64,000 nucleotides of DNA from Phragmites australis (taxonomy: Eukaryota > Streptophyta > Magnoliopsida > Poales > Poaceae): NCBI RefSeq assembly GCF_958298935.1, contig NC_084933.1:2153001-2217000 (forward strand), read 5' to 3'. A program made the translations under genes and the position numbers. This document shows positions 1-64,000 of the stretch, in pieces. The notes below the pieces were generated by a model that made no database searches, was not told the origin of the DNA, and saw only the letters and a list, made by a program, of their open reading frames with translations. How positions within the stretch are numbered: the first letter of the stretch is position 1; every line of letters starts with the position of its first letter.

Positions 1-627
1 ACGTCTATTGCATATAAATTTAATTGGTATTCATATTCACGTATAGGGCGTACACAAGATACTGCGAAAAAGTGTTGTCTACTTTCCATACGGGAAGCAG
101 TATAATGTAAAAACTGACTTTCTGGTATGCAGGGAATACTCATGTCTTGTATTTCCTACTAAATAAAAATGTTAAATTCATTCCATTGATGAATCCTTTC
201 CTCTTAAAATGTATGAGACAGCCACCCGGCAACAATCTCTACGGGTTCTATGTTCTTAGTTTCATGCACACATTCAATAGCGATGGGGACGCTGTCATGT
301 TTAATGACGTTGAGGTATAAAATTACATATCAATACCTTCTTTTAAATTTCTATACATGCTCAAAAACTAATTCTTTCGATTCTTCAAACGCAACACTTC
401 AAACACCGCACAAGTGCGATACTCCCTGTGGAAATACGTGCCATTCAAGAACATATCGACGGGTTCTTCGTCGAACATGTTATTAACGCAAACGGAGAGT
501 TTCATGAACCGATTATACCGTCACCGTATGAGGGACCTTCAGATGACACTATACCTTCTAGTAGAGAGTCTGCAATAAGGAGGAAGTACACAGAAACTTT
601 GATAGCGTATATATATTCAGATGGCAC

Positions 628-738
628 CATATTTCTCAATTCGATGTGCTACATCCTTTTAAAGAGGACGTCAACCTAGGTTTCATGGAAGACACCGACG
701 AATCTCCCTATGTACGTCATGATCATAATGAAGGGTGA
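628..738 (+). pseudogene. C-terminal fragment of CACTA tnp2-like protein (DUF4216-type end)
   Basis: The last 36 or so codons read an acidic tail containing EDVNLGFMEDTDESPYV and ending HDHNEG before a TGA at 736. The same tail (GLGLMEDTDEPPYV...DHNEG) ends the second CACTA protein at 44313. In plant CACTA elements this region follows the DUF4218 and DUF4216 parts of the TNPD-like transposase. The upstream 428-620 reading frame does not align to the family, so only the tail is supported. This is a remnant. Confidence 0.7.
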
Positions 739-950
739 ATCATTAAGCCATATTAAGTAGCTTTATTTGCATATTAATGAAGGACATGAATTACTATGTA
801 TTAATGAAGGTATCTTTATTATTGATTTACATTAAATATGTGTTTCATTGTATTCATGTATTGAGAGGGGGAGAGAGAGACAGAGAGAGGAGAGAGAGAG
901 GAAGGAGAGAGAGAGGAGAGGGAGGGAGAGGCAAGATATTGCTGGTTCAA

Positions 951-1170
951 GGCTTCAGCCGGTAGTGATTCTCCGGGGATCACTACCGATCGAAGCCTTG
1001 AGCCGGCAGTGACTCTATGGGTATTATTGCCGACCGAAGCTTGAGCCGGCAATGATAACCACCTTTACTGCTGACGCTACGGGTCGGCAGTGATAGTCAG
1101 GGACTATCACTGGCTGTTGCCCACTATCAGCTGAAAAACCGGCAGCGAATGGAGTTTAACAGCCGACAGT
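951..1170. repeat. CACTA subterminal repeats (GCCGGCAGTGA-type)
   Basis: Variants of AGCCGGCAGTGA occur repeatedly in both orientations (for example near 957, 981, 1012, 1045, 1085 and 1160). Dense short subterminal motifs are the TNPA-type protein binding sites of CACTA elements. The same motif family recurs at 44950-45090. Confidence 0.75.
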
Positions 1171-1195
1171 GAAGATGATTTCTATAGTAGTGATT

Positions 1196-2140
1196 AGAGA
1201 CTTTATTATTTTTCACGACCTTGATGACAGAGGTCATTACTCATTACTATTTTTTATGACTTAAAATGATAGAAAGGTCATCATCACATATAATACTAGT
1301 TGCATGTGACGAGCTAACCACTGCAGTTATTATAATGCAAGTAAGGATAATAATTGTGCCGGCTGAAGTAAATTATGAAGAAAAAAGAGGGAGCGAACCC
1401 GAGTGGTTCCTTGAGCTTCCTTTCAAAGCCAACGATCCCGATTCGAGCCCGGCGTTGGCACCCAGAGGCTCCTCTGTTGAGAGTGTGATAATTGCTACTA
1501 AAATATAATAGTAGCATGTGAAGAGCCATTTTATCAATTGATGTCTAAAAATCTCATCTGCGAGATGCCCGGATCAGACTCGGTTTGAGCACACGTTAGA
1601 GGCATTATTACTTCTCACGACCTCGATGATAGAGAGGTCATATATTATCATTTTTCACGACTTCAATGACAGAAAGGTCATCGCATATAATAACAGTAGC
1701 GTGTTACAAGCTAACCACTGCAGTTATAATAGAATAGAAGTAAGGATATAATTGTGTCGGCTGAAGTAAAATATGAACAACCATTTTATCAATTGATGTT
1801 TAAAAATCTCATCAGCGAGATGCCTAGATCAGACTCGGTCTTAGCACACGTCAGAGGCATTATTATTATTCACGGCGTCGATGATCGATGACAGAGAGGT
1901 CATTATTATTTTTCATGACTTTAATGACAGAAAAGTCATTATTCACGTCAGAGGCATTATTATAATAGCAGTAGCGTGTGACAAGATAACCACTGCAGTT
2001 ATAATACAAATAAGGATAACAATGGTGCCGGCTGAAGTAAACTGTGAACAACAATTCTTCAAAATTGAGCTTAAACTCTCATTAGCGAGTTGGCCAGATC
2101 TGACTTGGTTTTTGCACACGTCAGAGGCATTATTAATTTT
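1196..2140. repeat. Degenerate tandem repeat, about 260-275 bp unit, three copies
   Basis: Shared landmarks recur in order: CCACTGCAGTTAT (about 1318, 1714, 1990), a block with GCGAGATGCC or its variant (about 1560, 1820, 2082), and CACACGTCAGAGGCATTATTA (about 1590, 1846, 2118). The first copy is longer because of about 130 bp of unrelated sequence at roughly 1378-1500. Short reading frames here are by-products of the repeat. 2141-2321 holds nothing I recognise. Confidence 0.7.
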
Positions 2141-2323
2141 CACGGCTTTTGGAAGACAGGGAGATCATTTTTGCGCCTGCCGCTATGTGACTGCGGCAGC
2201 CCGTGTTGCTAGAAGGAAATTCTACGAGATCTTTCACCAAAAGGTCTATACGAGACTATAATCTATACCGTCTTTTACTGATCCAATAGTTGGCACGTGC
2301 AACTGAGAGAAAGAAAAGAGATA

Positions 2324-2577
2324 CTCCATCCGTTTGCAAATGTAGGTCGTTTTAGACTTGTGCACAAGGATTAAGAAAATAGATCAAATGACCTTGTTGC
2401 TCTTTATTTATTCTGCATTTAAAAAGATAACTCATTCATTTGTGAGAGTGATAGTATTTATTAAACAAGGGTAAGATGAGAACAAAATAGAAAAAAGTGC
2501 ATAGAAGTTTGAGAATGACTTATATTTAGAGAATAGTTGAGGAGGTTAAAACGACCTACATTTACAATCAGAGAGAG
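2324..2577. mobile_element. Stowaway-like MITE (Tc1/mariner type)
   Basis: A 254-bp non-coding element with about 30-bp terminal inverted repeats: CTCCATCCGTTTGCAAATG at the left, and the reverse complement of ACATTTACAATCAGAGAGAG at the right. Both continue into GTAGGTCGTTTTA. It is flanked by TA dinucleotides (2322-2323 and 2578-2579), as expected for mariner-type insertion. The start CTCC-TCCG is the Stowaway signature. Confidence 0.85.
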
Positions 2578-2585
2578 TACATAGC

Positions 2586-4349
2586 TGAAAGGATCGAGTG
2601 ACCCAAGAGGGAGGTGAATTAGGCACTAATCAAATTTTTACCGATTTTAGAGCACAAGACAACCTTATCCTAGATGAAATGAAATGCTACTAAATGAACA
2701 AGAAAGAACAAGGCAACTAAGCAAAAGAACCAAGAACAAGAGGAGATAGAAAGCTTGCATGAAGAAAATGCTCAAAGTAAATTACGGAAATGTAAATAGA
2801 TGGAGAAGAGAACACCGATTTTTTTCCCGAGGTATCGAGAAGTTGGCACTTCCCCCTAGTCCTCGTTGGAGTATCCACCAAGGATATAGCTCCCCCTTGA
2901 GTCACCAAGACTCAAGTGCTCTCTCCGGATTGCCACTTCTCCATCTCCGGATTGGCGGGCATCAAACCAAGTACAAGCTCTTCCCGGGGCTCCCACAAGA
3001 CCTCCAAGAGCTCACCGAGAACACCTCCGATCACCAAGACCGTCTAGGTGTTGCCAACCACCAAGAGTAACAAGCTTCAAGCTTCACTTGACAGAGACCA
3101 AGCCTAGACTATAGCTAGATGCACATCTTGTTACTCTCCAAGCACTAATGATGTCCTTAACCTTCAATCAAGAACTTGGAATTCACTTAAGTGCTCTCTC
3201 TTGCTTCTAACTATCACACCAAGTGTATGAGTTGCTACATTGTCGCAAGGGCACCTCTTGAAACCAACTGAGTGGGTATTTATAGCCTAGAGATCAAAAT
3301 TAGCCGTTGGCTAACCACTCTCATTTTTCTGTAATCACCGGATAATCCGCTGGCTATATCCTTAAGATCACCGGATAATCCGGTGGGTTCAAACCCAGAG
3401 CCAGCTGGCACTAGCCGTTGCACGGCAACATTTGTCCGGTGATAAACTCCGGTGAACACGCAGTCATCACCGGATAATCCAATGAGTACAACTCACCCGA
3501 CTCTTTGAATTTCAGAACCTTCTGCAAGAAATACTCCGGTGATATTTTTGCTCTCACCGGATAATCCGGTGAGTTCAATTTGTCTGAGTTTCTTCACAAT
3601 ATTTCTCCGGTGGTCTGCCAGCTAAGTCACCGGATAGTCCGGTGAACGTAATTTTTCACTGTGGCCCGAAGCAATGCTCTTTGCAAGAAATAGTCCGGTG
3701 TTCATATTATGCAGTCATCGGATAATCCGGTGAGTACAAAATTGTTTTTCTCCGAAAATTTTCTCTGCTGGAAAAGCTCCGGTGGTCACCGGGCTTCCAT
3801 CACCGAATGTTCCGGTGTAACACTTCTGAAATTTTTCATATAATTCGGATGCCTCAATTAGTGTTTATCCAGTGAGTATTAGACATCAATCAGAGGATAA
3901 TCCGGTGAGTGATATATATATATATTTTTCTGAGCTCGTCCAATTCAACTCTCTTTGAGCTCTAACTCCTCGACAACTTCACCATGGACTTGTATGCTCT
4001 ACCTAGTGCTAGAATTTAACAAGTGTGCATCAGCTATGTCTAGACCCACTAAGTCAAGCTACTACTTTTAGCCCCCCTTTATAGTACGGTCAAAAGACTA
4101 AAAGAAAAGAAGACCTATACTACTCTAAGTGTCCTCCATCTCCTTTGTGACACTTAGAACTAGAAGATCCTTAATCTTAAAGCATATGTCCTTTGATTGT
4201 CCATATAAGCACTTTAGGGACCAAGATTACCCAAATATCATTGTATACTAAATTTTTGATTCCCTTCAAAACAAATTGTTAGTCACAGTAATATGGTTGT
4301 CATTAATCACCGAAACACTTACCACTTACCTAGGGGCCTAGATGCTACA
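2586..4349 (-). repeat. Sirevirus 3' LTR
   Basis: 1,764-bp direct repeat of 27160-28916. About ten full or partial copies of the palindrome CACCGGATAATCCGGTG lie between 3338 and 3905. A short TA run lies at about 3911. Over the first 830 bp I count about 14 substitutions against the 5' LTR plus a few small indels, roughly 1.7% divergence. Open frames inside (2759-3070, for example) are not genes. Confidence 0.9.
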
Positions 4350-4365
4350 ATCTCCCCCTTTTTGA
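4350..4365 (-). promoter_or_regulatory. Sirevirus polypurine tract
   Basis: On the minus strand TCAAAAAGGGGGAGAT directly precedes the 3' LTR start TGTAGCATC. It primes plus-strand DNA synthesis. The 4366-4752 stretch between it and the 3' ORF shows nothing coding. Confidence 0.85.
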
Positions 4366-4752
4366 TGATTGATGACAACACAAATAACAATAGAGATATG
4401 AATTTGAAGAGCACCCTATAATACTAGGCAAAAGAATGCATATAGCAATAAAAGCGAGATAAAGCCTAGCGCTACAAAAACTATCATGCTAGAATAGGTA
4501 AGAATTATGCGAGCATGAAAATAAACACAATGTGATGACATGCGAAACACATCCATATACAGAGCCAAATAGCCTATCATAACATCAAAATCCATAAGAT
4601 CCAACATTTCAAAACTAGCTACCCAAAAATCTAAGCTCCCCCTGAATTAAAATCTCACTAGACCCTCCAGCTACTCTCTCTACCAACTCCCCCTATTACT
4701 AGACTCTCCCCCTTTGGCATCTAAGCACCAAAAAGAGAAAACTAGGACACGA

Positions 4753-6932
4753 CTAAGCATCCGGAGCTCGAGAAGACGGAGGACCCGACGCTGTCGAAGA
4801 AGGTGCCACGACGAACTGAGAACCGTCGGCCTCGGAGTCGGAGTTGGACGGACTGTGACCCGCAGCTGCTGTCGCCTCATCGATCTGATGTTGCACTGAC
4901 TGAAGAGTAGCGTCTGGAGCGTCAAGTGCTAGCTCAGCGACTGAAGAAGGCACAACTGACAGCTGAGGGGCATGAGGAGACACGACTGGCTGCTGCTGCT
5001 CGGGGACTGTCGGCTGTGGGGTGTCCTCGAAGCTCAGAGGTGCAGTGGGTAGAGGTGAAGTCAACGATGGTAACACTAGCCTCTGAGACATCCCGGCAGG
5101 CTGAGAGTACACTCCGGTAGCCAAGAGAGCTGACAGAGGGAAATCGGACCCCGGAGTACGCAAAAGTGCACTGGCACTGCCTGGGAGAGGACTCGGGGCA
5201 GGAGCCAGAGCAGGTGCGAGAGCTGGCAACTGAAGGCCCTGTGCCTGGAAAAGAACGGAGAACAATCTGGCGTTGTTCTCACGGTCTGCCTGAAGTGCTG
5301 CAAACATGGCCTGCTGCTGCTGCTGTAGTGACTGCATCAGTGCAAACTGCTGCTCCTCTCGGCGGCGAGCATCCTCTCCTTGAGCTACCTGCTGCTGCTG
5401 CATCTGCCGAAGGATAAGAGTGATCTCCGAAGGCACTACAGCAGAGGGCTCAGTGGTAGCTGTCTCAGTATCTGAGGAAGGAACTGAAGTCTGAGGCGCA
5501 CCCTGAGTAGAACCACCGGCCTCAGCATCGTGACATCTCGGGAGTGGTGAATGAACTCGATGTCCTCCGAGTCACTGTCGTCGTCATCCAAGTCTATGAA
5601 GGCATGAGGTAGCTCTGCCTTGGCCTCTGCAAGGGCCTGGTCCTCAGCTGCAACTCTGTCTCGCTCCTCTGCTGGGATCTGCCGCTGAGCCTGTGCCATA
5701 GCACGCTGTCCGCGACGTCTGTCCGTCGGAGCGCTAGGAATATAGTCCGGGAATCGCTTCGGGGATCTCTGGTAGACGTCAAGATGCTCTGGATAATGAA
5801 TCGAGCGAGCCAACAAATATGAGATGAAATGCGCGAATGGCTGCTGTCTGCCCAGACCCTCTGCTATGTTATCCTCAATCTCACACAAGATAAGATCTAA
5901 AATGTCGAACTGCTGATGAGTGAGGATAGATAAGAGCAACCACTGCTGGATACTGGTGATAGCCTCTACGTTCCCGATCCTAGGCAACAGGCTGCGTCTG
6001 AGTGCAAAGTGAACTGCCCTCGCCTTCGGAGTCAGCATCTCTGGCAGTCTCAGTGAACATGGAGGGAAGGGCGACCGGAACAACGGACGGATCTCGTCAT
6101 CCGTCGGGAAAACACCACCGGTCAGAGGACAACGAGGAGGATGAGCGTTCGGATGAACGACCTCATGCAAGAATCTGGTACTCTCCTGAAGCCTCAGAGC
6201 CTCGAGCATATCTGCCCGGTACAATTTGTAGAACTCTCCCTGGAACATGAACTGAATGAACGACCTGTCGGGAGCGATCCACGCTGTTGCATAGAATACT
6301 CTGACCCAATCCCCAACATATCTGTCCACCTGAGTGAGGAGAGCGGTGAGACCGGGGAATGCATCAAAGTGTCATCTCACATCTACTCCCCCTGCAGCTG
6401 ACTGCAAGTACTCCCATCTCAGCGTCCTGTGCTGGCTCAACTGAATGCTCTTCCTGCCAAATGAGCGATAGAAGCTCTCCTGTACCACTGTCTAGAACCG
6501 GGGATCAATCCCCTCCTCTCTGACCTCAGGGAACCACTCCTCGACTGGTACGAATCTCAGCCTCTTGATCCTCGGACCCTTGTAGGACGTGAGATCAAGC
6601 AAGCGGACCTCTCCCTGAGCTGGAGGCTGCTGCTCAGACTGCTCGGACTGCTGCTGCTGCTGCTGCGCCTCCTCTGCCTCTAGCTCCTGGCGAACCCTCT
6701 TCCGGCCCCTTGACCGGCCGGAAGGCGTCGAACCTGACCTCCCGGAAGCACGAGTACGGGTGGAACAACGTGTAGGAGGGGTGGTGTCGTCTCTGATCAC
6801 AAAACCCTCCTGCCTGTTGTAGGCATCAACAGCAGCAAGCGCTCTGTCCCACTCCTTCTGAGTCTTCGACTTCTTCTGCTTCGGCTCCTCAACTGCCTTG
6901 CCCTTGCCCTTGTCACTGCAATCAGGACCCAT
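4753..6932 (-). pseudogene. Sirevirus 3' extra ORF (the 'env-like' position), disrupted
   Basis: Begins at the ATG at 6932 with a lysine-rich stretch (KGKGKAVEEPKQKKSK), then a basic region, a polyglutamine run, a conserved-looking middle (FVPVEEWFPE, WVRVFYATAWIAP, FMFQGEF) and an acidic run DLDDDDSDSED. After a frame change near 5540 comes a Q- and P-rich C-terminal part (5436-4753) with a probable coiled coil around MRQMQQQQ-like repeats. In-frame stops lie at 6492 (TAG) and near 6374 (TGA). In Sireviruses an ORF at this position is often called env-like. I see no signal peptide or transmembrane segment, so an envelope role is not supported. The function is unknown. Confidence 0.65.
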
Positions 6933-7249
6933 CACGATGAAGGAGAGAGAGAGGAGGTGGCGGTGATGAGGTCACGATGGCTGGAGACGATAGCCGGCGG
7001 CGCAGGAGGGGCGGCGGCGGTGAGTGGGGCACGGCGGAGGCGGCTCTGCGTGCGGGAGCTCGGGGCAGCAACGGGCGACGAGCCGGCGGTGGCGACCTGG
7101 TGGCGCTGGTGGACGGCGCGACTCCGGCTGCGGCGCTAGGGAGCTGGGAGGCGGTGAGTCGGTGAGGTGGCGCGAGGACGTACGGGCGGCGGCGAACAAA
7201 TGAGAGAGCCGGCCGACCGGGAAGACATATATGAAAGGTGGGTCCCGCA

Positions 7250-7690
7250 GTTTTTGAAAGCACCGGATAATCTGGTGGAGGCAACAGAGAGCACTGGATA
7301 TACCACCGGACTAATTCTTGCAGAACCAACTTTCATAGACCGAAATCTTCTTCTGTTCGCCGGATGTTCCGCTGAGCATATATTTAGCACCGGATGATCT
7401 GACCGGATATTCCGCTGATCACCAGGAAAAGACAGCGGACTAATTTTTGCAGAACTAAATTTTTAGAGGCCGAAACCTATTCTACTCACCGGACTTTCTG
7501 CTGAGCACAAGATAACATCACCGGACTTATGTTAAGATTTTGAAGTTCACATAACTGATGAGCACCGGAATGTCCGCTGATAACTAAACTGATCACCGGA
7601 CTATTGCCATGGTTGAACTGATCTGAGACAGAGATCACAGGATATTCCGCTGGTAAATTGAAAGGAGCGCCGGACTATCCGGTGATATGA
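7250..7690. promoter_or_regulatory. Second CCGGA-type motif cluster upstream of the 3' extra ORF
   Basis: About ten imperfect copies of the LTR palindrome family (CACCGGATNNTCCGCTG variants) occur between 7261 and 7680, outside the LTRs, 300-750 bp upstream of the extra ORF start at 6932 on the minus strand. In Sirevirus LTRs such arrays are regarded as cis-regulatory. A promoter function here is my inference. 6936-7249 is GC-rich with no supported gene. 7691-7958 shows nothing. Confidence 0.5.
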
Positions 7691-7958
7691 GAAAAACTAG
7701 GTTGAACTAATTTCTCTCACTGAGTCCAAATTTCAAATAACCACTCAACATAAACACATATTTGGACCAGTTTGAGTGAATCCCTTACCCTCTCAAACTC
7801 TCATTTACAAATATTTGCCAAAAAGGCTCTAACATATATAATTTTTGAAATAATCAAATAAGAGCCAAAGAAGGTGGTAGAAAACTCCAAGGAAATATTT
7901 GAGCCATATTTCCTATGAACTTAAAGATGAAGGCTTTAAATTCGCTAGGACATGACTC

Positions 7959-9433
7959 TGTCGGAGGATTAACTCCTGTCGCAGGGATCCCGAGAGACCC
8001 CTTTTTAGAGATTCGGCCGGGGGGATGATCCTGAGTAAGTTCGTCGGAGAAATAAATGGAAGTGGAAGTAAATGCAATGGCCGGTGGTGGGGGGATGATC
8101 GACCTAGTGCAAAGGGAAGTAAATGCACCGGAGTTTAGACAGGTTCGGGCCGCACGGGGGCGTAATACCCTACTCATGTATGGATGCAATAACTTATCCC
8201 AAGGGGGATCCCTCAGGGATATATCTGGTTACAAGAATATAGTGTCTAACTAAGATCTTGAGGCTCCTTGTTCTTCGGCAGGAGCTCTGCTCAGGCTTGC
8301 TTGCAATGTTTTCGTCTGTTGGCTTGGTTTGTTGTGGAGTTCGTCTTCTTTGTCTTAGTGTGGCACGGTCGATTGCTTGGGCTTGTGTTCAATCCAATTG
8401 TCCTGTCATTCTCCTCCTCTTCTCTCTATATGCCGATCCTTTTATGCACTTGCCGGCCGCGACATACCCCGAACGGGAAGGAAGGGGCACAAGTTCCAAG
8501 ACGCCACGACTGAGAAAGGCGTCATCATTCCCAATGGGCGAAGTGACAGGGGCGGTGGAAAAACGCGGCGCGCGTCCGGTCACTCGTCACTGTGGACGCC
8601 CTGGCGACGGGCGCGCGTCCGGTTACTCGTCACTGTGGACGCCCTGGCGACGGGCGCCGTTGAGAGGGCCCACCGGGCAGCCACAGAGGCACCCGGCGTG
8701 CCCGCCCTTTCTTGCTCCTCTGCCACGGCAGGGCGGCAGGCGGAACGCCTTGATCCTGGCAACGTTATCCCGAGATACACCGGATGATACGGGATGGGGA
8801 CCCGTGCAATTAATGGCCCCACGCCTCTCTGCCAAAGCATGGCAGGGACTGACACTGCGGCGGGAGCAGTTAGGGATGTCAGGCTGCGCACACCCATTAA
8901 ATGCGGCCTCGGACCTCTGACTGGTTGACACCTCATCGGCGGGCCCCTCGGGGGCCCTTCTGGATCGTCGGGGCACCGAGTGCTCAGGGGTACCGTTCAC
9001 CTCCCCGAGCACCCTCTCCCGAGAACTCTCGCACGAACCTTCAGGGAACCGAGTGCTCGGGGGCTACCACGTGCAACCCCGAGCACTCTCTCCCGAGCAC
9101 TTTTGCACTGACCCTTCGGGGAACCGAGTGCTCGGGGGCTGCCACGTGCCAGCCCGAGCACTCTCTCCGGAACTTAGCCCTTCTGATCGTCGGGGGACTA
9201 GGGTATTCGGGGCGACTGGGCACCTCCTCGAGCACTTTCTTCCCAGTACTTGGACTCTGCGGGTCATCGGGGAACTGGGGTGCTCGGGGACCAGAGGCTG
9301 TGGCCCCGAGCACCTTCTCCCGGAACTTAGATTTTCCTCATCCCACAGGAGGGACCTCGCGGGATGGTGACACGTGGCGGACGGCTGGCCTGGCCTCGGG
9401 ACTCAGGGACCCCCGGTTCCTGATACACCGACA
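7959..9433 (-). repeat. Tat 3' LTR
   Basis: Direct repeat of 19976-21407, longer by exactly 43 bp because of a tandem duplication near 8571-8657. It carries five roughly 75-bp minisatellite units (8960-9320), each with GAGTGCTCGGGGG facing CCCCGAGCACTC. Divergence from the 5' LTR looks like 3-5% (about 12 substitutions in the first 370 bp). Confidence 0.92.
8571..8657. repeat. 43-bp tandem duplication private to the 3' LTR
   Basis: The segment starting GCGCGCGTCCGGTCACTCG is present twice in a row here and once in the 5' LTR (near 20588-20630). It accounts for the whole length difference between the two LTRs. Confidence 0.85.
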
Positions 9434-9448
9434 GTAGCCCCCGGGCCC
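9434..9448 (-). promoter_or_regulatory. Tat polypurine tract
   Basis: On the minus strand GGGCCCGGGGGCTAC immediately precedes the 3' LTR TGTCGG. The second Tat copy has the same tract at 53454-53468. Confidence 0.7.
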
Positions 9449-9755
9449 ATGGGCAGGTGATGGCACGGAGACTTCGGATGGGCCCTTCATTGCGGACGAG
9501 GCCGAGGCTAGCGTGGATGCCACATGGCAGGCTTTCAAGAGGTGGCCCTTTAGACCCGGGCCTCTGGTACGGCCCAGCGGGGAGACAAGCGGACGCGTGC
9601 CCACAACTCCTGAAGGGCATGACAATGGTACGGGCGGCACGCGCGGCTGCCGTGCAGATCGAGGAAAATACGCCTGGCAACCGCTGACGCCGCACGATCA
9701 GCGGGAGATTCGCCTGGTAGTTGCGTCGACCGAGGAAGCTGTCCCGCCGAGCGAA

Positions 9756-9792
9756 CCATTGGCAGGCGATGTTTGAACTTTGAGATATAAAA
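9756..9792 (+). promoter_or_regulatory. Candidate promoter of the antisense gene (CCAAT-like and TATA boxes)
   Basis: TATAAAAGG at 9786-9794 lies 153 bp upstream of the ATG at 9945, with ACCATTGGC at 9756 (ATTGG is the reverse of CCAAT). The position, between the PPT and the antisense ORF on the opposite strand to gag-pol, fits an independent plus-strand promoter. Transcription itself is not shown. Confidence 0.6.
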
Positions 9793-9944
9793 GGGGGAGG
9801 GGATCGATCCGCCCCCCTCTTTACGCCTTCTTGCGATCTTGCTCTTGTCTCCTTCGTGCTTCGGAGCCCTTAGAAACCCTTCAGGCGATCGGAGCGCTTC
9901 TCCTCCTTCCTCTCCACCACCAGACAACCTCCCCTCCCGTAGAG

Positions 9945-11365
9945 ATGCCGAGAGCCGGAGGAGGCCGTCGTGACAGGACTCTGGATAGCGTGTTGCCGAA
10001 GTCTCGCCTGAAGAATGAAGAAGCGGCTGATAAGATCAGGAAGCTGCTGGTCCCCGAGGGCCAGCAGGGAGCCGCGGTGGTGACACCGGCGAACTTCCCG
10101 CCGGCGACGACCGTTCCCGGGTGAATCGTTTTGTTCACTTCTTTTGTGGTGGCGGGGTTGGTGCCGCCGTTTTCAACTTTCTTCCTCCAAGTTCTCGACA
10201 CCTACGGCATCCAACTGGTGCACTTGAGCCCCAACTCCGTCGTGGTGCTGGCGGTCTTCGCGCACCTCTGCGAGATGTTGGTGGGGGTGGTGCCTTCGGT
10301 GACGCTTCTCTGGCATTTCTTCGTCCTGCGGCCGGCCGGGAAGAAGAGGGGGTACTCCATGGCGGACCTCGCGGGGTGCTGCAATCTTCGGCTGCGAGAC
10401 GGCTTGGGAGAGCAGTACATCCCCCAGGTGCTACGCAGCAAATGGGAGGAGTGGCGGCGGGACTGGTTCTTCATCGATGTCGACCCCCATGATCATCTTG
10501 CTCTACCGGAAGTGGCGGCGGAACCCCGGAAGTCGACGTGGGAGGTGCCACCGTCGGAGGACGCGAGGTTGGAGCCGGTGTTCGAGCGCATCAGATTCCT
10601 GCGCGACTCCAGGCTGACCTTGGTAATGGTGGTGGCGGACTTCTTGCGCCGTCGCCTGGCGCCCCTGCGGGAGCGGGCACGACCGTGCTGGCTCTACACC
10701 GGGCCCGAAGATATCACCCGGACCCAAATCGGCGCAAGCTGGGATCTGGGCCCAGCGGAGCTGAGGGGTATGACCCGAGTGGTGACCGGCGTGGAGGACA
10801 CGAGCCGGGCGGTGCTCCCGTGGCCGGAGATGGCGCTTTGCGCTAACCCCGAGCGCGCGGCGATCTTGGTGAAGCTGCCGGAGTTCGACGCCCAGGGGCT
10901 CGTCGACCAGCCGAGGAGCCGGAGCCCCGAGGCCCCCGAGCTCCCTGGGTTGGACGAGGTGGTCAGCGAGGAGGCTGCGAGCAGCCCAGTGCGGGCCGGT
11001 GGCCCGGGCGCCGGGTGCAGCGAGCCACAAGCTAGCGGTAGAGCCGCTGCGGGAAGCAACCGCCACACCGGAGAAGAGGGCACCACCGACAGCACAGCGA
11101 CGATGGCGCCGGGAGACCGGGGGAAGCGCCCCCGAATCTACATCCCCGTGCCGGACTCCCCGCCGTCGCCATCGGCGATGGAGGCGTTCCCGGCCCTGGA
11201 GCAGCGCCTTGTGAGGATGGGGCCTGACTCGGCACCTGGAGACCACGCGGCGGCCCCGCCGAGCCCCCGACGAAAGAGGCGGCGGGAGGATTCCGGGCCG
11301 GCACCGCCGGACCCGGAGTTCAGGCTCCCGGCGGCCAAATGGCAGTATCGGGGAGCTACGACTGC
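9945..11365 (+). pseudogene. Antisense ORF exon 1 (plant 'putative gypsy-type transposon' domain, PF04195-like)
   Basis: One frame from the ATG at 9945 runs 473 codons to a splice donor at 11366, broken once by TGA at 10122. The first 59 residues are basic. The domain follows: FTSFVVAGLVPP...YGIQLVHLSPNSV...FAHLCEMLVGV...LLWHFFVLRP, then WRRDWFFIDVDP, typical of the plant family known as Transposase_28. A low-complexity P/E/S tail follows. The product's role is unknown. Related antisense ORFs are known from Tat elements such as maize Grande. It lies opposite to gag-pol, downstream of integrase, and is missing from the second Tat copy in this window. The lone stop fits a CGA-to-TGA change. Confidence 0.75.
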
Positions 11366-11446
11366 GTAAGTTCCATTCTTTGCTTTTTCTTGGGCGCTCT
11401 TCGCCCGAACTAGACTTCGGTTTTGACCTTCGCCTATCTCCTGCAG
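11366..11446 (+). other. Predicted 81-bp intron in the antisense gene
   Basis: The donor TGC|GTAAGT at 11366 and the acceptor CTATCTCCTGCAG ending at 11446 are near-consensus plant sites, with a pyrimidine-rich stretch before the AG. Unspliced, the frame ends in the TAA that overlaps the donor. Spliced, the phase matches and the frame stays open for another 348 bp. Confidence 0.7.
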
Positions 11447-11795
11447 GCCACCCACGGGCGCCGCCGAGGGTGAAGGAACGCCGGCACTGGCGCCAGAGCC
11501 AAGCCCGCCGACTGAGCCGAGGCAGGCGGACGCAGCGATGGCGGGGGGGCCAGCGGACGCGGCGGCCGAGGGGAGGACGGCGGAAGCGGCGGCCGAGGGG
11601 ATGACGGAGCCGTCGCCCGAACCCTCGGCGCTAGTGGAACCTACCCCGGGCATGCAGAGCCCGGGGCGGATGGTGGCGGAAGCAGCGGCCTTGCCGGGGC
11701 CGGCGGATGGGGCGGCCGAGGCAGGAACGCGGCCGTCGCCCGAGTGCCCGGCGCCGGTCCAACCTACCCCGGGCGTGCCGAGCCCGGGCGGATGA
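11447..11795 (+). pseudogene. Antisense ORF exon 2 (A/E/P/G-rich)
   Basis: Continues the exon 1 frame after splicing. It consists of imperfect repeats of ADAAAEG/EPSPEPSA-type sequence with two copies of a PxPGxxSPG segment (about 11643 and 11765). It ends at TGA 11793. Composition is disordered and low complexity. The coiled-coil segment downstream is in another frame, so exon 2 is probably cut short by a frameshift near 11800-11830. Confidence 0.55.
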
Positions 11796-11829
11796 TTGTG
11801 TGGCGACCGTTGGGGACCCCGAACCCCCT

Positions 11830-12869
11830 GGAGGCGGATCGCGGGGAAACCAGCGCTCCACCGACGCCCGGCCGGCCTGCCGACCCCTTCCTGGCCGCGA
11901 TCGAGGGCGTGTAGGTGGCGGTCGAGCGGCTGGGCGCGGCGGTGGACGCGAAGGAGGGGCAGCTTGAAGCGAAGTGCGCCCGGCTGGACTTGGAGAGGGC
12001 GCAGCTTGCGAGCGCCCAGGAAGAGGCCCGCGCGGCGGCTGCGTGAGAGCAGAAGCTTTTGGAAGATACCTGCGCAGAGGTCGCGCGGGAGCGGTAGATT
12101 TTGAAGATCGCCCGCGCCGAAGCCGCGCGGGAGCGAGAAGACGCCGCCCGCCTGGCTGAGGCGTCGCGGCAGCAGGCTGCCGAGGCCCTTGCCAGGGAGG
12201 CGCGGGCGCAGGAATGGGATGAGGTTGTTGCCGGCCACGAGAAGGCGGCGGATGACCTCCGGGCTGAGCTAAACCGACGAGAGGGCGAGGCCGAGCGGAC
12301 GCGCGCCAGCCTCCAACGTTGGAAGGAGGAGCTCCAGAGAACGGACGGAGATGTCCGTCGGTGGGAGGAGGACGTCTCCATCCGGGAGGTCGACAACGAG
12401 ATTACAGCGGCGGAGCTGGGCACTCGGGAAGACTCGCTGACCCGCCAGGGAGAAGGATAACGCTAAACACGAGGCGGAGCTGACCGCCCGTGAGCGTGCT
12501 TTGTCCGAACTGGTGGCGCGGACGAAGCAAGCCGCCGGCCCGGCGACCGACGCAGGCTCTTCTGGCGTGGCCGAGGGCCAGGGACTCGAGGAGCAGCTGC
12601 GGGCCGTGAAGGAGAAGCTCGAGGCTGCTTTTGTCTCGCGGGTCAACTTGCAGCAGATGCTGGAGGAAGTACTCCGGCGGATGCGGCGGGCCGTGGAGAG
12701 GCCGGCCTTGGGCGACTCGTCGCGGACGAGAAGAGTGATAGCCCCGCACGACAAGTCCTGGGGCTTCAACAAGTCTACGAGCGCCTCGAGGCGCTGCCCT
12801 GGGCCGTCCAGGAGCTCCCCGCCCGGGAAGGACGCGGCTTGGCCCAGGCAGTGGCCGAGCACGTCCTAG
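11830..12869 (+). pseudogene. Coiled-coil C-terminal part of the antisense ORF, decayed
   Basis: The frame through 12101 encodes long heptad-rich sequence (VERLGAAVDAKEGQLEAK, ARAEAAREREDAARLAEA, KAADDLRAELNRREGEAE) and, after a frame change near 12450, ELTARERALSELVARTKQ and LEEQLRAVKEKLEAAF. In-frame stops lie at 11912 (TAG), 12044 (TGA) and 12095 (TAG), each explicable by one C-to-T change. Plant Transposase_28 proteins commonly end in such a coiled coil. It is therefore the likely C-terminus of the same gene. 12870-13130 holds no supported gene. Confidence 0.6.
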
Positions 12870-13149
12870 CCTGCTACCGGAGCAGAGACCCAAACTTCCC
12901 GCTGAAGCCAGCGCGGGAAGGAGTGGTCGAAGCCGAGCAGAGACCCAAACTTCCCACTGGGCGGCGCGGGAAGACGACGCCGATGCCGACTCTGCCTCCA
13001 ATTAGGCTTTTGTAGTAGTTTCCTCTTCTTTTATTTTTGTCTTGGCTGGATGTAAATATGGGAGCGATCCCTTAGAAATGCTTGTATTTTCCTTGTGAAT
13101 ATAGTGGGAGCTTTTCTTTGGGCTTGCAACTCCAGTGTTCTTGAGTACT

Positions 13150-14560
13150 TAGTGTTTCTTCCGATGTTTTGCCTTGAAGTCCCGGGGAGTACTCAGTCGG
13201 ACCGTTCCTGACCATTTCGTCCTCAGTCCCGATCGTCTTTCTTGGCGCGTTCAGCCCCTGAGCCCTCGCGAGTCCGCATCGACTAAGTCAAGAGACAAAG
13301 ACACAAACTTCCTTACTCGGGAGATGGATCGATCCAGCACGGAACATGTCATGACCGGTGAATACCTTTTCACCTTGCGACCACTCAGTCAGCAGACCGG
13401 AGACACGCACGAGCGGGAATGCAACCAAGAGTCCCCATGGTTCAGTGGTGCCCGGGCTTAAGACGGACCGAACCGAGCACTGACAGCCTGCCCCTGAGGC
13501 CTAGGCTCCGGACTACTCGAGTGGCTCGAGCGATAGGATTACCCAGGGCACCCAGGGACTCGGTAGTGCTCGGGGCCCTTAAAAGCGGACCGAACACCAC
13601 GACCACCACGAAGGACTTCGGTCGGACATTACCGCACGTGCGATACACCTTTCTATGGACCGTTCTGTCGTTCTAGGAAAAAGTAGACACACGGTAGGGT
13701 TTTGTGCGCGAGGAGATCATCTCACCGGGTAGATTAGAATACGAAGGCCCCCGAGGATGACTCGGGAACAGAATACTATTGAACGTAAATTTGTCTGAAT
13801 TTAACCACTCACCGGACAGCTGTCGGCCTTCCGGCCAACCGATCCCGGAGGGGCGTGTGCTTCCGAGCTCGGGGTGCCCGGGGGCTTGGTTCCTTCAGCC
13901 AGAGCGCCCGAGCGTCAAGGGGCACGCGAGGATCCTGTGGTCGGGTGATCTCGACCACTCATGCCTAAGCGGTAGGACCACCCGAGGACCCTTGGGGCCG
14001 ATCAGCGACCTGTCGCGGCCCTCGCGGTCGAGCTGCTCTTGATTGTCGACCTGTGACTTAAGAGAGGATAGGGAATTTCTTTGCTTTGTGCGCTCTGTCA
14101 GTGCGGTACTTGTTATAAACTGCTCTCATTTTCGACCCGAGACCTCTCGAATACCCAGACCGACGGACAAGAGCGTGCAGAGGCGTAACCCAGAGGTCCT
14201 ATGGTTCGGTGGCGCCCGGGTATGACAGACCAGACCGAGCACCAACAGCCCGCCCCTGGGGCCTGAGCTCCGGACTACTCGAGTGGCTCGGGCGATAGGA
14301 TTACTCAGAGCACCCAGGGACTCGGTAGTGCCCGGAGATCAGCCACGATACCGAACGCCACAGCCTACCACATCGGACGTAAGTCAGCGGCAGCTGCCCG
14401 CACGCATACCGATCGGGATTCTTTTATCAGCGGGGAAAATGAGAGAGCGAACTTTTCTCGCACAACCAAGCACCTCACCATACAGATTAAACATATGGAA
14501 TCTGGAAAAAAGAAATTGACATACGACTGCACATTAATATTTACAATGAATTGACAAATT
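13150..14560. repeat. Tat internal non-coding repeats
   Basis: Two copies of a roughly 260-bp block (about 13430-13680 and 14195-14450), each with ATGGTTC(A/G)GTGG, CCGAGCAC...ACAGCC(C/T)GCCCCTG and GGACTCGGTAGTG, lie about 760 bp apart between the antisense gene and integrase. The second Tat copy has the same block three times, one partial (53850, 54385, 54665). No coding potential is seen. Confidence 0.7.
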
Positions 14561-14665
14561 TTACAAGGTTGGGCGACTTACTTACCCAGCTAGTGGTAGC
14601 CCCCGGTCAACTTGGGCGGGGGAGAAGCCCCCGGCCTGGTTGACCTGAGCAGCGAGAATGGCCAT

Positions 14666-15795
14666 CTACGGGTAGAACCTGCGGAGGTGCTCGATGTTCC
14701 ATGGGTTGGGAAGCGGTTGCCCGTCTTCTGCCGCCAGCCTGAAAGAACCTTCTCGCGGGACCCCGATCACGGTGAAGGGACCCTCCCACATAGGGGATAG
14801 CTTATTCTTTCCTTCGCGCGACTGGACGCGTCGGAGAACTAGATCCCCCACATCAAAGGACCGTGCCCGGACGTGGCGCAGGTGGTAGCGCCGCAAGCTT
14901 TGCTGGTACCGAGCCGCCCCGACGGCGGCACGCCACCGGCACTCTTTCAGGTAGTCGACGTCGTCGCGCCTTTGCTGCTCTTGCTCACCCTCAGAATATG
15001 CATGCACCCGAGGGGAGCCTAGAGTGAGCTCGGAGGGGAGGACCGCCTCAGCGCCGTACACCAAGAAGAATGGGGTCTCCCCGGTGGCGCGGCTTGGCGT
15101 GGTCCGATTAGCCCATAGCACGGCAGGCAGCTCGTCCACCCATCCCTTCCCGTGCTTTGCGAGCACGTCATAGGTCCAGGTTTTGAGGCCCTTCAGTATC
15201 TCCGCGTTGGCGCGCTCGACTTGCCCGTTACTCCGAGGATGAGCGACGGAGGCGAAGCAGAGCTTGATGCCGAGGTCCTCGCAGTAGTCCCCGAATAGGG
15301 CACTCGTCAACTGGGTGCCATTGTCGGTGATGATCCGGTTCGGGACTCCGAAGCGACTGGTGATGCCGCGGATAAACTGGAGCGCCGTGTTCTTGGTCAC
15401 CTTGATGACTGGGACCGCCTCCAGCCACTTGGTGAACTTGTCGATGGCGACGTAGAGGTACTCATAGCCCCTGATTGCTCGCGGGAATAGACCCAGAATG
15501 TCTAACCCCCAGACCACGAAAGGCCATGACAGGGGGATGGTGTGAAGAGCCTGAGCTGGCTGGTGAATTTGCTTTGCGTGGAACTGGCACGCCCTGCAGC
15601 GCTGAACCAGCTCGGAAGCATCTTGGAGAGCTGTAGGCCAGTAGAAACCTTACCGGAAGGCCTTCCTGACCAGCGTGCGGAACGATGAATGGCCACCACA
15701 CTCGCCCTCGTGGATCTCAGCGAGAAGCTCGCCGCCTTCTGCCCGGGAGATGCATTTCAGGAGGACACCTCCTGCGCTACGCCGGTAGAGATCCC
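14666..15795 (-). pseudogene. Tat integrase (IN) domain
   Basis: Integrase joins element DNA to the host chromosome. The N-terminal zinc-binding region (HEGECGGH ... CRACQFHAK, about 15740-15570) precedes the catalytic core, uninterrupted from 15517: first Asp in YLYVAIDKFTKW, second in RIITDNGTQ, Glu in NGQVERANAE, so the DDE residues are present. The C-terminal end reads SPMWEGPFTVIGV and NPWNIEHLRRFYP. A TAA lies at about 15652 between zinc finger and core, and further stops lie upstream. The core would be functional-looking if translated alone, but not as part of a polyprotein. Confidence 0.85.
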
Positions 15796-15798
15796 CAT

Positions 15799-16620
15799 CT
15801 AGTATGGCATAGCGTCTGGACTGCCGAGCAACTCTTTCAGCAGACGCCTCATCCCCGGGGAGGGACTTTTCCTTCTAGTACCCTCGGGTGTTGGACATCC
15901 ACGAGGCATCTTGAGAACATTCAGCGAGTGTAGCACACTCGCCGGACGGCGGCACCCTGACGGGGCTTCCCACTGAGGGCACCGCCGGGGTCCCCTGAAT
16001 TGGGTTCGAGGTTTCCCCTTCGTCCTGTTCGGCAGGCAGGACGGAAGGCCGTGCGAGTCTTTCTTCAAAGACTCCGGCAGGGACGCGCGCACGGAGGAGG
16101 CCAGGCGGGAGAGCTCGTCGGCTAGAGCGTTGTCGCGGCGAGGGATGTACCGCAACTCCAGGCCATCGAAACGCCTTTCCAGCTTCCTGACCGCTGCCAC
16201 GTATGCCGCCATTTGAGGATCCGTGCACTAGTACTCTTTGGACACCTGGTTGACCACCAGTTGGGAGTCCCCTTTGACCAGGAGGTAACGAATCCTGAGC
16301 CCCACCGCAGCTCGGAGGCCGGCGATGAGACCTTCATATTCCGCCATGTTGTTGGATGCGCGGAACTGCAACTGCACGACGTACCGGAGCTCTTCACCCA
16401 TTGGGGAGGTGAGAACCACTCCGGCCCCCGCGCCTTTCAGCGAGAGGGAACCGTCGAAGTGCATGACCCAGTACCCGGGCGCATTGTGCCCGGGATACGC
16501 AGAAATATCTTCTGGGACGACCTCGGGGACGGGTGTCCACTCTGCCACGAAGTCAGAGAGCGCCTGGCTTTTGATCGCCTGGCGACTGATAAAGTGCAGG
16601 TCGAACTCCGCCAGCTCCAC
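15799..16620 (-). pseudogene. Second (archaeal-type) RNase H and linker of the Tat pol
   Basis: Reads LAEFDLHFISRQAIKSQA, then a ribonuclease H core: HFDGSLSLKGAGAGVVL, NNMAEYEGLIAGL, VKGDSQLVVNQ and, after a TAG at 16228, RRDNALADELSRL. The D-E-D-D positions of RNase H are recognisable. This duplicate RNase H between the usual one and integrase identifies the Tat lineage. A linker to the integrase zinc finger follows. Stops at 16228 and 15799 are consistent with CAG-to-TAG changes. Confidence 0.8.
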
Positions 16621-18102
16621 CGCCCACTTGACAATTCACCCAGTGCCTTCTCGGTTCTGGAGGATGGGTCCCAGCGGATACGTGGTAACCACCGAGACCT
16701 TATGCGCTTGAAAGTAATGGTGCAGCTTCCGGGAAGCGATGAGCACGGCGTAGAGCAGCTTCTAAGCCTGGGGATATCTTGCTTTGGCCTCTCGGAGGAA
16801 TTCACTGACGAAGTACACCGGTCGTTGTACCCGGCGGGCCCGGGCGGCGGCTTCACCCAAGGGGCTGTTACAGTCCCCAGGCTCGGCGGCGTGGTCGGGG
16901 TTGGCCGGGTGCCCGGGCTCGACTCCCTGGTTGGGAGGAGTAGAGTGCTCGGACTCGACCCCTTGCTTAGGGGGAGCCAAGCGCTCGGGCTCGACCCCTT
17001 GCTCAGGGGGAGCCGCGAGGACTGGGGAGTGCCCGGGGGCGGTCGAGAGCTGGGACCCAGCACCTGGCCCCGCGCACTCGTTGCGCTCCACCACCATCAC
17101 CATGCTTACGACCTGAGGAGTGGCCGATGCGTAGAGCAGTAGGGGCTCGCCTTCGGAGGGAGCCACCAGCACGGGTGGTGAGGTGAGGAACTTCTTCAGA
17201 CCGCAGAGGGCCTGTTCGGCCTCTGGCGTCCAGTCGAAACGACCGGTCTTATTCAGAAGCTTGAAGAGGGGGAGCCCTCGCTCCCTGAGCTTGGAGATGA
17301 AGCGCCCGAGGGCCGCCATGCAGCCGGTGAGATGCTGGACCTCTTTGAGTCGAGCCGGGGGTCGCATCTGCTTGATGGCCCAGATCTTCTCTGGATTGGC
17401 CTCGATTCCTCGGCCGAAAACCAAGAAACCGAGGAGCTTGCCCGCCGGCACCCCGAAGACACACTTCTCGGGGTTGAGCTTGAGGCGGGTGGTGCGGAGA
17501 CTGTTGAAAGTCTAGGCAAGGTCCTCAAGCAGGGTGGCGCGGTCTCGGAACTTGACCACGAGATCGTCGATGTAGGCCTCGACGTTGCGGCCAACCTGTG
17601 AATCAAGGGTAATGCGAATGGCGCGCTGGAAAGAAGACCCAGCATTGCGCAAACCAAAAGGCATTGACATATAGCAGTAAGTCCCCACCGGAGTGGTAAA
17701 AGCAGTTTTTTCTTCGTCCTCAACGGCCATGCGGATCTGATGATACCCGGAGTTTGCATCTAAAAAACATAAAAGATCGCATCCCGCGGTTGCATCTACA
17801 ATTTGATCAATGCGGGGCAAGGGGAAAGGATCTTTAGGGCAAGCCTTATTTAGGTCGGTGTAGTCCACACACATGCGGAGCTTGTCGTTGGCCTTCGGGA
17901 CCCTGCCGACCTTGACATTGCAGATGGTGGGGGACACTACCAGGGGCAGTCGCCCCACGGCTGTAGTACTCGCGGGGTGGTCGGCCATGCTGAACGTGAT
18001 CGGGGCGTCCGACCACCTTAGGGGCCTGGCGGCTTCCTCGCTCGGGGTTGCCGAGCACACCTCGCGCCGCATGACCTTGATGCCACATTGCGAGGAAGGC
18101 AT
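16621..18102 (-). pseudogene. Tat protease remnant, reverse transcriptase and RNase H
   Basis: Starts with the N-terminal edge of the protease region (HPASTTAVGRLPLVVSPTI..NVKVGRV). It then jumps, in frame, into RT at PKANDKLRMCVDYTDLNK near 17900, so the protease active site and the RT N-terminus are missing. RT motifs follow: LCFLDANSGYHQI, MPFGLRNAGSSFQ and the catalytic YIDDLVVK (about 17570). After a TAG at 17512 the same frame gives PAGKLLGFLV and FDWTPEAEQAL, leading into RNase H. An acidic/proline-rich insertion with repeats of PPxQGVEPxH lies at 17050-16860. Stops also lie at 16762 and near 16634. Not functional. Confidence 0.85.
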
Positions 18103-19909
18103 GTAGGCGCCTCCGTCGATGAAGGTGACGGTATGCTCGGGCTCCTGGAAGCCGAGCTCGGTGTTGCCGGAGGCGGCCTCAGTATCGCCTCCCCCGCGGG
18201 ACTCGTCGCGCTCCCTCTGGCGTTGCTCGACGAGACCTTTGATCGTACGACACTCCGTGAGATCGTGCCATGTGGTCTGGTGTATGGGGCACCATTTGCC
18301 TGGCTCGGGCCCCGCGGGAGCGGGGACCCTCGCTGGAGCAGGAGCCCGGCCAGGTGCCGGGGCTCTTGCGGGAGCCGGTGCCCTAGCTGGTGCCGGGGCC
18401 CTCGCGGGGGCCGGGGCCCGAGGAGGGGCCCTGGTAGGGGCCCTTGCGGGCGCGGGCCGTCTGTCGGCGGCCGCCCGGCGTTCTTGCCGGCGGTTGGGCT
18501 CTTGGGCCGGCCTATGGGCGGGGCCCTGGGCCGATTCGACAGGAGCAGCTTCGCGCTTTCTTCTCTTCTTCTTTTCCCGCCTATCGGAACGGGAAGAACT
18601 TGGCTAGTCGGCGGTGGGGCGCGGAGCATGCCATGCCCGGGCCTCCGCCGCCTTGGCGCACTTATCGGCCAGTGCGAAGAGCTCCGCAGTGGTTTCGATT
18701 TCGTGCGTACCTAGCTTTTCGAGCATCCACTCGTCGCGGACGCCCTGCCGGAAGGCGACGATGACAGCGTGGGGGCCTACCCGCGGGATGGTGTTGCGGA
18801 CCTAGCTGAAGCGTTGAATAAAGCGCCGCAGCGTCTCCGCCTCCTGTTGCTTGACGGCGTGGAGGTCGCACTCCAAACCGGGGCGCGTGAATGTGCCTTG
18901 AAAATTAGCCACAAACTGGTGGCAGAAGTCATCCCAGGAGCTAATAGACCCTGGGGGTAAGTTCATGAGCCAAGAACGGGCAGAGCCCCTCAAGGCAACA
19001 TGGAAATAATTTGCCATCACCTTTTCACTGCCCCCGGCTGCTTGGACGGCCGTAGTGTAGATCTGGAGGAACTTGACGAGGTCGATGGACCCGTCGTACT
19101 TCTCCGGCAGCTCAGGGCGGAACTTGGAGGGCCATTTGACCCGACGGAGCTTAATGGTAAAGGCACGGCAACCGGTGACGTACCCCGTGGCGCGGGCGGT
19201 GGTCCTTGGTGGTGAATGCCGGCGAGCCGGGGATTCCCGGCGATCATGGGCCGGGAAAGAGGAAGCCTGATCCTCTGCCTCGGCCTCCTGCCGGGTTTCC
19301 CGCTGGCGCTCGAGAGTGACGCGCGCATCTTCATGGCCCCTCCGCTCGTTGAGACGCAAGAGGAGGTCCTGGGCTTCGGACGTGGCCAGGGGGGTGGCGC
19401 TCCGCCTGGAGGCCCCCCCAGCCCGTGCGAATGTTGCCCGTTGATGAGCCAGTTCTGGCAGCGCCACGCTGGGTGGTGGCGCGAGAACTCCCGGCCAGCA
19501 CCTGGCGGCGAGCAGTGCCGACCAGGGCGACGACGTCTTGGATCCACCGGCCTTCCGAAGTGTTCAGCGTTGCCTGGACGGGCGGATGCCTGAGGAGAGC
19601 ATGCGCCGCAAGCAGCGCGCTCCCCAGGCCGGCCTCGCTAAAAGCGAGTCTACGCCGAAGTGGCACCCGGCGCTGTCCAGAGGCGGACCTGGCGGCCGGA
19701 GTTTCGACCACCTGCTGGGGGTCGGGCGGCGCACTGGCGGCAGCAGCCCTGCTGGGCCCAGCACCCTGGTCCCCTTGGGAGGGGAAAGCCGCGCGCACAG
19801 ATAGTGGCTGCTGCTGGAACGCAGCAGCGACTAGGGCCTCCTGGACGTCGGGCAGCATTCCCTCACTGGAAGTGGATCCGGAACGCTGGAGACGGTGTCC
19901 ACCGGCCAT
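18018..19909 (-). pseudogene. Tat gag
   Basis: Gag forms the cytoplasmic particle that packages the RNA. The ATG is at 19909, just inside the PBS. The core domain reads FRPELPEKYDGSIDLVKFLQ, HVALRGSARSWL and [14 protein letters not shown], typical of retrotransposon gag. A frame change lies near 19350-19400, with TAG stops near 18802 and 18607. The C-terminal third has a lysine/arginine block, then about 12 near-repeats of PAPARA (18335-18470), then a zinc-knuckle-like WCPIHQTTWHDLTEC. The homologous gag of the second Tat copy (55809-56807) is open. Confidence 0.8.
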
Positions 19910-19952
19910 TTTTTCCTGCGGAAGAAAACAAACGAACAGATTCAGGGATGTT

Positions 19953-19973
19953 CCCCCCCTACCTGGCGCGCCA
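19953..19973 (-). promoter_or_regulatory. Tat primer binding site
   Basis: Two bases inside the 5' LTR end (minus strand), TGGCGCGCCAGGTAGGGGG matches the form of a tRNA 3' end complement (starting TGG against CCA). I do not assign the tRNA species. Confidence 0.7.
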
Positions 19974-19975
19974 AC

Positions 19976-21407
19976 TGTCGGAGGATTAACTCCTATCGCA
20001 GGGATCCCGAGAGACCCCTTTTTAGAGATTCGGCCGGGGGGATGATCCTGAATAAGTTCATCGGAGAAATAAATGGAAGTGGAAGTATATGCAACGGCCG
20101 GTGGTGGGGGGATGATCGACCTAGTGCAAAGGGAAGTAAATGCACCGGAGTTTAGACAGGTTCGGGCCGCACGGGGGCGTAATACCCTACTCCTGTATGG
20201 ATGCAATAACTTATCCCGAGGGGGATCCCTTAGGGATATATCTGGTTACAAGAATATAGTGTCTAACTAAGAGCTTGAGGCTACTTGTTCTTCGGCAGGA
20301 GCTCTACTTAGGCTTGCTTGCAATGTTTTCGTCTGTTGGCTTGGTTTGTTGTGGAGTTCGTCTTCTTCGTCTCAGTGTGGCATGGTCAATTGCTTGGGCT
20401 TGTGTTCAATCCAATTGTCCTGTCATTCTCCTCCTCTTCTCTATGTATGCCGATCCTTTTATGCACTCGCCGGCTGCGACATACCCCGAACGGGAAGGAA
20501 GGGGCACAAGTTCCAAGACGCCATGACTGAGAAAAGCGTCATCATTCCCTCTAGGCGAAGTGACAGGGGCGGTGGAAAAATGCGGTGCGCGTTCGGTCAT
20601 TCGTCACTGTGGACGCCCTGGCGACGGGCGCCATTGAGAGGGCCCACCGGGCAGCCACAGAGGCACCCGGCGTGCCCGCCCTGTCTTGTTCCTCTGCCAC
20701 GGCAGGGCGGTAGGCGGAACGCCTTGATCCTGGCAACGTTATCCCGAGATACACCAGATGATACTGGACGGGACCCGTGTAATTAATGGCCCCACGCCTC
20801 TCTGCCAAAGCATGGCAGGGACTGACACTGCGGCGGGAGCAGTTGGGGATGTCAGGCCGCACACGCCCATTAAATGCGGCCTCGGACCTCTGACTGGTTG
20901 ACACCTCATCGGCGGGCCCCTCGGGGGCCCTTCTGGATCGTCGGGGCACCGAGTGCTCAGGGGTACCGTTCACCTCCCCGAGCACCCTCTCCCGAGAACT
21001 CTCGCACGAACCTTCGGGGAACCGAGTGCTCGGGGGCTGCCACGTGCAACCCCGAGCACTCTCTCCCGAGCACTTTTGCACTGACCCTTCGGGGAACCGA
21101 GTGCTCGGGGGCTCCCACGTGCCACCCCGAGCACTCTCTCTGGAACTTAGCCCTTCTGATCGTCGGGGGACTAGGGTGCTCGGGGGCAACCGGGCACCTC
21201 CCCGAGCACTTTCTTCCCGGTACTTGGACTCTGCGGGTCATCGGGGAACTGGGGTGCTCGGGGACCAGAGGCTATGGCCCCGAGCACCTTCTCCCGGAAC
21301 TTAGATTTTCCTCATCCCGCAGGAGGGACCTCGTGGGATGGTGACACGTGGCGGACGGCTGGCCTGGCCTCGGGACTCAGGGACCCCCGGTTCCTGATAC
21401 ACCGACA
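19976..21407 (-). repeat. Tat 5' LTR
   Basis: 1,432 bp, TGTCGG...CCGACA, partner of 7959-9433. It contains the same minisatellite with GTGCTCGGGGG/CCCCGAGCAC units (about 20940-21300). Confidence 0.92.
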
Positions 21408-21776
21408 GACTCAATAGGCATTAAGCACTTATATCTTTCTAATCACACTTTTAGAAGTGTACGTTCACATTGAGAGCGAACTACAATCTCAAAGAGTGAT
21501 ATTCTCCTTTGTGATCTCTCTACCACCAATGCTTAAGCAATGCAAGACATATGCATGAAAGTAGACATGAGTGCATATTATATGACATGTGAATGCGAGG
21601 CATAAAATTAATCTATCTTGTCATATTACTTCCCTTCTCAAGCTTCTTCATGGTGAACCCTTCAACATGCCTTGAGATAAACTAGAGAACCACCATCTCA
21701 AGCAAAACCCGCGTTCACCACTATCTTGAGAAGGTTAGACAAGCTCCTATCATGAATGCATCTACATGACAAGGCA

Positions 21777-22963
21777 TCACATGACATTTGAAGCGTCGAT
21801 TACATTCAACTCATTTCGCAACCTACTAAAAGTGGCTTCATCTAGAGGTTTTGTGAAGATATCCGCCAATTGATCTTCCGACCTTATACCACTAAGAGAG
21901 ATATCATTGTTTTCCACATGGTCTCTTAGGAAGTGATGACGGATATCAATGTGCTTTATGCGAGAGTGTTGAACGGGATTGTAGGCAATTTTTACGGCAC
22001 TCTCATTATCACAAAGGAGTGGAACCTTCTCTAGACGAACACAAAAATCTAACAAGGTTTGCTTCATATAGAGAATTTGAGCACAACATGCTCCGGCGGC
22101 AATGTATTCCGCTTCTGCGGTGGATAAGGCTACCGAGTTTTGCTTTTTAGAACTCCAGGATACTAGGGATCGCCCTAGCAAATGGCACCCACCCGAGGTA
22201 CTCTTGCGATCCACACGGCATCCGGCAAAGTCTGAATTCGAGTATCCCAAGAGTAGGAAACTAGCGCCTCTCGGGTACCACAAGCCTATGCTAGGTGTAT
22301 GCTTTAGGTATCTAAGGATTCTTTTAACCGCGCTAAGATACGATTCCTTAGGATTAGCTTGAAAGCGAGCGCACATGCATACACTAAACATGATATCGGG
22401 CCTAGATGCTGTAAGGTAAAGGAGTGACCCAATCATAGAACGATAAAGTTTTTGGTCAATCGATTTACCCGTTTCATCCAAGTCGAGATGTCCATTGGTA
22501 GGCATGGGGGTCTTGATTGGCTTGCAATCATCCATCTTGAACTTCTTGAGGATGTCCCTCGTGTACTTCTCTTGATGGATGAATTTCCCTTCCTTCAATT
22601 GCTTGATTTGAAACCCAAGAAAGTAGTTGAGCTCGCCAATCATTGACATCTCGAACTCTCTAGACATCATGTCACCAAATTCCTTGCAAAACTCTTTGTT
22701 AGTTGAACCAAAGATAATATCATCAACATAAATTTGACACAAGAAAAGCTCATTGTCAATGATCTTTGTGAACAATGTGGTGTCCACCCTCCTGATTTTG
22801 AATCCTTGGTTGATGAGGAAGTCACGTAGGCGTTCATACCAAGATCGTGGGGCTTGCTTGAGTCCATAAATCGCCTTGTGCAACCTATAAACATGATTAG
22901 GGTATCTAGGATCTTCGAAACCGGGGGGTTGTTCAACATAAACAAGTTCATTAATGAAGCCAT
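21777..22963 (-). pseudogene. Sirevirus RT (C-terminal part) and RNase H
   Basis: From 22963 the frame gives the RT segment with NHVYRLH, then (from 22883) HKAIYGLKQAPRSWYERL, the catalytic YVDDIIFGST near 22730 and YFLGFQIKQL. RNase H follows: SNSDFAGCRVDRKSTSG, STAEAEYIAAG, LLCDNESAVKIA, and RTKHIDIRHHF-like sequence, ending EDQLADIFTKPL and a stop at 21777. This is the normal C-terminus of copia pol. Only the frameshift near 22960 separates it from the preceding RT N-terminus. Confidence 0.88.
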
Positions 22964-24093
22964 TTAAGAATGCACTTCACATCCATTTGATAAAGCTTAA
23001 TGTTATGATGTGAAGCAAATGCAAGGAGGATACGGATGGCTTCAAGCCTTGCCACGGGAGCGAATGTTTCGCCAAAATCCAAACCTTCAACTTGTGCAAA
23101 ACCTTGCGCGACAAGTCTTGCCTTGTTGCGTACCACCATATCATGTTCATCTTGCTTGTTGCGAAAAACCCACTTTGTTCCAATCACGTTCTTGTCTTGA
23201 GGCCTCTCTTCAAGTATCCATACTTCAGTGCGAGTGAAGTTGTTAAGTTCTTCTTGCATTGCCAACACCCAGTCCGGATCCTTGAGAGCCTCATCTATAT
23301 GTGTGGGTTCCAAACACGAGACAAACGAGTAATGTTCACAAAATGAAGCAAATTGACGAGAGCGAGTTTGTACTCCTCTAGATGGACTTCCAATGATCAA
23401 GTCAATCGGGTGATCCTTGGAAATGTGTGTATGCTTCACTTGTGGTTGTTGAGGTGTGTCTTGTGGTGGTCCAACATCTTGAGCTTGAGCTTGAGCTTCC
23501 TCTTGAGAGATATTGACATCATGTGATGGAAGTGGTTGATCATCCTTGTCCTCATCTTCATCAACTTGGGGTGTCATGGAGGTGTGCGGAATGGAAGTGG
23601 AAGGTACATCTTCATCATCCTCCTTAGGCTTGATATCCCCAATTGCCATATTCTTCAATACGTCTCTCACAGGTTCATCACCTACATCATGGCAAGAAAT
23701 ACCTTCTCCTTGGGAGCCATTAGATTCATCAAACTCCACATCACAAGTTTCTTCAACAAAACCGGTGGCATTGTTGAATACTTGATATGCTTTGGAGTTT
23801 GATGCATAACCAACAAGAAAACCAATATCACAACATTTTTTGAACTTGCCTAGGCGTTCCTTTTTCTTGTAGATGAAGCACTTACACCCGAACACCCGGA
23901 AGTAGGAGACATTGGGTTTCCTCCCAATGAGAAGCTCATATGGCATTTTCTTCAATAGTCGATGAAGATAGACTCGATTTGATGCATGACACGCCGTGTT
24001 GATTGCTTCCGCCCAAAACTTCTCCGGTGTACCATACTCATCCAACATTGCTCTTGCAAGAGTGCTCAAGGTCTTGTTCTTTCTCTCAACCAC
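22951..24093 (-). pseudogene. Sirevirus integrase C-terminal region and RT N-terminus
   Basis: Opens at the integrase catalytic Glu region ([16 protein letters not shown]), then [35 protein letters not shown] and [17 protein letters not shown], the copia integrase end. An acidic variable linker follows, then [48 protein letters not shown] and [14 protein letters not shown]. The reading frame breaks after YQMDVKC near 22965. Confidence 0.85.
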
Positions 24094-25007
24094 GCCATTT
24101 TGTGAGGGGTGTAGGTTGAAGAGAACTCATGTTTGATGCCTCTATCATCACAAAAATCTTCAATTTGAGTGTTCTTGAACTCCGTGCCGTTGTCACTCTG
24201 GATCTTCACAAGTGTGGACTCAAACTCATTTTGGGCCCTCTTCGCAAACTTCTTGAAGATCCCAACGGTCTTGCCCTTGTCATCTAGAAAGAAAGTCCAA
24301 GTGTATCTTGTATAATCATCAACAATGACAAGGCAATAGAGATTACCACCAAGACTTTTGTAGGTGGTTGGTCCGAAGAGATCCATGTGTAGAAGCTCCA
24401 AGGGTCTTGATGTAGACATCATTGACTTGTATGGATGTGAGCTCGCAACTTGCTTCCCTGCTTGGCAAGCGCTACACAACTTGTCCTTCTCGAATACCAC
24501 ATCCTTCAAGCCAACCACCATTTCATGTTTGAACACTTTCTTAAGTTGGCTCATGCCAATATGTGCAAGTCGACGATGCCAAAGCCAACCCATGGAAGTC
24601 TTGGAGAAGAGGCATGTAGTCAAGCTAGCTTCATTAGAGGAAAAATCAACAAGATAGATATGTCCATGTCTAAAGCCTTTAAAGATTAGATCAGTATGCT
24701 TCTTGCTAGTGATGACAACATTAACATCACTAAATAAGCATGTGAAGCCTAAATCACATAGTTGAGCTACGGAAAGTAAGTTAAAACTAAGAGACTCAAC
24801 TAAAAGAACATTGGAAATAGAGAGATCATGAGAGATTGCAACCTTACCCAACCCTACCACATTTGCCTTAGAGTTATCACCAAAGGTGACTTTGTCATGA
24901 TCGTCCACTTCATCTTCTATAGAGGTGAACATCTTTACATTGTCGGTCATATGTTGTGTACATCCACTATCAAGCACCCAATGCTTTTCACCGGCTTTGT
25001 AGTTCAC
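24066..25007 (-). pseudogene. Sirevirus protease and integrase core
   Basis: The protease active site HWVLDSGCTQHMTDN is at the start. The GAG-pre-integrase zinc-binding motif (WLWHRRLAHIGMSQL ... LCSACQAGK) follows, then the integrase core with Asp in LELLHMDLFGP and Asp in KIQSDNGTEF. A one-base frameshift near 24100, just before the catalytic Glu, moves the rest of pol into another frame (continues at 24093). A TAG just upstream (about 25013) separates it from the preceding zinc-knuckle segment. Confidence 0.85.
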
Positions 25008-25042
25008 CTACACACATGGGATCAAGCTTTTTGTTTAGGTAC

Positions 25043-25450
25043 CTAACTAAGTTTGGTACCTTTCACGTGAGACACAAGAGCTTTCGGCACCCAAAGTTGC
25101 CTAGGAAGCTTGCCCTTAGCTTGAGTTCCAATAAATTTAGCCATGACTTTTCCACTTTTAAGTTTATGCAATAGGAAATGATGATCATTAAAAGTGGACT
25201 TGTATTTTGAAGGCAAAGTAGGGAGGGGTTTAGTAGGAATTGGACACTCCCTTGTGTGGTGACCGGTGACTTCACAATGTTGGCAATATGAACCAACTTC
25301 CTTGATGAAGCAATTCTTGATCTCCGGTGACTTGTTGACCTTGTCCACCGGATTGGGGAAGCATCCAAGGCCTCTCTTGTTGTAGTACAACGCATTCTTC
25401 ATGAGAATTTCCTTATGTTTGTACTCCCCTTGGTCAACCGGGCCACACAT
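25043..25450 (-). pseudogene. Sirevirus gag-pol linker with second zinc knuckle
   Basis: A 135-codon frame overlapping the end of gag, read in another frame. It contains CQHCEVTGHHTREC, a CX2CX4HX4C knuckle, followed by VMAKFIGTQAKGKLPRQLWVPK just before protease. Either a frameshift separates it from gag, or the gag-pol junction uses a frame change. One copy cannot tell. Confidence 0.65.
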
Positions 25451-27111
25451 GATTTGAGATTTGCAATCTCACTCTTAAGTTCTTGCTCCCTTGCATGGTT
25501 AGTCTTAGAAGATGATGTAGCATCACATGAAGAGGAGCATGGTATATCAAGAAGATCATCACAAGAAGTAGATGCATTGACCTTAACAACATCAATATTA
25601 ACCAATTCATTCAAGCTATGATCAATAGCATCATAAGCATACTCAAGTTCTTGGTATTTGTAAATCAAGTCATTATGCTCAAGTTTTAGCTTATAGTTAC
25701 TAGCCGCAAGAGACTTGCTAGATACAACTACTTCATCATATTTTTTAAGCACATCATTGTATTTAGCAAGCAACTCATCATGACTAGAACTAAGCTTGGC
25801 ATTATCATTTTCAAGGGACTTGATTTTAGCCTTTTGTTTCTTAATGATGATAGCATAATCATTCATAAGTTTAGATAAATCATTTGGAGAGAGACCATCA
25901 TCATCACTACTATCTTCTTCCTCACTACTCACCTTGTTGTTACCTTTTGCCATGAGGCACATAGGTGGTGGAGGTAGCGGTGGATCAACATTTGTGATGG
26001 CGAGGCCGGCGAAGTCCTTTTCTTCATCATCGTTTGAATCTTCACTTGAGCTTTCACCGGAGGTCCATTCACCAACAATATAAGCCTTACGGCCTCCACC
26101 CTTCTTGTTGAAGAGTTTCTTGTTCTTCTTGTCTTGGCCCTTCTTCTTGTGATTTTCTTCATCCTCACTTGAATCATCCTTCTTGCTCTTGTTCTTGTTT
26201 CTCTTGTCGGGATGAGGACAATCATATGAAATGTGGCCAAGGTTACCACAATTGTAGCACTTATTCTTGTCTCCGCCACCGTACTTGTCAAATTTCTTGG
26301 AGCGAAACTTGTTCTTCTTGGGATCATAGTTGTAGCCCTTCTTCTTGAATTTGGAGATCATTCTTATAGTTCTTCTCATAAGAAGGGCAAGCTCGGTGTC
26401 GGAGTCGTCATCATCATTTTCCTCATGATCATCATCACTTTCACTTGAAGATGGAAGCCTCACTTTCTTTTTCTTGTTGTCAACCATCTTTGCCTTGAGA
26501 GCAAGGTTTTTCTTAGATGAAGACTCATGATCTCCAAACAAGAACATCTCATGAGCACATATCTTTCCCACGGCATCGGTGATAGTCATGTCATTTATGT
26601 CCCTTTCATGAAGAAGAGATATGACAATGTTGTATTGCGGCTTGGGAAGCACCATCAAGATCCTACGAATAATGTCCCCATCGGACAATTGAGTGAGTTC
26701 AAGAGAATTGATTTCTTCCACAAGCATATTCATGCGAGAATACATATCATTGCATAACTCATTAGGAAGCATCTTAAATTGATTTAGAGCATTCATAAGT
26801 ACATGATATCTTTCCTCACGAATTCTTTTAGAGCCCTCATGAATTTCACATAGAGCGGTCCAAATTTCATGAGCGAACTCCTTGCTCCTAATTCTAGAGA
26901 AAACTTCTTCACTAATTCCCTCAAATATAGCATTCTTAGCCTTAGCATTCCACCTAACTTCTTGTTCGCTAAAAGGTGGCTCAAATCCAATAGAGGCGGC
27001 TTGCCAACATTCGGGGGAAATAGCCTCAAGATAGCTCGCCATGCGAACTTTCCAATAGGCGAAGTTCTTTCCCTCAAACCTTGGCACGCTACTTCCATTC
27101 CCCGGGGCCAT
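25399..27111 (-). CDS. Sirevirus Gag, 570 codons, open
   Basis: Starts at an ATG (27111) 35 bp inside the PBS. The N-terminal copia gag part reads FEGKNFAYWKVRMASYLEAI, FEGISEEVFSRIRSKEFAHEIW and RYHVLMNALNQFKMLPNE. The zinc knuckle CYNCGNLGHISYDC is CX2CX4HX4C. It is preceded by an acidic stretch (SSSESDDDHEENDDDDSD) and followed by long lysine-rich sequence and a coiled coil (KKQKAKIKSLENDNAKLSS, LAASNYKLKLEHNDL) near the C-terminus. It has no internal stop, unlike pol. It acts as a cytoplasmic particle protein. It is the best-preserved gene of the window. Confidence 0.85.
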   Translation of the reverse strand: MAPGNGSSVPRFEGKNFAYWKVRMASYLEAISPECWQAASIGFEPPFSEQEVRWNAKAKNAIFEGISEEVFSRIRSKEFAHEIWTALCEIHEGSKRIREERYHVLMNALNQFKMLPNELCNDMYSRMNMLVEEINSLELTQLSDGDIIRRILMVLPKPQYNIVISLLHERDINDMTITDAVGKICAHEMFLFGDHESSSKKNLALKAKMVDNKKKKVRLPSSSESDDDHEENDDDDSDTELALLMRRTIRMISKFKKKGYNYDPKKNKFRSKKFDKYGGGDKNKCYNCGNLGHISYDCPHPDKRNKNKSKKDDSSEDEENHKKKGQDKKNKKLFNKKGGGRKAYIVGEWTSGESSSEDSNDDEEKDFAGLAITNVDPPLPPPPMCLMAKGNNKVSSEEEDSSDDDGLSPNDLSKLMNDYAIIIKKQKAKIKSLENDNAKLSSSHDELLAKYNDVLKKYDEVVVSSKSLAASNYKLKLEHNDLIYKYQELEYAYDAIDHSLNELVNIDVVKVNASTSCDDLLDIPCSSSCDATSSSKTNHAREQELKSEIANLKSCVARLTKGSTNIRKFS

Positions 27112-27145
27112 TGCTCTAGGATTTTAATCCTATGAAGAGCATGAG

Positions 27146-27157
27146 GCTCTGATACCA
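27146..27157 (-). promoter_or_regulatory. Sirevirus primer binding site (initiator Met-tRNA)
   Basis: The minus strand reads TGGTATCAGAGC, the standard complement of the initiator methionine tRNA 3' end used by copia elements, two bases after the LTR end CTTTCA. Confidence 0.9.
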
Positions 27158-27159
27158 AT

Positions 27160-28916
27160 TGAAAGGATCGAGTGACCCAAGAGGGGGGGGTGAATTGGGC
27201 ACTAATCAAATTTTTACCGATTTTAGAGCACAAGACAACCTTATCCTAGATGAAATGAAATGCTACTAAACGAACAAGAAAGAACAAGGCAACTAAGCAA
27301 GCAAGCAAAAGAACCAAGAACAAGAGGAGATAGAAAGTTTGCATGAAGAAAATGCTCAAAGTAAATTACGGGAATGTAAATAGATGGAGAAGAGAACACT
27401 GATTTTTTTCCCGAGGTATCGAGAAGTTGGCACTTCCCCCTAGTCCTCGTTGGAGTATCCACCAAGGATATAGCTCCCCCTTGAGTCACCAAGACTCAAG
27501 TGCTCTCTCTGGATTGCCACTTCTCCATCTCCGGATTGGCGGGCATCAAACCAAGTACAAGCTCTTCCCGGGGCTCCCACAAGACCTCCAAGAGCTCACC
27601 GAGAACACCTCCGATCACCAAGACTGTCTAGGTGTTGCCAACCACCAAGAGTAACAAGCTTCAAACTTCACTTGACAGAGACCAAGCCTAGACTACAGCT
27701 AGATGCACATCTTGTTACTCTCCAAGCACTAATGATGTCCTTAACCTTCAATCAAGAACTTGGAATTCACTTAAGTGCTCTCTCTTGCTTCTAACTATCA
27801 CACCAAGTGTATGAGTTGCTACAATGTCGCAAGGGCACCTCTTGAAACCAACTGAGTGGGTATTTATAGCCTAGAGATCAAAATTAGCCGTTGGCTAACC
27901 GCTCTCATTTTTCTGTAATCACCGGATAATCCGCTGGCTATATCCTTAAGATCACCGCATAATCCGGTGGGTTCAAACCCAGAGCCAGCTGTCACTAGCC
28001 GTTGCACGGCAACATTTGTCCGGTGATAAACTCCGGTGAACACGCAGTCATCACCAGATAATCCGGTGAGTACAACTCACCCGACCCTTTGAATTTCAGA
28101 ACCTTCTGCAAGAAATACTCCGGTGATATTTTTGCTCTCACCGGATAATCCGGTGAGTTCAATTTGTCTGAGTTTCTTCACAACATTTCTCCGGTGGTCT
28201 GCCAGCTAAGTCACCGGATAGTCCGGTGAACGTAACTTTCCACTATGGCCCGAAGCAATGCTCTCTGCAAGAAATAGTCCGGTGTTCATATTATGCAGTC
28301 ATCGGATAATCCGGTGAGTACAAAATTGTTTTTCTCCGAAAATTTTCTCTGCTGGAAAAGCTCCGGTGGTCACCGGGCTTCCATCACCGAATGTTCCGGT
28401 GTAACACTTCTGAAATTTTTCATATAATTCGGATGCCTCAATTAGTGTTTATCCGGTGAGTATTAGACATCCATCAGAGGATAATCCGGTGAGTGATATA
28501 TATATATATTTTTTTCTGAGCTCGTCCAATTCAACTCTCTTTGCTTCACTATGGACTTGTATGCTCTACCTAGTGCTAGAATTTAACAAGTGTGCATCAG
28601 CTATGTCTAGACTCACTAAGTCAAGCTACTACTTTTAGCCCCCCTTTATAGTACGGTCAAAAGACTAAAAGAAAAGAAGACTTATACTACTCTAAGTATC
28701 CTCCATCTCCTTTGTGACACTTAGAACTAGAAGATCCTTAATCTTAAAGCATATGTCCTTTGATTGTCCATATAAGCACTTTAGGGACCAAGGTTACCCA
28801 AATATCATCGTATACTAAATTTTTGATTCCCTTCGAAACAAATTGTTAGTCACAGTAATATAGTTGTCATTAATCACCGAAACACTTACCACTTACCTAG
28901 GGACCTAGATGCTACA
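27160..28916 (-). repeat. Sirevirus 5' LTR
   Basis: 1,757-bp partner of 2586-4349, with the same palindrome array (about 27920-28490) and a TA microsatellite near 28497. Its right neighbour is the target duplication ATAGC at 28917-28921. Confidence 0.9.
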
Positions 28917-28921
28917 ATAGC

Positions 28922-30020
28922 ATACACTAGAGAAAACTTTTCTATGAAACTAGATCTTATAAATTTTCTTCCAACGTTGCTGCTCTACCACATCGTTTCC
29001 CCGCCAATTGCTGAAGTGATGCTCACAGATGAAGCAGCAACAACGCTGCGCCAACACGTAACATGCAGAAACCACAGTTCTGTGGCATGCATGTGATACG
29101 TAGTACGGACGTAAGTACTCGGTTCTGTTCTTGTGCAAAATCAAGCTAAGGGAGATTCGGAGAGACGATCTTCAGGATACACGCACAGAAATGAGTGAGG
29201 CTCAAACTCTTTGAAGGGTCGCATACGCAGCTAGCGGCAGAGATACGGGTAAGGAATTACACGTCAAAAGGCTGAATTAGCCAAAATTTTCATTGTGGGA
29301 TTCATGCGCGCGACGGCCCCTCAGCTAGCGATCGTTGGTCCGAAGATCAAAGCGAACTGGCTCATTATCCCGTGACTCCGATGGCAAATCCTTCTGGTTC
29401 CATTGACGCGCGCCAAAACTTCGATTTCAAGAGCTGCAGGACGATCGGTTCTCGTTACGTACGGGTGTGGCATCTCTCTTTTTTATATTTTATATTACAG
29501 CTCCAATTATATTTTATATATATTAAGAATTTGGCTAACGTCTGCACGTACCTCCAAATGCAATTCTGCCCGCACACCCACTAATTGGAAAATAACTTGA
29601 TTAGTTGGTTTCCTAATCAAACCACCTATCCAGATTGGGCATCCCACATGCGCAACGCCTGGGCTAAGCCCACTGCTACTCGGTGAGGAATGCCTGAGCA
29701 AAGACAAAGACAAAGCTACTAGGACTTTATCTCTTTTTTCTTGAAAGAGTAAAATATTCACAGATTGATATGATATGCATCTCGTATGAACATGTTGTGG
29801 AAAATACAATTTTCATCTCTAGTGCTATTCATCATATATGATAATATGAACATGGTGGTCAGTCTCTATATAACACACAACACACAAAATTTGCTCAATT
29901 TCAAACAGTTGCCTCACAAATTTCTAACTAGATAGGTGCACATATCACATATCTAACCTGTGGTGCATATAACACTAAAGTTTAAACTACAAAAATACAT
30001 ACATAAGCAGACAGACTCAC
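28922..30020. other. Unannotated flank of the Sirevirus insertion
   Basis: No open frame with recognisable protein similarity, no terminal repeats and no RNA gene that I can identify. Base composition is moderately AT-rich. Confidence 0.4.
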
Positions 30021-30034
30021 ATATCACATTAAAG

Positions 30035-30330
30035 ATTGTGAACTAGAAAATTCATATAAAAGACTTGTCATGTATAAATGAATTGCTTCTGAAACTGCAT
30101 AAGTAATAAGAAAAATATGCTTATGAAATTCATATAAAAGGCTTATCATGTATAAATGAATTGCTTCTGAAACTGCATAATTGATAAGAAAGATATGTTT
30201 ATGAAATTCATATAAAAGGCTTGTCATGTATAGATGAAATACTTCTGAAACTGCATAATGAATAAATAAGATATGTCCATAAAATCATATAAAACACTTG
30301 TCATATATAAATGAATTTCTTCTGAACAAT
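30035..30330. repeat. 77-bp tandem repeat, about four copies
   Basis: The landmark CTTGTCATGTATAAATGAA or a close variant recurs at about 30064, 30142, 30219 and 30296, a spacing of 77-78 bp. The last copy is the most diverged. 30331-31190 is AT-rich with a few short repeats (AGCATTATATAGGCAAATTC near 30990 and 31105) and no gene. Confidence 0.85.
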
Positions 30331-31195
30331 CATACAATATGTTTATTAAATTTCTGGGTGTTGATCTTATTCATTGTAGAAGATAACTCAGTCAATATGT
30401 GCTAAAGTTGCCTACACAATAGTGTATATGTGCCTACAGGATATAATATATCTGCCTACATACAACCATTAATTTGCTTACATAATATAATTAGATTTGT
30501 TTGCCTACACTAAAATGAAACAATAGTTCATCATTGCACTAAAAAAAGGTTGTTCCTCTGGAAGGAACAAATTCATATATGTTGTATTATGATCTGAGAG
30601 GTACATTAGAACCGAATTGATATCGATTATTGCAGTCCTTGTGTAAGCAGATAAAGAGTAGAAATTTACAAGGTCCTCCCAGCCATACAGGTCCATCCAA
30701 ATTCCTATCAACAAGACAAAATGCATGTTTAGTGCAGTTGTGCAGACTTCTCCTTCTCCCATCTCTCATTGTCTCACGCACACATGTGCAAGGACACGCA
30801 GCATGCTATTTCGCAATCAAAACTCGTGATCTCTGTTTCGATTCTCTCTTACAAAAATCGGAACTAGTAAAGCAAATAAGCATAATTTGAAAGGTAAATC
30901 AGCGTGATTTGAAGACAAATTAGAATGATTCTGAGAAGCAAAGAAGGATAATTGTAGACAAATTGTAAAGCAATTTGAGACAAGTTCGAAGCATTACATA
31001 GGCAAATTCATATGAATGCATAGCGAATCAGTAGAGCACATAAGAGAGCAAAGATATTTGAGGTTGCACCAAAAAGCTATTTGATGTATCAGCTAGGCAC
31101 ATTTAAAGCATTATATAGGCAAATTCATACGAATACCAAAGCAAATTCGTAGATCAGTGAAAGAGAGTGATGGCCATGCTGGGAGTGATTCAGCG

Positions 31196-31320
31196 GGCAC
31201 ATAGTCGGTGGCCATGCCGTTCTGCAATTGTTCTGGTGCATTGTCACCAACAGTCTCAGCTTGGAGTGAGGCACATAGTCGGTGGCCATGCCATCTGCAA
31301 TTGTTCTGGTGCATTGTCAC
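31196..31320. repeat. About 50-bp direct duplication
   Basis: GGCACATAGTCGGTGGCCAT followed by CTGCAATTGTTCTGGTGCATT and GTCAC occurs at 31196-31248 and again at 31270-31320, 74 bp apart, just downstream of the receptor gene fragment. Confidence 0.85.
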
Positions 31321-31580
31321 TTGGACTGGTATTTCTCCACACAGTATACCTAGCAAGAATGAACTTCGGCAAGTTTATCAGCAGCATGATGACTAGAACA
31401 AATCCTTTGAAGCTCCGTAAACTGAGACGTGCAGAATCACTGTCAGGGCTGCCATAAATTGAGGGAAGGAGTTGCATCCTTGAACCATTTGTTTTCAATC
31501 TCAGACCCTTCAGACTCCTCTCTTAAGTTCAAGATGGCCTTCAAAAGGTCAGGCACCAAGGGATAGCCTATAAGAAAAGC
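31256..31580 (-). pseudogene. Glutamate-receptor-like (GLR) gene fragment, last-exon part
   Basis: After an acceptor (TGTCTGCAG ends at 31581) the exon reads AFLIGYPLVPDLLKAILNL and ENKWFKDATPS. A one-base slip follows, then IYGSPDSDSARLSLRSFKGF and a hydrophobic segment VLVIMLLINLPKFILARY. In plant GLRs the conserved ENKW motif in the second ligand-binding lobe is followed by the last membrane helix (M4), and this order matches. The frame runs off into duplicated sequence after the helix. Nonfunctional. Confidence 0.75.
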
Positions 31581-31671
31581 CTGCAGACATGTAACACATG
31601 AATGAAATCAGGCTAGTTGAGCATACCTAGAGATCTTATGATCTACAAAAACATATGTGCAAGGAGCTTAC
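31581..31671 (-). other. 91-bp intron in the GLR fragment
   Basis: The minus-strand donor TTT|GTAAGC follows the codons GFGF, and the acceptor CTGCAG precedes AFLIGYP. Retention of the intron shows that the fragment came from genomic DNA, not from a processed transcript. Confidence 0.75.
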
Positions 31672-31790
31672 AAAACCAAACCCATCAGTCCTATCGACGG
31701 GGGGATTAACTATTTGGAACTCTTTTCTATACTGTGTGATGAAAGCATTTAGATAAGGGATTTCATCAAAGATAGTTGGCACCCCTCCAT
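31672..31790 (-). pseudogene. GLR gene fragment, ligand-binding lobe exon (3' of the LTR insertion)
   Basis: Reads GGVPTIFDEIPYLNAFITQY and EFQIVNPPVDRTDGFGF before the donor at 31671. The FDEIPYL and GFGF motifs are typical of plant glutamate receptor-like channels. The exon is continuous with 34947-35190 once the solo LTR and one copy of TCCAT are taken out. Confidence 0.8.
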
Positions 31791-34700
31791 TGTAACACCC
31801 TGATTTTCAAATTTTGTAATTCTCTAAAATTTTCCTAGATTTAATTTGAGTTTAAACAAATAGCATAGGATAAAACCTAATTTCTAAATTTAAATTCAAA
31901 TTTGAATTAGGATTATTATTTGTTTGAATGCATTCATGTTGGAGTTAGACATTTAGGTTTTTGTTTGGCTTGTTTGAATTGTTTGCTTGAGAATAGACTT
32001 AGCAAAGTTTAAATAATAGAAAATAGATTTGAAAAAAAGGGAAAGAAATAAAAAGAGAAAAAAAACCTAAGTCTACCAGGCCTCCCTTCTCTCCCTGACC
32101 CCTTCGGCCCAGCCTGCACCGGCCTGCTTCCTCCCTCCAGCCCGTTTCCCTTTTTCGGCCTGCCCAGCCCGCCTCTCCCGCCTCCCTCCCGCCTAGGCCG
32201 TGCCCCTGCTCCGGCCCAGCGCCTTGCGCCTGCGCGCCCGAGCCAGCCCAGCGCCATGCTGCCGCCCGCCGCTGAAGACGCTGCGCGTCGAGCCGCCTTC
32301 ACCCGAGTCGCCACCACGTGGGGCCCACACGTCGGAATCGTCTTCCACCCAGACTCCGCCGCCGTATCCGTGTCGATCCGCCGCCGCCTTTGAGAGTCCT
32401 GGCCCGTCCCGACCTCCTCTTGCCGCCTATATAACCCCGGCCGTCCCCCTTGGATCTCCCATCGCCAAAACCGCCGAAACCCGAGCCCAAATCGCCGAAT
32501 TCGAGCTCCCTGTCGCCATTAGCGCCGCAGCTTGGCTGCCCTCGCCGCTGCGTCGTTCCCGTGCCGCTTTGCCTCAATCTAGCCGCCTCCGAGCTTCACA
32601 GCAGCCCGCCGGAGCTCAAGCCGCCATCATCTTCGCCGTTTGGTCGCCAGAGCGCCCTCTCCGACGAAGACCCGAGCCCTCCGCCACCCCTCGTCGTCGC
32701 TAAGCCTCTCCGGTGCTGCGCCGCTCTCGGTAAGCCTCAAAACGGGTTCGCCGTCTCCTTCCCGTCGTATTCCGCCGCTCGTCGTCGTGCTCCGAGGCCG
32801 GCGACGAGGTTAGCACCCTTCTCCGGCGAAAGCTCCGCCGCTACCCCTCGGGCGCCGCCCTGTTCCTCCCCTCCGGCCGCCCGATCCGTCCTGTGCCGTC
32901 CGATCTAGTCCGAACGGCCGAGATTAGATCGCACCTATACCTCTTCAGTAGCCAGTAGCGAGTTGCCACGTGTCGCCTCTTTAAACACAGTCAGCGCCTT
33001 AGCCATGTCACCCTGCCACATCAGTGCCACATGTACGCCACATCAGCCATATGCCCAGTCATCTATCTAGTCAGCAATTCATCTTTTCCAGTACAAAGAT
33101 AATTCCTTTAATTGGTAATTTTGCAGAAAGACCCCTAGACTTTCTATAATTACCTATAAGCCCCTGTCTTTTTACAGTTTAGTCCCTAAACTTTTTCATA
33201 ATTACAAAAAGGTCCCTCTGTTTTTACAAAAAGGTCCCTATACCTTTCCATAATTACAATTAAGTCCTTTTCTTAATTAAAATAAACCCTAATCTTGTTT
33301 TTAGCATATCTTTTCCGTCGTAGCTCCGATTTAAGCGATTCTTGCGCCGATAGATTCGTTTCTCCGAGCTCTATCTTTCTAGATAGGTTTTGTCTTGTTG
33401 TTTCTCTTGTTTGTGCTATGTTCTTAGTATGTTTTGTTTGTGTGCTTTGCCGGTTATTGTGCGATTAGTCGTCAACGACCCGGATCAGTTTGAAGAATAT
33501 CAAGACCAGGAGCAAGAATACAATGAGCAGCAGCAAGGAGAAGGCAAGTGTCCTTGATCATATTGAACCTATGTTTTTAAATGTTTTGTTTTACAAAACT
33601 GCATGCAATGTCTGTCAATATGATGGGTAGTCACCTATGTTAGGGTTTTCCCTAGATTATCCCTTATCATCCCTTGGAACCCAGATGGTTTATGGTTAGG
33701 TGTCCTTTATGGGTAGATTGCTTAGCCATGCTTTTGGGATGTTGAGAAGTGTCATAATCTTGACTAATGAACATATGCAACAATGGTCGTTAATGTGTTA
33801 ATGGTCTAGCAACATGGAACCTTAGGCCTTGAGCAAAGTGGTTTCGATGGTCGTCATGGTTATGATGTTGATTTAGTGTTTGCTCAAGTAACCTAAGTAA
33901 GGATCGGTTCGTGGAGCGATAACCCGAGAAGCTCCGTACAAACACGAGACTGATATGGGAAGGCTTAGCCAATTAATTAGGGTTCTTTCAGTGTTGTGTG
34001 GGCCAGAGGGAAGGCGTGGATGAGAGAAGGTAATTCTCAGAAACCACATGGCACAAGAGGGGGCTTCTAGGTGGTAGCACCTAGCGGTGAAACCTGGAGT
34101 GTTGGTGACACATACTGGGAGAATTCTTTGTAAAGGCTTCGTAGTGATCTCCTGGCAACACACCACTGACGTGTGTATAATGCTTGGCCGGCATTGCAAC
34201 ATGGAGACTTTAGTCATCTGCTTGCAGGTGATGAAATCACGACTCGTGGGAAAGTTGTACAACCTCTACAGAGTGTAAAACTGTTATAACAGCCATGCTC
34301 ACAGATATGAGAGACTTGGATCCTCACATGATTAGATGGTGGTATGGTTTGGTCTTAGTACAGGGAGTACTAGATGGTGTGGTTTTGGTCTTAGTACAGG
34401 GAGTACTAGACGGTTGTGGTATGCAGGGTGGGGAACCATGTATGCTAGATGATGGATAGTTGGGTTACATTCATTTAATACTTGTCTAATGCTTTTGAGT
34501 CCAAATGTGTTTTTATTACTCGCATTTACGCAAATAATACCTTGTGTCAGCCTATCCTTGATATAAGCCTGCATGTCATTATTTTCCCACACTTGCTGAG
34601 TACATTATGTGCTCACCCTTGCTTTCTCCTATCAAAAACATATGCTGCTCAGTGGAAGACTTTCAAGACTTTCAAGATGACGACCTGGTGTTCTAGGAGC

Positions 34701-34941
34701 GTGTCTTCCAGTCGGTGCCTGTGGAGTGCTTGATCGCCGATGCTTTCGTTCCGCTGCCGTCGTTTAACAGTTATAGATTGGTTAGTTGAGTTGTTTAGGT
34801 GAAGACTTTGTGTAAGAGTTTGACGATTATAAGTAAAAGTATTGCTTTTGTTACTTCACCTATGACGTCCTTATGTGTGTTAAACTTCCTGGGCACACAT
34901 AAGCTGCACTTGGTTTTAGCCGTTAAAAACCGGGTGTGACA
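31791..34941 (+). mobile_element. Tekay/Del-type gypsy solo LTR
   Basis: 3,151 bp starting TGTAACACCC and ending GGGTGTGACA, flanked by the perfect 5-bp duplication TCCAT (31786-31790 and 34942-34946). Long LTRs starting TGT(A/C)ACACCC are typical of the Tekay chromovirus group. The right-hand Tekay LTR here ends in the same way on the minus strand. No internal region is present, so it arose by LTR-LTR recombination. It interrupts a GLR exon. Confidence 0.92.
32428..32434 (+). promoter_or_regulatory. TATA box of the solo LTR
   Basis: TATATAA sits about 640 bp into the LTR, within a GC-rich leader-like region, and a splice-donor-like CTCGGTAAGC follows near 32727. It is a plausible start of an LTR transcript that would read towards 34941, antisense to the GLR fragment. 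Confidence 0.5.
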
Positions 34942-34946
34942 TCCAT

Positions 34947-35200
34947 GCTTCGATCCGGCCCTAAGTGCTTTTGCATATTCCTCTGGCGTGCTAAAGACCT
35001 TTATCTTGCGCTTATCAAACTGGAGTTTCAGCTGCGTCGCATGCACAAATGATCCATTCTGGTATCCAACATAATGTCCATTGCCCAAGAGTTGCCTTGG
35101 ATCAGTCACTAAAGGTTTGAGCCTCTGGGCAGTTAGCAAGGATGACAAGCTTTGCCGTATAATTGAACAAGAACAACATGGCATGATGGTGAGGAGCTGA
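34947..35200 (-). pseudogene. GLR gene fragment, 5' part
   Basis: Reads RQSLSSLLTAQRLKPLVTDP, GHYVGYQNGSFVHATQLKLQF and KVFSTPEEYAKAL. In plant GLRs the SLSSLLT-type sequence ends membrane helix M3 and the YVGYQNGSFV block belongs to the second ligand-binding lobe. The frame continues across the solo LTR into 31672-31790. At its 5' side the frame runs directly into bHLH sequence near 35200. Confidence 0.8.
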
Positions 35201-35580
35201 CTGATCGTGGCCATGATGGTGATGTCAATGGAGGAGGTGGTGAAGGGGAGCACATTGGTGTTCATGATGGTGAGGCCGATGTGCTCGACCTCGGACAACG
35301 TGGTGATGAGCGTGCCCTTGTGGTTCTCGCAGTAGATCCTGGCCAGCACCGTGTGGTCCGACACCCGGGCCTCGATCTCAGGCAGCGTGTCAACCTAGCC
35401 ACCCAGGAAGTTCTCGTCGCAGGATGAGCCATCGTCGTCATCGACGGGCAGCTGCGACTTCTTGTTCAGCACCGCCGCCTCAACCGGCTGCCGGCGAAGC
35501 TTGTCCTCCAGGACCTTCACCTGGTCCTGCTGCTGCTTCAAGTACTTTATCGCGTCACCGAGCACCGACACCTTGTTCAT
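35201..35580 (-). pseudogene. bHLH transcription factor gene fragment (bHLH18/25-like), joined to GLR
   Basis: After an acceptor at 35581 (GCTTGCAG) the exon starts MNKVSVLGDAIKYLKQQQDQ, helix 2 of a plant bHLH domain and the start of its leucine-type extension. It continues through an acidic linker to a TAG at 35395, then LPEIEARVSDHTVLARIYCE and EVEHIGLTIMNTNVLPF, the ACT-like C-terminal domain of this subfamily. It breaks after SSIDITIMAT, where GLR sequence starts in the same frame. The basic region and helix 1 are missing. Confidence 0.8.
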
Positions 35581-35859
35581 CTGCAAGCAATGCCAAACCA
35601 GTTAGCTCAGTTCATCGGAGTTAGCTGGCTAGTCACGGTCATACAGAGCCATGGATTTAGGTGCGCTGAAGAACCAAACAATTAAATCGGAAAATGAGAG
35701 GAAAAAGAAAAATTCTGCACTGAAGCAGATTTGCGAGCCTTCTGCGAAGGCGCATGGATGCTAGCCTTATGCGCTGAAGCAGATTTGCGAGCGAATACGG
35801 CATGCAGGTAGTTGCTATGCAGATCCAAGAGACAGAGAGAGAACAGACACAAAGCTTAC

Positions 35860-36080
35860 CCATTGGATCCATTGCTCGATTCGCTTCATCCCGCGGCGTG
35901 GTGCAGAGCAAGGCAAGAAGCAACCACCGGATTTGCTTCTAGGTTCCATGTACATGAAGCAGCAGCCACACACGCCGTTGGGCCGTGCTCCACCACTCGA
36001 AGAGCTCTCGAACACCGGCGAGGCGAGGCAAGGCTGTGGCCGGGGGTGGCGGCGTCCAGCAGCATGCTGAAGCGCCACCG
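35860..36080 (-). pseudogene. Possible upstream exon with splice donor
   Basis: A minus-strand frame ends MKRIEQWIQW at a good donor (CCAATGG|GTAAGC, 35859). It could be an exon of the bHLH fragment or of another captured gene. The protein is not recognised. 35581-35859 would be intron. 36081-36338 holds no supported gene. Confidence 0.3.
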
Positions 36081-36338
36081 CCGCTTGACGTTGTCGTCCA
36101 CCCGGCCCCCATCACGGTGGCGGTTGACCGGCATTAGGTGGGCGGGTGAGCGGATCGGAGTGGGCGTGGAGGCGGAAGTGGCCACTTCGGTCTCCCTCTA
36201 TTGACAGTGCAGGGTGGGAATCGATGGCCATGCCGATTTGGATGGCAACAATATCGATTTGGATGGCGGCGGCCTCGATCTGGGAGCCAGTGGCCATCGG
36301 TATGGGAGGCCTCGAGATATGGAGGAGGGATTATGCCC

Positions 36339-36364
36339 AGAGAGAGAGAGAGAGAGAGAGAGAG
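36339..36364. repeat. (AG)n microsatellite
   Basis: Thirteen uninterrupted AG repeats. Confidence 0.95.
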
Positions 36365-36483
36365 GCAGTGTGAGGGAAAGGGGATCGAGCGAGGGAGGGG
36401 GCAAATCGGGCGGATGTGGGTGGGGATGGTTGGATCGTGTGGCTGTCATGAGCGTGCAGGCCGAGGAGCCAACGCCCACATAC

Positions 36484-36914
36484 TCAGAAACTAGTCTTTA
36501 CCATATTTTAATTAATTAGTAAGTTCTAATATAGAAACTTTAGGTATGAGCATATTTACTTATTATTTTTAATGAATTGGAAAATTAGCCATGATATTGA
36601 GGTATGTAGCAAACTCCAATTATATATTTTATATATTTCAATTAATTAGCATGCTCTAATATAGAAATTTTAGGTATGAGCATATTTATTTTGATTTTAA
36701 TGAATTAGAAAATTTAGTCATGATATTTAGGTATGTAGCAAGATCCAATTATATTTTTTATATTTTATTTAATTAGCAAACTCCAATATAGAAAAATTAT
36801 ACAAGAGCGTATTTATTTTTTATTTTTACTTAATTAGTACTACATCAGGGTTGAATAATAATATTAAGGTATATAGCAAGCTCCAATTATATTTTTTAAA
36901 TTTTAATTAATTAG
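36484..36914. repeat. AT-rich tandem repeat, about 129-bp unit, CACTA-associated
   Basis: The landmark GAGCATATTTATTTT or a variant occurs at about 36548, 36677 and 36806. The same family, with units of 118-122 bp, lies downstream of the transposase at 44398-44760, so it belongs to the second CACTA element. Confidence 0.8.
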
Positions 36915-37380
36915 TGTGGGAAACCGTCCAAATAGTATTCTAATTAATTATTAAGTCGATTATTTTTATAATTACGACTGCAATGATTAACCAGAATACC
37001 ATTTTGATAGTCCCGACATGTGTTTTGTGCCCAAGATCGGAACACATGTCTTTCTAACATAGGTCATCACAACAAAGCTTAAGAAAGAGTGAGTAAATAA
37101 AAATATATTACAAGTCTTTGAGTATTAACAACTTCTAACAATTTACAACAAAAGAGAGCTAGTAGGACAGTAAACAAATCACCCCTAACCAAAAGAGAAA
37201 CTACGCAGCGGAAGAAAACATTTATCAACAATAAAAGATAGGTGGAGCCTTATGCCCTTAGGTTCTACCCCAAAATAACGCCACACAAGTAGTTTACACT
37301 ACTCACCCCCGCCACCTACATTGGCAGGCGCGAAGTAGCCAAACACTACCTTCTCCGCCACTCTAAAACACCGTTGTTCC
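36915..37380 (-). mobile_element. Inverted 3'-end fragment of a gypsy LTR (copy C)
   Basis: Starts TGTGGGAAACCGTCC, the reverse complement of the end of copies A (40114) and B (43373), and follows them through GATCGGAACACATGT and the CTTAAGAAAGAGTGA block. It stops where the transposase resumes near 37384. It carries no flanking duplication that I can see. Confidence 0.75.
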
Positions 37381-37454
37381 TGGCTATAAGAAAGAGCACA
37401 CAAAGTTGCATACCGTGCTTTCACTGCTACAATTGAAGGCAAACAATGGGTGAT

Positions 37455-38290
37455 ATAATACGAGCTTCACAGAGTTGTTACTGTTCTTGCAGGAATTACT
37501 TCCAAAGGGGAATGTGTTGCTAGAAAACATGTACCATGCCAAACAAGTTGTGTGCCCATTGGGATTGGATATGTAGAAAATATATGCATGTCCAAACAAT
37601 TATATGTTGTATCGCGAAGAGCATGAAAACTTGGAAGCATGTTTTGTCTATAGTGCAGCATGGTACAATCGTGACGGTGATGATATCGATGGTGAAGGAA
37701 AGAAAAAAAGGTCTCCTGTCAAGGTGGTGTGGTATTTTCCTATAGTCCCTCGTTTGAAGAATTTATTCGCAAACAAAAGGCATGCCAAATTGATGCAATG
37801 GAACGCCGAGGAGCACAAGGATGATGGAATACCGAGACACCCCGCTGATTCTACATATTGGAGAAATATCGATAAGAAATATAAGAAGCCCTTTGCAGAA
37901 GATGTGAGGAATATAAGATTTGGGTTGAGTACGGATGGGATGAATCCATTCGCAACATGAGCAGTAGTCATAGCACTTGGCATGTGACTCTTTGTATCTA
38001 CAACATTCCTCTTTAGTTGTGTATGAAGAGAAAGTACTTTATGATGCCAGTGCTAATACCAGAGCCGAGATAACCTAGCAACGATATCGATGTTTACATG
38101 AGACCATTAATAGAAGATCTTCTAACACTGTGGAACGATGGTGTGCAGGTGTGGGATGAATACAAACAAGGAAAATTTACCCTACACGTAATGCTATTCG
38201 TAATAATCCAAGATTGGCCAGCCCTAGGTAGCTTATGGAGCCAAACACTCAAAGGCTACTTTTCATGCGTGGATAACCTAGATGTTAGAT
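37455..38290 (+). pseudogene. CACTA tnp2-like transposase, block 1
   Basis: Reads LLPKGNVLLENMYHAKQVV, then a stop, YREEHENLEACFVYSAAWY, VVWYFPIVPRLKNLFANKRH, RFGLSTDGMNPFA and, after further stops, MRPLIEDLLTLWNDGVQVWD and QDWPALGSLWSQTLKGY. These are successive segments of the Transposase_21 (TNPD/tnp2) domain, the enzyme that cuts CACTA elements at their ends. At least five stop codons interrupt it. Sequence after SCVDNLD belongs to the inserted LTR. Confidence 0.85.
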
Positions 38291-40114
38291 ATGGTTAAAT
38301 TTCTATTTAGGGTTAAGCTTTGTGTTAAGCTTAATTAATCCAGGAAATGATAGGATGCTTAACGATAATTCAAACTAAGGAAAACCTTTAATCCTTTAAA
38401 ACTTATGCATGATGCATTGCATCTCCACTGTTGTCTTACACTGTGGAGCATCCATCATTGCATGTCATTCATGCTCATCATTGCATGTGTTCTTCAGTAG
38501 TGAACGAAGATCCGGAGCGTGACGCAAGCGCGATCGAGAACAACGCCAACCTTCAGCATTTCTGTGAGTTCTGTGCGGGAAGTATCGGGCAAACCCCGGA
38601 GTAGCAAGACAAGCATCTAAGCATACTGCACCCTTTGTTCAAATTGAATGGTGTCTAAATTGATAAGTTATGCTTTATGTATGTTTGCATGTGTTGAGTC
38701 CAGTGTCGGGCTGATATGGGTAGAACCTATGTTGATGCATTGTCTCTACCTTGAATTATTGATGAATCCTTATCCTTGTAGCCTTGATGATATAGTTGGT
38801 GTCTAGCTTCAATGATTATTCGAAATGCTTAGCAATGCTTAAGTCCTAGTTAGAAGTCGAGCGACGGTGCTGCCGTTGTTCGCGAGCCTAGGGCTTAATC
38901 ACTATTCACAAATACAAAGATGAGGTTGAGATGTGATATTGAAGCGAGATGTGGCCGGTGTTAGGGGTATCTTTTTCCCAGGAGGAGTCCTCTGGGTAGT
39001 TCAGGAGAGGAGCCCGGATGTCATAGACCGCTTGCATCATTTAAGATCGTCCATCGGTGCAGTTAGCTCTAGTACTTTCCATACTCACCGTATGCTGATC
39101 TAATGGTAAGGTAGGCTGATTATCATATGTCGTGCCAACACTTGTCTTGCGGCTCTATGACACCGGGACTTGCTTGCGGTAACCCCGGTGCCATAAGGGT
39201 ATTGCAAGTGGTGGTTCCGAGTATGAGAAAGGTTGACACGAGTACCCCCTTGTGTGTACTTTCGCGAGTAGCACAAGCCAAATGGTCCTCGAGTCGTGTG
39301 GCTAAAGTTGTACCCCCTGCAGGTTGTAAAAACATTTCAAAATGCCACGCTCTCGGTCATGGGCATACTTTTGTTCATTTGCATCAGTTGTAGAGTTTAC
39401 AAATGTGGGATAAGGTTATGGTATGATGGAAATGGTTGGTGGTTATTGTTGATGAGATACTATGGTTCCTATACATACATGCTCAAGTTGTGGTTTGTAG
39501 GGTACACTAGTATGTCAGTTAAGTATAGATGCTCACCAGTAGTTGTTCAGGTTCCTTACCGCATATGTTTTACTTAACCCTGTGGTATTACTCTTGCTAA
39601 TATCTCAATGCATGATCCTTGGAGTTGGGCTATTTATATGTGCCCTATATGCATTAAGTTTTGCGAGTACCTTTGTACTCATGCTGCTGTTTTAGGTTCT
39701 GCTGGTGAGGGTGAGGCGGTGTTTGGCTACTTCGTGCCCGCCAATGCAGGTGGTGGGTAAGAGTAGTGCATCCTACTCTAGTGAGGCGTAGCTTTTGGGG
39801 TGGAGCCTAAGGGCATATGGCTCCACTCTCCTTTTGTTGTTGTTAAGGTTTTAATCTTCCCTACGTAGTTTCTCTTTGTGTAAACTGTTGCAAATAGTTG
39901 CATACTTAAGAACTTATTTTATAACTTTAATTAGTCACTCTTTCTTAAGCTATGTTGTGATTTACATGTTAGAAAGGCTTGTGTTCCGATCTTGGGCACA
40001 AAACACGTGTCGTGAATAATGATCCTCCTATTGATGGTTAATCATTGAGGTCGTGATTGTGAATAATGATCATCTTATTGATTAATTAGAATACTATTTG
40101 GACGGTTTCTCACA
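38290..40114 (+). mobile_element. Gypsy LTR fragment, copy A (5' part missing)
   Basis: Its last 830 bp (39290-40114) match copy B at 42430-43373, ending GGACGGTTTCTCACA. The beginning of the LTR (TGTGACAGCCC in copy B) is absent. The 3' end carries the usual LTR features near 39660 (GAGTACCTTTGTACTCA). It is followed by TATGTTTGTAACCA, the same 14 bases that follow copy B. Confidence 0.75.
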
Positions 40115-40128
40115 TATGTTTGTAACCA

Positions 40129-40398
40129 CATATCTCTTATATGTGACCGATCCAGATCAAAAACTACGTAAGATAGCTCTGATACCACTGTTGGGAAACG
40201 AGTAGGTTACGCTAGCGCAAATCAAAATTTATCTAACGCGTTCAACCAGGAAACCATGCGAGTAGAGGATCATGGATCGTTACCACTTGACGCGCAGTGC
40301 AGCGGAAGAAGAGTTGGAGTAGACTGATCCAACATCGTGCGCATCAATGCAGTCAAGGCAGCTCTCCGACCAGCTATCCTTGGAAAGGGACGCGAGAG
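40129..40398 (-). mobile_element. Fragment of another LTR retrotransposon end with PBS
   Basis: GCTCTGATACCA at 40176-40187 is an inverted Met-tRNA primer binding site. It is followed by TGTTGGGAAACGAGTAGG, an LTR-end-like sequence on the minus strand, continuing to about 40398 where transposase coding resumes. Confidence 0.55.
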
Positions 40399-41136
40399 TA
40401 CATCAGTTTCGAAATATAATCTTAGAGCTCCTATGTTCAAAAAGAAATCTAGTTTTTATGACTGAGCTTATTGGTCGGATTTGGTGGTTCAACATGCAAT
40501 TGATGTCATGCACATTGAGAACAATATGTGTGATAGCTTGATTGGTATGTTACTAAACATACCTGGCAAAATAAAGGATACACTCCAAGCACAGAAGAAC
40601 CTAAAACGTTTGAAACTTAGACAAGATCAACATCCCGAAGATATGGAAGAAGATGACAAATATCTTGATCCCACTAGCTAAAGTCCGAGCAAGGCAGAAA
40701 ATATTGCAATGTGCGTGTGCTTGCATGGAATCAAAGTTTCATCCGGTTACTCTGCCAACATAAAAAGACTAGTAAACATGAAAGATTTGAAATTAACTGG
40801 CATGAAGTCTCATGATTGTCATGTGTTGATGACACAGATACTTCCAATTATAATTAGAGGTATTCTGCCACCAAAGGTCCAAAACCCAATCATCAAGCTA
40901 TGTTTATTATTCAATGTGATATCACAGAAGGTCATCGATCCGACCAAGCTAGATAAGTTGCAGGAAAATATGGTCAAGACTCTATCCGAGCTTGAGGCAT
41001 GTTTCTCTTCATCATTTTTTGATATCATGGTGCATCTCGTTGGTCACATTGTAAAATAGATACGGATTCTTTGTCCCGTGTTTCTGCATCAGATGTACCC
41101 TTTCGAGCGGTTCATGGGATTTTTGAAGAAATATGT
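40398..41136 (+). pseudogene. CACTA tnp2-like transposase, block 2 (Transposase_21 end and DUF4218)
   Basis: Reads VVQHAIDVMHIENNMCDSL and LLNIPGKIKDTLQAQKNL (end of Transposase_21). After a stop it gives MKDLKLTGMKSHDCHVLMTQ, LPIIIRGILPP, LCLLFNVISQKVIDPTKL and LSELEACFSSSFFDIMVHL, which is the DUF4218 domain. It ends MYPFERFMGFLKKYV, where the copy B LTR is inserted. Stops at 40679 and 41057 disable it. Confidence 0.88.
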
Positions 41137-43373
41137 TGTGACAGCCCAAATTGCTTAAGCATGTCATTAAGCATCATTAGCATCATGTTTATTTATTGTG
41201 AGCAATTTTTAACATGCAATTTCAATTAAACATAAATTGTTAAAGTCAATGTGAATTGGTGCACTGCGAAGCATCTCACGGAGTTACTATGAAACATGGG
41301 GTTAGAAATTTTTTTAGAAATTAGTCCATGCCATGTGAAGAATATAAATGAATTTTTCCAAATTTTTGGGAATTATTTTGAAGGCATAAAACTTACCACA
41401 AGTTAGAAAATCTTGCATCTTTGGAGAATTTTAATTGGAAATTGGCTCAGGCTATTGGGGTCAAACAAGTCAAAATAGATTGCATGTGAATTATAGATTA
41501 ACACAAAAATTTTCCCATAGTTTTTGGACCACGGGAAAATTTTCTTTTGGATTAAAGAAGCGGCAGGGGTATTTTTCTTTCTGCTGGTCACTATTCACCA
41601 GCGACACATGTCATCCCTTTGCTCTGTCTCAGGCCGAGCGGCTTCCAGAGGCGGCCGCCGTTTTCCTTGACTTTCGAGACCAACTAGCCACATCGTTGGA
41701 AAACTGGGGCGCTGGGTGCCGCCCATATCTCCTCCCCTCGGCCTCCCTCTCTGCTTGCTCTCCTCTCTCTCTGCTCCGTTCCTCACTGGGCCGAGCAGCG
41801 CAGAGCACGTGCACACACGCCATCGCTCCAATTTATCAGAGCCCTACCATCTTGAGCCTGCTCGGCCACCGAGAAGCTCGGAGGAGCTTCGTTGAGCTCT
41901 CCTCGCATGATTCCCTGGCCGAATTCGCCCCCTCCTCCACTAGGCCGAGCTCCCCGCGCTCCTTCCTCTTCTCTGGCGTGTTTCCTCCGCCACTCACTGT
42001 CAACCCGCCTCACCGCAGCTCCTCCGTCTAATCCGAAACCACGGTGAGCTTCCCCGAGCTCTCTTCTTCCTTCCACGCGTGTTATTTTGGGCTTAGCCCG
42101 TGGCCGGCGCACCTCCCGTTGTACGATCATGCACCACCGACCCGCCGCGCACATCACCGGACGAGTTGCCGCTGGGCCCGTCGGCCGATAGATGTTGTAG
42201 GAGCTTTCGGCTGAGTTGATCTTGCCGTCGTTTCGTCGCTGGCACACTGAACTGAGTCACCGCCGTGCTTTATCCGTCGTGCACCACCGCTCGCCGCCTT
42301 CTGGCTATCGCCATTGGCCAGGTGTGACTCGAGCAGAATCGTGTGCGTCTGCTGAAGCCACTACTGCCCTCCCTGGCCACCTGCGTTGTGCCGCTCTCCG
42401 CCGACGGACCTCAACAACGCCACCCACCATTGTCCTCGAGTCGTGTGGGTAAAGTTGTACCCCCTACAGGGTGTAAAAACATTTCAAAATGCCACGCTCT
42501 CTGTCATGAGCATGCTTCTGTTCATTTGCATCAGTCGTAGAGTTTACGAATGTGGGATAAGGTTATGGTATGATGGAAATGGTCGGTGGTAACATTTCAA
42601 AATGCCGCTCTCTCGGTCATGAGCATGCTTCTATTCATTTGCATCAGTCGTAGAGTTTACGAATATGGGATAAGATTATGGTATGATGGAAATAGTCGGT
42701 GGTTATTATTGATGAGATACTATGGTTCCTATACATACATGCTCAAGTTGTGGTTTGTAGGGTACATTAGTATGTCGGTTAAGTATAGATGCTCACACGT
42801 AGTTGTCCAGGTTGCTTACCGCATATGTTTACTTAACCCTGTGGCCTTACTGTTGCTAATAGCTCAATGCATGATCCTGGAGTTGAGCTATTTATATGTG
42901 CCCTATATGGATTAAGTCTTGCGATTACCTTCGTACTCCCGCTGCTCTTTCATGTTCTGCTAGTTAGGGTGAGGCGGTGTTGGCTACTTTGTGCCCACCG
43001 ATGCAGGTGGTGGGCAAGAGTAGTGCATCGTACTCTGGTGAGGCGTAGCTTTTGGGGTGGAGCCTAGGGGCATATGACTCCACTCTCCTTTTGTTGTTGT
43101 TGTTAAGGTTTTAATCTTCTGCTACGTAGTTTCTCTTTGTGTAAACTGTTGCAAATGGTTGCATGCTTAAGAACTTGTATTATAACTTTAATTACTCGCT
43201 CTTTCTTAAGCTATGTTGTGATTTACATGTTGGAAAGGCATATGTTCCGATCTTGGGCACAAAACACGTGCCGGGACTACTGGGATGGTATTCTGGTTAA
43301 TCATTGAGGTCGTGATTGTGAATAATGATCCTCCTAATGATTAATTAGAATACTATTTAGATGATTCCTCATA
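41137..43373 (+). mobile_element. Gypsy solo LTR, copy B, inserted in the transposase
   Basis: Starts TGTGACAGCCC and ends TTCCTCATA (CTCACA in copy A). TATGT lies on both sides (41132-41136 and 43374-43378) as target duplication. It splits the transposase within the FLKKYV..PEG motif. It has a GC-rich leader-like stretch (41600-42050), an internal deletion near 42430 relative to copy A, and a 112-bp tandem duplication at about 42478-42702. Confidence 0.82.
42478..42702. repeat. 112-bp tandem duplication inside LTR copy B
   Basis: AACATTTCAAAATGCC through GGTCGGTGGT is present twice in a row here, and only once in copy A (39328-39440). Confidence 0.85.
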
Positions 43374-44315
43374 TATGTTTGTAACCAGAATTGGCCAGAA
43401 GGCTGCATGGCTGATGGCTAGGGAATCGAAGAGGTCATTGATTTCTGCGTCGACTACATGAATCTCAAATGGATTGGTGTGCCTGTATCTCGCCATGAGG
43501 GAAGGCTACAGGTGAAAGGGATGATAGGTGCAAACTCATTCCGCACTAACGATCTCATTTCATTCATGCAAGCACATTTCAAAGTTCTGCTACTATTAGT
43601 TGTAGTGGCCTCATATGTCGAAGAACACCAGAAGATGCTACACACCTAAAACCCAGGGAAGTCTAATGTTTGGATCGTGCAAGAGCACCAAGATCATTTT
43701 TGCACTTGGTTATGTAGACATGTGATGGATAAGCAGATAGAGTGTGCTCAGTTGAATTTTTTGGCTCATAGATCGTCAACTACAATCCTCACATTCCAAA
43801 GATTTGACATAAATGGCTATACATTTTATATGAGAGCACAAGATAATAAGAGCGCCAACGAAAATAGCGGTGTCCGTATAGATGCCTACGACTGCAATAG
43901 CAATAGGGAGACCTACTATGGACTTATAGAGGAGATCTAGGAGCTCAACTATGGAGTGTTAAAGGTTCCTCTTTTCTGGTGCCAATGGGTTAGACTCCCA
44001 GGAAGCGTGAAGATCGACAAGTACGGTATGACTGTAGTGGACCAAAAACTCGTCGGATACAGAGAAGAACCATTTGTACTTGCGAAAGATGTTATGCAAG
44101 TCTTCTATGTAAAGGACTCAGACCCAGCTAACAAGGAGGATCAACACATGGTTCTTCAACGAAAAAGAAGGATTGTTGGAGTGGAGAATGTTATCGATGA
44201 GGAAGACTACAATCAATTCGATGCGCTTCCTCCTTTTGGAGAGGACGTCGGCCTAGGTCTCATGGAAGACACTGATGAACCTCCCTATGTACGCCGTGAT
44301 CATAATGAAGGTTAA
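43374..44315 (+). pseudogene. CACTA tnp2-like protein, block 3 (DUF4216 region to C-terminus)
   Basis: Resumes with NWPEGCMADG, then the variable region, IGANSFRTNDLISFMQAHFK, then FLAHRSSTTILTFQRFDINGYTFY, NSGVRIDAYDCNSNRETYYG and a DUF4216-like stretch KVPLFWCQWVRLPG, YGMTVVDQKLVGYREEPFVL, VFYVKDSDP. It ends with the acidic tail and DHNEG at 44315. Several stops (near 43649, 43667, 43940) break it. The final 119 codons are open. Confidence 0.85.
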
Positions 44316-44397
44316 ATCGTTCAGCCAGTAGTTTTATTTGCATATTAATGAAGGACATGAATTTCTATGTATTAATGAAGGTGAATTTATTATTCAT

Positions 44398-44760
44398 TTA
44401 CATTAGCTATAGGCATGAGCACATTTATTTTCCATTTTTAATTAATTAAAAAATTTATCCATGAAATTTAGGTATATAACAAGCTCCAATTATATATATA
44501 TATTAACAAATACCAATATAAAATTTAAGTATGAACATATTTATTTTCCATTTTTAATGAATTAGAAAATTTAGCAATGAAATTTAGGTATATAGGAAGC
44601 TCCAATTATATATTTTTTAATTAATTAGCAAGTCCCAATATAGAAATTTAGGTATACGCATATTTATTTTCCGTTTCTAATGAATTATAATTTTTTTTAC
44701 GAAATTTAGGTATATAGAAAACTTTAGGTATATAGCAAGTTGAAATTAAAATAAATATGT
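44398..44760. repeat. AT-rich tandem repeat, about 120-bp unit (second location)
   Basis: CATATTTATTTTCC occurs at about 44418, 44536 and 44658. The units match the family at 36484-36914 in the same orientation. Confidence 0.8.
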
Positions 44761-44849
44761 TTTGAATTAAAATTAATATGAATATTGGCTTGCTGGAGAT
44801 TAGCTGAATGTTCATTAAAAATCTCAGTACCAAGTACAACGAAAACACT

Positions 44850-44925
44850 TGAGTAGCGTAGCGGTTTGTTCGGTCTTACTTGGGGCATGTCATGGGTTCG
44901 AGTCACGGTGTGCGCGCACAGCACA
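44850..44925 (+). other. tRNA-like Pol III promoter, possible SINE remnant
   Basis: GTAGCGTAGCGG (box A-like) and, about 40 bases on, GGGTTCGAGTC (box B) match the spacing of an internal RNA polymerase III promoter. There is no cloverleaf fold or anticodon that I can defend, so a tRNA-derived SINE head or tRNA relic is more likely than a tRNA gene. Confidence 0.45.
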
Positions 44926-44949
44926 ATCAAATTTTTTGCTCCCCCACCT

Positions 44950-45090
44950 GACGCTAGCAGTTAAAGGGGTTTCACTGTCGGTCAACCTCTAGGGTCAGCA
45001 GTGAAAGGTGTTTCACTGCCGGTCTAAGTCATGAGCTGGTAATGAAGGTCCTATTTCGCTGCCAATCATTCTCTTAAGCCGGCAGTGAAG
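44950..45090. repeat. CACTA subterminal repeats of the second element
   Basis: Variants of GCCGGCAGTGAA and TTCACTGCCGG recur near 44968, 44997, 45026 and 45077. No CACTA terminus follows. Confidence 0.65.
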
Positions 45091-45099
45091 GCCCTCCCT

Positions 45100-45530
45100 T
45101 ATAAAAAAGAACTGCCTCCTGCGCCTTCCGACAATTAGAATTTTTCCCCTTCCACTTGCGTCCTCTGCCGAATCGCCTCCCGATGCTGATGTCGTAGCCC
45201 ATGCCACCTCGTCACCCCGCCCCACCTCAGTCCCGTCGCCCACGTCGCCTCTGTCCTGTTGTCGAGCTCCGCCTCGACACCACCACCACCTCCCTGATGC
45301 CACCCCGACTCTTCCGCCACCGCCGAGACTGGCGCTCATGGGAAGTTGAACCCCCACCGCCTGGCCCCGTCATCCCTACCACTTGGAGGGCTGACCCCTC
45401 CCCAGAGCACTACCCAGCCCTGTCGTCCCCGCCCCACAACACCCTCACCGGCTCGCCCTTACACCAACAGAGCTCAATGACCACCTACTTCTCTAGCTTT
45501 CTACCGACCTCACCGGTTGGTCTCTCCAAG
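45100..45530 (+). pseudogene. Possible first exon with TATA box and splice donor
   Basis: TTATAAAAAA at 45099 is followed by a GC-rich frame starting with ATG at 45201, about 110 codons rich in P, R, S and T, that meets a good splice donor (CCAAG|GTAAGC) at 45531. It sits directly after the CACTA subterminal repeats. It could be the 5' exon of an element gene or a captured exon. The protein is not recognised. 45535-46270 holds a possible decayed MITE (about 45866-46200, start GGCCCTTTTTGGGGGAG), without a matching end. Confidence 0.3.
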
Positions 45531-46268
45531 GTAAGCATGCCCTAACCCGCTTTCTCAAACGATGGTTATATGCCTGATCGTGATGATGAGCTACATGATT
45601 TGTGTGTGTTGCGATTTGTGCTTGATTAGGATCGACATCCATTTTAGGTTATCCTATCCAGCTGATTTGTTCTGTGCTTGATTTGTCCTTTGGACATAAT
45701 TGATTGAGTTTTGTTATACATTGCTCTACAATGATCTAAAATGCTGAAATCGAGCTTAGAGGTAGTCCAGTGATTTTAGGCCCTTTTGCATACTGTTTCA
45801 ATGCCTGATCACCTAAATATTTTGCTTGGTAATGCTGAATTGAGGTGCAGTCAGCCGCTATCTTAGGCCCTTTTTGGGGGAGCTGGAGCTTTTCCAGAAG
45901 CTGCTGGTCCAAGAAGCTAGCGGGCTGGTTCTAGAAGTATCTGGTCCAAGAAGCGCTGGTTTGAGAAGCTGGCATGTTTGGAACCTAGCTTTTGGATACC
46001 TGGTGAGGGGCTGAGCTGAACCTGTTTGGGTGCAACGTCTGAAATACACTTGGGCCATATTTGAATCCCTAGAATTGAAACTTATTTCATCAATTAAATT
46101 CAATTTAGTTTCCAAAATAGAATTGAATTGTTTAGAATTTGATTGAAATCCATTTTTCTTGTTTGGATGTACATAGAATTCTTTTTCAGGAATCAAATTA
46201 CAAATGTTGTTTGGATGTTCGAATATGGATTTACAAATCCTTTCCCTTTTTGATATAAAAAAAACAAA

Positions 46269-46271
<3 letters not shown>

Positions 46272-46311
<40 letters not shown>
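46272..46311. repeat. (CT)n microsatellite, 40 bp
   Basis: Twenty uninterrupted dinucleotide repeats. 46312-46758 shows no gene. Confidence 0.97.
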
Positions 46312-46314
<3 letters not shown>

Positions 46315-46758
46315 ATCCATGCTTTGGACGCAAAGTTCATGGTGTTGGGCAGAAAGAAAGCTAGGCAACATTTCCTTTAAATGATGAACCCTCATTCGGA
46401 TATCCAACTCACCTAACTTGATTCTGGACCTCTTACCAACCTAAAAAAGTTTTGACATTATTGAGTTGATAGATTAATCTTAAATAAAGGCTTATGCTTT
46501 GACATCGCATTGCTACAGCGTGTCTGATTGCAAATATAAGTCGTCTTTGGATCCCTACCAGTCGTTAACCATATGAAAGTTTATCACTAAATTCACCAAA
46601 AAAATATGCATAATATATGTAACCATTGCAATTAGTAGAATAATATAATGCAATTAAAAATGCATTAACTTGCAAGTAACAACCTATATACAGTTTGGCT
46701 GGCATGACAAGAACAACGTATCAGTACAGTACAGAGTAGAAACACACACAAACATGAA

Positions 46759-47133
46759 CTACGCACAATGGAGAGCAGGTTCCTGGTGGGGCGCGCATGA
46801 TAGGCACTCTGTTCTCCAGCTCGAGGGAGAGGTTCTCCAGCACCGCAGTGGTGTCGGTGCGTGCAGAGGCGGTGTGGCGCGAGGACAGCAGCACACGCCT
46901 GAGCGCCGCGACCCGCAGAGCCCCTGCCAGCTCGTTGTTGCCTCCCGCTTCGCCCGCCGCAGCGTGGCCATCGCTACCTCCACCTCCCTCTCATCCCTCG
47001 CCTCCACCATCTTTGCCACCGCCTCCTCCTCCACCTCACCAACCCTTAGTGACACCGCTTCTTTCTCTTTCACCGCGTCCTTCTCCACTTCCACCTCCAC
47101 TGCGGCCATCTCCGTCAATGACGATGACAACAT
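46759..47133 (-). pseudogene. Unrecognised coiled-coil-like gene fragment
   Basis: The minus strand encodes an E/K/V-rich stretch (VEVEKDAVKEKEAVSLRVGE, MVEARDEREVEVAMATLRRA), then, one base out of frame, NNELAGALRVAALRRVLL and VLENLSLELENRVP. Composition and heptad-like spacing look protein-like, but I cannot name a family. Treat it as a hypothetical fragment. Confidence 0.3.
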
Positions 47134-47252
47134 CAGCGGATGCCCCCAATGACGAGCATGACTGATTCTACAATGACCTCGCTAGTGCTGGCCGTCAAGG
47201 ACCTCATTGTCGATGTTGGTGGTTGAGGGAAGGGGGCACGGTGGCGCTGGTC

Positions 47253-48723
47253 TATAGGGATCACTGACGTCCTAAGAGGGGGTGAATTAGGACACTTAAA
47301 ACTAATCGGCTCCAAAAACTTCACAAGATAAACCTATATCAATTTCTATCTAAATATGATTTAGGTTTATCTAGCCTGTCTACTCCACTGATCCAAAATG
47401 TTTGCAACCTATAGCCAATCCTAGCATACTATATGAAGGTAAACGATAAAAGTTAGGTTGCAAGTATGTAAATACGGAAACGTAACAAACTTGGCACAAG
47501 AGATTTTTATCCCGTGGTATCGATGTCATAAACGTCACCTCTAGTCCACGTTAGAGCAGCCACCTAGGCTATAGCTCCCGGACGACAACCGGTCACGACC
47601 CTTAAGCCACCAAGGCCTCAAGTAGGTTGCGCCAAAAAGCCACCAAGGCAAGGTCTCACCACAAGCCTCTCTTCCGATCACTTGCTGCCATCTTCACTTC
47701 GAAGCTCACGGTGCTAGCGAGTCACCAAGACTCCAAGGTCCCGGCATACCACTTGGTACAATGTAGGATCACTCATTGATCCCCTCTCTACGCAGAAAAA
47801 TCTCTCTAGGCCTAATAGCACTAATCACTCCCTTAATCTTGTGTTAATTGCCTTGGATGATTACTTTTAGCACTTTGGTGGCTTGGATATCCTCTCTAGT
47901 GTCTATAAGCTTTCCTGGACTCCAGCACACTCAAATGGCCGAGTGGGGCGGGGGGTATTTATACCCTCAATCACGCGAACTAGTCATTGCTCTAACGGCT
48001 CAAACAAACTATGAACACCTGATGATCTGGTGCTAACAACAGTACAAACACCGGACCATCCAGTGTTTACAACAGTAGCAACTAGCTGTTGGAACCCCAC
48101 TTAAACTCATTTGTGAACACCATATGTTCCAGTGCAATATTGAACTCCATCACTGGACTATCTGGTATGTAGACTTGAGCTGATCAAGCCACTTCTCATT
48201 GTGCATTTGTCCGACGTGTATAATCTTCTGATCACCGGACCATCCGGTGTGTACAAATCCTCATTCCTTTGAAAACCTTTTGGAAAATTTTCCCACGAAG
48301 CCTTCGGTGTACACTCTCTGAGCACCGGACCATCTGGTGTGTACAACTTCTCTCTCCACTAAAAACCTTCTGAAAAATGCTACGGTGAAGCCTTCGGTGT
48401 TCACAACACTCTATCACCGGATCATCCAGTGAGTTCTTTGATTTTCTCTTTTGAGTAAAAACACTCTGACATGAATTCTTTTTTGAACACCGGACCATTC
48501 GGTGAGTATATTTTACTGAGCACTAGACCATCCAGTGAGTGTAATCTTTTCTGAACTCATCTAATTCAAATTTTCTTGAGTTTGGCTTCGGTGGCTTCTT
48601 CATGTATTGCATCCATGAGATCTACTAAAGCATATACTTGACAAACATGTTAGTTGCATTGACTATGTTGTCATTAATCACCAAAATCACATTCATACCC
48701 TAAAAAGGGTCATGTTCGCTATA
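47253..48723 (-). repeat. 3' LTR of the non-autonomous copia element
   Basis: 1,471 bp. On the minus strand it starts TATAGCGAAC after the purine tract and ends GATCCCTATA. Its termini read TA...TA rather than TG...CA. Confidence 0.8.
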
Positions 48724-48738
48724 ATCTTCCCCTTTTTG
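48724..48738 (-). promoter_or_regulatory. Polypurine tract of the non-autonomous copia element
   Basis: The minus strand reads AAAAAGGGGAAGAT next to the 3' LTR, nearly identical to the tract of the large Sirevirus. Confidence 0.8.
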
Positions 48739-48779
48739 GTGATTGATTATAACACAACCAGTGCAAGTGACAAATAAAT

Positions 48780-49690
48780 GATACCAACTGTAATACCAAT
48801 TTTAAAGTGCACAAATAATGAATGACAACTATTTTAAAGTGCACAAGGTTTTACCACTTTGCTTGGATGCATGTAAAAACAAGTAATGATACCATTTGCA
48901 AGAAAATCAATGATACCAATTGAAAATGGACCATTGATACCAACTAAAGATAGATCAATTGTAAGGGAAAGATCCCATCTTTATCATACATTGTTCTTAC
49001 CTTCACTTTGTCTTTTATCCCCCTTTGTTGTGACTGTCATGGAGACAATTCTCCCATTTTCTCCATTGTCACTATCTCCCTTGATCAACCCATGCAAGAG
49101 CTCTTTGCTTTGCGCGCTTCTTGCTTGATATCACTATCCTTCCATGCGCGCTTCTTGCATCATGCTTCTCTTTGCTAACAGTCTTCAACAATCTTTCATC
49201 TTGCAACTCAAACTTGCTTTGGTCCTCAAAATTCTTCCTATTTGTTAACAATCTCAAAAAGGCTACGAACACATGTTGAACTAAGAAAAATGTTAGATCA
49301 CTTGGGAAAGATCTTCATGAACCATGATCCAATAAAACGATACCACTTGTAGGAATCCAATTGAAAGGTATGATACCAACTACAGAGATGCAATTGAAAT
49401 CAGCTATGTGAATACCACTTAAAACGAAAACACATGGATCACAGTTTATGAAAATTACATAATATAGTCAAAAATCCCCCTATATGTGTGCATACATATG
49501 ATGAGAGTGAAACATATGCACAAATAGACAATATATTAAGATAGGAAGTTTAAACCATATTATGCATGGAGGTAGCTTAAAAGATCAAATGACTTGACAA
49601 TGATACCAATTGACGAATAAGCATTGCATACCTCTGGAGACTTATAAATTACTCCATGAGACTACAATAGATACCACTTGCAACACATAT
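48780..49690. repeat. Dispersed GATACCA(A/C)(T/C)TG motifs in the copia internal region
   Basis: About ten copies of (G)ATACCANNTG lie near 48781, 48886, 48910, 48934, 49336, 49375, 49412, 49600 and 49672, in otherwise non-coding sequence. Their complement is TTGGTATC, the core of this element's primer binding site. The rest of 48739-50250 shows no gene. Confidence 0.6.
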
Positions 49691-50256
49691 TAGTCTTAAA
49701 ATCACAACCCATAATATATGCTCCTCCAAAATGTGTGCATACAAGTGTCAAATACTCATAATAGACATGCACTTGACATTCATAATAATAGAAAATTTAT
49801 CCTATAGATTGGACTCATGACACATAAAGTACGTCACTTGAAGAAATATGCCATGTAAATAATCTACAGCTAATAAACTATGTAGGTTGCTCATGGATTA
49901 GAGAGAAACACAAGCAACATACCATATGAAAAACCTATATTGTGCATTGCAAGGAAATGAAATATGCACATCCAATCCTAGACAAGGAAAATGTACTAGA
50001 TGCAAAACAAAAAGCATGAACAAAAATCTAGCAACAACTAGCTCTTTTACCTTTGGTTGGGGGATTTGGGTATATGATGATCAAGGTCTTCATCAATACG
50101 TTCAATCTTAGACACTTGACTTCTTTGCTTGAACCTTCACTTCATCTTTGTGCGTCAAGTCTCTAAATCCACCAAGCTGACATGTAGACTTCAAGTTTTC
50201 TTTGGAACCCAAATTGATTGGGACCTTTTCATGTTGGTGATGACTTCCTTAGGCAC

Positions 50257-50676
50257 CTAAATAGGTTGGTTCCACCCTCGATCCTTTCTCCCAACCAAGT
50301 GTGCAACCACATTGCCATTATTCTTCTTCTTGAGCTTGTAGTGATTGCTCTTGGTCTTGATCTTGTAGTTGGGCTTGGTGTAGAAGTTAGGGGTCTTGTT
50401 TGAGAAGTTCATCGTCTTCTTCTTTTCCTTCGTCCCCTTCTTAACTTGCTTGCATTGGAAGGACTTATGATCTTCTTGATGACACTTGAAACATGTCATG
50501 GTGGATCCCTCAGTAAGCTTAGTGCCTTCATGTATTTTAATAAGGTTAGTCCAAATATCATGTGCATTGGAGAAAGAATATACTCGATTGAATGCATCAA
50601 TACTTAGAGATGATAAAGGGACACTCTTTGCCAAAGCATCGAATTGTCTCTCTTTGTTTGTGAGATGTTCCTTCAT
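50257..50676 (-). pseudogene. gag remnant with zinc knuckle
   Basis: Reads AFNRVYSFSNAHDIWTNLIK (copia gag), then directly CFKCHQEDHKSFQC, a CX2CX4HX4C knuckle, then lysine- and asparagine-rich sequence. The middle of gag is missing, and no protease or RT follows. Confidence 0.75.
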
Positions 50677-50907
50677 CCCCTCCTAGGTGACTCTCCAAAT
50701 ATCTGAACTTTTGGCTTACAAATGACAAGTCATTAGGATTTTCCAACGTAAGAAGTGAGTGCCATCAAAATGTGGAGTACTACCGATATCCATCAATACC
50801 CCGAACATCATAACTCAATAGACAGTGAAGCCTAACCGATCCAAAATGAGATAACAGCTCAAATGCCACTTGGATTGATGTATCCTTATGAAAGGTGTGA
50901 GCCCCAT

Positions 50908-50918
50908 CTCTGATACCA
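50908..50918 (-). promoter_or_regulatory. Primer binding site of the non-autonomous copia element
   Basis: The minus strand reads TGGTATCAGAG two bases after the LTR end CCCTATA: an initiator Met-tRNA site. Confidence 0.85.
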
Positions 50919-50920
50919 GC

Positions 50921-52005
50921 TATAGGGATCGGTGACGTCCTAAGAGAGAGGGTGAATTAGGACACCTAAAACTAATCGGCTCCAAAAACTTCACAAGATA
51001 AACCTATATCAATTTGTATCTAAATATGCTCTAGGTTTATCTAGTGTGTCTACTGTACCATTAAAAAAGGTTTACAACCTATAGCCAATCCTAGCAAACT
51101 ACTCTATGAAGGTAAACAAGCAAAGGTAGATTGTAAGTATGTAAATGTGAAAACGTAAATAAGGTAGAGAGAGCAAACTCGGCATAAGGGATTTTTATCC
51201 CGAGGTATCGATGGCATAAACACAACTGCTAATCCACGTTGGAGCAGCCACCTAAGCTATAGCTCCCGGGGGGCAACTGGTCACTACCCTTGAGCCACCT
51301 AGGCCTCAAGTAGGTTGAGCCACCAAGCCACCAAGGTAAGGCCTCACCATAAGCCTCTCTTCCAGTCACTTACCACCGTCTTCACTTTGGAGCTTGAGCC
51401 ACCAAGACAAGGGTCTCCATGTCCCGTACAAGCTTCTTACCGCCACTCACACCAAGTCAGAGGGTCAACAAGCATGAGCCACCAAGGCTCACGGTTCCGG
51501 TGAGTCACCAAGACATCAAGGTGCCGACGTACCACTTGATACAATGTACGAACACTTATTCATCGCCTCTCTAGGCAGCAACAACTCTCTCTAGGCCTAA
51601 TAGCACTAATCACTCCCTTAATCTTGTGCTAATTGCCTTTGATGATCACTTTTAGCACTTTGGTGGCTTGGATGTCCTCTCTAGTGTCTATAAGCTTCCC
51701 CAGTCTCCAACACACTCAAATGACCGAGTGTGGGGTTATTTATAGCCTCAACCCCGTGAACCAACCGTTGCTCCAACGGCTCAAACAAACTTTGAACACT
51801 GGATGATCCGATGTCAACAACAATATAAACACCGGACCATCCAGTGTGTGCAGTAGTAGCAACTAACCGTTGGAACCCCACTCAAACTCATTTGTGAACA
51901 CCAGATGTTCCGGTGTAACCTTGAACTCCATTAGCGGACTATCCGGTGTGTAGACTTGAGCCGACTGAGCCACTTCTCACTGTGCATTTGTTTGGAGTGC
52001 ATAAT
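50921..52005 (-). repeat. 5' LTR of the non-autonomous copia element, truncated
   Basis: Matches 47253 onward up to the counterpart of about 48215, where TGTCGG of the second Tat copy starts. The remaining LTR is not found in the window. Confidence 0.82.
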
Positions 52006-53453
52006 TGTCGGAGGGTTAGCTCCTGTCGCGGGGATTCTGGGGGACCCCCTTTTGAGATTCAGCCGAGGGGATGATTCTGAGTCCGCCTTGCGATGTGTGG
52101 TTGATGAGAGTATGTGAGATGTAGGCGGGCGGATGCTGGTCGGATGGTTTGTAGAGATTTCACAGAGGATTTATACAGGTTCGGGCTGCACGGAGCGTAA
52201 TACCCTACTCCTGTGTCTGTCTAGTATATTATCGAGGCTTTTGGAATGCCTTTCTGAGGATCTGCTGTGTTACAATGGTTTTTGTCTAAGACTAGAGCTT
52301 CGATGTTCTTCGCCAGCTTATGGACTCGTCCCGGAAGAAGCCGATCTAGCTCCCGTTCTCCGGTTTGTCGAAGTCCTCCTCCCTCCCTGTCTCTGGGGAG
52401 CCCGCCCCTCTTTTATACCCGTCGGGGCAGGTAGCGTGCCCAGAAAGGATTGGCGCAAGTTCCAAGGCGCCATAAATGGAAAGCAACCATAATGGGCTGC
52501 AGCTTGAGGTGATAGGGAGTTGAAAACGCGTCCCCGTCTGGTCTGTTCGTCATCATGTCGTTCTGCAACGGGCGCCGCGGGGAGGGCTCACCGGGCAGCC
52601 ACCGAGCAGCCCAGCGTGCCCGTTTGGTCAGAGCATGTCTGACATAGCAGGGCGGCAAGCGGGGCGCCTTGGGCCTCACGATGTTATCCTGAGGCGCGCC
52701 GGATGACGCGGGATGGGACCCGTGCATTAAATGTCCCCACGCCTCTCTGCCAGGCCGTGGCAGGGACTGACAGCAAGCGTGGTGGAGCAGTTGGAAGTGA
52801 TAGGCCACGCGCCCTCTTAAATGCGGCATCGGGCCTTTCACTGGTTGACACCTCACCGCTGGACCTCTGTGGGGGCCACCGGCGAAGGACTTCTGAGGTC
52901 GTCGAGGAACCGAGTGCTCGGGGTCCACTGTTCACGGCCCCGAGCACTCTCTCCCGGAATTGGCTGTTCGGGTCCTCGGGGAACCGAGTGCTCGGGGGCC
53001 ACTGTTCACGACCCCGAGCACTCTCTCCCGGGACTGACTTCCCTTGGGTCCTCGGGGGACTCGGGTGCTCGGGGGCCATTGTTCGCAGCCCCGAGCACCC
53101 CCTTCCCGGTACTTGGCTTTTCTGGTCGTCGGGGGACTTGAGTGCTCGGGGGCCACCGTTCACGGCCCCGAGCACTCTCTTCCCGGCACTTGGTCTACTT
53201 GGGTCATCGGGGAACTCGGGTACTCGGTGACCACTGTTCATGGTCCCGAGCACCCTCTCTCGGGACTTGTACTTCTTATTGGGTCCTCAGGGAACTCGGG
53301 TGCTCGGGGGCCACTATTCATGGCCCCGAGCACCCTCTCCCGGGACTTGGTCTTCTCAGACCTCGGGGAAAAGTCCCCGAGGGAAGGCGCCACGTGGCAC
53401 CGCGCTGTCCTGGCCTCGGGACTCGGGGACCCCCAGTTCCCATGTCGCCGACA
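52006..53453 (-). repeat. 3' LTR of the second Tat copy
   Basis: 1,448 bp, TGTCGG...CCGACA. It has six minisatellite units with GTGCTCGGGGG/CCCCGAGCAC (about 52914, 52988, 53063, 53141, 53218, 53300) against five in the first Tat. Confidence 0.88.
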
Positions 53454-53839
53454 GCAGCCCCCGGGCCCATCGGCAGGCGATGGCCCAGAGACTGGGGATG
53501 GGGCCCTATTTCTTCGAGGCCGATCACAGCATTGGTGCTATGTGGCATTGGAACTCCATCTTGTACTTCTTCCCCGACTTTGTTTGAACTGCTGGTGCTA
53601 CTCATGTTCGAGCAGCAGGACCATCTGTGCGTCCAGCCCCCGAGCCCGCGCGTAGGACCCTATGCTCGGGGCACGCAGCCCCCGGACGCTCGCCAGTATG
53701 CGGCTGCTGAGTCAAAAAGACACAGACAGACACAAATTTCTTTGTTCGGGAAACAAGTCCACCTGGCACGGTACACGCCATGACCAGTGAACGCTTTTCG
53801 CCCTGCGACCTCTCAAACAAGTAGACCGAAGACGCGCGT

Positions 53840-54960
53840 AGGCGGAAATGCAACCAAGAGTCCCCATGGTTTGGTGGTGCCCGGGCAAGGACTGACCAGG
53901 CTGAGCACCGACAGCCCGCCCCCGGGGTCTAGGCGGTCCCGACCACTCTTTGCTCGAGCGGTAGGATTACCCGAGAACCCCAGAGGCTCGGTAGTGCTCG
54001 GGGTACTGCCATGCCGGCCAGGCACCACGGCCACCATAAAGGACCGAGGTCGGCAATCGCCACCTGTGCTGTACACCGACTACTGCTTGTTTTTGTCGTT
54101 CCGGAAAAGCGAGCACAAGGGCGGGGTTTTGCACGTGAGGAGACTGTCTCGCTGAACAGATCAGCATACGAGGCTCCCGATCATAACTCGGGAACGATAG
54201 TTTATTGCATATGTATGAATGGAAATTCATATGATTTTACTGACTCACCGAGTCGATGTCAGCCTTGCGGAGAGCACTTTAGCCCCGGGGCCGTCCTTTG
54301 AGCGCCCGAGCACTGCAGACCTGGCAATGGAACCAAGGGCTAGGCGGTCTTGACCACTCGTGTCTGAGCAGTAGGACCAGCCAGACCGAGCACCGACAGC
54401 CCGCCCCTGGGGTCTAGGCGGTCCTGACCACTCGTTGTTCGAGCGGTAGGATTACCCGAGAACCCCAGAGGCTCGATAGTGCTTGGGGTGCCGATGCCCC
54501 AGTGCGCGGGTTGCCTGGCTTTCGAGCATTTATCTGCAAGATAGAAATAGGCAAAGATTCTTTGCATGGTGCGCTCTGTCGGTGCGGTACTTATTATAGC
54601 CAACTCTCATTTTTTGACCCGTGATCTCTCGAATGCCCGGACCGGCGAAGTAAACAGACAGGGATATGACTCAGAGGACCCATGGTTCGGTGGTGTCCGG
54701 GGAAGGACTGACCAGGTCGAGCACCGACAGCCCGCCCCCGGGGTCTAGGCGGTCCCGACCACTCTTTGTTCGAGCGGTAGGATTACGCGAGAACCCCAGA
54801 GGCTCGGTAGTGCTCGGGGTACTGCCATGCCGGTCGGGCACCACAGCCCACCGTATCAGACTTAGGTCAGAGATCACTGCCTGCGGTGCATACCGACCGG
54901 GATCCATTTTTATCAGTGGGAAAATGAGAGAGAGCATGTTTTCCTCGCACAAGTCGAGCA
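53840..54960. repeat. Internal repeats of the second Tat copy
   Basis: The block ATGGTTTGGTGGTGCCCGG...CCGACAGCCCGCCCCCGGGG...GAGGCTCGGTAGTGCTCGGGG occurs near 53865, again from ACAGCCCGCC only near 54385, and in full near 54680. It is homologous to 13430-14450. Confidence 0.75.
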
Positions 54961-55082
54961 TCTCACCAAGCAGATTAACATATGGGTTCCAGAGAGAAAA
55001 CCAGAACAAGAGCAATATAGGCGTATATTGAATGATCCATATTGATGCGATGAATTTAAATAGTAAGTGATAACTTACAGGG

Positions 55083-55800
55083 TTGCCATCAGCCTGGGAA
55101 CTCCGGGCAAGTACTTGTCGATGGCGACCTACAGTTACATATAGCCCTCGATTGCTCGAGGGAAGGACTCAAGATACCCAGCCCCCAGACCACGAAGGGC
55201 CAAGACAGGGGGAATGTATGAAGTGCCTGAGCTGGCTGGTGAATACCGCTTGCGTGAGACAGGCATGCCGTGCAGCGCCGAACCAACTCAGAAGCGTCCA
55301 GGAGAGCTGTTGGCCGGTACAAACCTTGCCAGAAGGCCTTCCTGACCAGCGTGCGGAACGATGCATAGCCACCGCACTCGCCCTCATGAATCTCAATGAG
55401 GAGCTCACTCTCTTCCTCCCAGGTGATGCATAACAGGAGGACATCGTCCGTGCCGCGTCGGTAGAGATCCTCATCTACATGGCATAGCGTTTGGACCGCC
55501 GTGCAATCCCCACTGCAGAGGCGTCGCCCCTGGGAAGGATATTTTCTTTCAAGTACCCTCGGATCTTATAGATCGACGAGAATTCTTGAGAACTACCGGT
55601 AAGCGCAGAGCGCTCGCCGGGCGGTGGCACCCTGACGGGACCTCCCACTGAGGGTGCGGCCTGGGTTCCCTCAACTGAGCTCGAGGGTTCCCCTTCATCC
55701 TGGTCAGCAGGTAGGATGGATGGCCGTTGTGAGCCTTTTTTCCAAAGGCCCCGGCAGGGACGAGCGCCTAGGCGGAGGCCAGGCGGGAGAGGAGGGCGTG
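55083..55800 (-). pseudogene. Tat integrase zinc-finger region, fragment
   Basis: Corresponds to about 15430-16080 of the first Tat: PSILPADQDEGEPSS-type linker, HEGECGGYASFRTLVRKAF and PTALLDASELVRRCTAC (zinc finger), then FPLSWPFVVWGLGIL, and stops before the catalytic core. Several frame changes occur. It is joined directly to the end of gag. Confidence 0.7.
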
Positions 55801-55808
55801 TACGCGCT

Positions 55809-56807
55809 TCAACCGACGAAGGCAATGGTGTGCTCGGGCTCTTGAAACCCGAGCTCATCATTTTCGGGGGCGGCTTTGCGGTCACCACCCTCGTGATGCT
55901 CCTCGCACTCCCTCTGGTATTGCTGCGCGAGACCCTTCACCGACCAGCACTGGGTGAGATCGTGCAAGTCGGTATGGTGGATTTCGCACCATTTTCCTGC
56001 CTCTGGCCCTGCGGGAGCTGGCTTTTTCTTGACAGCTGCTCGGCGCGCCAGCCTGTGGGCGGCGCCTTCCGCCGGCAGGACAGGGGCAGCGTAGTGTTTC
56101 TTCTTCTTTTTCTTTTTCCGCTCATCGGAACGGGAAGGACCTGCTTCGTCGGCCGCGGCTTGCTCAGGGCGCGGAACGTGCAACGCCCGAGCTTCCGCGG
56201 CCTTGGCGCACTTGTCGGCCAGCACGAAGAGCTCCGCGGTGGTCTCGACCTCGTGCGTGCCTAGCTTCTTGAGCATCCGCTCGTCGCGGACGCCCTGTTG
56301 GAAGGCGATGATGACAGCATGGTGGGTGATCCGCGGGATGGTGTTGCGGACCCAGTTGAAACGTTGTATGAAGCGCCTCAGCGTCTCTCCCGCTTGTTGC
56401 TTCACGGCATGGAGGTCGCTCTCCAAGCCGGGGCGCGTGAAGGTGCCCTGAAAATTGGCAACGAATTGGTGGCACAGATCATCCCAGGAGCCAATGGATC
56501 CTGGGGGTAAGTTCATGAGGCAAGAGCGGGCAGAGCCGCTCAAGGCCACGTGAAAGTAGTTGGCCATGACCTTTTCGTTCCCGCCCGCCGCCTGGATGGC
56601 GGTGGTGTAGATCTGGAGGAACTCGATGGGGTCGATGGAGCCGTCGTACTGCTTCGGCAGATGGGGCTGGAACTTTGTGGGCCAGTTGACCCGGCAGAGC
56701 TCGCTGGCGAATGCACGGCAGCCCGTGCCGTATCCCACGGTGCCGGCCGTGCCCCTGGGGGGCGAACGCCGGCGCGCTAGGGAACCCCGGCGGTCGTGGG
56801 CCGGCAA
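55809..56807 (-). CDS. Tat gag fragment, 332 open codons
   Basis: Contains the gag core [32 protein letters not shown] and [14 protein letters not shown], continues [20 protein letters not shown] and [19 protein letters not shown], then a poly-lysine block ([12 protein letters not shown]) and the zinc-like [15 protein letters not shown], ending [10 protein letters not shown]. Unlike the first Tat gag it has no internal stop. The first methionine in this frame is inside gag, and the true N-terminus was lost at the Tekay junction. Confidence 0.75.
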
Positions 56808-56837
56808 AGAGGAAGCTTGGTCCTCTGCTTCGGCCTC

Positions 56838-56873
56838 GCAAATCTTTGATGCGAGGCAAATCTTTGATGCGAG
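56838..56873. repeat. 18-bp direct duplication at the Tat/Tekay junction
   Basis: GCAAATCTTTGATGCGAG occurs twice in a row (56838-56855 and 56856-56873), encoding PRIKDL twice on the minus strand. The left neighbour is Tat gag; the right is Tekay RT. Confidence 0.9.
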
Positions 56874-57663
56874 GCAAGGGGTACTTGTTCTTAATGGTCA
56901 CCTCATTAAGTGCATGATAATTAATGCACATTCTGTGAGTCCCATCCTTTTTTGGCACAAAGATAATTGGGGCTCCCTAGGGCGAGGTACTGGGGCAAAT
57001 AAACCCATTATCTAATAGGTCTTGGATTTGCTCCTTGAGTTCAGACAACTGATTGGTATCCATTCCGTACGGTCTCTTATATATGGGAGCAGTGGTAGGT
57101 ACTAATTCAATAACAAACTCAATGTCTCGGTCTGGTGGCATACCTGACAACTCTTCAGGGAAGACATTCGGGAATTCACTGATTACTCTGACTTCCCCCA
57201 CTGCCTTGGCCTGGTTGAGCTTGATATTCTCTCTTGATGCTATTGTGGCTTTGAACTCTACCTTGGTGCCACATGTGTGTGTCAACTGAACTGTCTTGGT
57301 GGCGCATCCTATCACTCCATTAAACTTAGCCAACCAATCCATTCCCAGAATAATTTCTATCCCTTTGGACTCCAAGACAATAATGTTTGCAGGGAATTCC
57401 ACCCCTTTAATGGCAAGGATTATCTTAGGGCATACATGCCTCGATTCCATTTCTCCGCCTTGAGAACTGACTATCAACCAACTTTTCATTATGGCTATCG
57501 ACCGACTATGCTTTTCTACGAACTTAGTTGAGATAAAGGAATATGTTGCTCCAGAATCGAATAAAATTGTAGCGGGGTGAGAGTTGGCGGGGAACATACC
57601 AAGTACCACATTTGGGGCATCCTGGGCATCCTCTGTTGCAACGTGGTTCACTCGCCCACTCAT
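56874..57663 (-). pseudogene. Tekay protease and reverse transcriptase N-terminus
   Basis: The protease has the active site TILFDSGATYSFIS and ILGMDWLAKFNG. RT follows: SEFPNVFPEELSGMPPDRDI, APIYKRPYGM, ELKEQIQDLLDNGFICPSTS and, after a frame change near 56980, [20 protein letters not shown] and [12 protein letters not shown], where the sequence ends at the junction. The RT catalytic YxDD is missing. Confidence 0.85.
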
Positions 57664-57699
57664 GAAGTTCTGATGTGGCTGCTGCTGTGGCTGACCTCC

Positions 57700-58640
57700 G
57701 AGGCGGTTCTGCTGCTGGTTGTTGGTATGACCCTGCTATTTCTTGGGACACTTATTGGGAAGGTGCCCAAAGTTCCCATAGTTGAAGCATGGGCCAATGG
57801 TATTGGATCCCTGGCCAATGTGACTCTGCTATTACTGGTTCTGGTTCACTGGACGTGGGGCCTGGTAGTTGCAGCGATGCTGCTGCTGGGGTTCCTACTG
57901 CCTTGGCTAACCTGAAAGATCCTGAAGTTTGGTTGGGTGCCCTCTGTTGCTGGTTCTGGTCTGCCTGACGGTACACCTGTCCTCTGAGTGGTGGGTTGAA
58001 GCGAGAACAGGTGTTTCTGCCTAACGTCTGACCTTGCATCATCCGCTTGCGTTCTTCTCCTAAATTATGCTTCTTCTTCTCGAGAATAAAGGCACTGTCA
58101 ACAAGTTTCTGGAAGCTTGGGTACTCATTAGCTAAGAGAGAATACTGAAGTCCCGAGTTCAAACCTTCTAAGAAACAGTCTTGTTTCTTCTCATCGGTGT
58201 CCACATCTCTGGGGGCATAGTGGGATAGCTGCGTGAATTTGGTAAGGTATTCACGCACTGACATGGGACCTTGCTTTAATCCAAGAAACTCCTTCTGTTT
58301 CAGTTTGACTTCCCCTGCTGGCACGTGGTGCTTGCGGAAACTTTCCTTGAATTCTTTCTAGGTGATCTCTTGGGGGTCATCATGGGCTGCAGTATAAGCT
58401 ACCAACCAATCTGAAGCTGGTCCTCCAAGCTGGTGAGAAGCAAAGAGGCTCTTTCCCTACCTATGCATTGAGAAATCTGCAGCTTACTCTCAATCGTCTT
58501 GAGCCAATCATTGGCGTCCATTGGCTCGACTGCCTGTGCAAACATAGGTGGCTTGGTGCTAAGGAAGTCCTTTAGCTTGTTTTGTGGCTGCATTTGTGGT
58601 GGCAGTGGAGATGCCTGATAAGCTGGGGTGCCTATTGAAG
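57700..58640 (-). pseudogene. Tekay gag
   Basis: Reads FAQAVEPMDANDWLKTIESK (matrix-like N-terminal part), then VREYLTKFTQLSHYAPRDVD, KQDCFLEGLNSGLQYSLLAN, a basic stretch and a zinc knuckle CFNYGNFGHLPNKC near 57760. The expected second cysteine is a tyrosine. There are at least three frame changes or stops (near 58390, 58330 and 57830). 58641-59130 is a poorly conserved linker. Confidence 0.78.
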
Positions 58641-59132
58641 TCTTGCCATGGCCTGTGCCAGTTCCTACAGAATCTGGGTCTGCACAGCCATCATCTGCAT
58701 TGGGTCCACTGGGTTCCGATTAGTCCGCCTGTTCCGTGAGGGAAACATGTCCTAGTTGTCATCCTGGGGGTGAGCATTGGGGTTGCTGCCTTTGGTGTTG
58801 TTCCTATTAGTGCCAGCATTGTTCGCATTCCTCACATTCACCATCTGACGGTTGCAAGAACATGAGATCCGAAAATGAGAACAGGGCAAGGATAGATGAA
58901 GCATGACGAAGAACTCATAAGCTGATATCTATATATCGAAGATGGATACAACTGCGAAAGACAAACTTTTACATCACACCGACACACACAAAGCAAACCT
59001 AACACACAAGTTGACAGATCGAAAGCAAACAGGTTCATTACATCATAAAACAAATGACTCTAAACGATGCTAAACTGCTACTATTGGAAAATTGCTAGCT
59101 CAGGAACTGTCGCCACCCTCAGAAAGGTCCTA

Positions 59133-59848
59133 TGGTGCAACACGTAGAGCGGCGTCGAGGCGGAGCTTCTTGCAGGAGGGAGAGCGGGGCAACTTTGGCT
59201 CAAGCATCTCCTCTGGTTCCTCCTCTGAGTCATCACTCATCATAGCCAGAAGGGTGTGAATCCTCTCCTCTGTCTCAGCGAGCCTCAGGTGCACGTCATC
59301 TAGCTTGTCAAGGGCTCTATCCAGCTCCTGAGTCAAGGTGTCGGTGAGGTGAACCTGCTCCATCAGTTTGGCATCACCCTCCCTGTTGGTGCCGATAAAG
59401 GTGACCTCCAAGCTGTCACTCCTACGCTACGGGTAGAAGCTGTACTGCGGTAGTCTAAATAGTGTTATGGTACTCTGCGTAGATGACTGAAAGTGCCTGG
59501 TAAGCTGTGTCACAGATCCTAGCTGCAAGGGTCTCTCTCAGTGCGAGGGCTGAATGGATCCCACGCACCCTGTGGCCATCCTCGTCCGGGCGCTTCTCAA
59601 AGATGATCACCTCCACCATCCAAGCGTAGCCATGGTCGCTGAGTGGGGTCCTCATTCCCTTGTAGACCAGGGCCTTCTGATAACCCAAACCCTCGAGGAT
59701 CGTCCAAAGCTTGCGGGAACTCCCCTGCCTGAAGTCTAGAAGAGTGAAACTCTACGGGCGGCTGGAACGCCCAGGTGGTCTCTGTGGGAGCTCTAGCTGG
59801 AACAAAACCACCGGTGCTCCTGTGGGGCGTCTGCTTCGTACGGGCCAT
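59133..59848 (-). pseudogene. Tekay upstream ORF with histone-H3-tail-like N-terminus
   Basis: The ATG at 59848 starts MARTKQTPHRSTGG and continues FVPARAPTETTW. Counting after Met, 11 of 16 positions equal the histone H3 tail (ARTKQT, S10, T11, G12, G13, P16), with K4 kept and K9 replaced by R. After a frame change near 59690 it reads GYQKALVYKGMRTPLSDHGY, ALALRETLAARICDTAYQAL and, after stops, a coiled coil (LTQELDRALDKLDDVHLRLA) with an acidic end (MMSDDSEEEPEEM). It lies between PBS and gag. Similar upstream ORFs occur in grass gypsy elements as I recall, but the function is unknown. Confidence 0.65.
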
Positions 59849-60037
59849 CTAAAAGTTTTGGAAGAGAGAGAGAGAGGAGTTAGTAACCATTTGTCAAAAT
59901 TTTATAAACAACGGCAATAGAAAGAAGAACAGAAATGAAACAGGTAGAGTAAAACATTTTCAGAAATTAGTTTTTAACAGAGATATGTTCTTTATAAGGA
60001 CCATTTCTAGCTAGGCTTGCGTCCTGCGGTCAAAACG

Positions 60038-60049
60038 GCTCTGATACCA
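60038..60049 (-). promoter_or_regulatory. Tekay primer binding site (Met-tRNA)
   Basis: The minus strand reads TGGTATCAGAGC four bases after the LTR end. 59849-60037 is the untranslated leader. Confidence 0.85.
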
Positions 60050-60053
60050 CCTC

Positions 60054-63000
60054 TGTCACACCCAGCTTCAAAAGAACAAACTAGATGCATTTCACATGTA
60101 TGTCAGTATCAAGTTTCATACATGCAGTGACTTCATAAGTGATAACATAATAGTGTCATTACATAACGATAAGATTCATGACAAAAGGACACGTAGGTCT
60201 TAACAAAATATTAAGATAACTTCCAGCGGTTGCAGGTCTTCCATCCATCCACAGGCATTGTCCGGGGAAGCGCCAGCCTAGAACATGGTCTTCAGGTCGA
60301 AGACTTCCTTTGCCTAGAACTCAGTTTCGATCATCTGGGACGTCCTCGAAGTCTTCACCTTCTGAGCAGTATCAAGAGGTTGGGAGAAGGCAAGCATGAG
60401 TACATGGAGTACTCAGTAAGTGTGGGAAAATATGACATGAAGGCTTAAGGCAAGAAAGGCTCGACTCAGGTTGATTGCATCTATGCCATCCTAATCTAGG
60501 ACTCAAAAAGGACTTAGAAACTCTATTTACTATGTGTGACGATACCAACATTAGAGGAAAAGCTCATCAGATTCCATCCGACTACCAGACTCACCAGATA
60601 TCTCATATCCGGTAACAATGGCGCTCCCCGGATTCCGATGAAAGTGCAGCTTGGGCCCACCAACGTTGGGGGGTGACACGTGACCAGCAATCAATTGGCA
60701 AGTATCCTGAAGAGACGCAAGGAGTATCAAGCGATCCATCCTGCTGAACATGCTCTCTCAAGAGGGAAGGCAGCTGGCATTGATCATTGCATGGCTGGCG
60801 ACCTACCCCAGGGGACTTCCTTTGTCTCCAATAATGAGGTGGTGCAACCACGCTTGGAGCACAAGGTTGATCTTGCTGCTGCTCTTAATAGTTGAAGCGT
60901 TCCAAGTCATGTCCTGTGTTGAAACATTTATTATACCAGTCTCCGGATCAGTCACTGGTAAATAAGAGTCTTACAATAGGTCAAACCATAATCATACAAC
61001 AAAGAAAGTAGTGAAATAACTCCACAAGGTGAATAAAATATATAACACTACACAACAGTGCACGAACAAGAGAGTCCATGACATCAGAGTGCACGACAGG
61101 GACATCCTAATGAACACGCCACTCTACAGGTAACTCGGGTGCGGACGCAACCGAGACCTACTCATTAGCTTCACCGTCGACGTCGGTGAAAACTGGATCC
61201 TCCTCTGAAAACACAAGCAAGGGTGAGTACAAACGTACTCAGTAAGTCCCAACCCTTGCCCTACATCAAGGGGGTATAAATATATGCATATGGAATAATA
61301 AGTATAAAGCTGTAAGGTTAACTTTTGCGGAAAACCAGAGTTTACACATGTAATGTTCATTTTATAAGGCGGTGTTTATGAAAACAACATATCAATATCA
61401 TTAAGTGAAGGGGGTTTTTGGGCCAAGATGCAAATCACCAAGGCTCAAATTCTAATGTTACCAGACACTTTGGCTGTAGCAACTCACGGCACACTGCCGA
61501 ACCTATTTTCCCAAAACCGGGCACACCCTACCCACTCATACTCTAAGGGTACATACGCAACCCATGCTAGTTGTTGTGACTGAACCGTAGTTCGTCCATG
61601 ACCGTGGACACGACTATTTGAATAGTTTTACCTTTACAGAGTGGTACACTTTACCACCAAGCTGAGTTTGACAACATACCACCGTCGTGGAAATGCGACT
61701 CAACAAAACCATTACCCACCCAAGCATCATCCTACTAACCACCTACGGGAGCTAACCAGGGGTTATTGACCTTTCACTAGGCCTCCAACCGGGTCAACAA
61801 GCTTGCACCTACTTGCACCTGCTACATGGCCTCCCATTGCACACCTACGTTCGGACGACTAGTAGACTAGCTGGCGGGGTTTAGACTATGCCCTACCACA
61901 AATGGGGTCGAGTAGCTGTACTATAAAGACTAGGTAGGATGTCATATCAACTTGATCCTTAAATGAGCCAAGGCAAACATCTCCACACTGAGCCTACCAC
62001 ACAGGCAACACCCAAACTCCTAGGGCATTCCCCACGGGAACCCTGATTTGCCCTAGCTCTAACAGGTTCTCAGTTGTTATCATTATCCAATAAGTCTTCC
62101 CATCCCACAACCCACGAAACACCAAGGCACCAAGTTTCACCCATTTCGCAAAACTAAATGTGATTAAGCACAAGGTAAAATTAAGAGTACAGTCCTAAGC
62201 ATACTAGCAACAAGGTGATCATCTTCGCGTAAATAAAGTAGCCGAGATGAAAGTCCTAGGGTTACCAAGATTATACTCAGGTTGGTCACAAATAGGCTGG
62301 CTAATCTACAATAGGACATAACTAGCTCAATAGTTTAAATTATGCTAATAAGTAATACTTCATACAATCATTTGGTGGAAAACGACTGCTACAGGTTGTG
62401 GTGACAAATTCTGGGTTCAATATGATCAACAAGGGAAGCAGATCGGGACTTGCCTTCGTTGAAGTCCTCGAGAGGGTCCTGCTTCAAATACTGCATTCCC
62501 GGCTCCTCCTCTTCTACGAACTCTCTGGTTTCTAAAACGTGGCACAAAAACAACACAAACACATAATTAAATACAAATAAAATAGAAATAAATATGAAAC
62601 TAATATGAAAAGATAGGACTTGAGTTTAGATGAATATTGATAGAGGAATTATTGAAATCGGAGTCAAAATGGAGGGGAGCTTCGGAAGTTGGCCGACAGA
62701 TTAAATTGAGAAAAAGAAAATGGGAGAATATTACCTGGAATATTCTATGGAAAATTGGATTTTTAGGAAAAAGAGAAATGCTATTGTGCATTTGGGTTTG
62801 GTTAATGTGCTAGGCTTTGGCGGGTTCTACGGCTTCTGGGCCGGCCTGCAAGCCAAGGGGGCCCAATCCGGCCTGAGGGAGGGCGACAGCGGGAGACGGC
62901 GGAGTGGTTGGGGCACGAAGGCGTGGGGCTGTCCGCGGCGGGGGCTCACTGGGAAGCTCGCCGCCGGCAGTTCTGGGCCTCAAGCTGGACGGGGAGATGG

Positions 63001-64000
63001 CCCACGGTGATCGGCTTGGCACAACGAAGGTGGTGGTGGGACATGTCATCCGTGGTGATGGCCGGAACAGGGCCAATCGCACGTTGGAGTTGGGAGAGGC
63101 AGTGGCCGGAGTCAGAAACACGCGGAGAGTGGCTTAGGGATGGGTTTTTGGGCACTGGAAGCATGTCTGCGATGCGGGGAGGCTTTAGCCAGGATTGGTT
63201 TGGCTGGTAGGGCACGGACGATGGCTAGTGATGGATATGGAGCTCCGACGGCCATGGAGGCTTGATGAGAGCTCGATCTGGAGAGGGAGAGGTCAGGTAG
63301 AGGGGCTAGGGAGGTGGAGTGAGATCAGGTGGAGCTCGCCGTGAGGCCAATTTGGTTGGCGGCGACCTTTGGAGAGGGTATCGACGGCGAGCACCATCGA
63401 CAGAGGTTAAAAATAGTGAGAGAGCGAGGAGAGAGGGAGAGAAGAGCACCTGTGGCTCAGGTGGTTGTGGCGAAGTGCGGCAGAGCTCGGGAGTGCACTT
63501 TTTTAGGCAGAGGAGGGAGGATTTACCACGGTAATGGCCCGATTTCCCTATGGACACGACAACGTGCGGCGTGGTGAAGGTGGGACTAGTGTCAACGAGC
63601 ACCAGTGGCCGCGGTGTAGGTGAGGCGACCGGCGTGCGTGTGTGAGCACAGAGAGAGCAAGAGAGGAGGGTCAGGGAGGTGGTTGGTGGCATCATGGTGT
63701 TGGCCATACGCTGCGCGGCTTGCATGCGTGCTGAGCGCACATCGCCGGTGCTATGCGCAGTGACCTCGGAGAGAGGTGAGGGGGTCAGGGTTGGCAAGGG
63801 CGGCGCGGCAAGCTGCCAGGGTGGCAAAGGTGGTCGGGCACGACAGGGTCCAGTGGCACATGCTCACACGCGCGGATGACCTGAACAGGAGGAGGAAGAA
63901 AGGGAGAGACATGCCGAGCTGGTTGGGCCGGCGCACGGGAGAAGAGGAGAGGGGGAGAAAGAGATGGGCCGGGAGAGCGTGCTGGGCCGAAGGGAAAAGA
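60054..64000 (-). repeat. Tekay 5' LTR, running past the window end
   Basis: Starts (plus strand) TGTCACACCC. It shares the GAGTAC...GTACTCAGTAAG block seen in the solo LTR (near 34600, opposite orientation); here the block appears twice, near 60400 and 61220. The GC-rich part at 62820-64000 corresponds to the leader-like 5' part of the solo LTR. The outer LTR end is not reached. Open frames in the GC-rich part are not supported as genes. Confidence 0.75.

What the first reader, a model, noticed from the sequence alone, without database searches (positions are those of the whole stretch)
59800..59848. Retrotransposon ORF whose N-terminus copies the histone H3 tail
The minus-strand ORF just inside the Tekay PBS begins ARTKQTPHRSTGG after Met. 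Without gaps, 11 of the first 16 residues equal histone H3, including A1, R2, T3, K4, Q5, T6, S10, T11, G12, G13 and P16. K9 is R. Chance similarity of this kind right at a start codon is unlikely. A protein from a chromovirus (a group whose integrase normally reads chromatin marks) that presents an H3-like tail could bind or be modified by H3K4 readers, writers or erasers, or bind karyopherins. I cannot tell whether this has been described.
Basis: partly seen in the sequence, partly recalled or inferred. Interest (0 to 1): 0.88.

Follow-up and report, generated by a model that had tools for sequence, protein, structure and literature searches.

The report
Decayed retrotransposon ORF with histone-H3-like start
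A broken copy of a plant jumping gene carries an extra protein gene whose first 16 residues closely copy the tail of histone H3; the likeness looks real rather than accidental, but extra genes of this type are known in grasses and whether the tail does anything is untested.

Summary
On the minus strand, 201 nt from the start of an initiator-Met-type PBS, an ORF starts MARTKQTPHRSTGGFVP: 11 of 16 residues equal H3 1-16, and codons 0-16 are at least 7 of 51 base changes from an H3 coding sequence. The next best of 2,321 ATGs in the window matches 6 of 16. The likeness stops after residue 16. The start codon directly follows a splice-acceptor-like sequence.

The copy is dead: the ORF lies in three frames, with in-frame stops after the middle piece, and gag is broken. 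Position and piece order fit the 5' extra ORF (ORF0, 5'aORF) of grass Tekay elements (PMC3485330, PMC11728184; passages). I recall the abstract of a 2011 Genetica survey reporting partial histone H3 similarity for some of these; that paper is not held.

Most likely the tail descends from a captured host H3 gene start. Histone mimicry by intact relatives is plausible but untested. No relative could be compared: the collections searched gave none, even for the protease, and the genome search did not complete in 14 tries. New member of a known kind; moderate interest.

The parts
60054..60678 (-). Probable 5' LTR: candidate start TGTCACCCCC at 60678, end GGGTGTGACA at 60054
   Evidence: Read from sequence; no second LTR found, so the 60678 boundary is a guess
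60037..60049 (-). Primer binding site TGGTATCAGAGCC (initiator-Met type; the tRNA assignment is recalled)
59849..59885 (-). Splice-acceptor-like stretch: TACTAAC, CT-rich tract, TTTTAG, ending directly at the ORF0 ATG
   Evidence: not tested on RNA
59798..59848 (-). Met plus 16 H3-like residues (11 of 16 identical to H3 1-16)
59597..59848 (-). ORF0 N piece as an open frame, 83 aa; family frame probably only to about 59675, the rest after a frameshift
59458..59688 (-). ORF0 middle piece in another frame, 77 aa; strands then helix in a weak model; in-frame stops follow
59130..59411 (-). ORF0 C piece in the third frame: 49-residue helix, acidic stretch, stop codon
57752..58844 (-). Broken gag: candidate ATG at 58844, frames interrupted, Retrotrans_gag match within 58324-57752
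56977..57663 (-). Aspartic protease (RVP_2) and, by eye, the start of reverse transcriptase
   Evidence: protease; RT start by eye only, no Pfam match for 56851-56976

Best explanation
This is a dead copy of the 5' extra ORF (ORF0 / 5'aORF) of a grass Tekay-type chromovirus. Its first 16 residues most likely descend from the coding start of a host histone H3 gene taken up by the element, next to a 3' splice site that ends at the ATG; the rest of the protein (middle alpha/beta piece, long helix, acidic end) is not histone. Most likely working in intact relatives, at about 0.35 for this step alone: the protein is made from a spliced RNA lacking the PBS and the upstream ATGs, loses its Met, exposes A1-R2-T3-K4 and docks on chromatin factors that hold the unmodified H3 N-terminus. 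Shown here: H3-like start, gene order, splice-like site, decay. Inferred: family membership by sequence, capture, splicing, docking.
For: 11/16 identity and 7 of 51 minimal base changes, far outside the window's ATG background. A7P, R8H and K9R are each one base from GCC, CGC and AAG, so part of the difference may be decay of this copy. The likeness ends sharply: codons 17-56 average 1.85 changes per codon against a null of 1.61. Splice-acceptor-like stretch ending at the ATG; 5'UTR introns exist in Arabidopsis replacement H3 genes (passage in PMC7247714). ORF0 upstream of gag-pol in Retrosat2-type elements of rice, maize, sorghum and Brachypodium (PMC3485330, abstract and passages). Grass Tekay 5'aORF proteins with alpha/beta parts, predicted nuclear location and, in maize Tekay and Sb7, a long C-terminal helix (PMC11728184, section 9); here the C piece gives a 49-residue helix, 37 residues at pLDDT 90 or more. 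Recalled, not seen: Steinbauerova et al. 2011, Genetica 139:1543, abstract: chromovirus extra ORFs are 5', in Poaceae, part of them with partial similarity to histone H3.
Against: No relative was compared: protein set, viral contigs (16, 56, 57, 58) and genome contigs (17, 77) gave none; this is uninformative, since a protease control also found nothing and a query sharing three 5-mers with H3 did not bring up H3 itself (15). PMC3485330, PMC11728184 and PMC7264820 have no occurrence of 'histone' in their main text. PMC3485330 reports that ORF0 proteins of Retrosat2 and Sorsat2 share only about 10% and that BLAST finds no ORF0 hit outside Oryza, so an H3 start need not be a family trait; it also proposes metabolic functions for ORF0. 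K9 and K14 are changed here. A splice site could serve the element without any capture. No grass H3 gene could be fetched to test capture. Tekay membership rests on PBS, LTR end, gag-protease and position.
Confidence: 0.62

Rival explanations
1. Captured H3 start kept only as a passenger: the origin is as in the best explanation, but the tail has no histone-mimic function and merely supplies a start codon and splice site.
For: Likeness limited to 16 residues, K9 and K14 changed, splice site directly at the ATG, fast-evolving ORF0 proteins (PMC3485330 passages).
Against: A1-T6 and S10-G13 are intact at residue level in a copy that is otherwise badly decayed, which hints at constraint before decay; not a test.
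Confidence: 0.35
2. Convergent mimic: selection shaped an unrelated N-terminus into an H3-like tail, without capture of an H3 gene.
For: Only the tail resembles H3 and the likeness stops at residue 16; short tail mimics are known elsewhere (recalled).
Against: Base-level distance is small even at the changed residues 7, 8, 9 and 15 (one base each), which convergence does not require.
Confidence: 0.15
3. Chance likeness at the start of a meaningless or unrelated ORF.
For: H3 was picked after the fact, many ORFs are read in a genome scan, and no relative could be shown to share the start.
Against: 3.3e-11 per ATG and 7.6e-8 in the window; next best ATG 6/16; placed at the first long ORF after the PBS.
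Confidence: 0.07

Closest known systems
ORF0 of Retrosat2 / RIRE3 / RIRE8 / FRetro3 (Oryza) and of ZMsat2, Sorsat2, Brasat2 (PMC3485330, abstract and passages)
   Same: Extra ORF between 5' LTR and gag-pol in grasses; similar LTR terminus (TGTCACACCC there)
   Different: LTRs there exceed 3 kb, here probably about 0.6 kb; no mention of histone; sequence relation not tested
5'aORF of maize Tekay and sorghum Sb7 (PMC11728184, section 9 and passages; taken from Steinbauerova et al. 2011)
   Same: Position; alpha/beta part followed by a long C-terminal helix
   Different: Their letters were not available; 'histone' does not occur in that paper's main text; it reports a weak structural likeness to a DRBM protein, which my poor model neither shows nor excludes
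Chromovirus extra ORFs of Poaceae with partial histone H3 similarity (Steinbauerova et al. 2011, abstract recalled only)
   Same: Host group, position, kind of similarity
   Different: Paper not held; cannot say whether the similar part is this tail
Histone H3 N-terminal mimics such as influenza NS1, SNAG-domain factors and PCLAF (recalled)
   Same: Short H3-like peptide in a non-histone protein
   Different: Binding is established there; here nothing is tested and the copy is dead

Membership tests
Grass Tekay 5' extra ORF (ORF0/5'aORF) | ORF between PBS and gag, same strand as gag | tested here: met
   PBS 60049, ORF pieces 59848-59130, gag domain in 58324-57752, all on the minus strand
Grass Tekay 5' extra ORF (ORF0/5'aORF) | alpha/beta part and long C-terminal helix (maize Tekay, Sb7) | tested here: inconclusive
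   C piece: 49-residue helix fits; middle piece model weak, pLDDT 60.6, no convincing fold match
Grass Tekay 5' extra ORF (ORF0/5'aORF) | sequence similarity to known members | not testable with these tools
   No plant element letters reachable; the genome search did not complete
Tekay/Del chromovirus | RT in the Tekay clade; integrase with type II chromodomain | tested here: inconclusive
   Element is cut inside RT near 56850; of 17 ORF stretches scanned with Pfam one has an integrase core (14669-15649), which I assign to another element; no chromodomain seen
Ty3/gypsy LTR retrotransposon | LTR end, PBS, gag, protease | tested here: met
   second LTR not found
Histone H3 | H3 sequence and histone fold beyond the tail | tested here: not met
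   likeness ends at residue 16; no Pfam match for the N piece or middle piece
Functional H3 tail mimic | binding to, or modification by, H3 readers, writers or erasers | not testable with these tools
   needs peptide assays

The most novel reading that the evidence does not exclude
A clade of grass chromoviruses keeps, under selection, a captured H3 tail on a spliced nuclear accessory protein and uses it to occupy H3K4me0 readers or H3-tail enzymes, either to blunt silencing or to steer insertion, alongside an integrase chromodomain.
Probability: 0.25. Interest if true: 0.85.

Novelty: new member of a known kind. Interest (0 to 1): 0.43.

Why it matters
If the tail is kept in intact grass elements, a retrotransposon would be presenting a histone signal to the host's own chromatin readers. 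That would give a handle on how chromoviruses deal with silencing and target choice, and a testable role for ORF0, whose function is unsettled. As it stands the window gives one decayed copy, plus a splice-acceptor-like site that suggests how the protein could be expressed.

Tried and rejected

The LTR-like stretch at 34549-34941 as the 3' LTR of this element: rejected, it matches in the opposite orientation.

Relatives: protein set (12: 3 candidates, none at E<=10; 15: no candidate; 61: 36 candidates, none), viral contigs (16, 56, 57, 58) and genome contigs (17, 77) gave none. A protease query as a control also found no plant element (56, 77), so this absence says nothing.

Papers: ten searches. 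No title or abstract start listed describes an H3-like retrotransposon start. Of 14 papers opened, passages were seen in all, the outline and abstract of PMC3485330, and section 9 of PMC11728184; none was read whole. The recalled source is not in the library.

Full report
Observation. The minus-strand ORF at 59848..59597 starts MARTKQTPHRSTGGFVPARAPT. Against H3 residues 1-16 it has 11 identities; the five differences are A7P, R8H, K9R, K14F and A15V. Among 2,321 ATGs on both strands of the window no other exceeds 6 of 16, and the modelled chance per ATG is 3.3e-11. At base level the first 17 codons are at least 7 changes from some H3 coding sequence; the 2,321 ATGs average 25.8 with sd 2.7, next best 14. 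A phmmer search of PDB chains matched 79 sequences; all 60 shown are H3 or H3 peptides, but with E 0.12 at best, as expected for so short a match. H3 was chosen after the fact; allowing for ten thousand other notable N-termini the expectation in this window would be about 1e-3 (my arithmetic).

Surroundings. Upstream on the same strand lie an LTR end GGGTGTGACA and TGGTATCAGAGCC, the primer binding site, starting at 60049, 201 nt before the ATG. Downstream lie gag (PF03732 in 58324-57752, E 4.8e-10) and protease (RVP_2 in 57663-56977, E 9.9e-42). By eye the reverse transcriptase begins and is cut near 56850; Pfam does not recognise that short remnant. Gag of another gypsy element follows (55809-56807). 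Seventeen ORF stretches of the window were scanned with Pfam (5, 8, 4). One, at 14669-15649, has an integrase core; I assign it to another element because RT and RNase H pieces precede it on the same strand (inference). No chromodomain and no second LTR in the right orientation were seen. The Tekay label therefore rests on general features.

State of the copy. The extra ORF runs through three frames: the H3-like N piece, a middle piece at 59688-59458 followed by in-frame stops, and a C piece at 59411-59130. Gag is broken as well. This copy makes no full protein. Eleven of 16 may understate the likeness of an intact relative: A7P, R8H and K9R are each one base from GCC, CGC and AAG, and CGC to CAC is what loss of a methylated CpG gives (inference).

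What the ORF is. An extra ORF in this place is known from grasses. PMC3485330 (abstract and passages) describes ORF0 upstream of gag-pol in Retrosat2, FRetro3, RIRE3 and RIRE8 of rice and in maize, sorghum and Brachypodium homologues; [quoted passage not shown] It also reports about 10% similarity between the ORF0 proteins of Retrosat2 and Sorsat2, no BLAST hit for ORF0 in the non-rice genomes searched, and a proposal that ORF0s are metabolic enzymes, none of which points to a shared H3 start. PMC11728184 (passages and section 9) describes Tekay 5'aORFs: in grasses with an alpha/beta part, predicted nuclear location and, in maize Tekay and Sb7, a long C-terminal helix; and an unrelated one in sunflower. 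The C piece here gives a 49-residue helix with 37 residues at pLDDT 90 or more, followed by an acidic stretch. The middle piece gives strands then a helix, but with mean pLDDT 60.6 and no convincing fold match. From recall, the abstract of Steinbauerova et al. (Genetica 139:1543, 2011) says that chromovirus extra ORFs occur only in 5' regions of elements of Poaceae and that part of them show partial similarity to the histone H3 gene. The paper is not held, and no held paper that I opened repeats the statement, so this rests on memory.

A possible expression route. The ATG directly follows TACTAAC, a CT-rich tract and TTTTAG (59885-59849), the look of a 3' splice site. In the window 4 of 2,324 ATGs follow TAG or CAG with at least 21 pyrimidines in 30, and of two TACTAAC-to-YAG stretches this is the only one followed by ATG. 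Three ATGs lie between PBS and this one, each opening a frame of 13 to 25 residues; splicing would remove them along with the PBS. One donor-like site is seen at 60361 in the probable LTR. The candidate gag ATG at 58844 also follows CAG directly, with 20 of 30 pyrimidines. Replacement H3 genes of Arabidopsis carry 5'UTR introns (passage in PMC7247714), so a captured H3 gene start could have brought its own acceptor. None of this was tested on RNA, and no grass H3 gene could be fetched for comparison.

Mechanism. The likeness ends at residue 16 (codons 17-56: 1.85 changes per codon, null 1.61), and no histone domain follows. A captured H3 gene start joined to an unrelated accessory protein explains this best. 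In an intact relative, removal of Met before Ala (established knowledge for such N-termini) would expose A1-R2-T3-K4, the part that H3K4me0 readers and LSD1-type enzymes hold (recalled). I give about 0.35 to such docking. A tail kept only as a passenger that brings start codon and splice site is an equal rival on present evidence. The change of K9 and K14, if shared by relatives, would argue against H3K9 methylation or K9/K14 acetylation as the point of the mimic.

Limits. No relative could be compared. The protein set returned no homologue, not even H3 itself for a query sharing three 5-mers with it, so it seems not to hold plants; viral and genome contigs returned no plant element even for the protease. 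The genome search did not answer in 14 tries.

Noticed in passing
window 58844 (-): The candidate gag start codon also directly follows CAG with a moderately pyrimidine-rich stretch (20 of 30), so both ORF0 and gag may be reached by splicing.
   Followed up: partly
window 34549-34941 (+): LTR-like stretch ending in TGTGACA at 34941, 73% identical over 154 columns to the probable LTR of the ORF0 element, opposite orientation. It abuts sequence (35394-34942, -) that reads like a plant bHLH gene remnant, with only a sub-cutoff Pfam match to the bHLH ACT-like domain (E 0.054).
   Followed up: partly
window 56850-56976 (-): Junction inside the reverse transcriptase start, with a short repeated PRIKDL, followed by gag of another gypsy element (by eye).
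   Followed up: no
window 61190-61260 (-): A second Tekay-like LTR motif (GAGTACGTTTGTACTCACC ... TTTTCAGAGGAGGA) upstream of the probable LTR, suggesting insertion into an older related element (by eye; the motif is recalled).
   Followed up: no
window 52888-53353 (+): Six imperfect tandem copies of 80 nt, spacing 74-80, in GC-rich sequence.
   Followed up: no
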